Source: a gamma proteobacterium HdN1 (lineage in GTDB: Bacteria > Pseudomonadota > Gammaproteobacteria > Pseudomonadales > Ketobacteraceae). Taken from it: a stretch of 64,000 nucleotides of DNA. The translations under genes were made by a program, and so were the position numbers. Shown here piece by piece: positions 1 through 64,000 of the stretch (its first letter is position 1; every line of letters starts with the position of its first letter). The notes below the pieces were generated by a model. That model did not search any database, was not told where the DNA came from, and saw only the letters and a list, made by a program, of their open reading frames with translations. Where the stretch lies: the NCBI GenBank assembly GCA_000198515.1, contig FP929140.1, positions 3,942,527 to 4,006,526 of the forward strand, given 5' to 3'.

Positions 1-1
1 T

Positions 2-1450
2 GCTATTGGAGAGATGATTGCGCACGAAGAGCGTCTTAGCCAGTCGCAAGTGGCCAGTGCGCGCGAATCTTATCAAAGCGCACTCTATCTTTTGATCGGC
101 GTTTCGGTATTTGCCGTGCTTTTTGGAATCGCTGCCGGTATCGTCATTACGCGTTCCATCACGCGCCCCTTAGGGCAAGCGGTAGGCGTGGCTGAGGCCA
201 TTGCGAACGGTGATCTGTCCAGCAAGATCAGCGTTACGACACGCGAGGAGACTGGACTGTTGCTCTCTGCGATGCAAAGGATGCAGCAGTCTTTAAGTGG
301 GATCATTGGCGATATCCGACAATTGGTGCATGCAGCGAATCGCGGTGATTTAAGCGTGAGAATTCCGCTGCAGGGCAAAGCGGGTTACACGCAAGAGTTA
401 GCCGAACAGCTCAATTTGCTGTCCACCACGATTGACAACGCATTGAGCGATATTGCTTCAGTCGCAGGTGCTTTGGAGGAAGGCGATTTAACGCGCCAGA
501 TTACTCGAAATTATGAAGGAATGTTTGATCAGTTGAAGAGCGGATTGAACAATACTGTTACGCGTCTTGCCGATACCATCGGTGAAGTGAATCACACCGT
601 TGAAACGCTCTCTAGCGCAACGAGCCAAGTTTCCTCTACTGCGCAGTCACTCTCGCAGGCATCTTCTGAGCAGGCTGCGTCGGTTGAACAGACATCATCC
701 TCGATTGAGGAAATGAGCGCATCTATTTCGCAAAATACCGAAAATGCGAAGGTTGCAGATTCCATGTCTGCGGAGGGGAGTAGGAAGGCCGCAGAGGGTG
801 GTCAGGCGGTGAGCGAAACGGTTGCTGCCATGCAGGATATTGCCAAGCGCGTGAGCATCATCGACGACATTGCTTATCAGACCAATTTATTGGCGCTCAA
901 CGCTGCGATTGAAGCAGCGCGGGCCGGCGAGCATGGAAAAGGTTTTGCTGTGGTTGCGGCTGAGGTTCGGCAGTTGGCAGAACGCTCTCGCGTAGCGGCG
1001 CTGGAAATCGGCGAGCTTGCTACCAATTCAGTGGGGCGCGCCGAAAATGCAGGGCATTTGTTGGACGAAATCGTTCCTACTGCTCGCAAGGCGGCGGAGC
1101 TCGTGCAGGAAATCACGGCGGCTTCGCAGGAGCAGAGTTCTGGTGTGGAGCAGGTGAATACTGCGATGCGCCAATTAAATCAAATTACCCAGCAAAATGC
1201 TTCGGCGTCGGAGGAGCTTGCGGCTACTGCGGAAGAAATGTCTTCGCAGGCGGCGGCCTTGAAGGAGCTAATGGGGTTTTTCTTGCTCGCGAGAAACACG
1301 CGGCAGGCGGCCTTTAAAGGACAGTCGAAAGGCGTTGCAAAAGCCTCGCGCTTGAACGGTTCTGCGCCCGGCTATCGTAGCGGTATCGCTGGAGATGTTG
1401 ATATTCCCTATTCTTCCGCGCCGGATGAAAGTCAGTTTGCCAGATTTTAA
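2..1450 (+). CDS. Methyl-accepting chemotaxis protein (5' end outside window)
   Basis: Chemoreceptor that passes signals to a CheA/CheW complex at the inner membrane. The reading frame is open to the window edge, so the periplasmic sensor and first membrane helix are missing; the Met at 14 is internal. Counting from that Met, a transmembrane helix lies at about residues 22-45, followed by a HAMP domain and further HAMP-like repeats (two 'GDL' turns). A long coiled-coil signalling domain follows, with the conserved hairpin tip [20 protein letters not shown] at about 288-307. No C-terminal CheR/CheB tether pentapeptide is seen; the protein ends in SQFARF. cheR starts 15 bases after the stop, so the two are probably co-transcribed. 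Family assignment is certain; the ligand cannot be told. Confidence 0.95.
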
Positions 1451-1465
1451 TTGCGGTGAATCATA

Positions 1466-2266
1466 TTGCCTTTACGCCTCACGCTATTGCCGAGTGAGTT
1501 TGAACGGTTCCAGAAGCTGATCATGGAGCTGGCGGGCATTGTATTGTCGGACAACAAGCAGGGCCTGTTCGTTAGTCGGCTGGAAAATCGCGTGCGTGCG
1601 CTGGGGCTTCAAAATTATTCTGACTACTATCGTTATATTCATGATGATGTGAATAACTACGAGCGCCATCACTTGGTCGACCTGTTGACCACCAATGAAA
1701 CCTTCTTTTTTCGTGAAGCTGCACACTTTGAATTCTTGCGCGAGCTAGCCAAGTCGAGCGCAGGCGCCTTCCGAGTGTGGAGCGCAGCCTGTTCCAGTGG
1801 CGAAGAAGCATGGTCAGTGGCCATGACCTTGGCAGATGCGCTAAGAACCGGCCCTTGGGAGGTGGTCGGCACCGATATCAGCCGCCGCGTACTGGCGAAA
1901 GCGCGTAACGCGCACTATGCGATGGAGCGTATCGACGGAATCCCGTCTGCATTTCTCAAGCGTTATTGTTTGCGCGGGATTGATCGCGAAGCTGGAACGT
2001 TACTGGTGCACAAGATGCTGCGTGAGAGGGTGCGGTTTTGCTATAGCAATCTTCTCCAGCCGCGCCAGGATCTTGGAACGTTCGACGTAATTTTTTTGCG
2101 TAACGTAATGATTTATTTTGATAATGACACTAAGCTCAAGGTGGTGCGAAACCTGTTGCCATACCTCAAGAATGACGGTTTTCTGGTTACGGGGCACGCT
2201 GAGAGCTTAACCAGCCTTAATTGCGGCTTGAAAATGCTGCGTCCTACGCTCTATCAGCGCCGCTGA
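1466..2266 (+). CDS. cheR: CheR-type chemoreceptor glutamate methyltransferase
   Basis: Transfers methyl groups from S-adenosylmethionine to receptor glutamates for adaptation. The 266 residues carry the N-terminal helical CheR domain (about 8-80) and the SAM-binding Rossmann domain with WSAACSSGEEAW at about 105-116, VGTDIS near 133, and NVMIYFD near 213. The start is a TTG at 1466; no ATG or GTG fits better in this frame. It lies directly behind the chemoreceptor gene. The next gene is a penicillin-acylase homologue, not cheD or cheB, so the chemotaxis cluster ends here. PilK-type function with a pilus chemosensory system is possible but cannot be decided without the upstream genes. Confidence 0.93.
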   Translation: MPLRLTLLPSEFERFQKLIMELAGIVLSDNKQGLFVSRLENRVRALGLQNYSDYYRYIHDDVNNYERHHLVDLLTTNETFFFREAAHFEFLRELAKSSAGAFRVWSAACSSGEEAWSVAMTLADALRTGPWEVVGTDISRRVLAKARNAHYAMERIDGIPSAFLKRYCLRGIDREAGTLLVHKMLRERVRFCYSNLLQPRQDLGTFDVIFLRNVMIYFDNDTKLKVVRNLLPYLKNDGFLVTGHAESLTSLNCGLKMLRPTLYQRR

Positions 2267-2344
2267 TTTTTGCGCTGCACTCCCTCGTTTATTTTGCTAA
2301 CGCAAAAGCTCATCACACTCATGACAATAACAAAGAGGTCTTTC

Positions 2345-4798
2345 GTGATCGAAACGGCGATTCCTTGGCAAAAACTAGCGAGCGTTGGGCGCTGGGCGCA
2401 TCATTTTATCGGCGCGAAGCCTGCAACTTACCGGCCCTTGTTTGATGCAACGCGCTTGTCGGCATTGGCGGGGCGGTTGGAAATCGTTAGGGATGCAAAC
2501 GGTGTCGCGCATCTCTATGCGGAGCACGATCTTGACTTGTTTGCTGCGCTCGGGTTTTTGCAAGGGTGTGAACGGGGGCTGCATCTTGAATTTCTTCGCC
2601 ATTTGGCGCGTGGCCGCTTGGGAGAATGGCTTACGGGTGCACGCCTGCCGTCGTGGTGGCCGCGCCTCTCGGGTTTCTCGTTAATCGACGTTGATCGCTT
2701 TGTGCGCCCGCTTGGATTTGAGGGGGAGGCGCGTGCTGCACTTGCTCGGATACCGTCGGTAGAGCGGCACTATTTGAGTGCATTTGCTCGGGGAGTGAAT
2801 GATGCGTGGCGTGGCGAACTTTATGGGCCGGAACAGGTGTTATTCGCCAAAACGCAGCCGTGGCGTGCGGAGGATTGCTTGCTCGCTGCGCGAGCTTCGG
2901 CGTTTATAATTGCGTTGCTTCCTTTGGAAAATGAGCTGACGTTTAATCGTATTCGGGGTGAGCAGGGCGACGCCTTAGCGCGTCTGCTATATCCCGATGC
3001 TCCTTGGGATGCAGCACCCCCGCGTGTGAGTGATGGCGCCGCGCCTTCTGTGCAGGAACGAGCGGGCGGCGGTGGTGCCTTGTCTGACAACGACGGCCCT
3101 GAGTTGCCATTGGAGCCATTGCCTATGGGAAGTAATAATTGGGCGGTGGCTGGCAGCCGCACCCAAAGCGGCAAGCCACTTTTGGCGAACGACCCGCATG
3201 TGCCGCTCTTGCCCGCGCCTACTTTTTGGCAGCATGTGCATTTGAAAAGCCCAACGCTCAACGTGCAGGGTGGGATGTATCCGGGTTTTCCCGCATTTGG
3301 CTTCGGCCATAACGCGCAACTTGCGTGGGGTGTAACCACGGCGTTTCGGGACGCTTGGGATTTGTTTCGCATTGAGCGGCTTCCCGGTGCGCCGAGCCGG
3401 TATCGTATTCCTGCTGGGGTGGGTGAGCTGGTATCGCACAAAGAGGTGTTGTACGGTCGCTGGTCTGCTAAGGAATCGGTGGAATGGGAGTCTTGCGCGC
3501 ACGGGGTTGTGTATCCGCATTGGAAGTCTGCGATGGGGGGTGAGGTTGCGCTTAAGTATGCGGAATGTGACCATGTTGCGCACTTTTCTGGACACCTTGC
3601 CCTGATGAGAGCAAAGACGACGGAAGCACTGGATGCCGCACTTGCGAGCATCAACGAGGGGCCCTTTGATTTTAACGTCGTTCATGCGCATCACGAGGGG
3701 CGAATCGGCTGGAGCGTGGTCGGTAAGCTGCCGAAGCGCATGCAGGATGGCCTATTTGAGCGCGACGCCAAAGACAAAAATGCGCAGTGGGATGGGTACC
3801 TTCCATTTTCTGAAAACCCAGCACAAATTCAGCCAGAATGCGGCTTTGTGGGCACGGCCAACAGTGTGACGGATGCCGCTCAACACGCACGTTTATGTAC
3901 ACCGGTACACTGTGAGGCGGAGTATCGACAGCAGCGCATTGTGGGCTGGCTTTCGCAGGGAAAGCAGCTGAGTGTGCTTGATATGCAGCGGATGCAGGCA
4001 GATGTGGGTGCGGATTTTTCTGAGCCTCTGCGTGATGTTTTGTGTGCGAACCTAGAAGCGTATCACGCTGGAACGCGCTTGCAGCAGGATGCAGTGCGAG
4101 CGTTGCGGGATTGGGATGGAGTTTTTGACGTGGATTCTGTAGGTGCGAGTGTGTTTTCGTTCTTGCGGCGTAGAATTGCGTCGGATATTTTCGCAGAATT
4201 GCTGCCTGAGAAGATTGCCTTTCGGTTTGGCCATGGTCAGCGGGCAATTCCGCGCCTAGATCGTTTGCTTTTGGATGATCAGGATGATTTGCGTGGCTAT
4301 CTAGAGGCGAAAACGGGGCTTACGCTTTCACGCTGGATTCGGGTAAGCTTTGAGAAAATGCTTGCTGAGATGGCGAGCCAGTTCGGTGGTGTGGTCGCTA
4401 CGTGGCGCTGGGGTCGGATTCAGGTGCTCCGCATAGCGGCCGCAGCGGGGGAGTTGGTGCCTGCTGCGCACGCATTTACCGCGTTGGAGGTTGGGTTTCC
4501 GGGGGAGAATAATACCTTGAGCCCTGCCATTTCGATGCCCTTGAACAACGGCGGGCTTCGGGTGTTGAATGGTGCGAGCAGCCGCTTTATCTGCGATCTG
4601 TCCGCGCCCCATGGGGCGTGGTTTGCGCATTGTTGTGGCCCGTCAGCCGATCCGGATACGCCTTATTTTCGTGGGCTTGCGCAGCAATGGGCCGATTTTC
4701 GCTGGTTTTGGTCGGGGCTGTGGCCGGCGGATGAGGTGCCGGATGTGTTGGAGCGTGTTGTGGTAGGGTTTGCAGAGCTTAGTGTAGATAGAGCTTAG
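2345..4798 (+). CDS. Penicillin acylase family protein (S45 Ntn-hydrolase)
   Basis: Member of the N-terminal-nucleophile hydrolases that include penicillin G acylase and acyl-homoserine-lactone acylases; they hydrolyse amide bonds after self-cleavage. The motif GSNNWAVAG places the nucleophile at Ser263 of the 817-residue form, preceded by Gly as autoprocessing needs. Downstream NDPH and the central FGFGHN and [14 protein letters not shown] segments fit the beta chain. The frame is open from a TTG at 2270, but the GTG at 2345 has a good ribosome site (AGAGG, 6 bases before) and is preferred. Neither start gives a signal peptide, unlike periplasmic family members, so a cytoplasmic substrate is inferred. 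The substrate is unknown. The stop codon lies in a tandem duplication shared with the asnS leader. Confidence 0.85.
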
Positions 4799-4804
4799 TG
4801 TGGA
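4774..4804 (+). repeat. Imperfect 16-bp tandem duplication over the penicillin acylase stop codon
   Basis: AGAGCTTAGTGT occurs at 4774 and again at 4790, with a 16-base period. The second copy supplies the TAG stop (4796-4798) in a shifted frame. Removing one copy would let the frame run on to the TAA just before asnS, so the duplication probably moved the stop. Confidence 0.8.
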
Positions 4805-4818
4805 GGAGGCGTTCTAAC

Positions 4819-6219
4819 ATGAGATGGCAGCCGCAGGTTGTGGATGTAATTATGGGCAAAGTGGCGTTGGATGCGCCGCTGACCTTGGCCGGTTGGGTGC
4901 GCTCGCGGCGCGATTCCAAAGGTGGATTCTCGTTTGTGTTGTTACACGATGGTTCCTGTTTTGATGGATTGCAGGTGGTGCTGGATGCGAGCCTTGCGAA
5001 CTACGAAACAGAAATTCTTAAGCTTTCTGCTGGCTGCAGTATCCGCGTGAGTGGCGTTTTGCTTGCATCGCAAGGCAAGGGCCAAGCGTACGAGCTGAAA
5101 GCCGATACGCTAGAGGTGCTGGGTTGGGTAGAAGACCCAGAAAGCTACCCCATCGCCAAAAAGCGCCATACCTTGGAATACCTGCGTTCCGTTGCCCATT
5201 TGCGGCCGCGCACGAATACCTTTGGCGCAATGGCGCGAATGCGAAACAGCCTCTCGCAGGCGATTCACCGTTATTTTGATGCGCACGGCTTTTTCTGGGT
5301 GAATACGCCGATCATTACCGCGAGCGACTGCGAGGGCGCAGGGGAGATGTTTCGGGTAAGCACGCTGGATTTTTTGAAGCTGCCTCGTAACGCGGCGGGT
5401 CAGGTGGATTTCAGTCAGGATTTTTTCGGGAAGGAGGCGTTTCTGACCGTTTCTGGGCAGTTGAATGGCGAAGCGTTTTGTACAGCGCTGTCGCGTATCT
5501 ATACGTTCGGCCCGACGTTTCGTGCAGAAAACTCTAACACCAGCCGCCATCTTGCCGAGTTCTGGATGGTGGAGCCGGAAATGGCGTTTGCAGATCTTGC
5601 AACGATTGCCGATGTTGCAGAGGCGTTTTTGCAGTCGGTGGTATCGGATCTTCTCAACGCGCGTGACGCGGATATTGCGTTCTTTACGGAACACTACGAT
5701 AAACAGTTGCGTGGCCGTCTTGAAAACGTGATCCATCAGCCGTTTGCCCGGATGAGTTATACCGAGGCGGTTTCAATTTTGCAAAAATCTGGCAAGGAAT
5801 TTCAGTTTCCGGTGCAGTGGGGCTTGGATTTGCAGTCGGAGCACGAGCGTTTTCTTGCTGAGGAATATGCCAAGCGGCCGGTGATTGTCATGGATTATCC
5901 AGAGGCGATCAAGGCGTTCTACATGCGGCGTAACGACGATGGTAAGACCTGCGCGGCGATGGATATTCTTGCGCCTGGCATTGGTGAGATCATTGGCGGC
6001 AGTCAGCGCGAGGAGCGCCTTGCTTTGTTGGATGAAAAAATGGCTCCACTAGGTTTGGCCGAAAATCTTGGTTGGTATCGTGACCTGCGGCGTTATGGCA
6101 CGATTCCCCATGCCGGATTTGGGCTTGGATTTGAGCGCTTACTGACGTATGCAACCGGAATGGAAAATATCCGCGATGCGATTCCGTTTCCGCGCGTGCC
6201 GGGGAGTGCGGAGTTCTAG
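4819..6219 (+). CDS. asnS: Asparagine--tRNA ligase
   Basis: Charges tRNA(Asn) with asparagine. The 466 residues match the usual bacterial length. An N-terminal OB-fold anticodon-binding domain (about 10-100) is followed by a class II catalytic core with motif 1 around [16 protein letters not shown], motif 2 [20 protein letters not shown] and motif 3 [10 protein letters not shown] near the C-terminus. The frame is open from 4798, but ATG 4819 gives the family N-terminus (MRWQPQ) and has GGAGG about 9 bases upstream, so I chose it. It follows the penicillin acylase gene closely and is probably co-transcribed. Many gammaproteobacteria make Asn-tRNA this way and do not need transamidation. Confidence 0.96.
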
Positions 6220-6236
6220 GGCCGCACTTACCGCAA

Positions 6237-6301
6237 ATCCATCAACGCAAGTCCATCAACGCAAGTCCATCAACGCAAGTCCATCAACGCAAGTCCATCA
6301 A
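6237..6301 (+). repeat. 14-bp tandem array at the 3' end of rnt
   Basis: Four full contiguous copies of a 14-base unit (plus strand GTCCATCAACGCAA, first copy starting with A) and a fifth partial copy. The rnt stop codon (6284-6286, minus strand) lies inside the array. Copies are nearly identical, which suggests recent slippage expansion. There are no spacers, so this is not a CRISPR array. Confidence 0.95.
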
Positions 6302-6955
6302 ATCATCGTCCCCGCCGGAAACTGGCAAAACTTCGTCTAGCCCGCCGAGTGCGCGCCAGCGGTTGACGATGTGGCAGAACAAATCCGCGGTTTTGTCGGC
6401 ATCGTAGAGTGCGGAGTGTGCTTCTTTTTGGTTAAAGCTGATTCCTGCGGCGATGCAGGCGCGCGCGAGTACGGTTTGGCCGAGGGCGACACCGCCAAGC
6501 GTTGCGGTGTCGAAGCAGCTAAATGGGTGGAAAGGATTGCGTTTAATTGCGGCGCGCTGGGTGGCCGCAAACAGAAATTGGTGGTCAAAAAATGCGTTGT
6601 GACCTACCAAAATCGCGCGCTTGCATTCGAGGTTGGATAGCGCTTTTCGGACTTCACCGAAGATTTCTGTAAGCGCTACTTTTTCGTCTACAGCATTGCG
6701 AAAAGGGTGCCAAGGGTCGATTCCGGTAAATTCCAGCGAGGCTTTTTCGATGTTTGCGCCCGCAAAGGGGCTGACGTGAAAATGGCTGGTGCGATATTTT
6801 TTTAGCCAGCCGTTCTCATCGAAGTGCAGGCTGATGGCGGCAATTTCGAGGAGTGCGTCGGTTTGGGAATTAAATCCACCGGTTTCCACGTCGATCACTA
6901 CAGGGAGAAAGCCGCGAAAGCGGTGTGAGAGTGCGTTTTTAAGGTTGGAACCCAC
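6284..6955 (-). CDS. rnt: Ribonuclease T
   Basis: 3'-5' exoribonuclease that trims the 3' ends of tRNA and other stable RNAs. The 223 residues carry the DEDDh exonuclease signature: Asp22 and Glu24 in VIDVETGG, Asp in [11 protein letters not shown], and the His/Asp pair in [14 protein letters not shown]. Length is normal for RNase T. The start is GTG 6955. The last codons (D-L-M-D-L-R-stop) fall inside the 14-bp repeat array. The sequence on the far side of the array would encode the same six residues before a TAA, so the expansion probably left the protein unchanged. It is divergent from motY; the rnt-motY-argG neighbourhood resembles that of Pseudomonas. Confidence 0.95.
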
Positions 6956-7125
6956 TGGATATGCCTTACCGGAAAGAAAGTTGAATCCTACCTTACCGAA
7001 GCAAGGTCACTCAAGTTTAGTCAAACCTTGCCGATAGCGTTGCTGTAAGGCGTAAATGGCCGAATTGAGCAAAACCGATTTGAAAAGCGAAGCCTGATCA
7101 GACCGATCGTAGTTAGGCCGAGGGG

Positions 7126-8022
7126 ATGAGGCGGGAGCTGTCTGTGGTGAAGTCCTATTATCAAATGTTTTGTATTGCCCGTGCAGCGCTCCTTGGCGCC
7201 TTTGGTTGGGGGAGCTCTTGTGTTGCGTTTGGCTTAATTAGCTATCAGGCGCCGATGGATGCGACCACTTGGAATGTCGAGCAATCGCCGCTTGAATGCC
7301 GCATCTGGCAGCCGGTGCCGGGCTATGGGGATGCGGTATTTTCCAAGCGATCAGGGGAGGCGTTAGAATTTTTTTTGGAGAGCCTGCAGCCCGCGTGGCG
7401 AAGCGGAACCGCAAATTTGTTTGTGGCTCCACCGGCATGGCAAAGCGGGTTGTCTACCTTCTCTTTGGGAACGGTAAAATCCGTTACCGGAAAGCGCCCC
7501 GTCACCGTTGGGGAGGGGGTGGCGCTGCGGTTTATTCGCGAGCTTGAACAGGGCAAGGTGCCTACCGTGCAGACTTCGGGGGAGTTGGCCACGCGCGTGG
7601 GGGTTTCTGCGGTAAATTTTGGCGGTGCTTACCAGAGCTACCAGAATTGTGTGGGCGCGATGTTCCCTGCGAACTACGAGCAGCTTAAAGCATCGGTTTT
7701 GCACTATGCTTCCGAGCAATGGAAGCCAGATGGCAAGGCGCAGGCGAGGCTGGATTTGATTGCTGGCTATCAAAAGCTTGATGCAGGCATCCGCAAAATT
7801 TTTGTGGACGGCCATTCGGATACGATGGGGCGCTTGGGCCACAACTGGGAAGTTTCTCGCCTGCGTGCCAATGCGGTGCGTGAATACCTCATTGCCAAGG
7901 GGGTGCCGGAAGAAATGATTGTGATGCGCTATTGGGGCAAGAGTCGCCCGATTGATAAGCGCGGCAATCGTAAGAGCAGCCCCGCCAACCGGCGCGTTGT
8001 GGTGCAAATGGTGAAAGCATAG
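7126..8022 (+). CDS. motY: Sodium-type flagellar motor protein MotY-like (OmpA C-terminal domain)
   Basis: MotY forms a periplasmic ring around the flagellar basal body and anchors the stator to peptidoglycan. The 298 residues have a hydrophobic N-terminal export segment, a MotY-type beta-rich domain (about 40-190) and an OmpA-like peptidoglycan-binding domain with DGHSDTMG and the NWEVSRLRANAVREYL helix. The context between rnt and argG is that of motY in Pseudomonas, which supports the name. Start choice is uncertain: ATG 7126 has GAGGGG only a few bases away, while GTG 7147 (Met-Lys-Ser-Tyr) gives a shorter leader. A generic OmpA-domain lipoprotein is less likely, since no lipobox cysteine precedes the mature part. 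Confidence 0.8.
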   Translation: MRRELSVVKSYYQMFCIARAALLGAFGWGSSCVAFGLISYQAPMDATTWNVEQSPLECRIWQPVPGYGDAVFSKRSGEALEFFLESLQPAWRSGTANLFVAPPAWQSGLSTFSLGTVKSVTGKRPVTVGEGVALRFIRELEQGKVPTVQTSGELATRVGVSAVNFGGAYQSYQNCVGAMFPANYEQLKASVLHYASEQWKPDGKAQARLDLIAGYQKLDAGIRKIFVDGHSDTMGRLGHNWEVSRLRANAVREYLIAKGVPEEMIVMRYWGKSRPIDKRGNRKSSPANRRVVVQMVKA

Positions 8023-8150
8023 CGCGCTACCCTAGGCAGTCTCTCGCCAAGTCGCTAAAATGGCGGCGGTGTTTCGGATGACGCGTGCTTGCGTCTTGAT
8101 CGGCCTCGCGCCCCGGCCAGAAATGGTTCCCCCTCTTATAAGGTTTCTCC

Positions 8151-9365
8151 ATGTCAGATATTAAAAAAGTCGTGCTTGCCTATTCGGGCGGCTTGGATAC
8201 GTCCATTATTCTCAAGTGGCTGCAAGAAAACTATCAATGCGAAGTCGTGACCTTTACTGCGGATTTGGGGCAGGGTGAAGAGTTGGAGCCTGCGCGCCAG
8301 AAAGCCGCTGGCTTAGGCATCAAAGAAATCTATATTGAAGATCTGCGTGAAGAATTTGCCCGCGACTTTGTTTTCCCGATGTTCCGCGCGAACACTCTGT
8401 ACGAAGGCGAATACCTGCTCGGCACCTCGATTGCGCGCCCGCTAATCGCCAAGCGCTTGGTGGAAATTGCCAACGAAACCCAAGCCGATGCGATCTCTCA
8501 CGGCGCAACTGGCAAGGGCAACGATCAGGTGCGCTTTGAGCTGGGCGCCTATGCTCTCAAGCCCGGCATCAAAGTGATTGCACCGTGGCGCGAATGGGAT
8601 CTGAACTCCCGCGAATCTCTGCTGGCCTATGCCGAAAAACACGCCATCCCCGTCGAAAAGAAAAAAGGCAAATCGCCCTATTCGATGGACGCCAACCTTC
8701 TCCATATCTCCTACGAAGGCGGCATCCTCGAAGATACCTGGGCCGAAGCCGAAGACGATATGTGGCGTTGGTCGGTTAGCCCAGAAAACGCGCCTGACAA
8801 AGCCACCTATATCGAAATACGCTTTGAAAATGGCGACCCTGTAGCGGTAGATGGCGTCAACATGAGCCCCGCCCAGCTGCTCGCCCACCTCAACAAAATC
8901 GGCGGCGCGAATGGTATTGGCCGCCTTGATCTGGTTGAGAACCGCTATGTGGGCATGAAGTCTCGGGGTTGCTACGAAACCCCAGGCGGCACGATCCTAC
9001 TCAAAGCGCATCGCGGCATCGAGTCCATCACCTTGGATCGTGAAACCGCTCACCTGAAAGACGATCTGATGCCACGCTACGCCAGCTTGGTATACAACGG
9101 CTACTGGTGGTCGCCAGAGCGCCTTGCGCTGCAAGCTCTGATTGATCAGACCCAGCAATATGTTTCGGGTGATGTGCGTCTGAAGCTCTATAAGGGAAGC
9201 GTGTCGGTCGTAGGCCGCCGTTCGGATCACAGCCTGTTCGATCTTTCTATCGCCACGTTCGAAGACGATCGCGGTGCTTACAATCAAAAAGACGCCGAAG
9301 GCTTCATCCGCCTGAATGCACTGCGTATGCGCATTGCGGCGAACAAAGGGCGCAAGCTGAAGTAA
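8151..9365 (+). CDS. argG: Argininosuccinate synthase
   Basis: Joins citrulline and aspartate using ATP in the penultimate step of arginine synthesis. The 404 residues start with the PP-loop [10 protein letters not shown] (about 10-19), followed by [13 protein letters not shown] and the C-terminal tetramer-forming region, all of normal length. ATG 8151 has AAGG about 8 bases upstream. A stem-loop without a T-run follows the stop. It stands alone, with a 128-base gap to motY. Confidence 0.97.
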
Positions 9366-9377
9366 GCGCAAAGCCTT

Positions 9378-9408
9378 CTCAAGCCCTGCGGAAAAGACGG
9401 GGCTTGAG
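9378..9408 (+). terminator. Stem-loop after argG
   Basis: CTCAAGCCC (9378-9386) pairs perfectly with GGGCTTGAG (9400-9408) around a 13-base loop, 13 bases after the argG stop. No run of T follows, so it may be an mRNA-stabilising hairpin or a weak terminator. Confidence 0.5.
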
Positions 9409-9489
9409 TCGGTCGCCGATCGAAAAGCTAACTATACTGGTCTAACCACTTCTCTTTGGAAGGCTTTGGCAGGCCAGTAGCGCGTACTT

Positions 9490-11538
9490 ATGTCCGATGA
9501 ACCATCCAACCCCTTACGTCCAGTTTTAGAGGAGCCTCCGGCTTTAGAGGAGCTTCCCGTTCTGGAGGAGCCTGCGCTTTCTCTGTTTCTGGGAATTACC
9601 GATGCTGCGATTCTGTTCGTACCCGATGGGCGCGTGTTTGCGACCAATTCGGCGGCGGAGCAGCTCTTTGGCGTATCGGAAGGTGCAGTGCGGGGGCAAT
9701 TGTTCGACCGTATCATCCCTTGCCCTCGCGAATACGCCGGAAATGTGCCTCGCTACGTGGCTGATTTCTGTGAGGCGAATAGCGAGCCGTTCTCTCACCC
9801 CGTAGTGGCTTTGTGCGGTACACAAACGCGCTTGAGCCTTCTGGTAAGACGTACCTCCCTCATGCTCGGTGCAGTTGCTTGCAGCCTTCTATTTTTTCAG
9901 GATATTTCGGAGCTTGTCGAGTCGCAGCGTTTGCTTCAGCAAAAGGTAACCAATAGCGCTGGATTGTCGGCTGCCAAAAGCCGCTTTTTGAGCCATTTGG
10001 CGGGGAATATGCCGCGCCCGCTGGCCGTGTTGCGTGGGGTGCTTCGCCAACAGTTGGACGGCGAATCAAATTCGCCGCAATTGCATCAAGAGCTCGCCCT
10101 TGGTTGGCAGGCGCTCGGAGAGCTGCAGAAGCTGCACAGTGAGATTTCAGACTTTAGCCAGCTTGAGAGCAATCATTTTGAATTTCAGTTGGCGTGTTTT
10201 AACGCCCGCTTCGTAATTGACGGTTTGTTAGAACACTTTCAGGAACAGGCTAACCGTTACAACCTTGAATTTGCGACGCTGGTGGCTCCCAGTGTTCCTG
10301 AATTTTTGATTGGCGACCCGGATCGTTTGCAGCAGATTTTACGTTGCTTACTGGCGGAATCGTTCCGCTCTACCACTGAAGGCGGCGTTACCATCCGTGC
10401 TCAATGCTTAGCAGAAACCGATACGCATGCCACGATTGAATTTGAAATCAGCGACACTGGACAGGGGTTAAGTGATCGAGTTCGCAAGGATTATCAAGCT
10501 TTGCTGGAAAACCCGCGCACATCATTTGCAGATCAACTGGGCGAATTAGGGGTGGGAATTGCCATTGCGAACGAACTCATTGGGCGTATGGGGGGGCGGT
10601 TAACTTTGCGTTCTACCGAAAACGTGGGGACGACCTATGCAGTATCGCTCAAGTTCGAACAGGGTGAACGCCTACAAAATGAGGTGCGCCAGTTAACGGG
10701 GCGGCGTGCGTTATTCGTAAATGATGTGTTGAGCGATCGTGCCTGGATGACGGACATCTGCAAAGTAGAACGCATGCAATGCGAATGGGTGGGTACCTGT
10801 GAGCATGCGGTGAAGCGCTTGTGCCAAGAAAGCGCAACGCTTACGCCTTTTGATTTTGTGGTGATTGATTTACATGGCTTGAAAACAGAAGGCGCACTTT
10901 TAATTGAGGAGATTCATAGCCGTGAGGAGCTAAAAAGCACCGCCATTGTGATGCTGGTGGATGCGAATGAGGGAATTACGCCTGTAGTGGCCAGCAGTAT
11001 GAGAGTGAACGTGCTCCTCGCGAAGCCGGTGGGTAAAAACCTGATGCTACAAGCGCTGCGTGCGGCGCTTGTGCAGCGGCGGCAGGCACAACCGATGCTG
11101 GTAACGCAGCATTTGCTGAATGCTGGCGAATTGCGTGCACAACGCTCATTGTTAGTGGATGATAACGAGGTCAATCAGATCATCGCCAAAGGAGCCTTGC
11201 GCCGCTTGGGGATTACTGCTGATGTGACGAATAATGGTGAAGAAGCGATTGATGCAGTGCGCGATAATCAGTACGATTTTATTCTGATGGATTGTGAGAT
11301 GCCGATTATGGACGGCTTTGAAGCAACTCGGTTGATACGCGCGTGGGAGCAGAAGTGTGGGCGGCATACGACCATTATTGCCTTGACTGCAAATTCTAGT
11401 GATGAGATTTATAGACAGTGTTTGCAGGCGGGGATGGATGATTTCATGCAAAAACCCTTTCGAGCCGATCAGCTTCAAGCCATTCTCGATAGAATCGCAA
11501 GGCAGCGAATCGAAGCCAGCCAAGGGATTGGCGGCTGA
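9490..11538 (+). CDS. Degenerate hybrid histidine kinase with PAS and two receiver domains
   Basis: 682-residue soluble signalling protein. In order: a Pro/Glu-rich N-terminal repeat (VLEEPPALEELPVLEEPALS), a PAS domain (about 30-140), a DHp-like helical region (about 155-225), a HATPase_c domain (about 265-390), a first receiver (about 405-520; Asp in FVVIDLHG) and a canonical second receiver (about 550-670; Asp601, Lys655). The H-box reads FLSHLAGNMPRPL (166-178). Gly172-Asn173 sit where phospho-acceptor His-Glu are expected. The N-box Asn is also lost (GDPDRLQQILRCLLAES), although DTGQGL and GVGIAI remain. Autophosphorylation is therefore unlikely, and it may be a phosphate acceptor or scaffold. 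The next signalling gene starts 33 bases after the stop. Confidence 0.85.
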   Translation: MSDEPSNPLRPVLEEPPALEELPVLEEPALSLFLGITDAAILFVPDGRVFATNSAAEQLFGVSEGAVRGQLFDRIIPCPREYAGNVPRYVADFCEANSEPFSHPVVALCGTQTRLSLLVRRTSLMLGAVACSLLFFQDISELVESQRLLQQKVTNSAGLSAAKSRFLSHLAGNMPRPLAVLRGVLRQQLDGESNSPQLHQELALGWQALGELQKLHSEISDFSQLESNHFEFQLACFNARFVIDGLLEHFQEQANRYNLEFATLVAPSVPEFLIGDPDRLQQILRCLLAESFRSTTEGGVTIRAQCLAETDTHATIEFEISDTGQGLSDRVRKDYQALLENPRTSFADQLGELGVGIAIANELIGRMGGRLTLRSTENVGTTYAVSLKFEQGERLQNEVRQLTGRRALFVNDVLSDRAWMTDICKVERMQCEWVGTCEHAVKRLCQESATLTPFDFVVIDLHGLKTEGALLIEEIHSREELKSTAIVMLVDANEGITPVVASSMRVNVLLAKPVGKNLMLQALRAALVQRRQAQPMLVTQHLLNAGELRAQRSLLVDDNEVNQIIAKGALRRLGITADVTNNGEEAIDAVRDNQYDFILMDCEMPIMDGFEATRLIRAWEQKCGRHTTIIALTANSSDEIYRQCLQAGMDDFMQKPFRADQLQAILDRIARQRIEASQGIGG

Positions 11539-11571
11539 TCTGACTGCGGGCGTTTGTTTGAGTGGTACGAA

Positions 11572-13683
11572 ATGAGTGAATCCCAAGCGTTACAGGTAGC
11601 GCGTCCGTTGGTGCTGGTTTTTGATGCTGCACCCAAACAGGTAGAAGCGTACCGCCATATTTTTCTGGCCATGGATGTTGAAATGCGCGCGCCCGAGAAC
11701 GCAGAACAACTGCGCACGCAAGCAATTGAAACCCAGGCCGCGATGTTGCTGATTGATGCTGCGGTAAGCCAGCCGGATGCGTTTCAGCTGATCAATAGCC
11801 TGAAAGCGGATAAGCGCATTGCGCACATTCCGGTTGTGCTCGTTACCTCCGGTTTTTCAGATCGACGCCTGAAACTCTATCCGGCGTTGGAGAGCGCGGT
11901 AGAAATACTTCCCAAGCCGTTTGAGATTGAGCAGTTTTTTGCTTTGATCAAGTTTTATCTGCAACAGTATCGTTATCGGCGCATCGTAGACCAGATTGGT
12001 GACAAGAGCGAAGGTTCCATCATCGAAAGCGATACGGAGGCGCTTTTAGCGCTGGATGCGGAAGGAAAAATCCTGTTTGCCAACTACGCGGCGGAGTGCA
12101 TTTTACGCGGTCGATCGCGTTTTTTGGTCGGAAAATACATGGAATCCATGCTAGATGAACCGGTACCCGCATTGGTGTCGCACTGGCAGGAGCACCCGAT
12201 CAAAACCGTTACGGGCAAGGAGCAGATTCTCCAAATTGATAGTGCTACTTTGTGGCGGGCCGATGGGGAACCAATCCACGCCAAGTTTGCGGCGATTCCT
12301 CTGTTTGAACAAGAAGAAATCCGCCACGTAATTGCCTTCCGTGAAACCAAAGAGACTCGGGAATCCAAGGAAAAAATCGCGTCGCTGAGCCACTCGGATA
12401 CGATCACCGGTCTACCGACTCGGGTGCGCTTTCAAGAGCTGATGGACAAATTGCTTCAAAAGGCGCGGCAGCGTAATCATTATTGTGCGATCTTGCATGT
12501 CGATCTGGATCATTTCCGCAACCTGAATGAGAGTTTGGGGCACGAGATTGGGGATCAGCTTCTGGTGCAGGTGACCGCGCGAATTAAGCAGTTGATTCGC
12601 CGTGAAGATGTAGTAGGCCGCATGGAAAGTGACGAGTTTGTTATCGCGATGGGCTACATTGAGCAGCCAGAAAATGCAGGGCTCGTGGCGCGTAAGCTGG
12701 TGGATCGTTTGCGTGAACCCTATTTGTTGCGTGGTCACGAAATCTATTCCAGCGCATCGGTCGGCATTGCTATTTTTCCGCAGAGCGGCGATTCCGTGGA
12801 TGTGCTGATCAAGAATGCAAAGACCGCCACGCACCGCGCCAAGGTGCTGGGGCGTAGCACCTATCAATACTTCACCGTTGAGATGAACAAAGAGCTCGCC
12901 TATCGCTTGCGGACGGAGTTTGAATTGCGGAAGGCGCTTGAAAAACAGGAGTTATTGGTCTCTCTGCGTCCTGTGGTTGATGTGGCGAAGGGGCGGGTGA
13001 TGGCTTATACCGTCGCGCTTCAGTGGCCGCACGCAAAACGGGGGCTGCTGGAAGCGGCGGAGTTTGCGTCGGTTGCAGAGGATGCCGGATTAAGCGCCGA
13101 CTTGTGTAAGTGGCAATGGCAGAAGGGGCTTTCTTTAGCGCGCCAGCAGCAAGTGAAGGACAACGAACCCCACGTGTTGATTATTTCTGCGAGCCAAGCT
13201 TTTTTAAGCCAAGAAGACATCGTGCCCTGGCTGATACAGGCGGTGAAGGATGCTCATATTGACCCCGCTCGAATTGTGGTAGCGCTCGCTGAGGGCGTTA
13301 CTATGACACGCGAACAGGCGACGGTAGAAACCTTGCTTACGCTTCGCAAGCAGGGGTTTGAATTTGCCATTGATGAATTTGGAACTGGTTTTGCGTCGTT
13401 GCAGATGTTGCGAAGGATTCCTTTCAGCGCAGTTGTGCTGAGCGACGCGCTGGTAAGCGGGCTTGGAAATCAGCGCACCGAAGATGCGATTGTGGACGGC
13501 ATTTTGTATTTGGCAAAGCAGCTTGGCTTGCAAGTGCTTGCGCCCGGAGTTTCTAACGAACAGCAGGCAGCGTTCTTGCAATTGCGCGGTGCGTGTTGGC
13601 AATCAGGGGCTTATGTAGAAGAGCGCATCGCGCAACCCGATTATGTCGAGGCGACTTGGGAATTTCCGGGAGCGAGCTTGTAG
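11572..13683 (+). CDS. REC-PAS-GGDEF-EAL protein with degenerate GGDEF and EAL motifs
   Basis: 703-residue cytoplasmic regulator. A receiver-like domain (about 10-125, Asp in LLIDAAV, Lys in LPKPFE) is followed by PAS (about 145-265), GGDEF (about 275-435) and EAL (about 445-700). The cyclase signature is ESDEF (352-356). The inhibitory-site motif RRED (343-346) is kept five residues upstream. The EAL motif is VAL (481-483), and other metal and catalytic positions are altered (DEFGTG kept, but SDALVSG where KID is expected). It is probably a c-di-GMP-binding effector, not an enzyme. ATG 11572 has GAGTGG 7 bases upstream, so it is preferred over an in-frame TTG at 11554. Probably co-transcribed with the upstream pseudo-kinase. 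Confidence 0.87.
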   Translation: MSESQALQVARPLVLVFDAAPKQVEAYRHIFLAMDVEMRAPENAEQLRTQAIETQAAMLLIDAAVSQPDAFQLINSLKADKRIAHIPVVLVTSGFSDRRLKLYPALESAVEILPKPFEIEQFFALIKFYLQQYRYRRIVDQIGDKSEGSIIESDTEALLALDAEGKILFANYAAECILRGRSRFLVGKYMESMLDEPVPALVSHWQEHPIKTVTGKEQILQIDSATLWRADGEPIHAKFAAIPLFEQEEIRHVIAFRETKETRESKEKIASLSHSDTITGLPTRVRFQELMDKLLQKARQRNHYCAILHVDLDHFRNLNESLGHEIGDQLLVQVTARIKQLIRREDVVGRMESDEFVIAMGYIEQPENAGLVARKLVDRLREPYLLRGHEIYSSASVGIAIFPQSGDSVDVLIKNAKTATHRAKVLGRSTYQYFTVEMNKELAYRLRTEFELRKALEKQELLVSLRPVVDVAKGRVMAYTVALQWPHAKRGLLEAAEFASVAEDAGLSADLCKWQWQKGLSLARQQQVKDNEPHVLIISASQAFLSQEDIVPWLIQAVKDAHIDPARIVVALAEGVTMTREQATVETLLTLRKQGFEFAIDEFGTGFASLQMLRRIPFSAVVLSDALVSGLGNQRTEDAIVDGILYLAKQLGLQVLAPGVSNEQQAAFLQLRGACWQSGAYVEERIAQPDYVEATWEFPGASL

Positions 13684-13693
13684 TGACGGTCTT

Positions 13694-13900
13694 TTATTTT
13701 CGACGTTTTTTCAGCCAGCTTTCTTTTTCTTCTAGGGTGAGAGCGCGTGCTTCGGATTCCAGCATGATGGGAATATCGTTGCGGATTGGGTAAGCAAGGT
13801 TGCTGGAGAGGCTGATCAGTTCGTTGTGTTCGCGGTCGTATTCGAGCGGAGTTTTGCTGATCGGGCAAACCAGCAGTTCCAGAAGTTTCTTATCGAGCAT
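13694..13900 (-). CDS. Trm112 family protein (YcaR-like)
   Basis: 68-residue protein of the Trm112/YcaR family. The N-terminus [19 protein letters not shown] and the later [14 protein letters not shown] segment are the family hallmarks. Only one Cys remains of the zinc-ribbon pairs, as in many bacterial members. Its role in bacteria is poorly defined; elsewhere Trm112 activates methyltransferases. In many proteobacteria it neighbours lpxK and kdsB, but here it is the last gene of the metG-rnfB-nth operon, 10 bases after nth, which is an unusual location. Confidence 0.88.
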
Positions 13901-13910
13901 GGTGGAGTCC

Positions 13911-14567
13911 TTATTTCGCGGTATTTTTTTCTGGCACGTAATACTTGTCTTTATATTCGCATAGATCTTCGATCAAGCAAGTTGCGCAGTGCGGTTTCCG
14001 TGCGATGCAGGTATAGCGGCCGTGCAAAATCAGCCAGTGGTGTGCATCCTGCAGAAATTCCTTAGGAATGTAGCGGAGCAGTTTGTTTTCCACTTCGAGT
14101 ACGGTTTTCCCTGGCGCAATTCCGGTGCGGTTGGCGACACGGAAGATATGCGTGTCCACCGCCATGGTTGGCTGGCCAAAGGCCGTATTCAGGACGACGT
14201 TTGCGGTTTTTCTACCCACGCCCGGTAAAGCTTCCAGCGCTTCACGCGAGTTCGGAACTTCCGCGTTATGGTGCTCAAGAAGAATCGCGCAGGTTTTAAT
14301 GATATTTTCTGCTTTGCTATTAAAAAGGCCAATGGTTTTTATGTAGGCTTTCAGCCCGTCTACGCCCAGTGCAAACAGTGATTCTGGGGTGTTGGCGACT
14401 GGAAACAGTTTGCGTGTTGCTTTGTTCACCGAAACATCGGTGGCTTGTGCTGAGAGAATCACCGCGATCAAAAGCTCAAACGGGCTGTTATATTCCAATT
14501 CGGTGGTTGGATGCGGGTTTGCGGCCTGAAAGCGCTGAAAAATTTCGCGGCGTTTGGTGGCATTCAT
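13911..14567 (-). CDS. nth: Endonuclease III
   Basis: DNA glycosylase/AP lyase that removes oxidised pyrimidines. The 218 residues contain the helix-hairpin-helix [12 protein letters not shown] with the catalytic Lys, the catalytic Asp in [10 protein letters not shown], and the C-terminal iron-sulfur cluster loop with Cys spacing 6-2-5 (starting [11 protein letters not shown]). Length is normal. It lies between an RnfB-like gene and a Trm112-like gene in one reverse operon. nth next to rnf genes is common in gammaproteobacteria. Confidence 0.97.
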
Positions 14568-14591
14568 AAGTCGGTGCTTGTTGCGTAACGC

Positions 14592-15482
14592 TTAGGCTGG
14601 GGGCTTATGGGTACGTGCGGCGTCAAGTGCGAGACGCGCTTGTTCTGCGCGCGCATGGAGCTGCTCGACCTTGGTTTGCATCGCAGCCATATTCGGTTGG
14701 GCTGATTTCGCTTTACAGGCCACTTGGAGCGCTTTGTTCGCGTCTTTCCAACGCTTTTGGGCGATATTCCAAGCAGATTGGAGCGCCACAAGAGAAGCAG
14801 CTTCTAGCGGAGAGCTCGGTGCTGAAGGGGGCGAGGGTGTTGAAGGTGGTGCGGGTATCGTGAGCGCGGCTGGCTGGCTTTCGCCGTAGGTGCGCGTCGT
14901 TATGGGTGCTTCGTGGCTTGCTAGCGTCGGGCTTTCGATCGCTTCGCGGTGTTCTTTTTTTGCGCGCTTTTCTTGGCGCTCCCGTGCTTTGCGTTCCGTT
15001 TGGGCAAGATAGCGTGAACGCGACAGTGCTGCTTCTGGCATCGGTAGTTCTGGCATGGCCACCATGTCAATGCAATCTACCGGGCAGGGTTCTACGCATA
15101 GGTTACAGCCGGTGCATTGATCCCCAATCACGGTGTGCATCAGCTGCGCGGCGCCGAGGATCGCGTCTACAGGGCAGGCCTGGATGCACTTGGTGCAACC
15201 AATGCACTCGTCTTCACGGATTACCGCCAAAAGGCGCGGTTCGGTGCTGGTGTCGTGATCGGGGGCTACTGGCAGATAGGGGCGTTGCAGCGCCTCACTG
15301 ATGGCCTGCGCGACCCGATTTCCGCCGGGCGCGCAAAGATTGCTTGCTTCGCCATTGACCACCGCTTTTGCATACGGGCGACAAGCGGGATAGCCGCATT
15401 GGCGACATTGGGTTTGTGGCAGTAGTGCATCAATGGCGTCTATGGCGTCAATGAGGCGGGTGTCTTTGGCGGGCGTAACCAC
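14592..15482 (-). CDS. rnfB: RnfB/RsxB-like iron-sulfur protein
   Basis: Electron-transfer protein with an N-terminal Fe-S domain ([13 protein letters not shown]...C, about 26-50) and two 4Fe-4S ferredoxin motifs, [12 protein letters not shown] (about 93) and [12 protein letters not shown] (about 122). It then has a charged helical C-terminal tail of about 150 residues rich in Ala, Lys, Pro and Ser. The N-terminal membrane anchor of typical RnfB is absent. Start is GTG 15482, overlapping the metG stop by one base. No rnfA, C, D, G or E gene is nearby, so it may work outside a complete Rnf complex or with subunits encoded elsewhere. Confidence 0.85.
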
Positions 15483-17605
15483 TATTTGATTCTCATGCCC
15501 GGTTGCGCGCCACTGTCTGGGGAGAGCAAAAAGATCTCTTTTCCACCCGGCCCGGCGGCCATGACCATGCCTTCGGATACGCCAAATTTCATTTTGCGTG
15601 GTGCAAGGTTGGCAACCATCACGGTGAGCCTTCCTACGAGCGTTTCCGCAGCGTAGGCCGATTTGATTCCGGCAAATACAGTGCGGGTTTCAGTGCCGAG
15701 ATCTAACGTCAGCTTTAAGAGTTTGTCAGCGCCTTCTACGGCTTCTGCGTGGAGGATGCGGGCAACGCGCATATCCACTTTGGCGAAGTCGTCGATCTGG
15801 ATGGTCGGGGCGATTGCTTCGATTGCTGTGGGTTTTGCGGCTTCTTGAGTGGCAGCGCCTTGCGCGTTTGTGCTGGCGGCTTGCGCGTTTGCGGTGGGGG
15901 CTTGCGCTAAAGCGGCTTCGGCGGCTACTTCGGTTTTGGTTTCTTCGATCATGGCATCAATCTGGCGCATTTCAACGCGCTGCATCAGTGGCTTGAACGG
16001 TAAAATGCTGTGGTCTTGCAGTAGATGACGATGATCTTGCCAGCGCAGCGCAGGAATCGCTAAAAAGGCTTCCACTTCGACACTGAGCTGCGGCAGTACG
16101 GGCTTTAGGTAGATCATCAGCAAGCGGAACAGGTTCAAGCCTACGCTGCATATTTGGACGACTTGGGTATCTTGCTGCGGATCTTTCGCAAGCGCCCACG
16201 GCTTTTGTTCGTCAATATATTGGTTGGCGCGATCAGCAAGCGCCATGATGTTGCGGATGGCTTTGCTAAATTCGCGCTGCTCGTAGTGTTCGCCAATTTC
16301 GGTGCCGGCTTCCATAAAGTCTTGGAGTAGCGAATAAGCAACATCGTCGCGTAGTGGCGCAGCGCTGAGGCGGCCGTTGGATTTTTTCTGGATGAATCCG
16401 GCGCAGCGGCTCGCAAGGTTAATCACCTTGTTCACCAAATCTGCGTTTACGCGCTGCACGAAATCTTCAAGATTCAGGTCGATATCATCAATGCGGCTGC
16501 CGAGCTTGGCGGCAAAGTAGTAACGTAGATATTCGGGGGTCAGGTGGCGCAGATAGGTTTCAGCCTTGATAAACGTGCCGCGCGATTTCGACATTTTCTG
16601 GCCGTTCACGGTCACAAAACCATGCGAGCAGATGGCGGTGGGCGTGCGAAAATCTGCGCCGGTGAGCAGCGCCGGCCAGAACAGGCCGTGGAAGCTGATA
16701 ATGTCTTTGCCGATAAAGTGGTAGAGCTCTGCAGTCGAATCTTTGCGCCAGTAATGGTCGAAGTCGAGATCGCCGCGCCGTTCACAGAGGTTTTTGAATG
16801 ACGCCATGTAGCCGATCGGGGCGTCTAACCAAACGTAAAAATACTTGCCTGGGTGGTCGGGAATTTCGAAACCGAAATAAGGGGCTTCGCGGGAAATATC
16901 CCATTGTTGCAGACCGGCGGAGAGCCATTCTTCCAGCTTGTTGGCGATGCCCTCTTGAAGCGTGCCGGAGCGTATCCATTTTTCCAGCATTGCTTGAAAG
17001 CGCGGTAAATCAAAAAACAGCTGGGTGTTGGCCTTGAGTACAGGGGTTGCGCCTGAAATCGTTGAACGCGGGTTTTTCAGCTCTTGCGCAGGGTAGGTTG
17101 CGCCGCATACTTCGCAATTATCGCCGTATTGATCGTCGGCACCGCATTTGGGGCAGGTGCCTTTGACAAAGCGATCTGCCAGAAACATTTGTTTCTCGGG
17201 GTCGAAAAGCTGGGTGATCTCGCGCGCGACGATGTAGCCTTTGTCGCGGTTGCGGGCGTAGATCAGCTCTGAGAAGTGGCGATTTTCGGGGGAGTGCGTC
17301 GAATAGTAGTTATCGAAGCCAATCAAAAATCCGGCAAAATCCCGCTCATGCTCTACCTTGACCTGAGCGATTTGTTCCTCCGGCGTGCGCCCCAGCTGCT
17401 CTGCTTTGAGCATGATGGCGGTGCCGTGTGCGTCATCCGCACAAACGTAGTGGCAGTTGGCTCCGCGCATTTTTTGAAAACGCACCCAGATATCGGTCTG
17501 GATGTATTCCAGCATGTGGCCCAAGTGGATGGGGCCGTTGGCATAGGGGAGAGCGCTGGTGACGAGAATGTCGCGCGATTGCGGTACGGTGGCGTCGGAG
17601 GTCAT
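15482..17605 (-). CDS. metG: Methionine--tRNA ligase
   Basis: Charges tRNA(Met). The 707 residues hold a class I Rossmann core with the HIGH-type motif HLGH near residue 24, a zinc knuckle ([18 protein letters not shown]), the KMSKS motif in [12 protein letters not shown], an anticodon-binding helical domain and a C-terminal EMAP-like tRNA-binding dimerisation domain (about 605-707). A linker with an Ala/Gln/Asn repeat joins the last two. The frame is open to 17692, but the extension looks like leader sequence, and ATG 17605 gives the family N-terminus ([20 protein letters not shown]). It is first in the reverse operon with rnfB, nth and the Trm112-like gene. Confidence 0.96.
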
Positions 17606-17698
17606 AGAGGATAGAGACTCGTAAAGCGTGAGCGAAAGCGATAATAGCAAGATTGGGTGCACACTATAACGGAGAGCGAACCTTGCTGCCATTGCTTC

Positions 17699-17739
17699 GG
17701 CTTAACTTGGCGGCAAGCTTTGGCCTTACTTGGCGGCAA
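17699..17739 (+). repeat. Direct duplication between metG and mrp
   Basis: Two copies of an 18-base sequence (GGCTTAACTTGGCGGCAA and GGCCTTACTTGGCGGCAA) with a 23-base period lie in the divergent leader region. They do not overlap a gene. They could be slippage products or a paired binding site; nothing further supports a binding role. Confidence 0.6.
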
Positions 17740-17893
17740 TCGTGCGTTTAGCCATTTGAAGAAACAGCTATTTTTTTGCCGGGGCACGTAAATCCGATCG
17801 TATCTAGGCTTCAGCCTGTGAGGGTTGCGGTGTAGACTGCGCAAGGCACGCGACCGCCGTTTTGGCTACTCGTCAGTAACTGAGGAATCAGCA

Positions 17894-18994
17894 GTGAACA
17901 GTGGAACATCACCGGAGTTGGTAAAGCTCAAGGCAGCAATCGAACATTGGCAGGATCCCTACGCACAGGCGCCGCTATCGCAAGTGGCCGACGTACAGAT
18001 CGAAGCGGCCGCACAGGGGCCGGATATTTGCATCACTTGGCGCTACCCGATTCGCGGTGTACGCGCACAACTGGAGCCGCAGATTGCGGATTTTATCGCC
18101 ACGCAGATCGGTGATGGCGCGTTTCGCCTCGCCTGTGAGTTTGAAGTTTCTGCCACGAAGCCAGGCAATCCGGTGCCGGCGATGGGCGGCATCAAGAACA
18201 TCATTGCCGTTGCATCCGGCAAGGGCGGGGTAGGGAAATCTACCACCGCCGTCAACCTTGCCTTAGCGCTCTCCCAAGCGGGGGCACGCGTCGGGCTTTT
18301 GGATGCGGATATTTACGGGCCTAGTCAGCCAGTGATGGTGGGCGTGCCTGAGGGAACGCGGCCAGAAGTCGTAGATGGCAAAGCCTTTAAGCCGATTTTG
18401 GCGCTGGGTCTGCAAACCATGTCGATCGGCTATTTGGTAACCGAGAGTACGCCGATGGTGTGGCGTGGCCCGATGGTGAGTGGTGCGCTGCAACAATTAC
18501 TCACCCAAACCTTGTGGGATGCGTTGGATTATTTGATTATTGATTTGCCGCCCGGCACGGGGGATATCCAATTGACCCTCTCGCAAAAAGTGCCGGTAAG
18601 TGGCGCTGTGATCGTGACCACGCCGCAAGACATTGCCCTTTTGGATGCACGCAAAGGCATTGAAATGTTCGGCAAGGTAAACGTGCCGGTGCTTGGCATC
18701 GTTGAAAACATGTCCATCCATATTTGCAGCCAGTGTGGGCACCAAGAAGCCATTTTCGGCGAAGGCGGCGGCGAACGTATCGCCAGCGACTACCATACCC
18801 GCGTGCTTGGACGCCTGCCGCTCGCCATGAGAATCCGCGAACAGGCTGATGGCGGCAAACCCACGGCCTATGCAGAACCCGATAGCGAAATTGGCCGCAT
18901 CTATGCAGCCTTGGCGGCCAGCGTTGGCGGTGAACTTGCCAAACGCGCAGCGCAGGGGGCTCCCGCAGGGCCGAAGATCAACGTAACGGGCTAG
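17894..18994 (+). CDS. apbC: Mrp/ApbC family iron-sulfur cluster carrier ATPase
   Basis: P-loop ATPase that binds and delivers iron-sulfur clusters. The 366 residues have an N-terminal MIP18-like domain (about 8-90), the deviant Walker A ASGKGGVGKST (about 115) typical of the Mrp/MinD group, GLLDADIYGPSQP, and a CSQCG motif near 280 that carries the cluster. Start GTG 17894 has GAGGA 7 bases upstream; the longer in-frame form from 17825 would add leader-like sequence. Divergent from metG; dcd follows, an order seen in many gammaproteobacteria. Confidence 0.95.
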   Translation: MNSGTSPELVKLKAAIEHWQDPYAQAPLSQVADVQIEAAAQGPDICITWRYPIRGVRAQLEPQIADFIATQIGDGAFRLACEFEVSATKPGNPVPAMGGIKNIIAVASGKGGVGKSTTAVNLALALSQAGARVGLLDADIYGPSQPVMVGVPEGTRPEVVDGKAFKPILALGLQTMSIGYLVTESTPMVWRGPMVSGALQQLLTQTLWDALDYLIIDLPPGTGDIQLTLSQKVPVSGAVIVTTPQDIALLDARKGIEMFGKVNVPVLGIVENMSIHICSQCGHQEAIFGEGGGERIASDYHTRVLGRLPLAMRIREQADGGKPTAYAEPDSEIGRIYAALAASVGGELAKRAAQGAPAGPKINVTG

Positions 18995-19013
18995 CCCTGC
19001 CGTCTAAAACAAT

Positions 19014-19045
19014 ACTTTTCACTTATACCACTTTTCACCTATATC
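19014..19045 (+). repeat. Imperfect 16-bp tandem duplication before dcd
   Basis: ACTTTTCACTTATACC is followed directly by ACTTTTCACCTATATC, two adjacent 16-base copies with three mismatches, in the 66-base gap between apbC and dcd. Confidence 0.75.
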
Positions 19046-19060
19046 TGATTCGGAGGAATG

Positions 19061-19630
19061 ATGACGATCAAATCAGATCGCTGGATACGTAGAATGGCGG
19101 AACAACACGGCATGATCTCGCCGTATGAACCGGGGCAGGTGCGTACAGCGGCAGACGGTAGCAAGCTGATCTCTTACGGAACGTCGAGCTACGGATACGA
19201 TGTGCGCTGCGCATCAGAGTTTAAGATCTTTACCAACGTCCGTTCGGCCACGGTAGATCCGAAAAATTTCGATGAAGCGAGCTTTGTGGATGTTTCGGGT
19301 GATGTCTGCGTGATTCCGCCGAACTCGTTCGCGCTTGCTCGCACCGTGGAGTATTTCCGAATCCCGCGCAATGTCTTAACGATCTGCTTAGGTAAATCCA
19401 CCTACGCACGCTGCGGAATTATCGTGAACGTAACGCCGCTGGAGCCGGAGTGGGAGGGCCACGTAACCCTCGAATTTTCCAACACCACCACCTTGCCCGC
19501 CAAAATCTATGCAAATGAAGGCGTAGCGCAAATGCTATTTTTTGAATCAGACGAGGTTTGCGAAGTGTCGTATCGTGATCGCGGTGGCAAATACCAAGGC
19601 CAGCTCGGAGTGACTTTGCCCAAGGCATAA
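19061..19630 (+). CDS. dcd: dCTP deaminase
   Basis: Converts dCTP to dUTP for thymidylate synthesis. The 189 residues match the family closely: SSYGYDVRC, the [10 protein letters not shown] active-site loop, [11 protein letters not shown] with the catalytic Glu, and the C-terminal [11 protein letters not shown] lid. Two ATGs are adjacent (19058 and 19061). The second is preferred because GGAGG is only one base from the first. Confidence 0.97.
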
Positions 19631-19639
19631 GGTGGCGGT

Positions 19640-20359
19640 ATGGATTGGCTTGCAATGTTGCAAACCGCTGATTTCTGGGCCGGTTTGTTTGCAATTATCT
19701 GGATTGACATCATTCTTTCGGGCGATAACGCGGTGGTGATTGCGCTCGCTGCGCGTTCGCTTCCGCCCGACCAGCAGCGTAAGGCGGTATTTTTTGGCGC
19801 GGGTGCGGCGATACTGCTGCGCGTTGTGCTGACGATATTCGCGGCGTTTCTGATTCAGCTCCCTTGGCTGAAACTGGTGGGCGGCTTGCTGCTGTTCTGG
19901 ATTGCCATCAAGCTGCTGCTACCCGATGAGGAACAGGCTGAGGTTGCGGGGTATAGCAATTTGCTTGCCGCGATTCGCACGATCGTCATGGCGGATCTCG
20001 TCATGAGTGTAGATAACGTGCTTGCGGTAGCCGGGGCGTCCGGCGGAAACGACGTGCTGTTGGTGCTCGGATTGCTAATCTCTATCCCCTTGATGATCGT
20101 CGGGGCTACGTTGCTCATGGGATTGATGGAACGCTATCCCGCAATCATTTTGCTGGGGGCGGCGATCATTGGCGGCGTTGCGGCAGAAATGGTGAGCACG
20201 GATCCCTTTGTTGCGCAATGGCTGGAACAGCATGCGCCATGGTTGCACGCGGCCTATGTGCTGCCCGTTATCAATCTTCATATTTTGCAGGTGCTTGGTG
20301 CTTTTTCTGTGGTGATTTTGGGGACATGGTTAGCGAGGCGTCGAAATACCTCGAATTAA
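19640..20359 (+). CDS. TerC family integral membrane protein
   Basis: 239-residue inner-membrane protein with about seven hydrophobic helices and the two TerC acidic motifs, WIDIILSGDNAVV (about 21-33) and ADLVMSVDNVLAVAG (about 115-129). The family is linked to manganese export and to metal loading of exported proteins. Only 9 bases separate it from dcd, so the two are probably co-transcribed. Substrate not determined; the 'tellurium resistance' name is historical. Confidence 0.9.
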   Translation: MDWLAMLQTADFWAGLFAIIWIDIILSGDNAVVIALAARSLPPDQQRKAVFFGAGAAILLRVVLTIFAAFLIQLPWLKLVGGLLLFWIAIKLLLPDEEQAEVAGYSNLLAAIRTIVMADLVMSVDNVLAVAGASGGNDVLLVLGLLISIPLMIVGATLLMGLMERYPAIILLGAAIIGGVAAEMVSTDPFVAQWLEQHAPWLHAAYVLPVINLHILQVLGAFSVVILGTWLARRRNTSN

Positions 20360-20365
20360 GCGTGC

Positions 20366-20397
20366 TGTAGCGAACGACTTGCGCAGCGTTAGCTACA
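20366..20397 (+). terminator. Stem-loop after terC-family gene
   Basis: TGTAGC (20366-20371) pairs with GCTACA (20392-20397), with an inner ACG/CGT pairing, and CTTTG follows. Weak candidate terminator for the apbC-dcd-terC unit. Confidence 0.35.
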
Positions 20398-20398
20398 C

Positions 20399-20438
20399 TT
20401 TGTATAGCAGCGAATGCCTTTGTATAGCAGCGAATGCG
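20399..20438 (+). repeat. 20-bp tandem duplication before the membrane diguanylate cyclase gene
   Basis: TTTGTATAGCAGCGAATGCC (20399-20418) is followed at once by a copy differing only in its last base (20419-20438), 40 bases before the start codon. Confidence 0.9.
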
Positions 20439-20478
20439 CAAGCAGCGTAAATGCGACTAAGATGCGGAACCCGCGTAG

Positions 20479-22464
20479 ATGGTGAATCGACAAAAAAACG
20501 AGCCTACCCACATTAAGCAACGCGTTCGACAGATTGTTGTGCTGTTGTCTTTTGTGTGCGCACTCGTATTTGCGCTGGGCTATATCCAAGCTCAATTGCT
20601 GGGCTCAATGCGTGCGTTGGTGTATGGCGAGGGGATCTGGGCCAAATCGCAGCGCGATAGCGTACTGGCGCTAGAGCGCTATCTCTGGCAGCGTGATCAG
20701 CGCGACTGGACGGTGTTTGAAACGTCCCTGCACGGCGTCATGGCGCTGCGCCGCAGCCGCTTGGCCTTGGAGGAGAACCCGCCCGATGTGGCGGCCGCAG
20801 AGCGTGGTATGCTCGACGCAGGGCATCATCCAGATGATGTGAAAAATTTGGCGCGGCTATTGACGTGGGGGCGTGGCATACCGCAGATCGAGCGCGCAAT
20901 GGGGTTCTGGACCGAAGGGGATGGTGGCGTTGATCGGCTGATTACGCTCGCAGAGCAGATCCACAAAAATCAGCCAAGCGGCGATTTGATCCCCATCTCA
21001 CTAGAAATTGAACAGCTTAGCAAGGTGCTGGCCGCGCAAGAAACGGCTTTTTCAATGGCGCTGGGCGAGGGCGATCGTTGGCTCGGGCAGATGCTTGTGC
21101 GCACGAATTTTCTACTGCTCACCGGCTTGTTGTTAATGGTGGGGGCATTGACGAGCCGTATGATGCGCGATATTGACACAGCCGCCGCTGTGCTGCTGGA
21201 TAGCCAAGTGCGCTTCAAGACCTTGTTTGACGGCGACTTGATTGGCATTGTGAGCTGGGATCGACACGGCGCGTTACTCTCTCCCAATGATGCCTTTCTA
21301 AAAATGATCGGCTACGACAGCAACAGTGTTTCGCCCAGTGATCTGAACTGGCGAATGCTTACTCCCTTGGAGTATAAAACCTTAGATGAGCGTGCACTGA
21401 TGGCGCTCAAGCAAAATGGTTATTGCGACCCGCTGCAAAAGGAGTTTTTTCACCGTCTTGGGCATCGCGTGCCGGTGTTGGTGGTGCTGGTTCCCAATGC
21501 GGGAGATCCTGAGCATGGGATGGCTTTTATTCTGGATCGCACCAGCGACAAGAAAATGGAGAGCCAGCTACAACTCTCTAGCAGTGTTCTCGAAGCCAGC
21601 CGCGACGGAATTCTGTTGTGCGATCCGCAGCGGATTGTTCTTACCACCAATCAAGCGTATGCGCAGATGACACAAACCGACCAGCAAAGCCTGATTGGTT
21701 CGGTTGCGCAGTTTTGCGCAGAGGAGCGTGCTGATGACCTTCGCCAGATGGATGTTGGCTTGGCAACGCAAGGCTTTTGGCAAGGTGATACGCAAATCAT
21801 GCAGGCGGATGGGCAACTCCTAGCAGTACGGGCAAGCTTGAGTGTCGTAAGAGATACGCAAGGTCGTTTGACCCATTACGTCGCGGTATTTACGGATATT
21901 TCCTTGCGGAAGGCGCTGGAGCAGAGCCTTAAAAATCGTGCCTATTATGATCCTTTAACGGGCCTGCCCAATCGCAGCCTGTTTTCGGATCGTTTGGACA
22001 CTGCGCTTGCGCGGGCGCAGCGCGCGCACTCGCGCTTTGCCGTGCTGTTTTTGGATCTCGATGATTTTAAGCCTGTTAACGATCGCTACGGGCATCGGGT
22101 TGGCGATTTGCTTTTGCAACAGGTGGCGCAACGCTTCAAGTCGGTTACGCGTGAGAGTGACACCATTGCAAGGCTGGGAGGCGATGAGTTTGTGATGATC
22201 AGCGAATCTCTAGACCATTCGGAATCTGTTTTGCACGTTGCAGAAAAGCTGGTGGGTCAGTTGGCTCTGCCCTTTTTTGTAGAAGGCCACTCCTTGCAGG
22301 TGGGATGTAGTATCGGCATTAGTTTGTTTCCAGATCATGGCGCGACCAATATTGAGCTGACGCGTGCTGCTGACACCGCGATGTACGATGCAAAGGCGAG
22401 TGCAGATGGGCGCTGCAAAATCTATGACGCAAGCGCCCCAAGAGCGGAAATGAAAATGCGCTAA
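20479..22464 (+). CDS. Membrane-bound diguanylate cyclase (sensor-PAS-PAS-GGDEF)
   Basis: Makes cyclic-di-GMP from two GTP. The 661 residues start with a membrane helix (about 17-40), a helical periplasmic sensor of about 170 residues, and a second membrane helix (about 212-230). Two PAS domains (about 245-355 and 365-475) and a GGDEF domain (about 485-650) follow. The active site GGDEF (567-571) and the inhibitory RESD motif five residues upstream are intact, so the enzyme should be active and product-inhibited. No EAL domain. The stop codon lies within a 20-bp tandem duplication. Input signal unknown. Confidence 0.92.
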   Translation: MVNRQKNEPTHIKQRVRQIVVLLSFVCALVFALGYIQAQLLGSMRALVYGEGIWAKSQRDSVLALERYLWQRDQRDWTVFETSLHGVMALRRSRLALEENPPDVAAAERGMLDAGHHPDDVKNLARLLTWGRGIPQIERAMGFWTEGDGGVDRLITLAEQIHKNQPSGDLIPISLEIEQLSKVLAAQETAFSMALGEGDRWLGQMLVRTNFLLLTGLLLMVGALTSRMMRDIDTAAAVLLDSQVRFKTLFDGDLIGIVSWDRHGALLSPNDAFLKMIGYDSNSVSPSDLNWRMLTPLEYKTLDERALMALKQNGYCDPLQKEFFHRLGHRVPVLVVLVPNAGDPEHGMAFILDRTSDKKMESQLQLSSSVLEASRDGILLCDPQRIVLTTNQAYAQMTQTDQQSLIGSVAQFCAEERADDLRQMDVGLATQGFWQGDTQIMQADGQLLAVRASLSVVRDTQGRLTHYVAVFTDISLRKALEQSLKNRAYYDPLTGLPNRSLFSDRLDTALARAQRAHSRFAVLFLDLDDFKPVNDRYGHRVGDLLLQQVAQRFKSVTRESDTIARLGGDEFVMISESLDHSESVLHVAEKLVGQLALPFFVEGHSLQVGCSIGISLFPDHGATNIELTRAADTAMYDAKASADGRCKIYDASAPRAEMKMR

Positions 22465-22497
22465 ACCTGTTGGGATAGCGCTAAATCTATTAGGGAA
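22458..22497 (+). repeat. 20-bp tandem duplication across the diguanylate cyclase stop
   Basis: GCGCTAAACCTGTTGGGATA (with the TAA stop) is followed by GCGCTAAATCTATTAGGGAA. The copies are adjacent and match at 16 of 20 positions. Confidence 0.85.
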
Positions 22498-22513
22498 GAG
22501 CTTAAGACGCGCG

Positions 22514-23710
22514 TTACGGTCGATTGCGCCCAAACTTGTCGTGGCTAGACACCCACTGGTCGGAAACAATTGCGGAAGAAAGCGATAGCTCGCCGCATAA
22601 GACCACCGCAGCGGCGATTTCCGCAAACTTCAGCGCTTTATCTTGCCCGTAGCAACCCAATAGATCCAAACATTCGCGCTGCGTAGGGAGCCCTGTGCCG
22701 CCGCCGTAGGTGGCGATAATCAGTGATGGAATGGTGGCCGAGAAATAATAATCGCCGTTGGGTTTCAGCTCGCCGTGCACGAATCCTGCGGAGGATTCAG
22801 CGATATTTGCAACATCCTGCCCGCAGGCGATGAACATGGCGGCAAGCCCGTTGGCAAAGTGCGCACCGTTATTGACGGATCCCGCAAGCATTGCGCCCAT
22901 ATTGGAGAGTTGGCGTTGCTTGAATAACGCCTCGCCTGTAGTGTGCATTACGTCTTTGAGCAAAGCAGCGGGCAATGTGATCTCTGCAACGACGCGCTTA
23001 CCGCGCGTGTGCAGTGAGTTGAGGAATGAGTGCTTTTTGTCGGTATCAAAGTTTGCGGCCAGCGAAAAATGTTCAAGGCCGGGAATGCTTTGATCCAGAA
23101 TCCACATGCAGGCGTGGCGCGTTGCTTTCGATACCATGTTTTGCCCAGCGGCATCGCCGGTGGTGTAGTTAAACCGCAGCCAGCGCATTTTGCCGAGCGC
23201 ATATTGCTCAATGTTGCGCAACTTCCCAGCAGAAGTAGTTTGTTCCGCAACGGCCTTGATGTGGGGGAAATTTTCGGAGATCCATTCGCCGAAGTCGCGC
23301 GCAAAGCGGGCGTTTTCAAATGCGAATACGGGCGCACGTTGCATGGCATCGTCGATTACCGTGACTGTTACGCCGCCGGCTTCACGCGTGAGGCGCATAC
23401 CGCGTGAATAGCTCGCAACGAGCGTGCCTTCCGTGGTGGCCATGGGGATGTAAAATTCCCCTTGAGCGTGTTCGCCGTTGACCAGCACGGGGCCGGCAAG
23501 CCCTAGCGGAACCTGCGCAACACCGCTGAAACCTTCGATGTTGCCTGGCAGCACTGCGGGGTCGATGGAATATGCGCCGGTGTGAGTGAGCGCTACGCCA
23601 ACTTCTGCTTCTACCGTTGCGCGTCTAGATTCGGCGATGGCACGTGTATAATCATTTTCAGAGTCACGGGGTAATTTTTTCATTGGGCGAATCTGGGGTT
23701 GCTGTGGCAT
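22514..23710 (-). CDS. Class I hydroxymethylglutaryl-CoA reductase
   Basis: Reduces HMG-CoA to mevalonate (or the reverse reaction in catabolism). The 398 residues carry PGNIEGFSG, the catalytic Glu in MATTEGTLVASYSRG, GDAAGQNMVSKAT with the catalytic Asp, YGGGTGLPTQRECL of the nucleotide-binding part, and the C-terminal catalytic His in SSHDKFGRN. These motifs fit the class I (eukaryote/archaea-like) branch, not the class II Pseudomonas mevalonii type. ATG 23710 has AAAGG 8 bases upstream. No other mevalonate-pathway gene is in the window. Horizontal acquisition is possible; the pathway role is not shown here. Confidence 0.9.
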   Translation of the reverse strand: MPQQPQIRPMKKLPRDSENDYTRAIAESRRATVEAEVGVALTHTGAYSIDPAVLPGNIEGFSGVAQVPLGLAGPVLVNGEHAQGEFYIPMATTEGTLVASYSRGMRLTREAGGVTVTVIDDAMQRAPVFAFENARFARDFGEWISENFPHIKAVAEQTTSAGKLRNIEQYALGKMRWLRFNYTTGDAAGQNMVSKATRHACMWILDQSIPGLEHFSLAANFDTDKKHSFLNSLHTRGKRVVAEITLPAALLKDVMHTTGEALFKQRQLSNMGAMLAGSVNNGAHFANGLAAMFIACGQDVANIAESSAGFVHGELKPNGDYYFSATIPSLIIATYGGGTGLPTQRECLDLLGCYGQDKALKFAEIAAAVVLCGELSLSSAIVSDQWVSSHDKFGRNRP

Positions 23711-23906
23711 TGGTTGTGCCTTTTGGTTTTCAGTCTTTGAGCGGGGGGGCTGAAGGTTGTGTTACATGCTTTATTCATCATCAATATTTCTTCGTGTTTT
23801 GATTGTTTTGTGTGCGTGAGTGGTTAGGCTTTTCGATTCGTAAAGCGGGTTTCCTAATGCGGCAATGGCTGGCTTTTGTGCAAATGTTAGCTTTAAGCGA
23901 ATTGAT

Positions 23907-23934
23907 TTGACACCAATTAATTCTTTATTATAAA
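23907..23934 (+). promoter_or_regulatory. Sigma-70-like promoter for the exported protein at 23965
   Basis: TTGACA (23907-23912) and TATAAA (23929-23934) are separated by 16 bases in AT-rich sequence, about 30 bases before the predicted TTG start. Confidence 0.6.
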
Positions 23935-23964
23935 TTTACGTTTCAAAAATCCAACGAAGGGAAT

Positions 23965-24564
23965 TTGTTTGTCAAGTTAAACAGTATACGGACATTTGGT
24001 TTGGCTGTTTTCATTGCTGCGTCTGCGTGCGTATCCATAGCTCATGCAGAAACAGCCATCAAGTCTGGAAATAGCTCAAATAATTCAGCAGCTGCAATTT
24101 CCCCAGATGGAAGCAAGCCTGTTAAGTCGGTAAATCTCTCATCAGCTGTAACAGCTTTGGCGACAAGCACGTGTTACGATCGCTGGTGGCTAACCGGCAG
24201 CTACTCGTGGAAATGGAAAAGTTACTATCTGTATTGGCAAGGCGACCTAAAGGCTAGTTCTTCTACCTATTATGGGACGGTATCAGGCATGTGTAAAGAT
24301 TTGCCTCTTACTGTTGATTCATTGCAGGTGAATGCACAGACTGTAGCTTATGATAGCTATTACAATACTTATCCTAAGCTTTCTGTGAATAAGACGCTCA
24401 CAAATGTGAGCACTGTAAGTGGATCGCAAACCAAGAAAATTTATGGGTACGGATTAACTGGTTCCATGTGTGGAGGAGTTTCTGATCATCGTGCCACCAA
24501 AAATGGTATAACGTGGTACTCTCGCAACAGTGGTGGCTGCGCCGGAAATCCAGGAACATGGTAA
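23965..24564 (+). CDS. Unknown exported protein, 199 residues
   Basis: I do not recognise a family. The start is a TTG at 23965 with GAAGGG just upstream (short spacing). The first 28 residues form a clear signal peptide ending SIAHA. The mature part is Ser/Thr/Tyr/Trp-rich with four Cys (near 69, 109, 167 and 192 of the precursor), which fits a disulfide-linked secreted or surface beta protein. Codon use and base composition are AT-richer than in the flanking housekeeping genes. It has its own likely promoter and is followed by a perfect 14-bp inverted repeat. With the next two genes it forms an accessory patch. Confidence 0.7.
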   Translation: MFVKLNSIRTFGLAVFIAASACVSIAHAETAIKSGNSSNNSAAAISPDGSKPVKSVNLSSAVTALATSTCYDRWWLTGSYSWKWKSYYLYWQGDLKASSSTYYGTVSGMCKDLPLTVDSLQVNAQTVAYDSYYNTYPKLSVNKTLTNVSTVSGSQTKKIYGYGLTGSMCGGVSDHRATKNGITWYSRNSGGCAGNPGTW

Positions 24565-24590
24565 TATTTTTCATTTAAAATTGTTATAGT

Positions 24591-24630
24591 CATCCATGTT
24601 TGCAAAACATCAGCATTGCAAACATGGATG
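24591..24630 (+). repeat. Perfect 14-bp inverted repeat (hairpin)
   Basis: CATCCATGTTTGCA (24591-24604) and TGCAAACATGGATG (24617-24630) can form a 14-bp stem with a 12-base loop. It lies between the two exported-protein genes and includes one candidate ATG (24624) of the second. No T-run follows, so it is not a classical terminator. Confidence 0.85.
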
Positions 24631-24641
24631 TTAGTGATTGT

Positions 24642-25496
24642 ATGCGATTTAGTTGTTTGTTTTATTTCCATAATATTCTATTTTTTACATGTTTAGCTAG
24701 TCTTTGCTTTGCCATTGATGGTGAATTGGACTTTGAGGCAATTAAGGAGATGAAGGCTTCGGGTGTTTCTGGGGTGGCGACGTTTTTTCATGTGAAAGAA
24801 CAAGAAACGTTGAAGTTTTCAGCGAGCTATTCGGTGGCAAATCTCACGAATAAGAATTTATACCTTAATATTATTTGTTTTGTTAATTTTATGGAAAAGA
24901 ATTGCCATGATGGATACAAGACGTTTAATGAAAATATTTCCAGAGATGAAGCAAAAATATTTGATATAAAAACTAATCTGCCACCAAAAAACGAAAGAGC
25001 CGATATTTGGGTGATTGGAATATTGGCAGGAGGTGGCGATCAAGTTAATAGTATATATGTGCGGAAAATAGGAGTTGGCGATAAAGTATCAACGGATCGC
25101 TTCAGTAAAATTCATGTAGACAGCTCCGACAGAAGCCGATATGAGGGTGATAACGTTTCTTCGCTGAGCAAAAGTCAGCGGAATCCTTATGCTAAGTTTG
25201 ATAATAAGGGAGCTCCAGTATATATACATATCGCAAACGGCAAAAAACAGGCTATCGAAGAGGTTGCTGTTATTCTGTGTCAAGACTCGGTTGAAAAAAG
25301 CAGAATATATAGTTCCATGCCATACATTTTTAGCCTTAATAAAAATGAGAAAATTGTGCTCAGGCTGCAAAAAGACAGGCAGGAAAAGTGCGGGGTGATG
25401 TACATGATTACGTCTGAATTAGACAATTCTCATTATGGTTCAAGTAGAAGCGGCAAATATAAAGATGGTTTTTTAAGTATTTATGGCCCGTACTGA
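24642..25496 (+). CDS. Unknown exported protein, about 284 residues
   Basis: Not recognised. From ATG 24642 the protein begins with a hydrophobic signal peptide (MRFSCLFYFHNILFFTCLAS, cleavage after about CFA). The frame is open from a TTG at 24600, and ATG 24624 is an alternative inside a strong hairpin; none has a good ribosome site. The mature part looks like two beta-rich halves, each with two Cys and a similar stretch (Cys, then aromatic, 'N-x-x-x-x-KI', then alternating hydrophobics), suggesting tandem domains. It is AT-rich and Lys/Asn-rich unlike its chromosomal neighbours. A hairpin follows the stop. Confidence 0.65.
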   Translation: MRFSCLFYFHNILFFTCLASLCFAIDGELDFEAIKEMKASGVSGVATFFHVKEQETLKFSASYSVANLTNKNLYLNIICFVNFMEKNCHDGYKTFNENISRDEAKIFDIKTNLPPKNERADIWVIGILAGGGDQVNSIYVRKIGVGDKVSTDRFSKIHVDSSDRSRYEGDNVSSLSKSQRNPYAKFDNKGAPVYIHIANGKKQAIEEVAVILCQDSVEKSRIYSSMPYIFSLNKNEKIVLRLQKDRQEKCGVMYMITSELDNSHYGSSRSGKYKDGFLSIYGPY

Positions 25497-25498
25497 AG

Positions 25499-25514
25499 GC
25501 TCAATTTTTTGAGC
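25499..25514 (+). terminator. Hairpin after the 284-residue exported protein gene
   Basis: GCTCAA, TTTT loop, TTGAGC, starting 3 bases after the stop. A second imperfect GC-rich hairpin (25514-25540, CTGTA...TACAG) follows. No clear T-run, so termination is only probable. Confidence 0.45.
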
Positions 25515-25571
25515 TGTAGCGCCGATTGGGCGCCTTACAGAGAAGCGAAATCGTCAATAGGTGTGGATTAG

Positions 25572-25760
25572 GTGGTAAATAATAGAATTGGTGCTGCATG
25601 CGTTTTTTCTTTCATTCTTATGATTCAATCATGTGGAACATTGAGTACCATTCCAAAATCGGATTACGCTATTAGCAGACAGCTCGCTAAGGTAAATTCA
25701 TTTTGCAGTAAAATGAATCGAATGATGTCTGGTGTTCAATTCGACTATTGCATGTTGAAT
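25572..25760 (+). pseudogene. YceK/YidQ-like lipoprotein gene, 5' part (split by IS66)
   Basis: 63 codons from GTG 25572 encode a lipoprotein signal (hydrophobic stretch then IQSCG) and the start of a small YceK-like domain (YSGVQFDY-type segment, here MSGVQFDYCMLN). The frame is interrupted after codon 63 by the IS66 element and then runs into it, ending in 12 foreign codons. Joined to the 3' part at 28201 with one copy of the 8-bp target sequence removed, the frame is continuous and gives a 109-residue protein. Family assignment is by motif layout and is moderately sure; the insertional split is certain. Confidence 0.8.
25753..25760 (+). repeat. Target site duplication, left copy
   Basis: TGTTGAAT directly left of the IS66 element; an identical copy stands directly to its right at 28193-28200. 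Eight bases is the usual IS66-family duplication length. Confidence 0.97.
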
Positions 25761-25787
25761 GTAAACGTAACCCCAACCACACCTTCC
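25761..25787 (+). repeat. IS66 left terminal inverted repeat
   Basis: 27 bases identical to the reverse complement of 28166-28192; match is imperfect beyond that. Confidence 0.95.
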
Positions 25788-25795
25788 GCCCCCTA

Positions 25796-27376
25796 CTAAC
25801 TCAACGTAATATTCCACGGCGTCAGCAGTTCGATCTCTTCTGCTTGGGTGGTGGGCAGTTGTTCGAGCAAGGCTTGTAGATATTGCTCAGGTCTCAGGCC
25901 GTTGGCTTTCGCGGTTTCTACGATACTGTAGAGTATGGCGCTTGCAGTGGCACCGGTGCGGGTGTTGGCGAACAGCCAGTTTTTGCGGCCGATCACAAAG
26001 GGTTTGATGGCGCGCTCCGCGCGGTTGTTGTCGATACTGGTCTCGCCGTAGCCCAAGTAGGCGGTGAGTTTGTTCCATTGGTTTAAGCTGTAGTGCACGG
26101 CAAGGCCGATGGCGGTTTTGGGCGGCACCTCGAAAGCGGTTTTCTCCAGATACTCTTTGATTTGCTGGAGGATCGGTGCGGATTGTTGCTGGCGAATTGC
26201 GAGGCGTTCTTCGATGGTTTTTTCTGGGAGTGATTTCTCAATTGCATAGAGCTTTTGGATCAAGCTGAGCGCCACATCTGCACGCCCTGTTTTGCCTTTG
26301 GGTTGCACGTCTTTGGCTTCTTTGAATTTACGTCGCGCGTGTGCCCAGCAGCCAATTAACGTGGCGTGGGTTTGCTGGTACGCTTGATAGCCATCGACTT
26401 GCAGAAGGCCGCTGTAGCCCTGCAAAAAGTCGGTGATATAGCGGCCCGCTCGGCCGTCTCGATAATCGTACAGCACAATCGGTGGCGCGCCACCAGGCAA
26501 AGGCGTTTCCATTCCACATCCGTACACCCACATGGCGCATTGAGCATTGTCGGTCTCAATGACTTTTATGCGGGTATCGTCCGACCAGATCGCCGGCTGT
26601 TCAAGCAGCCTTCGGTGAAAGTATTTGTAAAGCGGTCGGAGCTGTTCGCTTACTTTAATGAGCCATCGACTCATGGTTTGACGGTTAATTTCAATCCCAA
26701 AGCTCTTAAACAGGGCTTCCTGGCGATAAAGCGGCAAACCATAAACAAACTTGGCGCAAATGATTTGTGTAAGCAGACTGGCAGACGCGATGCTTTTGGG
26801 TAAAACGCTGGCTGGTACTGGCGCGATTTTGATCTCCGTACGAATGGCTTGCTGTTCACACTGCCGGCAGCTGTATTTGGGACGGATGTGACGTAGCACT
26901 TTCACGTGTGCGGGAATAAATTCGAGCTTTTCGCTGACTTCTTCGCCCATGCGGTGCAGATCATGGCCACAGCAGCCGCAAACTTTGTCTTTATCGGCCA
27001 GATCGTGCAGCACATCTTCGCGGGGAAGCTCAGGGGCAATGCGCGGTGCACGAGCTTTTTTACGGGTGTAGGTGATGGTTTCCTTTTCTGCGTCGGCTTC
27101 CGCAATTTCTTCGACGGTGGGCTCCAGCGTTTGCTCAATCTCGTTAAAGAGATCCACCTGCCCATCGTACGCTTCGCTTTTGGAAGCAAAGCGGCTTCTT
27201 AAAGCCAGCTGCCACTTCTCCCATGTTTCGTAGTACAGTTTTTCGAAGCGTTTCGCTTCTGCAGCTTCCTTTGCGGCTTCTTTTTGCAAGGCGGAATTTT
27301 TATTCTGCAACGCCAAAACCAACGCCTTTAGGCGTTCAACATCGTCTGGAAGTGTGGTGTTTTCAGTGGTTTTCAT
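25796..27376 (-). CDS. tnpC: IS66 family transposase TnpC
   Basis: 526-residue DDE transposase. An N-terminal coiled-coil/leucine-zipper region (about 5-50) is followed by a zinc-binding part (CGCCGHDLHRMG and CRQCE near 135-180). The catalytic core has Asp in AIWSDDTRIKV, a second Asp in LLQVDGYQAY, and Glu in DNNRAERAIKPFVIGRKNW. A short C-terminal domain ends it. All expected parts are present and the frame is intact. Confidence 0.97.
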   Translation of the reverse strand: MKTTENTTLPDDVERLKALVLALQNKNSALQKEAAKEAAEAKRFEKLYYETWEKWQLALRSRFASKSEAYDGQVDLFNEIEQTLEPTVEEIAEADAEKETITYTRKKARAPRIAPELPREDVLHDLADKDKVCGCCGHDLHRMGEEVSEKLEFIPAHVKVLRHIRPKYSCRQCEQQAIRTEIKIAPVPASVLPKSIASASLLTQIICAKFVYGLPLYRQEALFKSFGIEINRQTMSRWLIKVSEQLRPLYKYFHRRLLEQPAIWSDDTRIKVIETDNAQCAMWVYGCGMETPLPGGAPPIVLYDYRDGRAGRYITDFLQGYSGLLQVDGYQAYQQTHATLIGCWAHARRKFKEAKDVQPKGKTGRADVALSLIQKLYAIEKSLPEKTIEERLAIRQQQSAPILQQIKEYLEKTAFEVPPKTAIGLAVHYSLNQWNKLTAYLGYGETSIDNNRAERAIKPFVIGRKNWLFANTRTGATASAILYSIVETAKANGLRPEQYLQALLEQLPTTQAEEIELLTPWNITLS

Positions 27377-27443
27377 AGGTGGAAATTATAACAGGTTCCA
27401 CACGGCAATTCACTGAATTTACAGCATTTTATGTGTGTTTTGA

Positions 27444-27800
27444 CTACCAAATTGCCCGGCAATTTACGGCTTGATGGCCCTTTATTTTTTCAATATCGAA
27501 TCCTTCTAGCAACCACTGCCACTGGCGTTCACTGAGTTCGATTGACGATCCAGAAAAGCGCTTAGGCCACACAAACCTGTCCTTCTCCAAGCGCTTATAC
27601 CACAAGCAGAATCCCGTTTGGTCCCAGTACAACACTTTGAGTTTGTCGCGTTGCTTGTTGCAAAATACGAAGAGCGCACCACTCAGGCTCGACATCGCCA
27701 TTTGCTCATCAACGATCACCGAAAGTCCGTTGATGCTTTTTCTGAAATCAACGGGATGCCTGTGCAGATAGATGGCGGAGGGATCCACAAACATTTTCAT
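27444..27800 (-). CDS. tnpB: IS66 accessory protein TnpB
   Basis: 118-residue IS66 Orf2 protein needed for transposition; the biochemical role is unclear. The family signature is complete (FRKSINGLSVIV, ALFVFCNKQRDKLKVLYWD, GFCLWYKRLEKDRFVWP). ATG 27800 overlaps the tnpA stop (ATGA), as is usual, so the longer open frame to 27887 is not used. Confidence 0.95.
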   Translation of the reverse strand: MKMFVDPSAIYLHRHPVDFRKSINGLSVIVDEQMAMSSLSGALFVFCNKQRDKLKVLYWDQTGFCLWYKRLEKDRFVWPKRFSGSSIELSERQWQWLLEGFDIEKIKGHQAVNCRAIW

Positions 27801-28105
27801 TCGGCCAGCGCCTTTACGAACGATGCTAACCACTCCGGTTTCACCGACATTGGAAGCCCTAGTTCCGTGTTGCGGTACCGCACCCAAAAATCCTGAGAAG
27901 TAGCTTGAGGTGTTTTTTGCGTCGCCCTGATAAAGGGTGCGGTGTTTGGCGTGTCTTGGCTTGCTCTGGACGCTCGGTATTTTATGGAAAAATAGGCGGG
28001 GTTGACGCCGACCGTTTTTGCAAAGTTGCTCTGGCTAGTACCGCTATTTTCAAAGGTGGCGAAGAGCTTCGCCCATTGCTCTGGGGTTCGATGAGTGCGT
28101 TTCAC
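27797..28105 (-). CDS. tnpA: IS66 accessory protein TnpA
   Basis: 102-residue Orf1 of the IS66 element with an N-terminal helix-turn-helix-like segment (RTPEQWAKLFATFENSGTSQ, then FAKTVGVNPAYFSIKYR). It is first in the element's reverse operon and overlaps tnpB by four bases. Confidence 0.92.
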   Translation of the reverse strand: MKRTHRTPEQWAKLFATFENSGTSQSNFAKTVGVNPAYFSIKYRASRASQDTPNTAPFIRATQKTPQATSQDFWVRYRNTELGLPMSVKPEWLASFVKALAE

Positions 28106-28165
28106 TAGCGGCTCCTGAAAGACGATATCAGATCAGAAGTCAGCTTACGGTAATGGGTAGAGGTT

Positions 28166-28192
28166 GGAAGGTGTGGTTGGGGTTACGTTTAC
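28166..28192 (-). repeat. IS66 right terminal inverted repeat
   Basis: Reverse complement of 25761-25787 over all 27 bases. Confidence 0.95.
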
Positions 28193-28200
28193 TGTTGAAT
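28193..28200 (+). repeat. Target site duplication, right copy
   Basis: TGTTGAAT, identical to 25753-25760. Confidence 0.97.
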
Positions 28201-28341
28201 TCTAATCCTGACACATTTCAGTCTTTTATTCTTGGTATTTATCTTGTGGATATGCCTTTGTCGGCGATACTAGACATAATCGTATTGCCGTATTCAAGTT
28301 ATCAGCAGATAGAAAAAGGCCAGATTAAGCTGGCAAAATAA
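28201..28341 (+). pseudogene. YceK/YidQ-like lipoprotein gene, 3' part
   Basis: 46 codons and a TAA, in frame with the 5' part at 25572-25760 once the element and one target copy are removed. It encodes the YceK-like C-terminal motif (LVDMPLSAILDIIVLP), where family members have a conserved 'D-x-P-x-S-x-x-x-D-T-x-x-L-P' pattern. A short frame from 28153 runs through it, but its first codons are the IS66 end, so it is not a separate gene. Confidence 0.78.
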
Positions 28342-28352
28342 TAATACTGCGC

Positions 28353-28369
28353 AACATATACAATATGTT
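28353..28369 (-). terminator. AT-rich hairpin between the split lipoprotein gene and the DUF3108 gene
   Basis: AACATAT and ATATGTT pair around a 3-base loop in a 68-base gap between convergent genes, followed on the plus strand by T-rich sequence. Weak bidirectional terminator candidate. Confidence 0.35.
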
Positions 28370-28409
28370 TTGATTTCGCTAGATTCTTGCTAATCTGAAT
28401 AAATAAACG

Positions 28410-29255
28410 TTATGGGGCAAGCAATTTCCAGCGTAGGAGTTCGAGCTTGTAGATGCTGCCGTCTTTGTCGCGTTGGTAGCCGCGCACAACGATCGTTGGG
28501 TTGCTCGCCATCAACCAGAGCAGGGTTTGTCGGTTGTTGTCGTGAACCCGTTCGACACGGATGGTATTAATTTTTCCGTTTGCGGTGTCGAGGGTTTCAG
28601 GCCCTAGTAGGCGATAGTCTTGGGTTTCGATCTTGTTGTCGTCTACCTGCGGGAAGCTTAGCGTCTTTTTTTCCGTCGTTAACTGGCAGGCAACGCGCAA
28701 CATTGCGTTCATGGGGTCAATCGCGTTCGCGACCAGCGGAAATGTGCCAGATTTGCCTTTGTACTCATAGCTTGCGATGCGTTTTTTCCAGTCGAAGCTG
28801 ATGGCGGTTCGCTTCTTTTTTAGAAAGGTGCCGCGTTCCAGTTCGTAACGTAGAGGGCGCAGGTTGCAGCCGTCTATCTGTAAGACGGATTCTTCTTGGA
28901 GAAAGTAGAGCAGGTAATCGGCGCGATAACTGTGTCGGAACTCTCCATTGGGCAGGCGTTCTAAGCGGCGCGTTACGAGGTTTCCGAATTCGTAGCCGTT
29001 GTAGTTGGCTTTGTACTGGGCCTCGAAAGGCAGCGGGGCCTTCAGTTGTGTGATCTGTACGCCTGTGGATTGTGGAGTAGCGGGCTGTGGTGTAGCAGGC
29101 TGTGGTGTAACGGGCTGTGTGGCGCTTGCAGGCTGGGATGCAAGTGAAAGGCTAACGAATAGGCTTGCAGCAAAGCTGCGTAGCAGGCGCTTTGTGGCGG
29201 TTGGCGCTACGATTGCAGTGCCAGCCGGTAGAAAAAGCGCTGCTAGGTTGATCAT
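28410..29255 (-). CDS. DUF3108 domain-containing exported protein
   Basis: 281 residues from ATG 29255, whose ATGA overlaps the purN stop; a start at 29267 is possible. A hydrophobic N-terminus suggests export. It is followed by a Pro/Gln/Thr repeat (QPATPQPATPQ, 15-bp DNA units) and a DUF3108 beta-rich domain (about 75-275; EAQYKANYNG at its start). The family is periplasmic or envelope-linked, with no assigned function. The purM-purN-DUF3108 order is common in gammaproteobacteria, and translational coupling to purN is likely. Confidence 0.85.
   Translation of the reverse strand: MINLAALFLPAGTAIVAPTATKRLLRSFAASLFVSLSLASQPASATQPVTPQPATPQPATPQSTGVQITQLKAPLPFEAQYKANYNGYEFGNLVTRRLERLPNGEFRHSYRADYLLYFLQEESVLQIDGCNLRPLRYELERGTFLKKKRTAISFDWKKRIASYEYKGKSGTFPLVANAIDPMNAMLRVACQLTTEKKTLSFPQVDDNKIETQDYRLLGPETLDTANGKINTIRVERVHDNNRQTLLWLMASNPTIVVRGYQRDKDGSIYKLELLRWKLLAP
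29077..29121 (-). repeat. 15-bp in-frame tandem repeat in the DUF3108 gene
   Basis: Three 15-base units (plus strand GTAGCGGGCTGTGGT and variants) encode repeated Gln-Pro-(Ala/Val)-Thr-Pro just after the signal sequence. Confidence 0.85.
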
Positions 29256-29932
29256 GTGGAAGGCCACTCCATATCGAGTTCACCGTGAATCAGGGGGCGG
29301 TTGTCCAGCAGGACGGTTCCGCTTTTGGTGTCGAGGCGCAAGCGTCCGGCCATAAACAGGTGGACGCAGTAGGTGTAGAGCGGGTGTTCCATCTTCTGCA
29401 CGCGTGCAGCAAGCGTGCTCTCGGTGTCGGTTGGCAGAACAGGCACCCGAGCCTGCGCGATAATTGGGCCGCCGTCTAGCTCTGCCGTTGTAAAGTGAAC
29501 GGTGCAGCCGTGTTTTCTCTCGCCAGCTTCCAGCACGCGCTGATGAGTATGCAGGCCCCGATACGCGGGGAGAAGCGACGGGTGAATGTTAAAAAGCCGG
29601 TCACCATAATACGCGGTAAAGGCAGGTGTGAGCACGCGCATAAAACCGGCCAGCACCACCAGATCAGGCTGGTAAGTTTCGAGAATCGCCTGAAGCGCTG
29701 CGTCGTGCTCCTCGCGCGTTGAATATTCGCGGTGATTGATCACCGCTGTGGGAATGTGGTGGCGTTTGGCTCGCTCCAAGCCAAACGCATCGGCGCGGCT
29801 GCTGACCACTACGCAGATTTCGCCGGTGATCTCACCACGCTCGTTCGCATCAATTAGGGACTGCAAATTGGTGCCGGAACCGGAAATGAGGACAGCATAG
29901 CGGCCAAGGGGTTTCCGTAAAGAATGGGTCAT
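29252..29932 (-). CDS. purN: Phosphoribosylglycinamide formyltransferase
   Basis: Transfers formyl from 10-formyltetrahydrofolate to GAR in purine synthesis. The 226 residues have LISGSGTNLQSLI at the N-terminus, the catalytic NIHPSLLPAYRGLHTH with the His, and the HFTTAELDGGPIIAQA segment with the catalytic Asp. Starts 7 bases after purM ends, in the same reverse operon. Confidence 0.96.
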   Translation of the reverse strand: MTHSLRKPLGRYAVLISGSGTNLQSLIDANERGEITGEICVVVSSRADAFGLERAKRHHIPTAVINHREYSTREEHDAALQAILETYQPDLVVLAGFMRVLTPAFTAYYGDRLFNIHPSLLPAYRGLHTHQRVLEAGERKHGCTVHFTTAELDGGPIIAQARVPVLPTDTESTLAARVQKMEHPLYTYCVHLFMAGRLRLDTKSGTVLLDNRPLIHGELDMEWPST

Positions 29933-29939
29933 TGCAGCT

Positions 29940-31016
29940 CTACCGAATCGTTACATAGGGCTCGTCGTCTACGGTTTTTTCCACGCGCCCGATGCGCCAA
30001 GCAGTTTCTCCAGCGCTGTTGAGCATTGCGATGGCTTCGTCTGCATGGGCGTTGTCTACGCAAATGACCATGCCGACGCCACAATTAAAGGTGCGATACA
30101 TTTCGCTGCGCGCAACATTTCCTTGGGCTTGCAGCCATTGGAAAATAGCCGGCCATTCCCAGCTAGATTCTTCGAAAATCGCCTGCGTATTGTCAGGGAG
30201 CACGCGCGGTACGTTTTCGGTGATACCGCCACCGGTGATATGGGCAAGGGCTTTGACCGGCAGTTTTCGTATCAGTTCAAGAATGGGGCGCACGTAGATG
30301 CGGGTTGGAGCAAGCAGGAGCTCGCCGAGCGTTTTTCCTGCGAGCGATTGCCCTAAGTCTGCGCCCGAGACTTCCAGAATCTTGCGGATCAGTGAGTAGC
30401 CGTTGGAGTGGGGGCCAGAGGATGCGAGCGCAATCAGGGCATCGCCTGCGGCAACGGTTTTGCCACTGATGATGTCGTCCTTTTCAACGACGCCCACGCA
30501 GAAACCAGCAAGATCGTAGTCATCTTTGCTGTACATGCCGGGCATCTCTGCGGTTTCACCGCCGACCAGTGCGCAGCCTGCCTGTTCGCAGCCTTGGCCA
30601 ATCCCGGTGACTACGCTCGCCGCGACATCCACATCTAAGTGGCCAGTCGCATAGTAGTCTAAAAAGAATAACGGCTCGGCGCCGGTGACGATAATGTCAT
30701 TTACGCACATGGCCACGAGGTCGATACCAATGGTGTCGTGCTTTTGCAGGTCGAGGGCAAGACGCAATTTTGTGCCTACGCCATCCGTTCCAGAAACCAG
30801 TACGGGCTTGCGATAGCCCTCCGGAATCTCGCACAATGCGCCGAAACCGCCTAAACCGCCGAGCACTTCTTTGCGTCGGGTGCGTTTGGCGACGCTTTTG
30901 ATACGTTCTACAAGCGCCTCGCCCGCGTCAATGTCTACGCCGGCATCTTTGTAGCTGAGGGACGCTTGTGTGGGGGTAGGCTTGGTTGGGGCTGAGGGCT
31001 TGGATAAGTCTGACAT
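29940..31016 (-). CDS. purM: Phosphoribosylformylglycinamidine cyclo-ligase
   Basis: AIR synthetase of purine synthesis. The 358 residues include [46 protein letters not shown] and the C-terminal [13 protein letters not shown], all standard. The N-terminal 20 residues are a Pro/Thr/Ser-rich extension. Divergent from the DUF2066 gene, which together with hda is its usual neighbour. Confidence 0.97.
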
Positions 31017-31063
31017 AGAGTTTCCGCAGAGAGTGGCACGCTAGGTGGCTGATAAAAACGACT

Positions 31064-31092
31064 ATTCTAGCAGGATGAGGCCCTGAACCCAA
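31064..31092 (-). promoter_or_regulatory. Possible sigma-70 promoter for purM
   Basis: On the minus strand TTGGGT (31087-31092) and TAGAAT (31064-31069) are spaced by 17 bases, about 50 bases before purM. Confidence 0.35.
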
Positions 31093-31275
31093 TTTTATCG
31101 CTGCAAGGTTTTTGGGAGGGGCATGGAGAGCGAATTTCATCGCTATGCTTTTACTACCAAATGATACAATTTACGCCTAAGCTCTGTTGATTTTCCAAGG
31201 CAATTTTCCCTTGAAGGCTGATTTTTCTCGATCTCCTTTAATAGCCAACGCTTTCTCAAACAAAAGGATGGTGCT

Positions 31276-32682
31276 ATGCGGCTAGGGTTCGCGTGCAAAG
31301 GCACATTACAAGAACCTTTCCAATTAAAAGAGCCGGCCCAATTACAAGAGCCCGCCCAATTACAAGAGCCGGCCCAAGCAGGCATGAGCCTTGTTCGGTG
31401 GGCGCTGTTCTCTGCGGCTTGGCTCATGTCTCTGGGCTTTGTGGCGATCATGGCCGTGGGGGTAAGTCAAACCGCCGAGGCTGCGCTCGTTGCCGACCTC
31501 TACGAGGCACAAGTGCCTGCTTCGGGGCGCAATGCGGCGCAGCAGAAGCAGGCAATGCGTGATGCCTTGTTTGAAGTGGCGCGAAAGGTAAGTGGCCAGT
31601 ACGACCTTAAGCCGGACGCGGTTGCGGGGCTGTTGGGAGACGCCGAGCGGCTGGTGCAGAGTTACACCTATCTTGGCGGTAAGGGTAACAAGAGTGGCAA
31701 GAAAGGTGATGGAAAAAACAGCGGCGGTAACACCCGCAGTGCAGAGCTTTTGTTTCAGGCGACCTTTGATGGAGATGGCGTAAATGCGGGGTTGCAAAGT
31801 GCCGGTTTGCCAGTCTGGAGTGCGAATCGGCCGCAGGTGCTGATTTGGCTGGCGGCGCAAGAAGAAGGAGGCGAGCGGGAGTGGGTGAGCGGCGGAGCTG
31901 AGAGCGCGCTTGTCGCGCAGCTAGAGCGCGTGGCAAAACGCCGTGGGCTGCCGTCGCAATGGCCGCAAGCAGGTCAGGGTGTAGACGCGAAGGCGGTAGG
32001 CGCAGATATATGGGGTGGTTTTACGGACAGCTTACGTGAGGCTTCTGCGCCGTATGGAGCTGATATCATCGTGGTTGCGAAACTTTATCGCGCGGGCCTT
32101 CTCTATCAAGGGGATTGGACGATTCTTGCGACGGGGGGCGCTCATGCGCATTCTTTCACAGGGCCGGATTTGGCGTCGGTGGCGGTTTTGGGGCTGGAAT
32201 GGGTCAGCCAGGATATTGCCAAGGCTTATGCAATTCAAGCGCAGCCGACCAGTGGCGGCGGAGAAGATTCGGCGCTGCGAATTCGGGTGCGTGGAATTCA
32301 ATCCCCAACCGCCTATGCAGATTTGATGCGATATCTGGAAGGGCTTGTGGCGGTCGCAAAGGTGTCTTTGCTTGAAGCGAATGGTGAGCAAGTAACGCTT
32401 GAAGTGAAGGTCAATGCACCGCGCGAGACGTTGCTGGACACGATTCGTGGGGATGGAAAGCTTGCCTTGCAAACGCAGGCAACGTCTATTGAGCAAGTTG
32501 AGCAGGCTGCAGCGCGTGAGCTTGAGTCTCAAGAGCTAAAGTCTCAAGAGCTAAAGTCTCAAGAGTTAACGTCGTCGCAAGAGCCGAAACAAAGCGAGCT
32601 GGATCCAAGTAAAAATCAGGAGTCTGCCGCAGCAGATTCCAGCCAACCTGTAACGGAGTACTTGTTTGATTGGCGTAACTGA
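31276..32682 (+). CDS. DUF2066 domain-containing protein
   Basis: 468 residues from ATG 31276, which has a good ribosome site (AAGGA, 7 bases). The first 36 residues hold four 18-bp repeats (QLQEPA-type), then comes what looks like a normal signal peptide (MSLVRWALFS..., ending SQTAEA). A start at ATG 31384 would turn the repeats into leader RNA but has only a weak ribosome site. The DUF2066 domain (about 70-400) lies in the mature part. The C-terminus has a 15-bp repeat (SQELK units). Function is unknown. It overlaps hda, and the DUF2066-hda pairing opposite purM is a conserved gammaproteobacterial arrangement. Confidence 0.85.
   Translation: MRLGFACKGTLQEPFQLKEPAQLQEPAQLQEPAQAGMSLVRWALFSAAWLMSLGFVAIMAVGVSQTAEAALVADLYEAQVPASGRNAAQQKQAMRDALFEVARKVSGQYDLKPDAVAGLLGDAERLVQSYTYLGGKGNKSGKKGDGKNSGGNTRSAELLFQATFDGDGVNAGLQSAGLPVWSANRPQVLIWLAAQEEGGEREWVSGGAESALVAQLERVAKRRGLPSQWPQAGQGVDAKAVGADIWGGFTDSLREASAPYGADIIVVAKLYRAGLLYQGDWTILATGGAHAHSFTGPDLASVAVLGLEWVSQDIAKAYAIQAQPTSGGGEDSALRIRVRGIQSPTAYADLMRYLEGLVAVAKVSLLEANGEQVTLEVKVNAPRETLLDTIRGDGKLALQTQATSIEQVEQAAARELESQELKSQELKSQELTSSQEPKQSELDPSKNQESAAADSSQPVTEYLFDWRN
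31303..31374 (+). repeat. 18-bp tandem repeat at the start of the DUF2066 gene
   Basis: Four 18-base copies (consensus CAATTACAAGAGCCGGCC, the first most diverged), in frame, encoding Gln-Leu-Gln-Glu-Pro-Ala units upstream of the signal peptide. Confidence 0.9.
32518..32562 (+). repeat. 15-bp tandem repeat near the DUF2066 C-terminus
   Basis: GAGCTTGAGTCTCAA followed by two copies of GAGCTAAAGTCTCAA and a decayed fourth copy, in frame (Glu-Leu-Lys-Ser-Gln). Confidence 0.9.
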
Positions 32683-33382
32683 GCCGCCGGTGTATCGGCA
32701 GTTATCGCTGGATTTTGGGCAGCCTGCCAGCGGTCGGTTTGAAGATTTTTTCGTGGGTGAAAACGCCCAGGTTGTCGAGCGCCTTCGACAACTGCCTTGC
32801 GCAAATATTCCGGCGTTTCTGGTGGTTTGGGGCGGTACGGGCGCGGGTAAGACGCACCTTGCGAATGCTCTGTGTGATGCATTCTCCGTCGCGCAGCGGC
32901 GTGCGATTCTGATTGATGGGCAGCAAAAGGCGCAGTTGTTTCCTGCAATGCTGGATGGCCTAGCGGCGGTGGATTTGGTTGTGGTGGATGACCTTGATCA
33001 GTTTGCGGGGGATGCCGTTTGGGAAGAGGCGCTGTTTCACCTCTATAACAAGATGGTGGTATCGAAAGCGTCGCTTTTGGTCACGCTTTCTTGCCCACCG
33101 ATGCAGGCGCCTTTTCGTTTGGCCGATTTGAAATCCCGTTTGGGCGCTTGTGAAACCTATCGCGTCGTGCCGCTTTCGCACGAGGACAAGCGGGAATGGA
33201 TGCGTCAGATGGCGCGTTTGCGCAGCTTTGAGCTTGAAGCGGAATGGTGTGACTATATCCTCAACCGCGCCGCTCGCGATCCTGCTAGTTTGGTGCAAAT
33301 CATCAATACGCTTGATGCTGAGTCGCTGGCGGCAAAACGCATGATGTCATTGCCCTTTATCAAGCAGGTGATGAAGTGGTGA
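32666..33382 (+). CDS. hda: DnaA regulatory inactivator Hda
   Basis: AAA+ protein that, with the DNA-loaded beta clamp, triggers DnaA-ATP hydrolysis and limits re-initiation. The 238 residues carry the clamp-binding motif QLSLDF at 12-17, Walker A GGTGAGKTH (about 56-64), Walker B LVVVDDLD and the SRLGACETYRV sensor region. Start TTG 32666, with GGAG about 8 bases upstream, overlaps the DUF2066 stop by 17 bases. It overlaps the following kinase gene by 7 bases. Confidence 0.93.
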   Translation: MIGVTEPPVYRQLSLDFGQPASGRFEDFFVGENAQVVERLRQLPCANIPAFLVVWGGTGAGKTHLANALCDAFSVAQRRAILIDGQQKAQLFPAMLDGLAAVDLVVVDDLDQFAGDAVWEEALFHLYNKMVVSKASLLVTLSCPPMQAPFRLADLKSRLGACETYRVVPLSHEDKREWMRQMARLRSFELEAEWCDYILNRAARDPASLVQIINTLDAESLAAKRMMSLPFIKQVMKW

Positions 33383-36003
33383 GTTGGGCCACGGTTGGCC
33401 TTTCGGCGACGTGGGCCAACAATTTTCGGCACTTGCTTCTGCGGTTGTTTTTTCTTCTCGCAACGATCTTTTTAAGCGGCAATTTAGCAACGCAATCGAG
33501 GGCCGCAGAAATTTCGCAAGCACCCTCACAAGCACCGTTAGTGATGAACTCTCTACAGCGGCAGGCTGAGCTTGCGCCCTATATGGAATATATCGAAGAT
33601 CCGACCAGCGAGCTGGATTACGGTGATTTAGATGCGCAGTTTCTGGGGGAAAAAGGGCGTTCAGTCGGGCATCATGCGCCGAGCTTTGGCTTTACTTACA
33701 GCAGCTATTGGTTCCGCTTTTCGTTGATGAATCCATGGCAGCGGACGCGCACGGTTTTTCTGCAGCTTGATTTCGCAATTCTTGATCGCGTGGATTTTTT
33801 TTGCGGGCGCGCTGACGAAAAGCCGAGCCTGTATTTATTGGGTGATAAGGTTCGCTTCGAAAGCCGCCCAGTTGCTGTGCGTAACTTTGTTGTTCCGCTG
33901 GAATTGCGTGCCGGTGAGACGCAAACCTGTACTTTACGAGTGGACAGTACCAGCAATATTGCAGTACCGCTCACGGTGAGTGACGTCGTACCGTTTGTTG
34001 AGGAAACCCGCACGACGGATTGGCGGCTGGGTTGGTTCTACGGGTTGGCGTTTGGCCTTCTCATGTATAACCTGCTTGCCTATGTCGCGTCGAAAGAGCG
34101 CGTTTATCTGCTCTATGTCCTCCATCTCGTGGGGGGCTGGGGGTATAACAGTGAGCTGGACGGTTCGCTTGCGAATTTCTGGATTACCCTAGGCATTCAG
34201 GACAGTTCTATTATCTTCTTTCTATGCCTTAGCTTGGCGTCGGTTTTGCTATTCGCGCAAGACTACCTCGGCTATCGCGGCGAAGAGGCGTGGCAGCAAT
34301 GGAGTTCGCGAGCGCTGTTAACCCTGGTCTGCCTCGTGGCGCTGGCCGTTGTGGTTCTTCCTCTGGGCTTTGTTGCTGTGATGTCGGTTTATCTTGCGCT
34401 GATCGTGGTGATTTATTGTATGAGCCTTGGGATCGTGCGCTTACGCAAGGGAGGATTGGATGTTTGGGTGTTCGTTGCTGGCTTTGGAGCGGTATTTCTG
34501 GTCTCTCTCGCCGCCTTGCTTGCCTCTTTAGGATTCAATGTTTCGACCGAGCTGATGGTTTACGGGATGAAAATCGCGTGGGCGTTTGAGCTGATTGCGC
34601 TTGCCTTAGGTTTGGCGTTGCGAATCCGAGCGAACACCTTGCGGCAGCTTGGCAGCGAGCAGGGCATGCTGAAGGAACAGGCGGAAAGTCGTGCAAAAAC
34701 CGAGTTCCTCGCGAAGGTGTCACATGAGATCAGAACGCCAATGAACGGCATTTTGGGCCTTGTAGAACTGCTTGGAATGACTCGCTTAAGCCCTGAGCAA
34801 TCTCGTTATGTTTCCGCGATCAATAGCGCTGGCCATACGCTGGTGGAGGTTGTGAATGACATCCTCGACTACAGCAAGCTTGTGATCGGCAAGATGACGC
34901 TGAACGAGCAGGAGTTCGACCTTCGTGAACTGCTGGAAGACTGCGCCGTAATTTTTGAGATGCCCGCACGCAAAAAAGCTTTAGATCTGCGGATCATGAT
35001 ACGTGCGGGCGTGCCGTTGCGCATCCATGGGGATGCGATGCGTTTGCGCCAAGTGGTGCTAAATCTTTTGTCAAACGCGATTAAGTACACCGAATATGGG
35101 CATATTTTTGTCCGTTTGTCCCTGACGGACGAGATTCAGGATGACAAAGTGGTATTGCGCTTTGCGGTGGAGGATTCTGGGTGTGGGATTGATCGCGCAG
35201 ATCAGTCTCGGCTGTTCCAGTCTTTTTCGCAAATTCACAATGACATTACCGAACGCGAGACGGGCACAGGCTTGGGATTGGTGATCAGCCAGCAAATCAT
35301 TGGCCTGATGGGGGGTACGATTGGAGTCGATAGCACGCTCGGGCGCGGTTCGGTTTTTTGGTTCACGCTGCCGGTAAAGCTGGAAGAAGACACGGCCTGC
35401 ACTACCAAGGAAGTGGTTGTGGACGTTTATCGGCCTGGTATGGAGCTGGATGATCTACCGCAGGTTTCACGAATGCCTTCGGTGGGCATGTTTTCTGGTA
35501 GACAGACCACGACGGAAGCCAATCGTCAGGCAGCGAGACTTGGGCAGCAAGTCGTAACGGCGGGTATGAACCAAACGTCGGTAGGCGAGGAATCGAGCCT
35601 CGATCTGGATTTACAAACGCGTGTCTTGCTTGCCGAAGACAACTTGATCAATCAGAAAGTGGTGATCGGGTTTTTGGAGCGCTTGGGAATCCGGCCAGAT
35701 GTGGTCGATAACGGGCGTCTTGCGGTGGAGCGGGCAGCACAGGCGGCGATCCCGTATGATTTGATTTTTTTGGACTGCCAGATGCCGGTAATGGATGGTT
35801 ACGAGGCGGCGCGCCGAATCCGTGAATGGGAGCGTGAGAATGGCCGTGTGCCCACACCGATTATCGCGCTCTCGGCGCATCATTCCGATTTTCATATTGC
35901 CCAGAGTGAGCGTGCTGGGATGGATTTTCACCTCTCCAAACCCATTAATTTCAAAACACTTTCCGATGCCGTTACTCATGCGTTGGGATTTGGTTCGAAT
36001 TGA
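33376..36003 (+). CDS. 7TMR-DISM hybrid sensor histidine kinase/response regulator
   Basis: 875 residues. Signal/anchor (about 20-42), a periplasmic beta domain of the 7TMR-DISMED2 type (about 50-205), seven membrane helices (about 215-420), a DHp domain with an intact H-box (FLAKVSHEIRTPMNGIL, about 447-463), and a HATPase_c domain with N-box NLLSNAIKYT, DSGCGID and GTGLGL. A linker of about 70 residues and a C-terminal receiver (LLAEDNLINQ, Asp in FLDCQMPVMDG, Lys in LSKPIN) complete it. Full catalytic set, unlike the kinase at 9490. The GTG start at 33376 overlaps hda, so translation is probably coupled. Ligand and target unknown. Confidence 0.93.
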   Translation: MVSWATVGLSATWANNFRHLLLRLFFLLATIFLSGNLATQSRAAEISQAPSQAPLVMNSLQRQAELAPYMEYIEDPTSELDYGDLDAQFLGEKGRSVGHHAPSFGFTYSSYWFRFSLMNPWQRTRTVFLQLDFAILDRVDFFCGRADEKPSLYLLGDKVRFESRPVAVRNFVVPLELRAGETQTCTLRVDSTSNIAVPLTVSDVVPFVEETRTTDWRLGWFYGLAFGLLMYNLLAYVASKERVYLLYVLHLVGGWGYNSELDGSLANFWITLGIQDSSIIFFLCLSLASVLLFAQDYLGYRGEEAWQQWSSRALLTLVCLVALAVVVLPLGFVAVMSVYLALIVVIYCMSLGIVRLRKGGLDVWVFVAGFGAVFLVSLAALLASLGFNVSTELMVYGMKIAWAFELIALALGLALRIRANTLRQLGSEQGMLKEQAESRAKTEFLAKVSHEIRTPMNGILGLVELLGMTRLSPEQSRYVSAINSAGHTLVEVVNDILDYSKLVIGKMTLNEQEFDLRELLEDCAVIFEMPARKKALDLRIMIRAGVPLRIHGDAMRLRQVVLNLLSNAIKYTEYGHIFVRLSLTDEIQDDKVVLRFAVEDSGCGIDRADQSRLFQSFSQIHNDITERETGTGLGLVISQQIIGLMGGTIGVDSTLGRGSVFWFTLPVKLEEDTACTTKEVVVDVYRPGMELDDLPQVSRMPSVGMFSGRQTTTEANRQAARLGQQVVTAGMNQTSVGEESSLDLDLQTRVLLAEDNLINQKVVIGFLERLGIRPDVVDNGRLAVERAAQAAIPYDLIFLDCQMPVMDGYEAARRIREWERENGRVPTPIIALSAHHSDFHIAQSERAGMDFHLSKPINFKTLSDAVTHALGFGSN

Positions 36004-36063
36004 TTGGTTCCTAGGGCGATTTTACGATTGATAACAGCAGCGCAAGCGCGTCAGGAGTGCAAA

Positions 36064-37074
36064 ATGAAATTTGATGTGGTAACCGTGGGCAGTGCTGCAG
36101 TGGATTATTTTGCGGACACCGATTCTGAGTTGATTCGCATTGATACCAAGACACGCAAGATTGAGTTAATTGCGTTTCCGCTGGGAAGCAAGCTGTTGAT
36201 TCGTGAACTGCTGGTGTTAACCGGTGGGGGGGGAACTAACACTGCCGTCTCTTTCGCACGCCTCGGTTTTTCTACAGGCTATCTTGGGAAATTAGGCGAT
36301 GACGGTAATGGTGAGTTTATCATTGACAGTCTCGCAAAAGAGGGAATTTCGTTTATTGGTGCTCGTGAAGGGCAAACAGGGATGTCCATTATTCTTGATA
36401 GCATCAACGATGATCGCAGCATTCTTGCGTTCAAAGGGGCAAACGACCAGCTTCATCCGTCCGATGTGCCAGAGTTTGAGTCACAGTGGATTTATATGTC
36501 GAGTATGTTGGGGCAGAGTTTTGACACCGTTACAGATCTTGTCGCAAGCGGTCGTTACAAGGTTGCGTTCAACCCTTCCAATTATCAGACTGTGCGTGGC
36601 TACGATGGCCTCAAACAGGTCATTGATCATTGCACCATCTTGATCATGAACCGTGAAGAGGCTTGCGAATTTCTCGGTTTTACCTATTCAAAAAGCCCCT
36701 CTATTGCGGTTCTGATGGCAGAAATGGAGAAACTACCGCCCAAAATTTTTGGCATTACGGATGGTGCAGGCGGCGTTTATATTTTTGACCGGACGCATTT
36801 GTACCATGGTAAACCTTCGCCCGATCTCGTCATTGCGGAAACCACGGGTGCAGGGGATGCGTTTTCCTCTACGTTTACGGCGATGATCATGAAGGGCTTG
36901 TCTGTTAAGGATGCAATCCACTACGCCATGACGAATTCAGAGTCGGTGATTTCTCATAAAGGTGCAAAAGAGATATTGCTGACGTGGGAGCAATTGCAGA
37001 AAGCAGCGTCGTCTACGCCACGGAGTATTGACGTTGGAGATCTGCAAACGCCGCCTCCTGAAGCGTCAAACTAG
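36064..37074 (+). CDS. PfkB family carbohydrate kinase
   Basis: 336-residue ribokinase-fold kinase that phosphorylates a sugar or nucleoside. It has GGGGTNTAVSFARLG near the N-terminus and the PfkB signature TTGAGDAFSSTFTAM near 260 with the catalytic Asp. An inserted stretch of about 20 residues after the first strand (DTKTRKIELIAFPLGSK) and the general look recall archaeal-type family members. ATG 36064 has AGGAG six bases upstream, so it is preferred over the frame opening at 36004. It stands between the hybrid kinase gene and a convergent operon; substrate unknown. Confidence 0.87.
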   Translation: MKFDVVTVGSAAVDYFADTDSELIRIDTKTRKIELIAFPLGSKLLIRELLVLTGGGGTNTAVSFARLGFSTGYLGKLGDDGNGEFIIDSLAKEGISFIGAREGQTGMSIILDSINDDRSILAFKGANDQLHPSDVPEFESQWIYMSSMLGQSFDTVTDLVASGRYKVAFNPSNYQTVRGYDGLKQVIDHCTILIMNREEACEFLGFTYSKSPSIAVLMAEMEKLPPKIFGITDGAGGVYIFDRTHLYHGKPSPDLVIAETTGAGDAFSSTFTAMIMKGLSVKDAIHYAMTNSESVISHKGAKEILLTWEQLQKAASSTPRSIDVGDLQTPPPEASN

Positions 37075-37088
37075 TCGCGAGGGGAGTA

Positions 37089-38438
37089 CTAAAGCCGCTG
37101 GTTGTGCTTAACGGAAAGGTATTCCGCGAACAGATTACGTGCAAGATCTTTTGGCTGGCTGTTGAAGGCGATCACGCCGGATTGCTTCAATCGGTGAGCG
37201 ACTTCTTGCTGGCGGTGGAAAAGCTCGGTGGCGCCACAGTAACGCAGTGCGTCTGTAAATGACTCTACGTGAGTGCGTTGCAGGTCGGCAAGAATGGGCT
37301 CTTGCAGGTTGGCAACAAGAACGAGATGGCGTGATTGAAGAATGCGAATCGCGGGATAAAGATCTTGGAGATCTGCTTGATCAAGGTTTGTCAGAAAAAT
37401 TACCAGCGCGCGCCGACGCTGACGCAGAATTAGTTGTTGCGTAGCGTCTGCGAAGTCTGGCGCTTGTGAAGTTGGATAAATATCGTAGACGTGATTGAGT
37501 AACGTATTGATAGCACCAATCGACTTCAGCGGTTTTTGCCACCGGTAGCCTGCACCAAAGCTAAGAATTCCAACCGCATCTCCGGCGCGTAAGGCGTTTT
37601 GGCCCAAAATCAGCATGGCGTGCAGCGCGTGATCAAAAAAGCTTAATTCGCCGCACATGCTCCGCATTCGTCGTGAACAGTCCAGCATAAAGATAATTTG
37701 CTGGTCTTTCTCATCCTGATACTCGCGCGAAATGAGTTTGTTTTTGCGGCTCGATGCCTTCCAATCAATTTGGCGAAGCGAATCACCTTGCCGAAATTCG
37801 CGCAGTTGGTGAAATTCCATCCCTTCACCGCGCCGCTGCTGTTGCCGAATCCCCAGTTGCGTGCGGTTTTGTTGGCTGCTGATCGTGGCTAGTTCTGCCA
37901 ATAGCTCAAAATTTGGATACACCCGAAATCTACTTTCGGTGCCGATTTGCCAGCGTTTCTCGCATAGGCCCAGTGGCCCAGGGATGAGTACGTCGGTTTT
38001 TCCGAAAAGGTGTTCACCACGTAGGTTTGGCGTTAATTCATAGGAAACGATACTGCGCTGCCCACGCTTAAGAACAACCGTTGATGTTTCTGCCAGCGTA
38101 TTACAGATGGTGGGATAATGGTCGTGTAGCATAATTTTGGGTGGGTGGCGGTACTGGTGAGTGAGTTCGAGCGTGATCTGATAATTCCTACCGATCGCGA
38201 CATTGTCACTATGCTTTCGCGCGATCTGGAGAGGCGGCCGGCGATGCGCGAGTGCTGTATCATAGGCAGCAATCAACAGCAAACCAAATGAAAGTGCCCA
38301 CCAAAACATTTCTAGCGTATAGAAGGATTTTGGCAGCGAAAAATGGATACCGTTGGCGATCCATCGGGTTGTCGCCAAAAGGAGAGCGAAGAGCACAAGC
38401 CCGAGAAATAGCTTCAAAAAGCGCGCGCTAGGCCTCAT
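37089..38438 (-). CDS. DUF58 domain-containing protein
   Basis: 449 residues with two N-terminal membrane helices (about 7-50), a beta-rich part, and a C-terminal DUF58/von Willebrand A-like domain (REFRQGDSLRQIDWKASSR, then FMLDCSRRMRS). DUF58 proteins pair with MoxR ATPases and are thought to act as adaptors in assembly of membrane or periplasmic complexes. The start overlaps moxR by four bases. Last gene of the six-gene reverse operon. Confidence 0.9.
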   Translation of the reverse strand: MRPSARFLKLFLGLVLFALLLATTRWIANGIHFSLPKSFYTLEMFWWALSFGLLLIAAYDTALAHRRPPLQIARKHSDNVAIGRNYQITLELTHQYRHPPKIMLHDHYPTICNTLAETSTVVLKRGQRSIVSYELTPNLRGEHLFGKTDVLIPGPLGLCEKRWQIGTESRFRVYPNFELLAELATISSQQNRTQLGIRQQQRRGEGMEFHQLREFRQGDSLRQIDWKASSRKNKLISREYQDEKDQQIIFMLDCSRRMRSMCGELSFFDHALHAMLILGQNALRAGDAVGILSFGAGYRWQKPLKSIGAINTLLNHVYDIYPTSQAPDFADATQQLILRQRRRALVIFLTNLDQADLQDLYPAIRILQSRHLVLVANLQEPILADLQRTHVESFTDALRYCGATELFHRQQEVAHRLKQSGVIAFNSQPKDLARNLFAEYLSVKHNQRL

Positions 38439-39547
38439 AGACGTGGAGCATCCACCTCTGCAATCATGCTCTCTAGCGCTTGATCGGGCGACACCCCCTC
38501 CAGCTCAAGCTCCGCGTTCAGCGTAATACGATGGCGCAGTACGGGTAGCGCTACACGTTTAATGTCATCCGGCAAGACAAAGTTGCGATGGCGCAACAGG
38601 GCTTGGGCGCGGCCCGCTCTCAATAACGCAATGCTTGCGCGCGGCCCTGCGCCAAAGCTAAAGCTCGGCCATTGACGAGTTTGGCGTACTAGGCGAACCG
38701 CGTATTCAACGACTGCGGGGTCGGCAACGATGTTTGAAACGAGTGCCTGTATCCGCTGAACCTGCTCACTTGTGATGACAGGCTCGATGGCATCCACGTT
38801 AAGACCATCTAAGCGTTGCCCCGTTGTCACCTGCGTGACCAGCTTGATTTCTTCTTGAAGATCGGGATAGTCGATGCGGATTTTTAGCATGAAACGATCC
38901 AGCTCTGCCTCGGGGAGTGGATAGGTGCCTTCTTGTTCGATAGGATTTTGCGTAGCGAGCACCATGAAGGGCGTCAGTGCAGCAAAGCCTTTGCCTTCGA
39001 TCGTGATTTGCTTCTCCTGCATAATTTCCAGAAGTGCGGCCTGTGTTTTTGCAGGGGCCCGATTGATCTCGTCGGCGAGCAGCAGATTGGTAAATGCGGG
39101 GCCGCGCCGAATCGTGAAACGTTCCGTTTTCATGTCATAGAGTGCGTGACCAGTGACATCGCTCGGCATCAGGTCAGGCGTAAACTGAATACGGCCAAAC
39201 TGCCCGTCGAAGCAGCGTGCCAGAGCTTTCACTAATAATGTTTTTCCTAAACCTGGAACTCCTTCGATCAGCACATGGCCAGAGGCGAGCAGCGCAATAA
39301 TGACCTGCTCAACCACTTGGGGCTGCCCAATCAGCACTCGGCCAATCTGTTGGCGAATGCGATCTACCGCCTGTGCGGCTTGCTCGAAGTCGGCAAACGG
39401 CATATCCACCCTCAATGTGCTTCCTGTGTTTTCACTGGATGGGCTCGGTTGAAAGATAACGTCACTCGTAAGGGGTGCGTCTTGTTCAGGTGCATTGTAA
39501 TTGCTTGGCTCTACGCCGCTTGGGGGGGTGGGATCGTTATCTTGCAC
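38435..39547 (-). CDS. MoxR-type AAA+ ATPase
   Basis: 370 residues: a variable acidic N-terminus (about 1-50), then the AAA_3/MoxR core with Walker A GVPGLGKTLLVKA, Walker B LLLADEINRAPAK, and FMVLATQNPIEQEGTYPLPEAELDRF with sensor 1, followed by a C-terminal lid. The family acts as a chaperone for cofactor or complex assembly. Neighbours are DUF58 (overlapping) and DUF4350 genes, the usual MoxR partners. Confidence 0.94.
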   Translation of the reverse strand: MQDNDPTPPSGVEPSNYNAPEQDAPLTSDVIFQPSPSSENTGSTLRVDMPFADFEQAAQAVDRIRQQIGRVLIGQPQVVEQVIIALLASGHVLIEGVPGLGKTLLVKALARCFDGQFGRIQFTPDLMPSDVTGHALYDMKTERFTIRRGPAFTNLLLADEINRAPAKTQAALLEIMQEKQITIEGKGFAALTPFMVLATQNPIEQEGTYPLPEAELDRFMLKIRIDYPDLQEEIKLVTQVTTGQRLDGLNVDAIEPVITSEQVQRIQALVSNIVADPAVVEYAVRLVRQTRQWPSFSFGAGPRASIALLRAGRAQALLRHRNFVLPDDIKRVALPVLRHRITLNAELELEGVSPDQALESMIAEVDAPRL

Positions 39548-39572
39548 GCGAAGTTCCTGAAATGATTGGTGG

Positions 39573-40898
39573 TCAAAGCCGTGTTCTCACCTGCTGGAGG
39601 ATGCGGATTAGCTCAACGAATTCTAGTTCGTCTCGAACCTTTGGCGTTGTTAATGCCCAGAGCAGCCGAGCTTCGGGAAGTTTGAGCTGTTCTAGTGCGC
39701 GCGTTATTTGCTTTGAAAAAACCGGCTTATCGTTGACGATTTGGCATTTGCTCAAGACAGGCTGTCTTGCCTCGTCAAGCAAAATACTGTGCTCGTGATT
39801 TTGCCAAATGAACCTCGCACTCGCATCAATATGTTCGAGTAGCTGCCGTCGCGCACGGATGGGTTCCGTGCGTATTGGGCCGATACGAAGCCCGCGATGT
39901 AGTAGCCATAGTACAAGAAGAACGCCAACACCGAAACAAAGATAAGGCGCGCTTTCCCAGAGCAGAGTGAACAGTGTTTCGGAGTATTTGTCGTAGACAA
40001 GCCAAACCTGATTGCTGTTTCCTGCGAGCCACCAGAGAAAATATGCGTGATCGTAGCTGCCAATATTGTGGTCGTTAAAAAGAAAATAATCGGTGAGAAC
40101 CGTAATGTGCCCAGCACCATAAGAATAATCAAGCATGTGTACAGGCGGTGCCGTCAGCGGATTACTGGCTGTGCCTGATTCATCTTCAATGTGATAGCTT
40201 GATTCAAACGCAAGCTGCAAAGGGTGGCCGCTCGGTGCGAGCGGCATTAGCGTCAGTTGATCGGGAGAAGTTTCGCCGCTGCTTGTGATGGGTTCGCACT
40301 GTGCGCCTGACGGTTCTTGTAGGTCGGAAGATTCGTTCGTTGTGATTGTGCTATTCCTAGTAGCATCCGCTTCCTCGCTATCGGCCTCACCCACATCGTT
40401 ATTTTCGCTATCTGCCGAGCTTTCGGAATCACTGCTTGCGGATTCGCGAGGCCAAATATACTGGCGCACGCCGAGCTGATCAAGAAACGTGTCACCGCTG
40501 GATTGCTCGTCTTCTTCCCATAGATAGTGTGCGATTAAGACGATGTGGCCACCAGCTTTCACCCAACGGCTCACGTTCTCGCTGAGTGCTTCATATTCCA
40601 TGCCGTGATCATAGAATAAAAAAATAGTGTCATGTGGTTGGATATGATCCAGCGCTTCCTGGAGCAGGCCGGTCGTGCTAACTTGGTAGCCCTGCATGCG
40701 TAGAAATTTTTGGGCGCCAAAATACATATTATTACGCGCTTCAGGTGTCGGCCCTATATCTACCCAGACTGAACGGAAGGCATAATGGGTCGCCAGATAG
40801 TAAAGAGTTCCAGCAATGATCAGCCCAATCATTGCAATTAAGGCGTAGCGCGGTCGCTGCTTTGGTTCAACGGAATGTGGTGAAGAAAGCGTGCTCAT
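39573..40898 (-). CDS. DUF4350 domain-containing membrane protein
   Basis: 441 residues from ATG 40898, which overlaps the DUF4129 stop (ATGA). One N-terminal membrane helix (about 20-40), a domain with FLFYDHGMEYEAL and GGHIVLIAHYLWEE typical of the DUF4350 fold, and a second membrane helix (about 320-340) with a cytoplasmic tail. A Ser/Asp/Glu-rich insertion of about 60 residues (near 150-210) interrupts the extracytoplasmic part and looks disordered. Function unknown; the family is tied to MoxR/DUF58 operons. Confidence 0.85.
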   Translation of the reverse strand: MSTLSSPHSVEPKQRPRYALIAMIGLIIAGTLYYLATHYAFRSVWVDIGPTPEARNNMYFGAQKFLRMQGYQVSTTGLLQEALDHIQPHDTIFLFYDHGMEYEALSENVSRWVKAGGHIVLIAHYLWEEDEQSSGDTFLDQLGVRQYIWPRESASSDSESSADSENNDVGEADSEEADATRNSTITTNESSDLQEPSGAQCEPITSSGETSPDQLTLMPLAPSGHPLQLAFESSYHIEDESGTASNPLTAPPVHMLDYSYGAGHITVLTDYFLFNDHNIGSYDHAYFLWWLAGNSNQVWLVYDKYSETLFTLLWESAPYLCFGVGVLLVLWLLHRGLRIGPIRTEPIRARRQLLEHIDASARFIWQNHEHSILLDEARQPVLSKCQIVNDKPVFSKQITRALEQLKLPEARLLWALTTPKVRDELEFVELIRILQQVRTRL

Positions 40899-42463
40899 CG
40901 TTGCGCTGCCGAAGCATGGGCATGGAACGCAGCCCAATCGTTAGTGAGAAGTTCGAATTCTTCCTGTTTTACACTTTGGTGCCCGTAGGCGATGCGCACC
41001 CATGCATCCGTTAAATGCTGAAAATAACGGTTTACCTCTGCTGGGCAGTGTTGACGGCAGATTTCCATACTTTCTGCTTCTGTGTGGCTGCCTTCTAATG
41101 GTAATTGCAGCTGTGCGGCAAGCTGCGCAAGCGCGCCACGATAGAGCAAACTCAGTGCAGCGCGATGCTGCCCAGTATGCCAATACTGCTTTGCAGCTTC
41201 CGTGATCTCCACTGGAAATGCGTACGGTGATTCCTCATGGCTTTGGATCACGACAGAGGGCGGTGCTTTTCGGGCCGCGGTTCGCGTGCTCCAGGAATGC
41301 TGAAACCTAGGCCAGAGTTGAATGAGCACCCAGAGGAGGGCAGCAACACCAATCCATAAAAGAATTTCGGCGATGCGAGCAACCCAGTTGGCGAAGTTGG
41401 TGAGCCATGAAAAGACAGGCGGTACCCCCGCTTCACCAGATGCGCCATCATTGGGAATCAGAGGGCGGAGCATGCGGCGTTCTTCTAAACGATGATAGTC
41501 AGGGCCTTCTAGAATTTCACCGATTTGGTCACGAGTTTTCTGGAGCGCTCGCGGAGAGGCAGGCGGCGCTGGAGACATTTGCATTTGCATCTGTGTGGCG
41601 GCGCTCTCGATTTCCGCATTTGCAGCTGGAGAGTGAAAGAGCCCTGAAATAAGAAAAAGTAGCGCCACTACGCCGGAAAGAGTCTTTTGGCTCGGATTCC
41701 CGGCGGCAGTGCTTGCATTGGCCGAATGGTTGGTGAGTCGCAATACAAGCTGGCGGAAGGTGAGTTCAATATCCCAACCTTCAAGCCACGTCCTGCGATT
41801 GATGTAAACGCAGAACCCAGTTGCGACATAGTATGGCATCACCAGCATCATTGACAGAATCAGCGCAATCGCAGTTGCGTTTGCCAGCGTTTCATCAAAA
41901 AGTAACTGGTTCCAGTCGACTCGGTCGGTGATTTCACGAGGAAGGAACTCATAAGCGATCAACAATAAATTGAGCGTAAGCAACAGTTCCGCCAGTATAC
42001 CAAAAGCGCTTACCCAGAAGACATGATCGCGGCTTGCACGTGTGAGTGTCTTTACTCTCTGCTGATAGGCGCGCCCTTCTAATTCCTCAAGTTCGGTAAT
42101 CGGCAAAAGAAAATTTCGGAACGGGTTGAGCCGCCTCCAGGTAAGCTTGGCAAACAAGTCGTGAAAAAGGATTGCGCGCCGGTGCCGAAGAATCTCCCAT
42201 GCCGACAGTTCCTCATTAAACAACGCGCGCCCAAGAAACTGCAGATGAAAGGTTTCGAATACCGCTTTGAGCCACCACAACAAAAGTGCTACAACGGTCA
42301 GATCTGAACTTAGCAGGTAAAAAAACGTACCAAAGGCACCGAATAACAATGCCTGCATTAAATAAAGTGCTTTCCACCAGCGCCTTACCATAAGAAAGCC
42401 TAAATCGACAGCTTCGAAGGGCAGGCGACGGCGAATGCGGGCGCTAACCTTGCTCAGATCCAT
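40895..42463 (-). CDS. DUF4129 domain-containing membrane protein
   Basis: 522 residues from ATG 42463, which has a strong GGGGAGGT site; the frame opens five codons earlier. It has several membrane helices in the first 230 residues, one near 265-285, a Pro/Ala-rich extracytoplasmic part, another helix near 360, and a C-terminal DUF4129 domain (AAKQYWHTGQHRAALSLLYR, about 415-515). In other bacteria DUF4129 is fused to transglutaminase-like proteins. The start overlaps the SpoIIM-family gene. Function not established. Confidence 0.85.
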   Translation of the reverse strand: MDLSKVSARIRRRLPFEAVDLGFLMVRRWWKALYLMQALLFGAFGTFFYLLSSDLTVVALLLWWLKAVFETFHLQFLGRALFNEELSAWEILRHRRAILFHDLFAKLTWRRLNPFRNFLLPITELEELEGRAYQQRVKTLTRASRDHVFWVSAFGILAELLLTLNLLLIAYEFLPREITDRVDWNQLLFDETLANATAIALILSMMLVMPYYVATGFCVYINRRTWLEGWDIELTFRQLVLRLTNHSANASTAAGNPSQKTLSGVVALLFLISGLFHSPAANAEIESAATQMQMQMSPAPPASPRALQKTRDQIGEILEGPDYHRLEERRMLRPLIPNDGASGEAGVPPVFSWLTNFANWVARIAEILLWIGVAALLWVLIQLWPRFQHSWSTRTAARKAPPSVVIQSHEESPYAFPVEITEAAKQYWHTGQHRAALSLLYRGALAQLAAQLQLPLEGSHTEAESMEICRQHCPAEVNRYFQHLTDAWVRIAYGHQSVKQEEFELLTNDWAAFHAHASAAQR

Positions 42464-43430
42464 TCGACCTCCCCGCATGCACCAGATAAAAAATAACGCT
42501 GGCCCACAGCGCGCAACCGATGAGATATTTAACCAAGCTAGGAATTACGTGGCTTGAAGACCAGAACGCTTCGATAAACGCTGCGATGCTTAAAAACAGG
42601 ATGGTTCCGTATACGATTGGCATCGTGTGCTTTGCTGCGAGCTGCAAGGCGAGTAGGCGAGGCAAATTCCCCGGCATAAGTAGAGCGGTTGCAAGCCGGA
42701 ATCCTGCGCAACCTGCCATAGCGATCCCCGTTAATTCAAATGCGCCGTGTGAGATTACGAAAGAATAAAAACTGTTGATATGTCCAAGCTGCGTTAGATA
42801 GCCTGCAACGCCACCTAGAACCACGCCGTTATAGATCAGAAAGAACACCGTTCCGATCCCGAACGCAATGCCTCCGGCGAAGGTCTGAAACGCAATCCCG
42901 ATGTTATTGCGAATGTAAAACCCGAACATCTGAAAATCACTCGCCGAATCGCGTGCCGCCTGCACGTTTGCATAGCGCTCAGGATTGTAGGTGTCGGTAA
43001 ACTGCCGAATCTGCTCCGCATCGAAAACGGTATAGATCAGCTGTGGAAAAAAAAACACGGAAGCACCAAAAAATATCCCTGGGCCAAAAAATAGCGCGGC
43101 TGCGAGCCAGAAATAGCGAGACTCGCTTCGTATCGCTTGCGGAAGCTGGTGTGTAATCAGTTCCACGCTATTCATCACAAAATTGGTTTTGCGCTGATAG
43201 AGAGCTTGGTGGCCCGCCATGACAAGACGATTTAAGCGGTCAATTAGATACGGGCTATAGCGCCGCTGTTGTGCCACGGCGAGATCATGGCAAGTCTGGC
43301 GATACAGTTGAATGAATTCTTTCGAGGATAGTTTTGGATTCTCTTTGTTGCTTTGGCGCTCGATACGCAGATTGTGCTCTAATTTCGACCACGCGGCTTG
43401 ACGCGCTTCTTCAAATTGCTGCTGCTTCAT
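42444..43430 (-). CDS. SpoIIM/DUF95 family membrane protein
   Basis: 328 residues. A cytoplasmic helical N-terminus (about 1-100) precedes about five membrane helices with the SpoIIM-family pattern (FYIRNNIGIAFQTFAGGIAFG, then ISHGAFELTGIAMAGCAGFR). Related to the Bacillus engulfment protein SpoIIM, but this bacterium is not a spore former, so another envelope role is likely. The start overlaps the RDD gene stop by four bases. Confidence 0.9.
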   Translation of the reverse strand: MKQQQFEEARQAAWSKLEHNLRIERQSNKENPKLSSKEFIQLYRQTCHDLAVAQQRRYSPYLIDRLNRLVMAGHQALYQRKTNFVMNSVELITHQLPQAIRSESRYFWLAAALFFGPGIFFGASVFFFPQLIYTVFDAEQIRQFTDTYNPERYANVQAARDSASDFQMFGFYIRNNIGIAFQTFAGGIAFGIGTVFFLIYNGVVLGGVAGYLTQLGHINSFYSFVISHGAFELTGIAMAGCAGFRLATALLMPGNLPRLLALQLAAKHTMPIVYGTILFLSIAAFIEAFWSSSHVIPSLVKYLIGCALWASVIFYLVHAGRSNGSEQG

Positions 43431-44125
43431 TTCGCCCCCATCAGCCAGACCGCGTACCGGCGGAGTTGTTTTGCGGGGTCATCGCCAGAAGGTGTGTCTT
43501 CATGCTTTGCGCTGAGAGCAGACATAAACAGTTCGGCAAGTTCCTGTTGGCGATGGGCAGAGAGTTGTGCGGTGCGTTCTGAAAAGGCAAGCACTGAGCG
43601 CTGCTCCTCAACGTTCAGGCTGAGCGGCAATGGCAGTGGCGAAAGTGGCGCAGGAACAGGTTTGAGGAGAGGAGGGGGAGAATAAATAACAACGGTTCCT
43701 GCAGCTAAGTCTCCGAGGCGGCGAAATTGTTTGCTAATGCAGCAGGTAATGAGGCCAGTGCCGTACATCATTGGCAGAAAGTCGACAAAGCGCAGTAGAT
43801 TTCGCAGAATACTGGTAGACCACGAAACCGGAGTTCCGTCGTCATTCAGCACTTGCAGCCCCAAGCTCTTTTTTCCAGGCGTTTGACCGTGGTTCAGCAC
43901 CTCAAAGGCAACGGGGTAAAACCACTCCGCAAGGAAGATCAAAATTGACAGAATCCCGAAGCCAATTTCACTAAACAATGTGAGCGCATAGCCGATTCCA
44001 GCAATCACGATTCCGCGCAGCGTTAAATCAATCAACCAAGCAATTGCGCGCACGAGCGGCCCCGCCACGCGCATTTCGATGACGATATTTTCTGGCGTCT
44101 CTACCTGATAGCGCGTATCGAGCAT
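43427..44125 (-). CDS. RDD family membrane protein
   Basis: 232 residues with the RDD core: LVRAIAWLIDLTLRG (the Arg and Asp motif), further membrane helices, and GQTPGKKSLGLQVLNDDG. The C-terminal 70 residues are Pro/Leu- and charge-rich and cytoplasmic. RDD proteins may transport small ions or osmolytes, but the role here is unproven. First gene of the operon RDD-SpoIIM-DUF4129-DUF4350-MoxR-DUF58, in which neighbours mostly overlap by about four bases. Confidence 0.9.
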   Translation of the reverse strand: MLDTRYQVETPENIVIEMRVAGPLVRAIAWLIDLTLRGIVIAGIGYALTLFSEIGFGILSILIFLAEWFYPVAFEVLNHGQTPGKKSLGLQVLNDDGTPVSWSTSILRNLLRFVDFLPMMYGTGLITCCISKQFRRLGDLAAGTVVIYSPPPLLKPVPAPLSPLPLPLSLNVEEQRSVLAFSERTAQLSAHRQQELAELFMSALSAKHEDTPSGDDPAKQLRRYAVWLMGAK

Positions 44126-44192
44126 GATCGTTTTTGTTTAGACCGCAAGGAGTAATGCGAGGCAGTTTTCAAAGGCTAAGCGTAGCAGGTGC

Positions 44193-44606
44193 TTACGTTT
44201 GTGTAGGCTGCATTGGATCTGTTTTCTCCTGCTTCAAGAACTGACTGTTCATGAACTGCCCCGACCAGCGTGTAGCGAACATGCTTGCGATAAAAATCTC
44301 CGTTGTGAGTGCCATGACAATCATTCCGCTGACACTGCCTTCCGCAGGCCACGTAAACGCCGTGAGAACGCCACCGCAAAAATACACGAGCACCACGAAA
44401 CAGAGCCATGCATAACGCTTGGGGCGCGTGGGTGCCAAGAAAGGCAGAAACAGCAGAAGCGGAATCCCATACAACACCGCGCCAATCCAGCGTGGCGTTG
44501 CAAACCATTCCAAGACAGAGGGCAAGAATTCGAATAGCACGAGAATGATTACGCCGGCAACCGCGAGGCGATGAGCGTTACGCAGTGAACTTGAAGGTGT
44601 TTCCAT
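44193..44606 (-). CDS. DUF2069 membrane protein
   Basis: 137 residues with four membrane helices (about 15-32, 40-58, 65-85, 90-112), fitting the DUF2069 family (also found as YfbV-like small proteins). Function unknown. Probably co-transcribed with the ArsC-family gene, which ends 34 bases upstream. Confidence 0.75.
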   Translation of the reverse strand: METPSSSLRNAHRLAVAGVIILVLFEFLPSVLEWFATPRWIGAVLYGIPLLLFLPFLAPTRPKRYAWLCFVVLVYFCGGVLTAFTWPAEGSVSGMIVMALTTEIFIASMFATRWSGQFMNSQFLKQEKTDPMQPTQT

Positions 44607-44619
44607 GATTTGACTCTCA

Positions 44620-44655
44620 GTTTAGCTCGGTTTGGCTCGTTTAGCTCGGTTTGGC
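44620..44655 (-). repeat. 17-bp duplication across the ArsC-family stop codon
   Basis: GTTTAGCTCGGTTTGGC occurs at 44620 and 44639 (19-base period). The copy at 44639 contains the stop codon (TAA, minus strand, 44641-44643) and the last Lys-Pro-Ser codons. Confidence 0.9.
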
Positions 44656-45006
44656 GTCGCCAAGGAGCGCAAGCACGTTTTCAGGAGGGCGGCCGATTAC
44701 AGCGCGCTCGCCAACGACGACGATCGGGCGTTCCAGTAGGCGTGGATGCGCAGCAATCGCGTCTAGAAGGGCCGTTTCAGAGAGTTTCGCATCGGCAAGC
44801 CCGAGATCTTCGTATTCTTTTTCTTTGGTGCGAAGAATATCCCGTGATTTCATCCCCAGCGCCTTCAAGAGTTCCTTGAGGCGCGTGCGGCTGGGTGGAT
44901 TTTCCAGATAGAGAACGACATCGGGCGTAACACCGTGTTGTTGCAGCAATGCTAGGGTTTCGCGAGACTTTGAGCAGCGTGGATTGTGGTAAATCGTCGT
45001 GGGCAT
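44641..45006 (-). CDS. arsC: ArsC family reductase (arsenate reductase, glutaredoxin type)
   Basis: 121 residues of the ArsC/Spx thioredoxin-fold family. Cys11 in YHNPRCSKSRETLALL is the redox residue, and the RPIVVVGERAVIGRPPE segment gives the Arg residues that bind arsenate. ATG 45006 gives the standard N-terminus (MPTTIYHNPRC); the open frame to 45042 adds leader sequence. It is not in an ars operon, so a general role as in the chromosomal YfgD-like genes is likely. Confidence 0.88.
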   Translation of the reverse strand: MPTTIYHNPRCSKSRETLALLQQHGVTPDVVLYLENPPSRTRLKELLKALGMKSRDILRTKEKEYEDLGLADAKLSETALLDAIAAHPRLLERPIVVVGERAVIGRPPENVLALLGDAKPS

Positions 45007-45100
45007 GGAGATCAAACTAACCTGTAAAATGAAAACGCTCACATGTTAGCCCGATCGAAGGATTCCTGAAAGCCTCAGCCGTGTGATTGCCTAAGCTGAC

Positions 45101-45222
45101 GATTGCCTAGTTGAGAAATTGCCTAGTTGAGAAATTGCCTAGTTGAGAAATTGCCTAGTTGAGAAATTGCCTAGTTGAGAAATTGCCTAGTTGAGAAATT
45201 GCCTAGCCGGGAGATTGCCTAG
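45101..45222 (-). repeat. 16-bp tandem array after the 573-residue protein gene
   Basis: Six identical contiguous copies of TTGAGAAATTGCCTAG (plus strand, 45111-45206), flanked by a partial copy at 45101 and a diverged copy at 45207-45222. The stop codon of the minus-strand gene (45219-45221) lies in the last diverged unit. On the gene strand each copy carries the in-phase word CAACTAG, i.e. Asn-stop. Confidence 0.97.
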
Positions 45223-46940
45223 TTGAGCAGGTGAGCGTCCATTACCTTGAAGAAAGGTGTGCTCATCAGCGTGTTGCCAATATGGGCGCGGGTAGGCTCA
45301 TCATCGTGGGGGGACGCGATTTCCACGATACCAGGCGTATAGTGGACGCTCGGTGCGCAGAATAAATACTGGTGCGATCCGCTTCGGCTGCTGGAAAACA
45401 GTAACGCAGCGCGAGCTGCTTTATCGCATTCGTACTCCGCGTTGTGATCGACCAGAGCGACGGCGCGAGCGCTCATTTCGACACGCGAGGCACCCAAAAC
45501 CAGCGAGCCGTCGCCATTGTCGCTTACCCAGCGAACGATCCCGATTGTGGCTGGCGCTCTTTGCTCACGGCAGGTGGTAAGCAACAGCTCGCCGGGCTGC
45601 AGAAAGGGTTTGAACTCTACGGGCAGCTGAAAGCGAAAGCCACCGACACTTTCTTCAAGATATTGCGCACTCAGAAAGTGGGATACATGTTCAGCAAAGT
45701 GCCCCGTTTTTGTCTTGCCGCCGTTGCTAAACCAACGATGGATGTCGGCAAAGCTCCACACCAACTCGCAGCCCTCCTGCTTGCGCTTTCGCGCGAGAGT
45801 GCGGTGCTTTTGGCAGCGCCAACTCACTTGCAGGTGGCCAAGCAGTTGATCGAAGTGCTCAGAAGCTTGCGCATTCGCGTAAATATCGCTCTCCGAAAGC
45901 GCGCGGCTAGCGGAGGTGTGGATAAAGCCCGTAGAGTGTAAGCCTGCAGCGAGCGATGCCTTGGCGTGATCCGCAAACCAGCGATCACGCTTATGTTCAA
46001 GTTGATTGCAGATTCCGTCTGTAGCAAGCAGCCTCGCTTGCGGGTGCGACCCAGCCGGTTTTTGGCGCAAGCGTAGCGGGCCTTCATCACTGTCTAATCG
46101 CACACCCAAGGCAGCCGTCACTACGTCCAAGTTATCAGGATGTACCATCCGGCTGATGCTGGCCATGCGCGTCGTAAAGCCAATCACCCAGCGCGTATCG
46201 GTTTGCGACAGGCTGTACGGGTTTGCGCCGGCCACCAAAAGCAGCTGCACGTATTGGTCGTGAATATCCGGCATTGCCCCAGTCAGGCGATAGCGGCAGG
46301 TGGCACGGTGCAAGCGCCGATCTTCGGCAGCGGCGTAGAGCAGATGTGCTTCGCGCCAAGTGTGAGAGGGTTGCCGGATGTGTAAAGCGTAGCGTTGCAG
46401 CATTGCCTGCACGTGAAAAAACAGTGCAAGGTAAAGATAGTTTGCGTATTCCTGCGTGCTGGCGCCGTGTGGTTCGGCGTCAATCAGACAAAGCTTGTAG
46501 GCGATCGCGAGCTCTTCACAAAAACCGATAAGGCCGCCGTCCCCCTTACAGGCATAAAGGCTATCCCCACCCATGGCTACAGGTTGCGTGGGAGTTTCGG
46601 CAAGGCGAGAGAACGCGGTGTGAAACCAAGCCGTGATATCCGCACGCCGGCTATGGACTAAATAGTGTTGATTCAGATGGCGTAGACGGCTGCGCGCAAT
46701 CGTTAACGCCATTACCGGATCGGCGTAGGGCAGGGCTCGTATCTGCTCTGCGATTGCGTCGGCGCGGCCTGCGGGCAATGCGTGATGGACGCGGTCGAGC
46801 TGAGGGGCGTGTAATTGGGATAGCCACGAGATGCGCCCGCGAGCTTGGCTCAAGCTTGAAGAGGGGGTTGTACCCGTTTTTGCTTCCACCGCAAGTTTCT
46901 TGAGGGGTGGGCTAACGTGAATCGGGTTAAATGAGCTCAT
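45219..46940 (-). CDS. Unrecognised 573-residue cytoplasmic protein, possibly PilZ-like
   Basis: No signal peptide or membrane helix. The first 110 residues are helical with LPAGRADAIAEQIRALPYAD and LTIARSRLRHLNQHYL segments. This layout recalls a group of large proteobacterial proteins annotated as c-di-GMP- or PilZ-related. Near 460-530 the stretch ending IGIVRWVSDNGDGSLVLGAS resembles the 'G-x-V-x-W ... G-x' strand pattern of PilZ-type beta barrels, but a clear RxxxR motif is not evident. The middle has many His, Arg and Trp. I cannot assign a function. It is single-gene, divergent from fumarase, and its stop is embedded in a 16-bp repeat array. Confidence 0.6.
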   Translation of the reverse strand: MSSFNPIHVSPPLKKLAVEAKTGTTPSSSLSQARGRISWLSQLHAPQLDRVHHALPAGRADAIAEQIRALPYADPVMALTIARSRLRHLNQHYLVHSRRADITAWFHTAFSRLAETPTQPVAMGGDSLYACKGDGGLIGFCEELAIAYKLCLIDAEPHGASTQEYANYLYLALFFHVQAMLQRYALHIRQPSHTWREAHLLYAAAEDRRLHRATCRYRLTGAMPDIHDQYVQLLLVAGANPYSLSQTDTRWVIGFTTRMASISRMVHPDNLDVVTAALGVRLDSDEGPLRLRQKPAGSHPQARLLATDGICNQLEHKRDRWFADHAKASLAAGLHSTGFIHTSASRALSESDIYANAQASEHFDQLLGHLQVSWRCQKHRTLARKRKQEGCELVWSFADIHRWFSNGGKTKTGHFAEHVSHFLSAQYLEESVGGFRFQLPVEFKPFLQPGELLLTTCREQRAPATIGIVRWVSDNGDGSLVLGASRVEMSARAVALVDHNAEYECDKAARAALLFSSSRSGSHQYLFCAPSVHYTPGIVEIASPHDDEPTRAHIGNTLMSTPFFKVMDAHLLN

Positions 46941-47255
46941 GCGGCTTGGCGCGTCCTATGCCAGCACCCTTGTTCGTTTTGCGTTGAGTAGCCTGAGTGA
47001 TTGATAGCGATCTGCAATCCGCTTTTTACTTCCAATCAGGAACTTAATTGCTGGAACGATGGTGCGATATTCTTGTAATGTGTGTGCATCCTATCACATA
47101 TTTACGAAATACCAAGATCGTTGCAAGCCGGTTTTGCGTAATTTTTTGTGCGCTATGGTATTGGGCGCAGGCGGTTTTCTGGGGAGATTGGCACAGATGA
47201 ATCCTCAAGAGCTCACGTCCCAATCTGGACTTTTCGTCGTATAATCGCCGCCGCG

Positions 47256-47282
47256 CATTTGATGTACTTCATTTGAGTACTT
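47256..47282 (+). repeat. 13/14-bp tandem duplication in the fumarase leader
   Basis: CATTTGATGTACTT followed directly by CATTTGAGTACTT, one base shorter, just downstream of the TATAAT. Confidence 0.8.
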
Positions 47283-47300
47283 GGCGAGCCGATCCCGCCA

Positions 47301-47340
47301 GGTGCTTTTTACACCCTAACGGTGCTTCTTACACCTTAAC
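47301..47340 (+). repeat. 20-bp tandem duplication in the fumarase leader
   Basis: GGTGCTTTTTACACCCTAAC and GGTGCTTCTTACACCTTAAC are adjacent and differ at two positions; they end 13 bases before the start codon, just upstream of the ribosome site. Confidence 0.92.
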
Positions 47341-47353
47341 TTGAGGGATAACC

Positions 47354-48874
47354 ATGGCTGTAATCCGCCAGGATGATTTCATCCAGAGCATTGCCGACGG
47401 GCTTCAATACATCTCCTACTACCATCCGACTGATTTTATCAAGGCGCTCACCGAAGCTTACGAGCTTGAAGAATCCACTGCCGCGCGAGATGCAATGGCG
47501 CAGATCCTCATTAACTCACGCATGTGTGCAGAAGGGCATCGCCCAATCTGTCAGGATACAGGCATTGTCACTGTATTCCTGAAAGTGGGCATGCACGCAC
47601 GCTGGGACGCTACGATGAATGTTACCGATATGGTGAACGAAGGTGTGCGTCGCGCCTATAAGCATCCCGACAATGTACTGCGTGCGTCCATTCTAAAAGA
47701 CCCTGCTGGCAAGCGCGTGAACAGCAAAGATAATACGCCCGCCACGATTCACTACGAGATCGTGGATGGCGATCAGGTGGAAGTCACCCTCGCAGCCAAA
47801 GGTGGCGGCTCTGAAAACAAATCCAAGCTCGCCATGCTCAACCCAAGCGACAGCATCGTAGACTGGGTACTGAAAACCGTACCAACGATGGGTGCAGGCT
47901 GGTGTCCGCCCGGAATGCTGGGCATTGGCATCGGCGGCACCGCGGAAAAGGCCATGCTGCTTGCCAAAGAATCGTTGATGGACCCAATCGACATCCACGA
48001 ACTTAAAGCACGAGGCCCGCAAAATCGCGTTGAAGAACTTCGTCTTGAACTCTTTGAAAAGGTGAATGCGCTCGGAATCGGTGCGCAAGGCTTGGGCGGT
48101 TTAACTACCGTGCTGGATGTGAAAATCCTAGATTACCCAACCCACGCAGCCTCGTTGCCGATTGCAATGATCCCTAACTGCGCTGCAACCCGTCACGTGC
48201 ATTTTGTTCTGGATGGCTCTGGCCCTGCTGAGATCGAACAGCCCAGCCTCGACTTGTGGCCAGAAATCTCGCGTGAGAGCGGCCCCAATACCCGTCGAGT
48301 GAATCTCGACACGATTACCCAAGCCGAAATTGAAACCTGGCAACCTGGCGACACCTTGCTGCTGAGCGGTAAAATGCTCACAGGCCGCGATGCGGCTCAT
48401 AAGCGCCTGATTGATATGGCCAATCGCGGCGAAGCTCTCCCAGAGGGATTGGATTTTCGCAACCGCTTTATCTACTACGTCGGACCGGTTGACCCCGTGC
48501 GTGATGAAGTGGTTGGCCCCGCAGGCCCGACAACCTCCAGCCGAATGGACAAATTCACCGAAACCATGCTCTCGAAATATGGGCTCATGGGCATGATCGG
48601 TAAAGCTGAGCGCGGCCAAAACGCAATAGATGCGATTCGGCAGCACAAAGCTGTCTACCTGATGGCAGTGGGCGGAGCGGCTTACCTAGTATCGCGCGCA
48701 ATCCGTGAATCCCGCACCGTGGCCTTTGCCGACTTGGGTATGGAAGCGATTTATGAGTTTGAAGTACAAGACATGCCGGTCACCGTGGCGGTGGATAGCC
48801 TTGGCTCCTCGGTTCACCATACCGCACCTAAAATCTGGCAGAAGAAAATCGGCTTGATTCCCGTTGCAGAGTGA
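47354..48874 (+). CDS. Class I (iron-sulfur) fumarate hydratase
   Basis: Interconverts fumarate and malate in the TCA cycle. The 506 residues fit the FumA/FumB class: an N-terminal half with RPICQDTG, GWCPPGMLGIGIGGTAEKA and PNCAATRHV, which supply the three cluster Cys, and a C-terminal half with GPTTSSRMDKFTE and VGGAAYLVSRAI. ATG 47354 has GAGGGA five bases upstream. A good terminator follows 58 bases after the stop. Confidence 0.95.
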   Translation: MAVIRQDDFIQSIADGLQYISYYHPTDFIKALTEAYELEESTAARDAMAQILINSRMCAEGHRPICQDTGIVTVFLKVGMHARWDATMNVTDMVNEGVRRAYKHPDNVLRASILKDPAGKRVNSKDNTPATIHYEIVDGDQVEVTLAAKGGGSENKSKLAMLNPSDSIVDWVLKTVPTMGAGWCPPGMLGIGIGGTAEKAMLLAKESLMDPIDIHELKARGPQNRVEELRLELFEKVNALGIGAQGLGGLTTVLDVKILDYPTHAASLPIAMIPNCAATRHVHFVLDGSGPAEIEQPSLDLWPEISRESGPNTRRVNLDTITQAEIETWQPGDTLLLSGKMLTGRDAAHKRLIDMANRGEALPEGLDFRNRFIYYVGPVDPVRDEVVGPAGPTTSSRMDKFTETMLSKYGLMGMIGKAERGQNAIDAIRQHKAVYLMAVGGAAYLVSRAIRESRTVAFADLGMEAIYEFEVQDMPVTVAVDSLGSSVHHTAPKIWQKKIGLIPVAE

Positions 48875-48926
48875 GACCTTAGCCTAAAGTCGTCCTGTTT
48901 TGGCGGACACGAGCTCCGCAGCCAGC

Positions 48927-48967
48927 AAAAAGCCCCGGCACAGGAAACTGTGATCGGGGTTTTTCTT
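48927..48967 (+). terminator. Rho-independent terminator after fumarase
   Basis: CCCCG (48933-48937) pairs with CGGGG (48955-48959) and an A-run/T-run extends the stem; TTTTTCTTTTT follows. A-rich on the 5' side, so it could act in both directions. Confidence 0.8.
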
Positions 48968-49095
48968 TTTCGAGATCTACAGCTACGCTAATTGATGTGG
49001 TGAGACCCATATTTCCTTAGGGTCCCCACGTCGCAGTACTGCGACCGACTATACTTTGGTTAAGCTTAGGGCTTTAAGAGATTGTCAGAGGGACT

Positions 49096-49461
49096 ATGCC
49101 AATTCCGTTGTTGATTTGCGATGATTCCGTGATGGCACGCAAGCAAGTGCGCCGCGCGCTCCCAGAAGATTGGGACGTAGAGGTGACGATGGCTGCCAAC
49201 GGGCTTGAAGGGCTGGATGCGATTCGTAAAGGCCAAGGCGAAATGGTGTTTCTTGACCTGACCATGCCGGAGTTGGATGGCTATGGCGTGTTGGAGGCGG
49301 TACGGAATGAAGGGCTTAAGTGTATAGTGATTGTCATCTCTGCCGATATACAACCTGAAGCCCGCGAGCGTGTTCAAAAACTCGGCGCGCTCGACTTTAT
49401 CAAAAAACCGGTAGATGGAAAAAAATTGCAGGAAGTGCTTGAGAGGTACGGCTTGTTATGA
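49096..49461 (+). CDS. Single-domain response regulator (CheY-like)
   Basis: 121 residues, one receiver domain: ICDDSVMARKQ with the acidic pair, the phospho-Asp in MVFLDLTMPELDG, Ser in VISAD and Lys in FIKKPVDG. No output domain. Its stop overlaps the next gene start (ATGA), so it is translationally coupled to a CheC-like phosphatase and, through it, to a diguanylate cyclase. The kinase is not in this cluster. Confidence 0.95.
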   Translation: MPIPLLICDDSVMARKQVRRALPEDWDVEVTMAANGLEGLDAIRKGQGEMVFLDLTMPELDGYGVLEAVRNEGLKCIVIVISADIQPEARERVQKLGALDFIKKPVDGKKLQEVLERYGLL

Positions 49462-50093
49462 GCGACACACTGGCGCTAACGGAAGACCAGAGGGACTGCC
49501 TGCAAGAGGTAGTGAATGTCGCAATGGGGCGCGCGGGGGATTCGTTGGCGCGATTTTTAGAGGTGTTTATCGAACTCTCCGTACCAAGAATACGGCTCGT
49601 TGATCGCGATAAGCTTCCTGTAGAACTCATTGCGTTAGTAGGCGGAACAGACTGCTTCGTGTCTGGTGTGACACAGGGTTTTTTCCATGCGGATGACGGC
49701 AAGGGGGTGCGCGGTGAAGCCATCGTGGTGTTCACGGATTCGTCCTTTAAATCGCTTGCCGACTTGCTTGCCTATGACGGTGAGGTAAACGCAGAAGCGG
49801 AAAAAGAGCTTTTATTGGACGTTACCAACGTTCTGAATGGCGCGTGTTTGAACGGAATTGGCGAGCAGATCGAAGCAGAGCTTGCCTTTTCACCACCCAC
49901 ACTGCTCGGCCAACATGTCAAGATTTCCCAACTGCTGGCTCATGAGCGCCTGACGTGGGAACACGCGCTGCTGGTAGAAATTTCCTATACCCTTGAAAAC
50001 CGCTCGTTCAACTGCACCATGTTTTTACTAATGCCGGGTGAGTCGATCGAAGTGGTAAAAACAGCGCTTGATCGACTTCTGGAAGACTTGTAA
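49458..50093 (+). CDS. CheC/CheX family phosphatase-like protein
   Basis: 211 residues with two copies of the CheC-type phosphatase signature. The first is Asp13-x3-Glu17-x2-Asn20 with Pro43 exactly 22 residues later. The second is Glu117-x3-Asp121-x2-Asn124 with Pro147 at the same spacing, Asp replacing the usual Glu. Family members dephosphorylate CheY-P. Overlap with the receiver gene suggests that receiver is the substrate. The downstream cyclase starts right after its stop. Two near-intact sites suggest an active enzyme. Confidence 0.85.
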   Translation: MSDTLALTEDQRDCLQEVVNVAMGRAGDSLARFLEVFIELSVPRIRLVDRDKLPVELIALVGGTDCFVSGVTQGFFHADDGKGVRGEAIVVFTDSSFKSLADLLAYDGEVNAEAEKELLLDVTNVLNGACLNGIGEQIEAELAFSPPTLLGQHVKISQLLAHERLTWEHALLVEISYTLENRSFNCTMFLLMPGESIEVVKTALDRLLEDL

Positions 50094-51053
50094 GTGGAAG
50101 AGAACCTGCCAAGCCGTGATTTACTTGGATTTATCGTAGATCGAGCCAATATCGGCGTTTTCATTCTGAACGAAGCCTTGGAAGTTCAGCTATGGAACCG
50201 TTTCATGGCTTCCAACAGCGGAAAAAATGCCGATGAAGTGGTTGGGCATAAACTTTTCGACTGCTTTCCCGAACTTCCTCAGCGCTGGTTTGCAAAAAAA
50301 ATCAGCAGCGTGTTTATGCTGAAAAATTTTGCCTTTACTTCTTGGGAGCAGCGCCCTTACCTGTTTCCGTTTCGGCACAATCGCCCCGTCACGAGCGGTA
50401 TGGAATTCATGTGCCAAGATGTCACCCTGATGCCCATCAAAAACGAGGCTGGCGAGGTCGAAAAAGTGTGCGTCATTCTCTTTGACGTGACCGACACAGC
50501 GATTTATCGCACCATGCACCAAGCAGCGATTAAAAAGTTGGAAATGGTTTCTCGCATTGATGGCCTGACTCAGCTTTTTAACCGTAGCCACTGGCAGTCG
50601 CGCCTAAACGAAGAATTCAGCCGTTCGGCGCGTTACCAAACGCCGCTCTCCTTGATCATGTTTGATCTCGATTTTTTCAAAAACGTCAACGACACCTACG
50701 GCCATCTAGGGGGGGACGCTGTCCTGTGCGCCGTTTCTGCAGTGATTAAGAACTCGGTACGCGAAAACGACATCGCAGGGCGTTACGGCGGCGAAGAATT
50801 TGGCATTTTGCTGCCAAATACCCCAGAAAGCGGCGCAATGATCGTCGCGGAACGCATCCGTGCGTCCATCGAGGCAACAACCATTCCCTTTGAGGACTAT
50901 GAAATCCGTGCGACGGCAAGCCTAGGCGTTACTGAGTATAAGGCGACCGTGCCGGATTGCGAAAACCTGATCGCGCGCGCCGATGCCGCACTTTACAAAG
51001 CCAAAGAAGCTGGCCGGAACCGCGTGATTCTTTTTACTGAAGAAATCCATTAG
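50094..51053 (+). CDS. Diguanylate cyclase (PAS-GGDEF)
   Basis: 319 residues: an N-terminal PAS domain (about 8-140, LGFIVDRANIGVFILNEALE) and a GGDEF domain (about 155-315). The active site GGEEF (232-236) and inhibitory RxxD motif (223-226) are intact. GTG 50094 directly follows the CheC-like stop. It is soluble. The receiver-phosphatase-cyclase order suggests c-di-GMP output controlled by a phospho-receiver and a dedicated phosphatase. Confidence 0.93.
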   Translation: MEENLPSRDLLGFIVDRANIGVFILNEALEVQLWNRFMASNSGKNADEVVGHKLFDCFPELPQRWFAKKISSVFMLKNFAFTSWEQRPYLFPFRHNRPVTSGMEFMCQDVTLMPIKNEAGEVEKVCVILFDVTDTAIYRTMHQAAIKKLEMVSRIDGLTQLFNRSHWQSRLNEEFSRSARYQTPLSLIMFDLDFFKNVNDTYGHLGGDAVLCAVSAVIKNSVRENDIAGRYGGEEFGILLPNTPESGAMIVAERIRASIEATTIPFEDYEIRATASLGVTEYKATVPDCENLIARADAALYKAKEAGRNRVILFTEEIH

Positions 51054-51118
51054 CACACTGCGCAGCAGGTCGGCCGCTCCACAGTCAGCCTTCCCGCAAG
51101 CGCGCATCAGCCTGTGCG

Positions 51119-52843
51119 TTAGCCCCGCGTAACGCGCGTCTGCAGGAACTCCACCAACTGATCAAGCCCAACGTCGCTGGTTTCTTTGTCGGTACGGTGC
51201 TTGTATTCCACCTGTTGCTGATCTAGCCCCCGATCCCCAATCACGATGCGATGCGGAATCCCGATCAGCTCCGCGTCGGCGAATTTTACGCCCGGCCGCT
51301 CTTTGCGATCGTCGTAGAACACCTCGTAGCCCGCTTGCTTCAAACGCTCATAGAGCGCCTCTGCAGCAGCGTGCACGCGAGGTGATTTATGTTGGTTCAT
51401 CGGAATCAGCGCAATGTGAAAGGGCGCAATTGCATCCGGCCAAATAATCCCCTGAGCATCATTATTTTGCTCAATCGCAGCCGCTACCACGCGCGACACG
51501 CCAATTCCGTAGCAACCCATAGGCAATACCTGTGATTTGCCGTTTTCATCCAGCACGGTTACGTTCAGCGCCTTGCTGTATTTTGTGCCGAGCTGGAAAA
51601 TATGGCCGACTTCAATCCCGCGCCGAATGAGAATTTCACCCTTACCGTCAGGGGAGGGATCACCTTCGACAACGTTCCGAAGATCTGCAACCTCTGCGAA
51701 ATTTGCATCGCGATTCCAGTTTGCACCGCGATAGTGGAACCCCGAACGGTTTGCGCCGCACACAAAATCCGCCATATTCACAACGCTGCGATCTGCGATG
51801 ATGGGCAGCGTCAGCCCGATGGGGCCGATAGAACCAGGCTCACACCCCAGCGCTTCCCGAATTTCCTCATCGCTCGCCATTTGCAGCGGAGCCTTAATTC
51901 CCGCACACTTTTCAGCTTTGATCGTATTGAGCATTTTGTCGCCGCGCAGCAAAATTGCTACCAAGTTCGGCTTTCCGTCCACACCATCGCCATGTACGAT
52001 CAGCGTTTTGACAATCTGATCAGCGTTCACCTGAAGTTGCGCACACACCTCGTCAATCGAGCGCGCATTAGGCGTTGCCACTTCTGTCAGCGCTTCTTGC
52101 GGAGCAGGGCGCTCGTTACCGATAAGCGTCGCCTCTGCCATTTCAATATTGGCGGCGTAATCGCTTTGGTTGGAAAACGCGATGCTGTCTTCGCCAGCGC
52201 TCGCCAAAACGTGAAATTCATGGGAATTGTTGCCACCGATCGAGCCGGTATCGGCCAACACCGCCCGAAATTCAAGCCCAAGGCGAGTGAAAATCGCGGT
52301 ATAGGCGTTGTACATCACCTGATACGTCTCGCGCAAACAATCTTCCGTCATATGGAAGGAGTAACTGTCCTTCATCAAAAACTCGCGAGCGCGCATAACG
52401 CCGAATCTAGGGCGCGTTTCGTCGCGAAACTTTGTTTGAATCTGATAAAAGTTTGCAGGCAGCTGCTTATAGCTCTGGACGTTATTACGCACCAGATCGC
52501 TGATCACTTCTTCATGCGTAGGGCCAAGTACGAAATCGCGGGCGTGGCGATCCTTAAAGCGCAGAAGCTCAGGCCCGTAGGCTTGGAAGCGCCCTGACTC
52601 CTGCCAAAGTTCGGCCGGCTGTGTGACCGGCATCAGCACCTCTTGTGCGCCGGCACGATCCATTTCCTCGCGCACAATGCGTTCGACCTTGCGCAGCACT
52701 CGCAGCCCTGTGGGTGTCCACGTGTACAGGCCAGCGGCCAGCCTGCGTATCATGCCGGCACGCAGCATTAGCTTGTGGCTGATGACTTCGGCATCGGCGG
52801 GATCTTCGCGGAGGGTGGCTAGTAGATATTGAGATGCGCGCAT
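51119..52843 (-). CDS. proS: Proline--tRNA ligase
   Basis: Charges tRNA(Pro). The 574 residues follow the long bacterial type: a class II core with motif 2 ([21 protein letters not shown] split around the loop), an inserted YbaK-like editing domain (about 235-390) that removes Ala-tRNA(Pro), motif 3 in [11 protein letters not shown], and a C-terminal anticodon domain. Starts at ATG 52843. Its leader holds a 15-bp duplication. Confidence 0.97.
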
Positions 52844-52948
52844 AAAGGAATCCTGACAAGGGCGAAATAGCGCAGATTGTATGCGTTAGCGGCTAAAAAC
52901 GGTAGTTCGTTTCGTAGCGAATTGTGGCGCGCATTGTCCATGTGGCGC

Positions 52949-52978
52949 GGCTTTACCAGAAGTGGCTTTACCAAAAAA
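52949..52978 (-). repeat. 15-bp tandem duplication upstream of proS
   Basis: GGCTTTACCAGAAGT and GGCTTTACCAAAAAA adjacent on the plus strand, 106 bases before the proS start. Confidence 0.7.
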
Positions 52979-53033
52979 GGCCTTGCGGCCTCTTTTGATG
53001 AAAACATTTTTAAGAAAAGAGGAGAGCAGGCGA

Positions 53034-53441
53034 TTACGCTGTCATATCCTTCAGCTTCTTGAGTGGGCGCACTTTTACCACGTTGCGAGCAGGCTTTGCT
53101 TTAAACGTAGTTTCTTCGCCGGTAAAGGGATTGATGCCTTTACGGGCGCGGGTGGCGGGCTTGTTCACAACGGTGATCTTCATGAGCCCAGGAACCGTAA
53201 ATTGACCGACGCCTTTCTTTCCAATGTGGCGTGCGATCAGCGAGTTCAGCTCATCAAGGACACCTTGCACCTGCTTTTTGGCGAGCCCGGTGTTTTCAGC
53301 AATTTCAGAGAGAATCTGTGTTTTGGAGAACGCTTCCGAGACCGCAGCAGCTTTTTTGGGCGCCGCGGGTGCCTTTACTTTTTTTGCTGGAGCCGCTTTT
53401 GCAGGTGCAGCTTTGGCAGGTGCTGATTTCTTTGCAGCCAT
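53034..53441 (-). CDS. HU-family DNA-binding protein with Lys/Ala-rich N-terminal tail
   Basis: 135 residues from ATG 53441, which has AAGGA seven bases upstream; the longer open frame to 53495 is not used. The first 35 residues are Ala/Pro/Lys repeats (AKAAPAKAAPAKK), like a histone H1 tail. The HU/IHF fold follows: SKTQILSEIAENTGLAKKQV, VPGLMKITVVNKPATRARKG with the DNA-arm Pro, and NPFTGE. It probably binds DNA non-specifically and compacts or loops it. Ordinary HU is about 90 residues and lacks such a tail. Confidence 0.9.
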   Translation of the reverse strand: MAAKKSAPAKAAPAKAAPAKKVKAPAAPKKAAAVSEAFSKTQILSEIAENTGLAKKQVQGVLDELNSLIARHIGKKGVGQFTVPGLMKITVVNKPATRARKGINPFTGEETTFKAKPARNVVKVRPLKKLKDMTA

Positions 53442-53512
53442 ATTGGTTTCCTTGATGAAGAGGTAGCAAAAACTACTAGCAGGCAAGGCCCGCAAGCGGG
53501 TTTTCGTCGGTA

Positions 53513-53541
53513 ATTATTGGCACATTTTTTTCAGCTAGCAA
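53513..53541 (-). promoter_or_regulatory. Sigma-70-like promoter for the HU-family gene
   Basis: Minus strand TTGCTA (53536-53541) and AATAAT (53513-53518) with 17-base spacing, about 70 bases upstream of the start. Confidence 0.5.
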
Positions 53542-53732
53542 GTAGGATTCGCTAGAATCACGCAAAAAACACGCGTATTTTTCGTAAAAAATCGCATTGG
53601 GCGATGCTCGCGGGCGTTATGCGCCAGTTTTATGAGTTTTTAAGGCCCCCCAGCGGTGTGTGCGCACTCAATCTGCCATGTTTTCGCGGAGTGTGCAGCA
53701 AACCGGCCTAACTCTTTTTGGGCGTATGCGTG

Positions 53733-53761
53733 CTGATAAAACCTGCAGTTAGCAGTATAAT
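53733..53761 (+). promoter_or_regulatory. Sigma-70-like promoter for aspS
   Basis: CTGATA (53733-53738) and perfect TATAAT (53756-53761) with 17-base spacing, about 45 bases before the start. Confidence 0.55.
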
Positions 53762-53807
53762 GGCCGCCATTTTTCATCGACGCTACTGGCAACAACAGGA
53801 ATCCCTT

Positions 53808-55574
53808 ATGCGCAGCCATTACTGTGGCCACTTGAACAGCACTCATATTGATCAACAAGTCACCCTGTGCGGGTGGGTTCACCGGCGGCGTGATCATGGC
53901 GGTGTCATCTTTTTTGACCTACGCGACCGTGAAGGTGTTGCTCAGGTCGTCTTCGATCCCGATACGGTCGAGGCGTTTGCTACGGCAGAACGCGTGCGCA
54001 GTGAATATGTGCTGAAAATTACGGGCCGCGTGCGCGCACGTCCAGAAGGCACCGTCAACGCAACCATGGCGACCGGTGAGATCGAAGTGCTTGGCAAGTC
54101 GATTGAGATTCTCAATACGTCCGAGACACCACCTTTCCAGCTGGACGAGTACGGCAATGTTGGAGAAGACGTACGTCTGCGCTACCGCTATCTTGATCTG
54201 CGCCGCCCTGAGATGCAGGCAAAACTGCTGTTCCGCGCCAAAGTGACCTCCACCATGCGCCGCTATTTGGATGAACATGGCTTTATTGATGTCGAAACCC
54301 CCATTCTGACGCGGGCGACGCCAGAAGGTGCGCGCGACTATCTCGTACCTAGCCGCACTTATCCGGGCAGCTTCTTCGCGCTACCGCAATCACCGCAACT
54401 GTTCAAACAGCTGCTAATGGTTGCGGGCATTGACCGCTACTACCAGATCGCCAAATGCTTCCGCGACGAAGATCTGCGCGCTGATCGCCAACCAGAATTT
54501 ACCCAGATTGATATTGAAACCTCCTTCCTGACCCAAGACGAGATCATGGGCATTGTGGAAGGCATGTTCCGCAACCTCTTTAAAGAAGTTTTGGGCGTTG
54601 AAATTCCACCGCTGCGCCGCATGCCTTTTTCCGAGGCGATGGCGCGCTTTGGTAGCGACAAGCCAGATCTGCGGATTCCCTTGGAGCTAGTCGAAATTTC
54701 AGACCTCATGACGAGCGTTGAGTCACGAATTTTTGCAGGGCCGGCGAATGACCCTAAATGCCGCATCGCCGCCTTGCGTCTGCCCGGTGGCGCCGCGCGT
54801 CTCTCCCGCAAAGACATCGACAACTACACTCAGTTTGTCGGCATTTACGGTGCGAAAGGGCTCGCCTACATCAAGGTTAACGACCTCACTCAGGGCCGTG
54901 AAGGTTTGCAGTCACCGATTCTCAAATTCCTGCCGGATGATGTCGTTGAAGGCATTATGAAGCGCGTTCACGCAGCGGATGGCGATCTCGTATTTTTTGG
55001 CGCAGACAAAGCCAAAATCGTCAGCGATGCGCTAGGCGCGTTGCGCGTCAAACTCGGCCACGACTTAGGTCTAGTGCAAGGCGAGTGGGAAGCACTCTGG
55101 GTGGTGGATTTCCCAATGTTCGAAGAAACCGATACCGGCGGCTGGACAGCGCTGCATCATCCCTTCACCTCGCCATCCTGCAGCCCAGAATCCATGCTGG
55201 AAAACCCCGGTGCTGCCTTGTCACGGGCTTACGATCTCGTCCTAAACGGAGTCGAACTGGGCGGGGGGTCCATCCGTATTCACCAGCAAGACATGCAGAA
55301 GGCCGTGTTTAATCTGCTCGGGATTAGCACTGAAGACGCGCAAGAAAAATTCGGCTTCCTTTTGGACGCACTCAAATTCGGTGCGCCCCCACACGGCGGC
55401 CTTGCCTTTGGGCTCGATCGCTTAGTGATGCTAATGACGGGTTCGCCCACGATTCGCGACGTGATCGCCTTCCCGAAAACCCAGACTGCCGCCTGCGTAA
55501 TGACTCAGGCACCTGCACCGGTAGACGCGAAGCAGCTGCGTGAAGTCGGGATTCGCCTACGCGAAAAAAACTGA
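53808..55574 (+). CDS. aspS: Aspartate--tRNA ligase
   Basis: Charges tRNA(Asp). The 588 residues include an OB-fold anticodon domain ([22 protein letters not shown]), the class II core with motif 2 ([19 protein letters not shown]), the bacterial GAD insertion domain (about 290-420) and motif 3 ([22 protein letters not shown]). ATG 53808 gives the family N-terminus ([10 protein letters not shown]) with AGGA eight bases upstream; the frame opens at 53718. The stop lies in the first unit of a tandem repeat. Confidence 0.97.
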
Positions 55575-55622
55575 GCCGGTCATAAAACGGAGCCGGTCAT
55601 AAAAAGCTGAGCGGATCATTTT
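55573..55622 (+). repeat. Tandem repeat across the aspS stop
   Basis: GAGCCGGTCATAAAA at 55573 and 55590 (17-base period), then a decayed third copy (GAGCGGATCATT at 55609). The TGA stop (55572-55574) is at the edge of the first unit; TGA also stands at the head of the third. Confidence 0.85.
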
Positions 55623-55715
55623 GGTCTTACAGGAATTGCGCCGCGGCAGAATAGTCGCGGCGTTATTAAAAAATGCGCAGCTTTCCAGCTTACACGCTGT
55701 AGTTGCCGGAAAACG

Positions 55716-55743
55716 CCTGCTACTATATACCTGCTACTATATA
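55716..55743 (+). repeat. Perfect 14-bp tandem duplication upstream of ruvC
   Basis: CCTGCTACTATATA twice in a row, 56 bases before ruvC. The TACTATATAC part resembles a -10 element, so the duplication may have doubled a promoter core; no -35 was identified. Confidence 0.85.
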
Positions 55744-55799
55744 CAGGGTTAAGCCGCCTCGCGCTTTCAGCATTTTTTGGCCAATGCAGACTATTTTCA

Positions 55800-56339
55800 A
55801 TGACTCTCATCCTTGGCGTTGATCCTGGCTCCCGAGTCACGGGTTATGGCGTTATAAAAAAAGAAGGCAACCAGATCCGGTTTGTTGACTGCGGCTGTAT
55901 TTATACGAACGAAAAAGAAGCAATCCCTGTACGCCTGCAACAAATCTATCAAGGCATCGTTGCCGTAATCCGAGAGTACCGCCCAGAACAAGCGAGCATC
56001 GAACAGGTCTTTATGGCGAATAACGCCGATTCTGCGCTAAAGCTCGGCCAGGCGCGCGGCTCTGCCGTGGTCGCCTGCATGAACGAAAGCGTTGAAGTGC
56101 ATGAATACTCAGCCCGCCAAGCAAAACTCGCAGTAGTCGGGACGGGGGCGGCAGAAAAAGCGCAAGTTCAGCACATGATCAAGCGAATCCTCAACCTACC
56201 CGAAGAACCCTCTACGGATGCAGCGGATGCACTGGGATTGGCGATTTGTCACGCCAACACCTACAGCACATTATCCCGCGTAATGAACACCAGAACAGTG
56301 CGCCGAGGGCGTGCGCAGCGTTGGCAGGAGGTGCCATGA
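55800..56339 (+). CDS. ruvC: Holliday junction resolvase RuvC
   Basis: Cuts Holliday junctions. 179 residues with catalytic Asp8 in GVDPGSR, Glu in ASIEQVFMANNADSALKLGQ, and the C-terminal Asp pair in STDAADALGLAICH. First of the ruvCAB operon; the stop overlaps ruvA. Confidence 0.97.
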   Translation: MTLILGVDPGSRVTGYGVIKKEGNQIRFVDCGCIYTNEKEAIPVRLQQIYQGIVAVIREYRPEQASIEQVFMANNADSALKLGQARGSAVVACMNESVEVHEYSARQAKLAVVGTGAAEKAQVQHMIKRILNLPEEPSTDAADALGLAICHANTYSTLSRVMNTRTVRRGRAQRWQEVP

Positions 56340-56962
56340 TTACCCACCTAAGCGGAACATTACGACACAAACAAGCCCCACAGTTGGTCATCGACGTCAG
56401 CGGTGTCGGCTACGAGTTGGATGCCCCGATGACCACGTTTTACAGGCTCCCGTCCCTTGGGGAGCGGGTGGAGCTGCTCACGCACCTTGTCGTTCGAGAA
56501 GATGCCCACGTTCTGTTCGGCTTTGCGACGCAAGAGGAACGCAGCTTATTCCGAGCGTTGATTAAAGTCACCGGCATTGGCCCGAAAGTGGCCCTTGCAA
56601 TCTTGTCGGGAATTGAAGTCCCGCAGTTCGTCCGTTGTATCAATTGTCACGACGTGAGCGCACTGATTCGTATTCCGGGGGTTGGAAAAAAGACTGCCGA
56701 GCGCCTGATCGTTGAAATGCAAGATCGCCTGCCGCGCACGTTGGAAACTAGCTTGACTGCACTGCAAGAGGAATCCTTGTTAGGTGAAAATACTCGTCCT
56801 CAACAGGCGCATCGTCCGCTGGATGAGGCGGAAGCCGCGCTGATCGCATTGGGTTATAAACCTCAGGAAGCCGCACGTTGTTTAAATGCGCTGAATACAG
56901 AAGGGCTCTCTAGCGAGCAACTGATACGCCAAGCTCTTAAAAACATGGTTCGAGCGGGCTAA
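56336..56962 (+). CDS. ruvA: Holliday junction branch migration protein RuvA
   Basis: 208-residue tetrameric junction-binding subunit. An N-terminal OB fold ([15 protein letters not shown]), helix-hairpin-helix motifs ([14 protein letters not shown] and [19 protein letters not shown]) and a C-terminal RuvB-binding domain ([16 protein letters not shown]). ATG 56336 overlaps the ruvC stop and has AGGAGGT six bases upstream, so the open frame from 56246 is not used. Confidence 0.97.
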
Positions 56963-56967
56963 ACACG

Positions 56968-57987
56968 ATGGAACGATTGATTTCCCCGCACGATAAAAAG
57001 GAAGACGGGCAAGACCGCGCAATTCGACCGACTCGACTCGCCGACTACACGGGGCAGGTGAGTGTCCGCGAACAAATGGAAATTTTCATTGCAGCTGCCC
57101 GTGGCCGCCAAGAAGCACTCGACCACACCCTTATTTTCGGCCCGCCGGGTCTTGGTAAAACCACACTAGCGAACATTATCGCCAATGAAATGGGCAGCAG
57201 CCTGAAAAGCACCTCTGGGCCTGTGCTGGAACGGGCAGGCGATCTTGCCGCACTTCTTACCAATCTGGAGCGTGGCGACGTACTCTTTATTGACGAAATT
57301 CACCGCTTAAGTCCAGTAGTTGAAGAAATTCTTTATCCAGCGATGGAAGATTACCAGTTGGATATTATGATTGGTGAAGGCCCCGCAGCGCGTTCGATCA
57401 AAATTGATCTACCCCCTTTTACGCTGGTAGGTGCGACCACGCGTGCTGGGCTATTAACCTCACCGTTGCGGGATCGTTTTGGTATCGTGCAGCGGCTGGA
57501 ATTTTACAACGTAGAAGAACTCACGAGCATCGTCTCTCGTGCTGCCGGTATTTTGGGGGTGCCGATCCATTCTGGTGGCGCGATAGAAATTGCGCGTCGC
57601 AGCCGAGGTACTCCGCGCATTGCAAACCGGCTGTTGCGACGCGTTCGTGATTATTGTCAGGTAAAAGGTGATGGCACAATCTCGCAACAACAATCGGCGC
57701 GCGCCTTAGATCTGTTAAAAGTAGATGCGTTTGGATTTGATACGATGGATCGCCGTCTGTTGCTTGCCATTATCGAAAAATTCGACGGCGGCCCCGTGGG
57801 AATTGATAGTTTAGGTGCGGCCATTAGCGAAGAATCGGGAACCTTGGAAGACGTCGTGGAGCCTTATTTGATACAGCAGGGATTTCTTTTGCGAACAGCG
57901 CGAGGCCGAATCGCAACGAGGCAGGCATACCTCCATTTTGGTTTGCCAGCGCCTCGACGTGATGAAAATTCCGGAGTGGGTGATTGA
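56968..57987 (+). CDS. ruvB: Holliday junction branch migration helicase RuvB
   Basis: 339-residue AAA+ motor: Walker [15 protein letters not shown], Walker [13 protein letters not shown], sensor 1 VGATTRAG, arginine finger region [14 protein letters not shown], and the winged-helix C-terminus ending [16 protein letters not shown]. Begins five bases after ruvA. Confidence 0.98.
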
Positions 57988-58039
57988 TCAGCGGTGCTTC
58001 AACATTGGTAGGTGACTCTTTAACGCGGCGGAGTGATGT

Positions 58040-58471
58040 ATGGGTGAGCTAACGACCAAAAGCCAATTTTCCGGTATCCAAGTTCGCGTGTACCTAGAGG
58101 ATACAGATGCAGGAGGGATCGTGTACTACGTGAACTACTTACGCTTTATGGAGCGAGCACGTACCGAGCTGCTACGCCACTTGGGTTTTGACTTCGTTCG
58201 TCTTGATGCAGAAGGCTTCAAATTCGTAGTACACAAAGCGCAAGTCGAGTATCATAGCCCCGCACTCATGGACGACGAACTTTTTGTCACTGCCGAGCTA
58301 GAAAAGCTCGCCAAAACCTACGTAGTTTTCCAGCAAAATGTGTATCGCCAGCAGCAATTGCTTTGTTCTGCCCGAATTCAGGTGGCCTGTATTACAGTTT
58401 CAGGTCTGAAACCTGCCGCCATGCCACCCATGGTTCGAGAGCGCTTTTCCAGACTAGCGCAGCCAGATTGA
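58040..58471 (+). CDS. ybgC: Acyl-CoA thioesterase YbgC (Tol-Pal associated)
   Basis: 143-residue hotdog-fold thioesterase with the catalytic Asp in YLEDTDAGGIVYYVNYLRFMER split over the active loop. It is the usual first gene of the tol-pal operon and hydrolyses short- or acyl-carrier-linked thioesters in the cytoplasm. ATG 58040 follows ruvB by 52 bases. Confidence 0.93.
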   Translation: MGELTTKSQFSGIQVRVYLEDTDAGGIVYYVNYLRFMERARTELLRHLGFDFVRLDAEGFKFVVHKAQVEYHSPALMDDELFVTAELEKLAKTYVVFQQNVYRQQQLLCSARIQVACITVSGLKPAAMPPMVRERFSRLAQPD

Positions 58472-58530
58472 CCCTATCCCATTCGTTTCTTATCTCCATC
58501 ACTCCACCCGCTCATTGGAGGCCGGACCTA

Positions 58531-59217
58531 GTGCAACACTCGATGTCATTTACCAGCCTGGTTCTTAACGCAACTTGGGTTGTACAGCTTGTTATGCTCG
58601 TATTGCTCGGGCTGTCCATCTCGTCTTGGTACATTATCTGGCAGCGGCGCAGTTTGCTTGGCGAATCGCGGCGTGCAGCAGAGAACTTCGAAGAGCGTTT
58701 TTGGTCGGGAATTGATTTGAGCCGTTTGTTTGTGCAGGTCAACAACGAACCGGATCACTACAGCGGCCACGAGGCGATTTTTCGTGCTGGCTTCAAAGAA
58801 TTTGCGCGGCTTCGCAAGGTGGGAAATGCCGAGCCCGATTCGATTATGGCGGGAGCCGAGCGTGCAATGAAAGTAGCGCTGCTGAAAGAGCAGGAACGCT
58901 TAGAGGCCAATCTATCGTTTCTCGCAACAGTCGGTTCCGTTAGCCCCTATATTGGATTGTTCGGTACCGTGTGGGGCATCATGCACGCCTTTATTAACCT
59001 CGCAAACCAGAATCAGGCGACCCTCTCTGCAGTGGCTCCCGGTATTGCCGAGGCCCTGATCGCAACGGCGATTGGCCTTGTGGCCGCAATTCCTGCAGTT
59101 GTGGCATTCAACCGCTACACCTCATTGTGTGAACGTTTGCTGCACAATTACGAAACCTTTGCCGACGAGTTCTCTGGCATTTTGCATCGCAAAGCCCACT
59201 CCAAAGAAGCCGATTGA
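58531..59217 (+). CDS. tolQ: Tol-Pal system inner-membrane protein TolQ
   Basis: 228 residues, a proton-channel subunit of the TolQR motor. Three membrane helices: about 22-42, and the pair around YIGLFGTVWGIMHAFI and ALIATAIGLVAAIPAVVAFN. GTG 58531 has GGAGG nine bases upstream and gives the family length; the ATG at 58543 lacks a ribosome site, and the frame open from 58363 overlaps ybgC. Works with TolR and TolA in outer-membrane constriction at division. Confidence 0.96.
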   Translation: MQHSMSFTSLVLNATWVVQLVMLVLLGLSISSWYIIWQRRSLLGESRRAAENFEERFWSGIDLSRLFVQVNNEPDHYSGHEAIFRAGFKEFARLRKVGNAEPDSIMAGAERAMKVALLKEQERLEANLSFLATVGSVSPYIGLFGTVWGIMHAFINLANQNQATLSAVAPGIAEALIATAIGLVAAIPAVVAFNRYTSLCERLLHNYETFADEFSGILHRKAHSKEAD

Positions 59218-59281
59218 TCAGCCCAATGAAATCAAACCGTCCAACCCAAAGGCGATGCGCAATGGCGATAGGTAGCGTGGA

Positions 59282-59731
59282 ATGGTAAGTGGCAGAAAAA
59301 ACAGCGGCCGAAAGCTGGTGTCCGACATCAACGTAGTGCCCTATATCGACGTAATGCTCGTATTGCTAGTCGTGTTTATGGTGACCGCTCCGATGATGAC
59401 GCAGGGGGTAAAAGTAGATCTGCCCGATGCAAATGCGCAACCGTTAAAAGTTGAGGATGAGCAAGAGCTGCTGATCGTCTCGGTAGACGAGGGCGGCCGC
59501 TATTTTCTCAACGTCGGAGAAAATACCAAAGCGCCGAAAACACTTGAGCAGATCACCGACATCGTTAGCAAGATCCGCAAGGCAAAACCCAAGAGTCAGG
59601 TTTTTGTAGAAGGCGATGATCAGACCCGCTACGGGTTTGTTGTAAGCGTCATGGCTTCACTACAGCGCGCGGGTGTCGGCGATATTGGCCTTGTCACGGA
59701 ATCACCCGGGCCGGAGACCAAAAAGAAGTGA
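59282..59731 (+). CDS. tolR: Tol-Pal system protein TolR
   Basis: 149 residues with one membrane helix carrying the essential Asp (VVPYIDVMLVLLVVFMVTAP) and a periplasmic ExbD-like domain. The last codons overlap tolA by four bases. Confidence 0.96.
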   Translation: MVSGRKNSGRKLVSDINVVPYIDVMLVLLVVFMVTAPMMTQGVKVDLPDANAQPLKVEDEQELLIVSVDEGGRYFLNVGENTKAPKTLEQITDIVSKIRKAKPKSQVFVEGDDQTRYGFVVSVMASLQRAGVGDIGLVTESPGPETKKK

Positions 59732-60540
59732 GTTCTAACGAATCACTCGATTACCGCGCGCTAGCGAAATCGGTCGCCGTCCACCTCTTGGTGCTTGGCA
59801 TTAGCCTTGCGTCATGGAAGTGGACGGAAGATCGCGTGATACAGGTCCCGGGGCACGTAAAAGCAGTGGTTGTAACACGCGGCGAGCTGGCTGAAAAAGC
59901 TGCCGAAAAGCCCCGCCCGCTACCTAAAAAACCTGTGGCAGAGCCTAAAAAGCCTGAACCGAAAAAAGCCGAGCCGCCGAAGCCTGCGCCACCCAAACCG
60001 AAGCCCGAACCACCTAAACCGACGCCGCCGAAGCCTGCTCCAACTCCTAAGCCGGTTCCCAAAAAGGCGGAAGTGAAAAAGCCCGAGCCGAAAAAAGTCG
60101 AGCCCGTGAAGCCCGCACCCAAAAAACCGGAACCTCGAAAGCCTGCGCCTTCGCACGACTACTCGGATTTAATTGATGAGGAGTTGGACGTATTGGCGAA
60201 ACCTTCAAAAAAGCCCGTTCAATCCGCATCAAGTGCGAGTACGTCGCCTGTGGTGGATAAATATATGGCAGGTATTCGCTCGGATATTGAGCGCCGGTGG
60301 AGTCGCCCTCCCTTGGCGCGCAATGGCATGCAGGTTACCTTGCGGCTGTTTTTGATTCCGGGCGGTGAGCTTAGCGATGTGCAGGTTGTGCAGTCGAGCG
60401 GCAATATTGCGTTCGATCGCAGTGCGCTGGCGGCCGTTCAAAAGGCGGGGCGTTTTGTGGTGCCGTCCGACCCCGCGGAATTTGATCGGAATTTTCGCCA
60501 GTTTACAGTGCTTTTCAATCCAGACGACTTAACGTATTAA
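59728..60540 (+). CDS. tolA: Tol-Pal system protein TolA
   Basis: 270 residues: an inner-membrane anchor (about 10-30, with the Ser/His motif AKSVAVHLLVLGISL), a long Pro/Lys/Glu repeat region (about 60-145, mostly 'KKPEPKK' and 'PPKP' units), and a C-terminal TonB-like domain (about 170-270). The middle region is Pro/Lys-rich, not the Ala/Lys helical rod of E. coli TolA, so it is probably an extended polyproline-type spacer. Start GTG 59728 overlaps tolR. Confidence 0.93.
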   Translation: MSSNESLDYRALAKSVAVHLLVLGISLASWKWTEDRVIQVPGHVKAVVVTRGELAEKAAEKPRPLPKKPVAEPKKPEPKKAEPPKPAPPKPKPEPPKPTPPKPAPTPKPVPKKAEVKKPEPKKVEPVKPAPKKPEPRKPAPSHDYSDLIDEELDVLAKPSKKPVQSASSASTSPVVDKYMAGIRSDIERRWSRPPLARNGMQVTLRLFLIPGGELSDVQVVQSSGNIAFDRSALAAVQKAGRFVVPSDPAEFDRNFRQFTVLFNPDDLTY

Positions 60541-60663
60541 GCTCGTCAATGAGGAGCCAATTTGAGGCAAGCGCGTGAACGTTCAGGCGCTTTTTAAGAT
60601 AAGCGCATCCCGTATGGCGCCTTGTTAGAAGCTGAAACACGCAAAACTAAGAGATAAACAGAC

Positions 60664-61959
60664 ATGTTGAATCGCGCGTTTATAAAAATCGTCTTGTTTT
60701 GGGCAGCGTTCGCGCTTGCGACGTTTGCTCATGCTGAGTTGAGGATAGAAGTCAGCAAGGGTGCTGATAATGCAACTCCGATCGCGGTCGTACCCTTCGC
60801 ATGGGAGTCGGGCGGTAGGGCGAGTGATGAAATTTCTACAATTATTTCAGCGGATCTTTACCGCTCTGGCATGTTTAAGCCTTTGGCGCGCAGCGATATG
60901 CTTAGCTGGCCGACGCGCGCCGACCAAGTCTTTTTCCGTGATTGGAAAGCATTGGGTATGGAGTATCTGGTCATCGGCCGGTGGTCAAACGCGGGTGGAA
61001 AGTATACCGCGAGCTTCGAAATTTTCGATGTGCTCGCTGGTCGCACGATGAAATCCGCCACGGCTTCGGCTTCTAATCCGCGCTGGCTCGCGCACTACAC
61101 AGCAGATTTGATTTTTGAGGCACTTACCGGCATTAAGGGTGCCTTTGCAACACGCCTTTTATACGTCACCATGGAGCGGCATGGCCCGCGCAATCAGCGC
61201 TATCGCCTGTTGGTATCCGATTCTGATGGCTACAACGAAAAGGTGATTCGTGATTCCAAGGAGCCGATTCTGTCGCCTTCGTGGGCACCCAATGGCCGCC
61301 ACATTACTTATGTTGCGTTCCAGCACAGCCACCCGGGAATTTATATTCAGGATACGATGACCGGTTCTGCGCAGCGAATTACGTCTTTTCCCGGCCTGAA
61401 CGGTGCGCCGAGATTTTCACCGGACGGCCAAAAGCTCGCGCTGACCCTCTCTAAAGACGGGAATCCAGAGATTTATGTGGTGGATACGCGAACGCGCGCA
61501 CTGCAACGCGTCACCAGCCATTTTGCAATTGATACCGAGGCGAACTGGTCACCGGATGGTGGGTCACTGATTTACACGTCGGATCGCTCTGGCGGCCCAC
61601 AAATTTATCGCCAATCGCTTGCAACGGGAGCAGTTGAACGATTAACATTCGACGGCAACTATAACGCGCGAGCTTCAATGACCCCGGACGGTCGTTTCTT
61701 GGCGATGGTGCATCAAGATTCAGGTGGTTTTCAAATTGCGGTGCAGGATTTAGAACGAGGATCGTTCAACGTACTCACCGACACCCCGCTTGATGAATCT
61801 CCCAGTATCGCGCCGAATGGTACAATGGTGATTTACGCTACACTTGAACGAGGCCGAGGTGTTCTTGGGGTTGTATCCATCGACGGCCGCGTGAAGGTGA
61901 GGCTACCTTCCAGCGTAGGGGAAGTTCGTGAACCTGCCTGGTCACCATTCATGTTTTAA
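60664..61959 (+). CDS. tolB: Tol-Pal system periplasmic protein TolB
   Basis: 431 residues with a signal peptide (cut after AHA near 25), an N-terminal alpha/beta domain (about 30-165) and a six-bladed beta-propeller with the repeated SPDG motifs ([30 protein letters not shown]). Binds Pal and TolA. 123 bases separate it from tolA. Confidence 0.97.
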
Positions 61960-62034
61960 CCCGCCCGGTTTTTCCTCTTTGGTTAGGTAGGAATCACTTG
62001 GCACTACTTGCGTGTGTTTTTCAGGAGTTTTTTT

Positions 62035-62544
62035 ATGTCGATTTTTAATCGTGGTCATCTTTTTGGTTTGATCGCAGCCGTAGCGATTGCCGGCTGCTCA
62101 AGCTCAGCTGAAGACACTACTGCCGTCGATGAAGGTGCAGGCACTGCCGTTGTAGCGCCCGTTACCAGCACGACCGACACGGGTGCGTCTACTTCTAGCA
62201 TCCTTAGCCAGCGCGTTGTGTACTTTGATTTCGACAAATCTGCCGTTCGCGCAGACGCGTATGAAATTCTTCAAGCGCACGCTCAGTACTTGAGTTCGCA
62301 TGCTGGCGCGCGTATTCGCATCGAAGGTCATGCTGACGAGCGCGGCACGCGCGAGTACAACATGGCACTGGGCGAACGCCGTGCAAAAGCGGTTCAAAGC
62401 TTCCTCAACGCTAACGGCGCTGGCGCAGGCCAACTCGAAGTCGTTAGCTACGGCGAAGAAAACCCAATCGCTCTTGGTCACGACGAAGCCTCTTGGGCAC
62501 AAAACCGTCGTTCTGAACTGGTTTACACGTCCGAAGCTCCCTAA
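62035..62544 (+). CDS. pal: Peptidoglycan-associated lipoprotein Pal
   Basis: 169 residues from ATG 62035 with AGGAG upstream; the longer frame from 62008 lacks support. Lipoprotein signal with Cys21 after IAG, a Thr/Ala/Val-rich linker, and an OmpA-type peptidoglycan-binding domain (VVYFDFDKSAVRADAYEIL, EGHADERGTREYNMALGERR). Anchors the outer membrane to peptidoglycan. Confidence 0.97.
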   Translation: MSIFNRGHLFGLIAAVAIAGCSSSAEDTTAVDEGAGTAVVAPVTSTTDTGASTSSILSQRVVYFDFDKSAVRADAYEILQAHAQYLSSHAGARIRIEGHADERGTREYNMALGERRAKAVQSFLNANGAGAGQLEVVSYGEENPIALGHDEASWAQNRRSELVYTSEAP

Positions 62545-63488
62545 TGCGAACTTGCGTTATTCATAACGCAGCCGCATTAGCGCTTGCAGCAATGGTCGGT
62601 TTTGCGCCGGCCATTGCGGCACCGGTAGTCGAGCAGCGTTCCGCCGTTTCCGACAATGCAACGATGCTTGATTCCACCGATTATGGGCCAAGCTCTTATT
62701 CCTCCACGCCTGCTAGCGGCGGCTCTATCTATGGGCCAACATCCGGTAGCCAGCCAGCTCCCACCACACCGCCACGTTATACGCAGCCACGATCTTCATC
62801 GGGTGCTGCAACGGCGCCGGCCAGTGGACAGTGGGAAATCTATCGCCAGCTTCAGCAGTTACAAGACGAAGTCCAACAGCTTCGTGGAATGGTTGAGCGG
62901 CAGAATTTCGAAATTGAGCAGATTCGTAAGCAACAGCGCGATACCTACCGTGACTTGGATATGCGTATTAACCAAGGCTCCGGTTCTGCAGCGGGTGGAA
63001 CGACAGGTGAACCTGCGGCGAACGCCGGCCTTTCAGATTCCGCTAAGCCGGTAGCGAATGGTGCGGGCTCTGTCATTGGTAGCGCGAATGGGCAGCTGAA
63101 TCCTGCAACTGAAGAGGAAAAACGCGCCTATACGCTTGCGCTGGATAACGTTAAATCCAAGCAATACCAAAAGGCGATTTCACAACTCGAATCCTTGCTT
63201 ACAACCGCGCCAAACAGCCAGATTGTGCCTAACGCGCACTATTGGCTGGGTGAATTGTATATGGTGGCACAGCCAACCGATTTGGATCGGGCGAAAGCGC
63301 ATTTTCAGGAATTACTGAAGTACTACGCCGATAATCCTAAAGTCCCAGATGCATTATTCAAGCTGGGCAAGCTGAGCGCGTTACGAGGCGAGAATGATCG
63401 CGCAAAGCTCTATTTTAACCGAGTGATCAAGGAATTTCCCGACACTCAGGCCGCGACGCTCGCAAAAGACTACCTTCGGCGGCCGTAG
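62544..63488 (+). CDS. cpoB: Cell division coordinator CpoB (YbgF)
   Basis: 314 residues: a signal peptide (cut after AIA near 27), a Ser/Pro/Gly-rich segment, a coiled coil (LQQLQDEVQQLRGMVERQNF, about 97-116 and beyond), a Gly/Ser linker, and a C-terminal TPR domain (about 190-310). CpoB links the Tol machine to peptidoglycan synthesis at division. Start overlaps the pal stop by one base. Confidence 0.94.
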   Translation: MRTCVIHNAAALALAAMVGFAPAIAAPVVEQRSAVSDNATMLDSTDYGPSSYSSTPASGGSIYGPTSGSQPAPTTPPRYTQPRSSSGAATAPASGQWEIYRQLQQLQDEVQQLRGMVERQNFEIEQIRKQQRDTYRDLDMRINQGSGSAAGGTTGEPAANAGLSDSAKPVANGAGSVIGSANGQLNPATEEEKRAYTLALDNVKSKQYQKAISQLESLLTTAPNSQIVPNAHYWLGELYMVAQPTDLDRAKAHFQELLKYYADNPKVPDALFKLGKLSALRGENDRAKLYFNRVIKEFPDTQAATLAKDYLRRP

Positions 63489-63520
63489 CACACTTCGCCG
63501 CGAAGGGATTGCCTCCAACT

Positions 63521-64000
63521 ATGTCGTTACCAACCGCGTCGTTACGCATTACCGAAATCTTCCACTCCCTGCAGGGTGAAACTCGCACGCTGGGCTTGCC
63601 CACCGTGTTTGTGCGCCTCACCGGATGTCCGTTGCGTTGCCAATACTGCGACACCGCCTATGCATTTTCGGGCGGCCAACAGATGTCGTTGGAACAAATT
63701 CTTGAAACGGTTGCAGGTTTTCGCACTCACTATGTCACCGTGACGGGCGGTGAACCGCTGGCCCAGCCCAATTGCATCCCTTTGCTGCAAGCGCTTTGCG
63801 ACCAAGGTTACGAAGTGTCGCTTGAAACCAGCGGCGCGCTGGATATTTCCGAAATCGACGCGCGCGTGGTTCGGGTTGTCGATCTCAAAACGCCAGGTTC
63901 TGGCGAAATGCACCGCAATCTTTACGAGAATATCAAGTACCTTCAGCCGCACGATCAGGTCAAGTTTGTGCTTTGCAGCCGCCAGGATTATGACTGGGCG
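63521..64000 (+). CDS. queE: 7-carboxy-7-deazaguanine synthase QueE (3' end outside window)
   Basis: Radical-SAM enzyme of the queuosine precursor pathway. The visible 160 codons start MSLPTASLRITEIFHSLQGE and hold the radical-SAM cluster Cys36, Cys40 and Cys43 in CPLRCQYCDTAY, TVTGGEPLAQ, and LETSGALDI. The frame is open to the window edge. queE after cpoB is the common order in pseudomonads and relatives; queC is expected just downstream. Confidence 0.95.
   Translation, partial: MSLPTASLRITEIFHSLQGETRTLGLPTVFVRLTGCPLRCQYCDTAYAFSGGQQMSLEQILETVAGFRTHYVTVTGGEPLAQPNCIPLLQALCDQGYEVSLETSGALDISEIDARVVRVVDLKTPGSGEMHRNLYENIKYLQPHDQVKFVLCSRQDYDWA

Follow-up and report, generated by a model that had tools for sequence, protein, structure and literature searches.

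The window, the whole 64,000-nt stretch of gamma proteobacterium HdN1 (contig FP929140.1) that was analyzed, carries at positions 49096 to 51053 three overlapping or abutting genes on the plus strand, which by open reading frame (ORF) and Pfam analysis encode a receiver, a CheC-fold protein, and a PAS-GGDEF protein. The receiver gene (49096 to 49461, 121 aa) starts with ATG and its stop codon contains the start of the CheC-like gene (49458 to 50093, 211 aa) in a 4-nt ATGA overlap, while the GTG start of the PAS-GGDEF gene (50094 to 51053, 319 aa) directly abuts the CheC stop codon; the positions agree with the preliminary description of this DNA. Upstream of the trio lies a fumarase gene in the same orientation, downstream lies proS on the other strand, and these neighbours include no che or flagellar gene. 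Scanned for promoters and terminators, the operon gave matches no more numerous than in shuffled sequence. On the minus strand, opposite to the fumarase gene and a few hundred bases upstream of it, a 573-aa ORF (45219 to 46940) had no Pfam match even at an E value of 0.05.

The first protein matched Pfam Response_reg at 3.8e-22 and holds the complete active-site set of D9/D10, the phospho-acceptor D54, S82, and K104, with D54 and K104 invariant in all 82 distinct homologues scored. With a full DD/D/S-T/K set and no output domain, it is the stand-alone, single-domain response regulator that had been proposed.

Chemotaxis is the setting in which CheC-type phosphatases are mainly known. The second protein had been called CheC-type, and the assignment holds by predicted fold, though its Pfam scores are below the curated cut-offs (CheX, 6.8e-5 and 23.3 bits versus 27; CheC, 0.0056 and 17 bits versus 22); these cut-offs are annotation thresholds and weaker evidence than fold. 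The structure predicted from a 31-sequence alignment (pLDDT 85.8) matched Thermotoga CheC 1xkr with Z 19.4 over 193 residues, as well as 3qta (Z 19.1) and 2f9z (Z 18.8). After Thermotoga CheC, the list continued with other CheC, FliY, FliM, and CheX chains, including CheX of the CheX-CheY-BeF3 complex (3hzh, Z 13.8), and then Z fell from 12.9 to 4.2, so the modelled protein has the CheC/CheX/FliY superfamily fold with its two-fold repeat. Two phosphatase signatures at exact spacing had also been described, of which the first, together with the spacing of both, was confirmed, whereas the second was found without its catalytic Glu. Signature 1 (49494 to 49586, residues 13 to 43, D13-x3-E17-x2-N20-x22-P43) fits [DS]x3ExxNx22P exactly, an arrangement arising in 0.05% of shuffled proteins, and E17 was invariant in all 104 readable and N20 in all 105 distinct homologues. 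Signature 2 (49806 to 49898, residues 117 to 147) keeps the spacing but has Asp121 where the catalytic Glu is expected; of the 105 distinct homologues, 98 have D and 7 have E at this position, and 13 have S or G at position 124. Judged from these residues, the protein has one canonical and one degenerate phosphatase signature in place of two canonical CheC active sites, and it is probably the phosphatase of its neighbouring receiver.

The third protein was described as an intact PAS-GGDEF cyclase, and this stood: GGDEF was matched at 5.6e-48 and PAS_4/PAS above cut-off, with GGEEF at residue 232 and an intact RxxD I-site at residue 223. The full GGDEF domain with a GG[DE]EF signature predicts an active diguanylate cyclase. 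The PAS region (about residues 1 to 149, 50094 to 50540) belongs to a dedicated subfamily that is constant across the relatives of the third gene. In an alignment of 140 sequences comprising GGDEF, kinase, and PAS-only versions, it was defined by the motif WNxFM...FxSWEQRPYLFxF...RPxTG...MxQ, whose unusual residues (W34, N35, F37, M38, S42, W84, R87, P88, T100, M106, and Q108) are common to PAS domains across the different outputs.

The search for a conserved trio that the preliminary description had called for found it well beyond HdN1, and the objection that it might be confined to this genome falls. A relative of the CheC-like protein was carried by 66 of 369 genomes drawn from the class, and at all of the 30 best loci in that sample relatives of the receiver, the CheC-like protein, and the PAS protein were present. 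A scan of 84,980 species genomes confirmed at least 556 relatives of the CheC-like protein, the best 80 of which were all from gamma- and betaproteobacteria, with Ketobacter as the nearest genus-named relative among the matches listed. Relatives in both the class sample and the species-wide scan rule out an oddity specific to the window. No viral copies were confirmed.

In a combined set of 110 loci (the window's own among them; 105 distinct CheC sequences once duplicates are removed), a PAS-protein relative stood alongside the CheC gene in every case, and this also held for most of the distant homologues. A separate receiver gene adjoined the CheC gene in 61 of the 110 loci, receiver and CheC were fused in 26 (and in 54 of the 149 loci of a larger, non-redundant collection), and no adjacent receiver was seen in 23, some of them because the contig ends. 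Around the trio in 80 loci, no other gene family recurred in more than 13, with the exception of a cluster found at 33 that seems to consist of antisense reading frames lying across the trio; no shared chemotaxis neighbour was recognised and no common wider neighbourhood hinting at function was found in these loci.

The association of receiver and CheC was also kept where their genes had separated. Eight of nine searched genomes without an adjacent receiver hold one elsewhere that is 67 to 76% identical to that of the window, the next receivers in their lists reaching at most 38% identity; in the ninth (L075, a 2.5-Mb draft), no matching receiver was found. In one of the eight (L132, 1435 to 2551), this receiver adjoins a second CheC-like gene, whereas the CheC-PAS-GGDEF pair lies at another place in that genome. 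Together, the fusions and the co-retention of unlinked receivers support a receiver-CheC pair kept for function. The divergence of the three proteins was correlated (Mantel r 0.66 to 0.83), as expected from shared descent alone. The model of a fused receiver-CheC orthologue (pTM 0.61, linker pLDDT < 50) gave no firm interface, and no CheC-PAS fusion was seen. In genomes whose receiver gene lies elsewhere, the CheC and PAS genes are still neighbours, and the CheC-like protein therefore appears to be the closer partner of the PAS protein.

The output attached to the PAS domain varied. In a census of 149 non-redundant loci, among which close relatives are over-represented, the third gene encoded PAS-GGDEF with an intact signature in 111 loci and with a degenerate one in 5, PAS with a histidine kinase in 10, PAS with GGDEF-EAL in 2, PAS with Hpt, ATPase, and CheX domains in 1 (L039), and a PAS-sized protein alone in 14, in most cases following a fused receiver-CheC; of the 14, one (L069) resembles a broken cyclase gene. 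Two loci (L017 and L116) were scored without a PAS gene, yet a PAS-GGDEF relative is present in both. In L039, an Algicola locus (7636 to 10560), the third protein has 974 aa with PAS, Hpt, HATPase, and a C-terminal CheX, which by its domains would be a CheA-like kinase with a phosphatase domain built in. In four loci of the Oceanospirillaceae/Thalassolituus type (L083, L085, L099, and L101), the GGDEF-like domain is kept and the GG(D/E)EF signature is lost, suggesting a non-catalytic output. The constant core is receiver-CheC-PAS, and the cyclase is not an invariant part of it. Because the third gene may encode a PAS-kinase, a PAS-GGDEF-EAL protein, or PAS alone, the c-di-GMP output put forward earlier stands for the window but not as the general output of the family.

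We consider that there is about an even chance that the trio is a self-contained unit in which the CheC-like protein erases receiver phosphorylation at one site and relays the phosphorylation state to the PAS-cyclase. A histidine kinase encoded elsewhere would phosphorylate the receiver at Asp54; the CheC-like protein would bind the phosphorylated receiver and hydrolyse its phosphoryl group at the single canonical site Glu17/Asn20, limiting the lifetime of the signal; and, while bound, it would engage the third protein's PAS domain differently, comparable to Bacillus CheC-CheD, thereby raising or lowering the rate at which the intact GGDEF domain, subject to product inhibition, makes the biofilm signal c-di-GMP. 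The domains, active residues, CheC fold, linkage, fusions, and swapped outputs are taken from sequence or model, and from them we infer the phosphatase activity, the CheC-PAS contact, the direction of control, the identity of the kinase, and a role in flagellated cells. The fused receiver-CheC model with its uncertain interface and the failure to find a CheC-PAS fusion speak against the relay. In Bacillus subtilis, phosphorylated CheY strengthens CheC-CheD binding, and this binding matters more for chemotaxis than the phosphatase activity of CheC (PMC3513319). By analogy, this precedent for CheC as a phospho-responsive binding partner would strengthen the proposed relay. In a wider form, which we regard as a reasonable possibility falling somewhat short of even, the CheC-like protein bound to the phosphorylated receiver would be an adaptor gating whatever is attached to the PAS domain, be it a cyclase, GGDEF-EAL, a histidine kinase, a CheA-like kinase, or nothing, and receiver-CheC-PAS would be a widespread, undescribed core outside chemotaxis.

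Isolated receivers often act by protein-protein contact. The unit could also be a simple timer, as the preliminary description suggested, in which the PAS-GGDEF protein is bound and activated directly by the phosphorylated receiver, the CheC-like protein being only an eraser; this agrees with the intact phosphatase and receiver sites and with the frequent working mode of isolated receivers known in general, but it sits poorly with the linkage that CheC and PAS genes keep where the receiver gene has moved away, and we consider it rather unlikely.

The PAS-kinase versions would fit an input role, and the PAS protein could sit upstream of the receiver instead of downstream. It would then be the sensor that controls CheC activity or receiver phosphorylation, the receiver would carry the signal onward, for example to flagella or pili, and the cyclase would be a side branch or feedback. 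At least 10 relatives have a PAS-histidine kinase as the third protein, an obvious donor for the receiver, 14 have a PAS domain alone and hence no output enzyme, and the four degenerate GGDEF domains (L083, L085, L099, and L101) lack the signature. Against this stands the ratio of 111 intact to 5 degenerate cyclase signatures; a signature nearly always intact where there is a cyclase indicates that the enzyme's product is under selection, and we judge this reversed order unlikely.

The genomes with close homologues of the CheC-like protein also have CheZ. At a threshold of E <= 0.001, a CheZ match was found in all 45 genomes with a close homologue (in G221 just a fragment where the contig ends) compared to 109 of the 324 others (Fisher 1e-19, uncorrected for kinship), and in 14 of 21 genomes with only a distant homologue. 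That the CheC-like protein mainly dephosphorylates flagellar CheY, as an accessory chemotaxis phosphatase, agrees with the CheZ-type chemotaxis system of all 45 genomes but is very improbable as its main role, since CheZ already does that job in them, CheC has a receiver of its own to which it is fused or linked, and no chemotaxis genes lie at the locus. With CheZ in every close-homologue genome, it is unlikely that the CheC-like protein serves as the flagellar CheY phosphatase, and we read the trio as inhabiting cells with CheZ-type chemotaxis without supplying that enzyme. The unit may plausibly have to do with motility or with attachment to surfaces.

Returning to the preferred relay through the CheC-like protein, its parts are of known kinds, namely, a single-domain receiver, a CheC-fold phosphatase, and a PAS-GGDEF protein. 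No paper describing the trio was found in the open-access literature searched, which does not prove that a description is absent, and no biochemistry on any member of the trio family was found there. To our knowledge, the SiaABCD system of Pseudomonas aeruginosa has no CheC-fold protein, and its switch is a threonine phosphorylation, not the Asp phosphorylation of a receiver. It is similar in that a small partner protein with switched phosphorylation activates a diguanylate cyclase (PMC8457831, PMC7647112). In the HptB-HsbR-HsbA-HsbD pathway of the same species, a two-component pathway controls the diguanylate cyclase HsbD via its partner HsbA; going by its description, the relay there is an anti-anti-sigma factor and not a CheC-fold protein (PMC5085249). 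The CheY-P phosphatases of the CheC type (Thermotoga CheC 1xkr/2f9z and B. subtilis CheC) share the fold (Z 19.4) and the first signature with the window's protein, and in B. subtilis a phosphorylated receiver modulates CheC binding to a partner (PMC3513319). In contrast to these, the window's protein has a degenerate second site and its own receiver and PAS partner instead of CheD and flagellar CheY, and its family occurs in genomes where CheZ is already present.

"CheC-like" orphan response regulators of the REC-CheC type are listed in Pseudomonas syringae (e.g., PSYR0886/PSPTO1039), and, compared by domain content, they have the same two domains in the layout of the fused members of the window's family; they are listed there without a function or a PAS partner (PMC2222644). 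In the window, the two domains are encoded by separate genes and do not form the single protein that defines the REC-CheC class. A biofilm transcriptome showed a change in a Shewanella gene that bears the name cheC (PMC9257041) and is a possible member of the window's family. The conserved unit, present in hundreds of gamma- and betaproteobacterial genomes, would tie a CheC-type protein to its own receiver and a PAS-controlled output. If the relay is true, it would be a candidate path by which two-component signalling reaches c-di-GMP, and it would give a function to at least some of the REC-CheC response regulators that genome surveys leave without one. A candidate for the kinase type serving the receiver-CheC family was found directly beside a distant receiver-CheC pair (L111, 4915 to 8001), where the hybrid kinase encoded combines MASE3, PAS, HisKA, HATPase, receiver, and Hpt domains.
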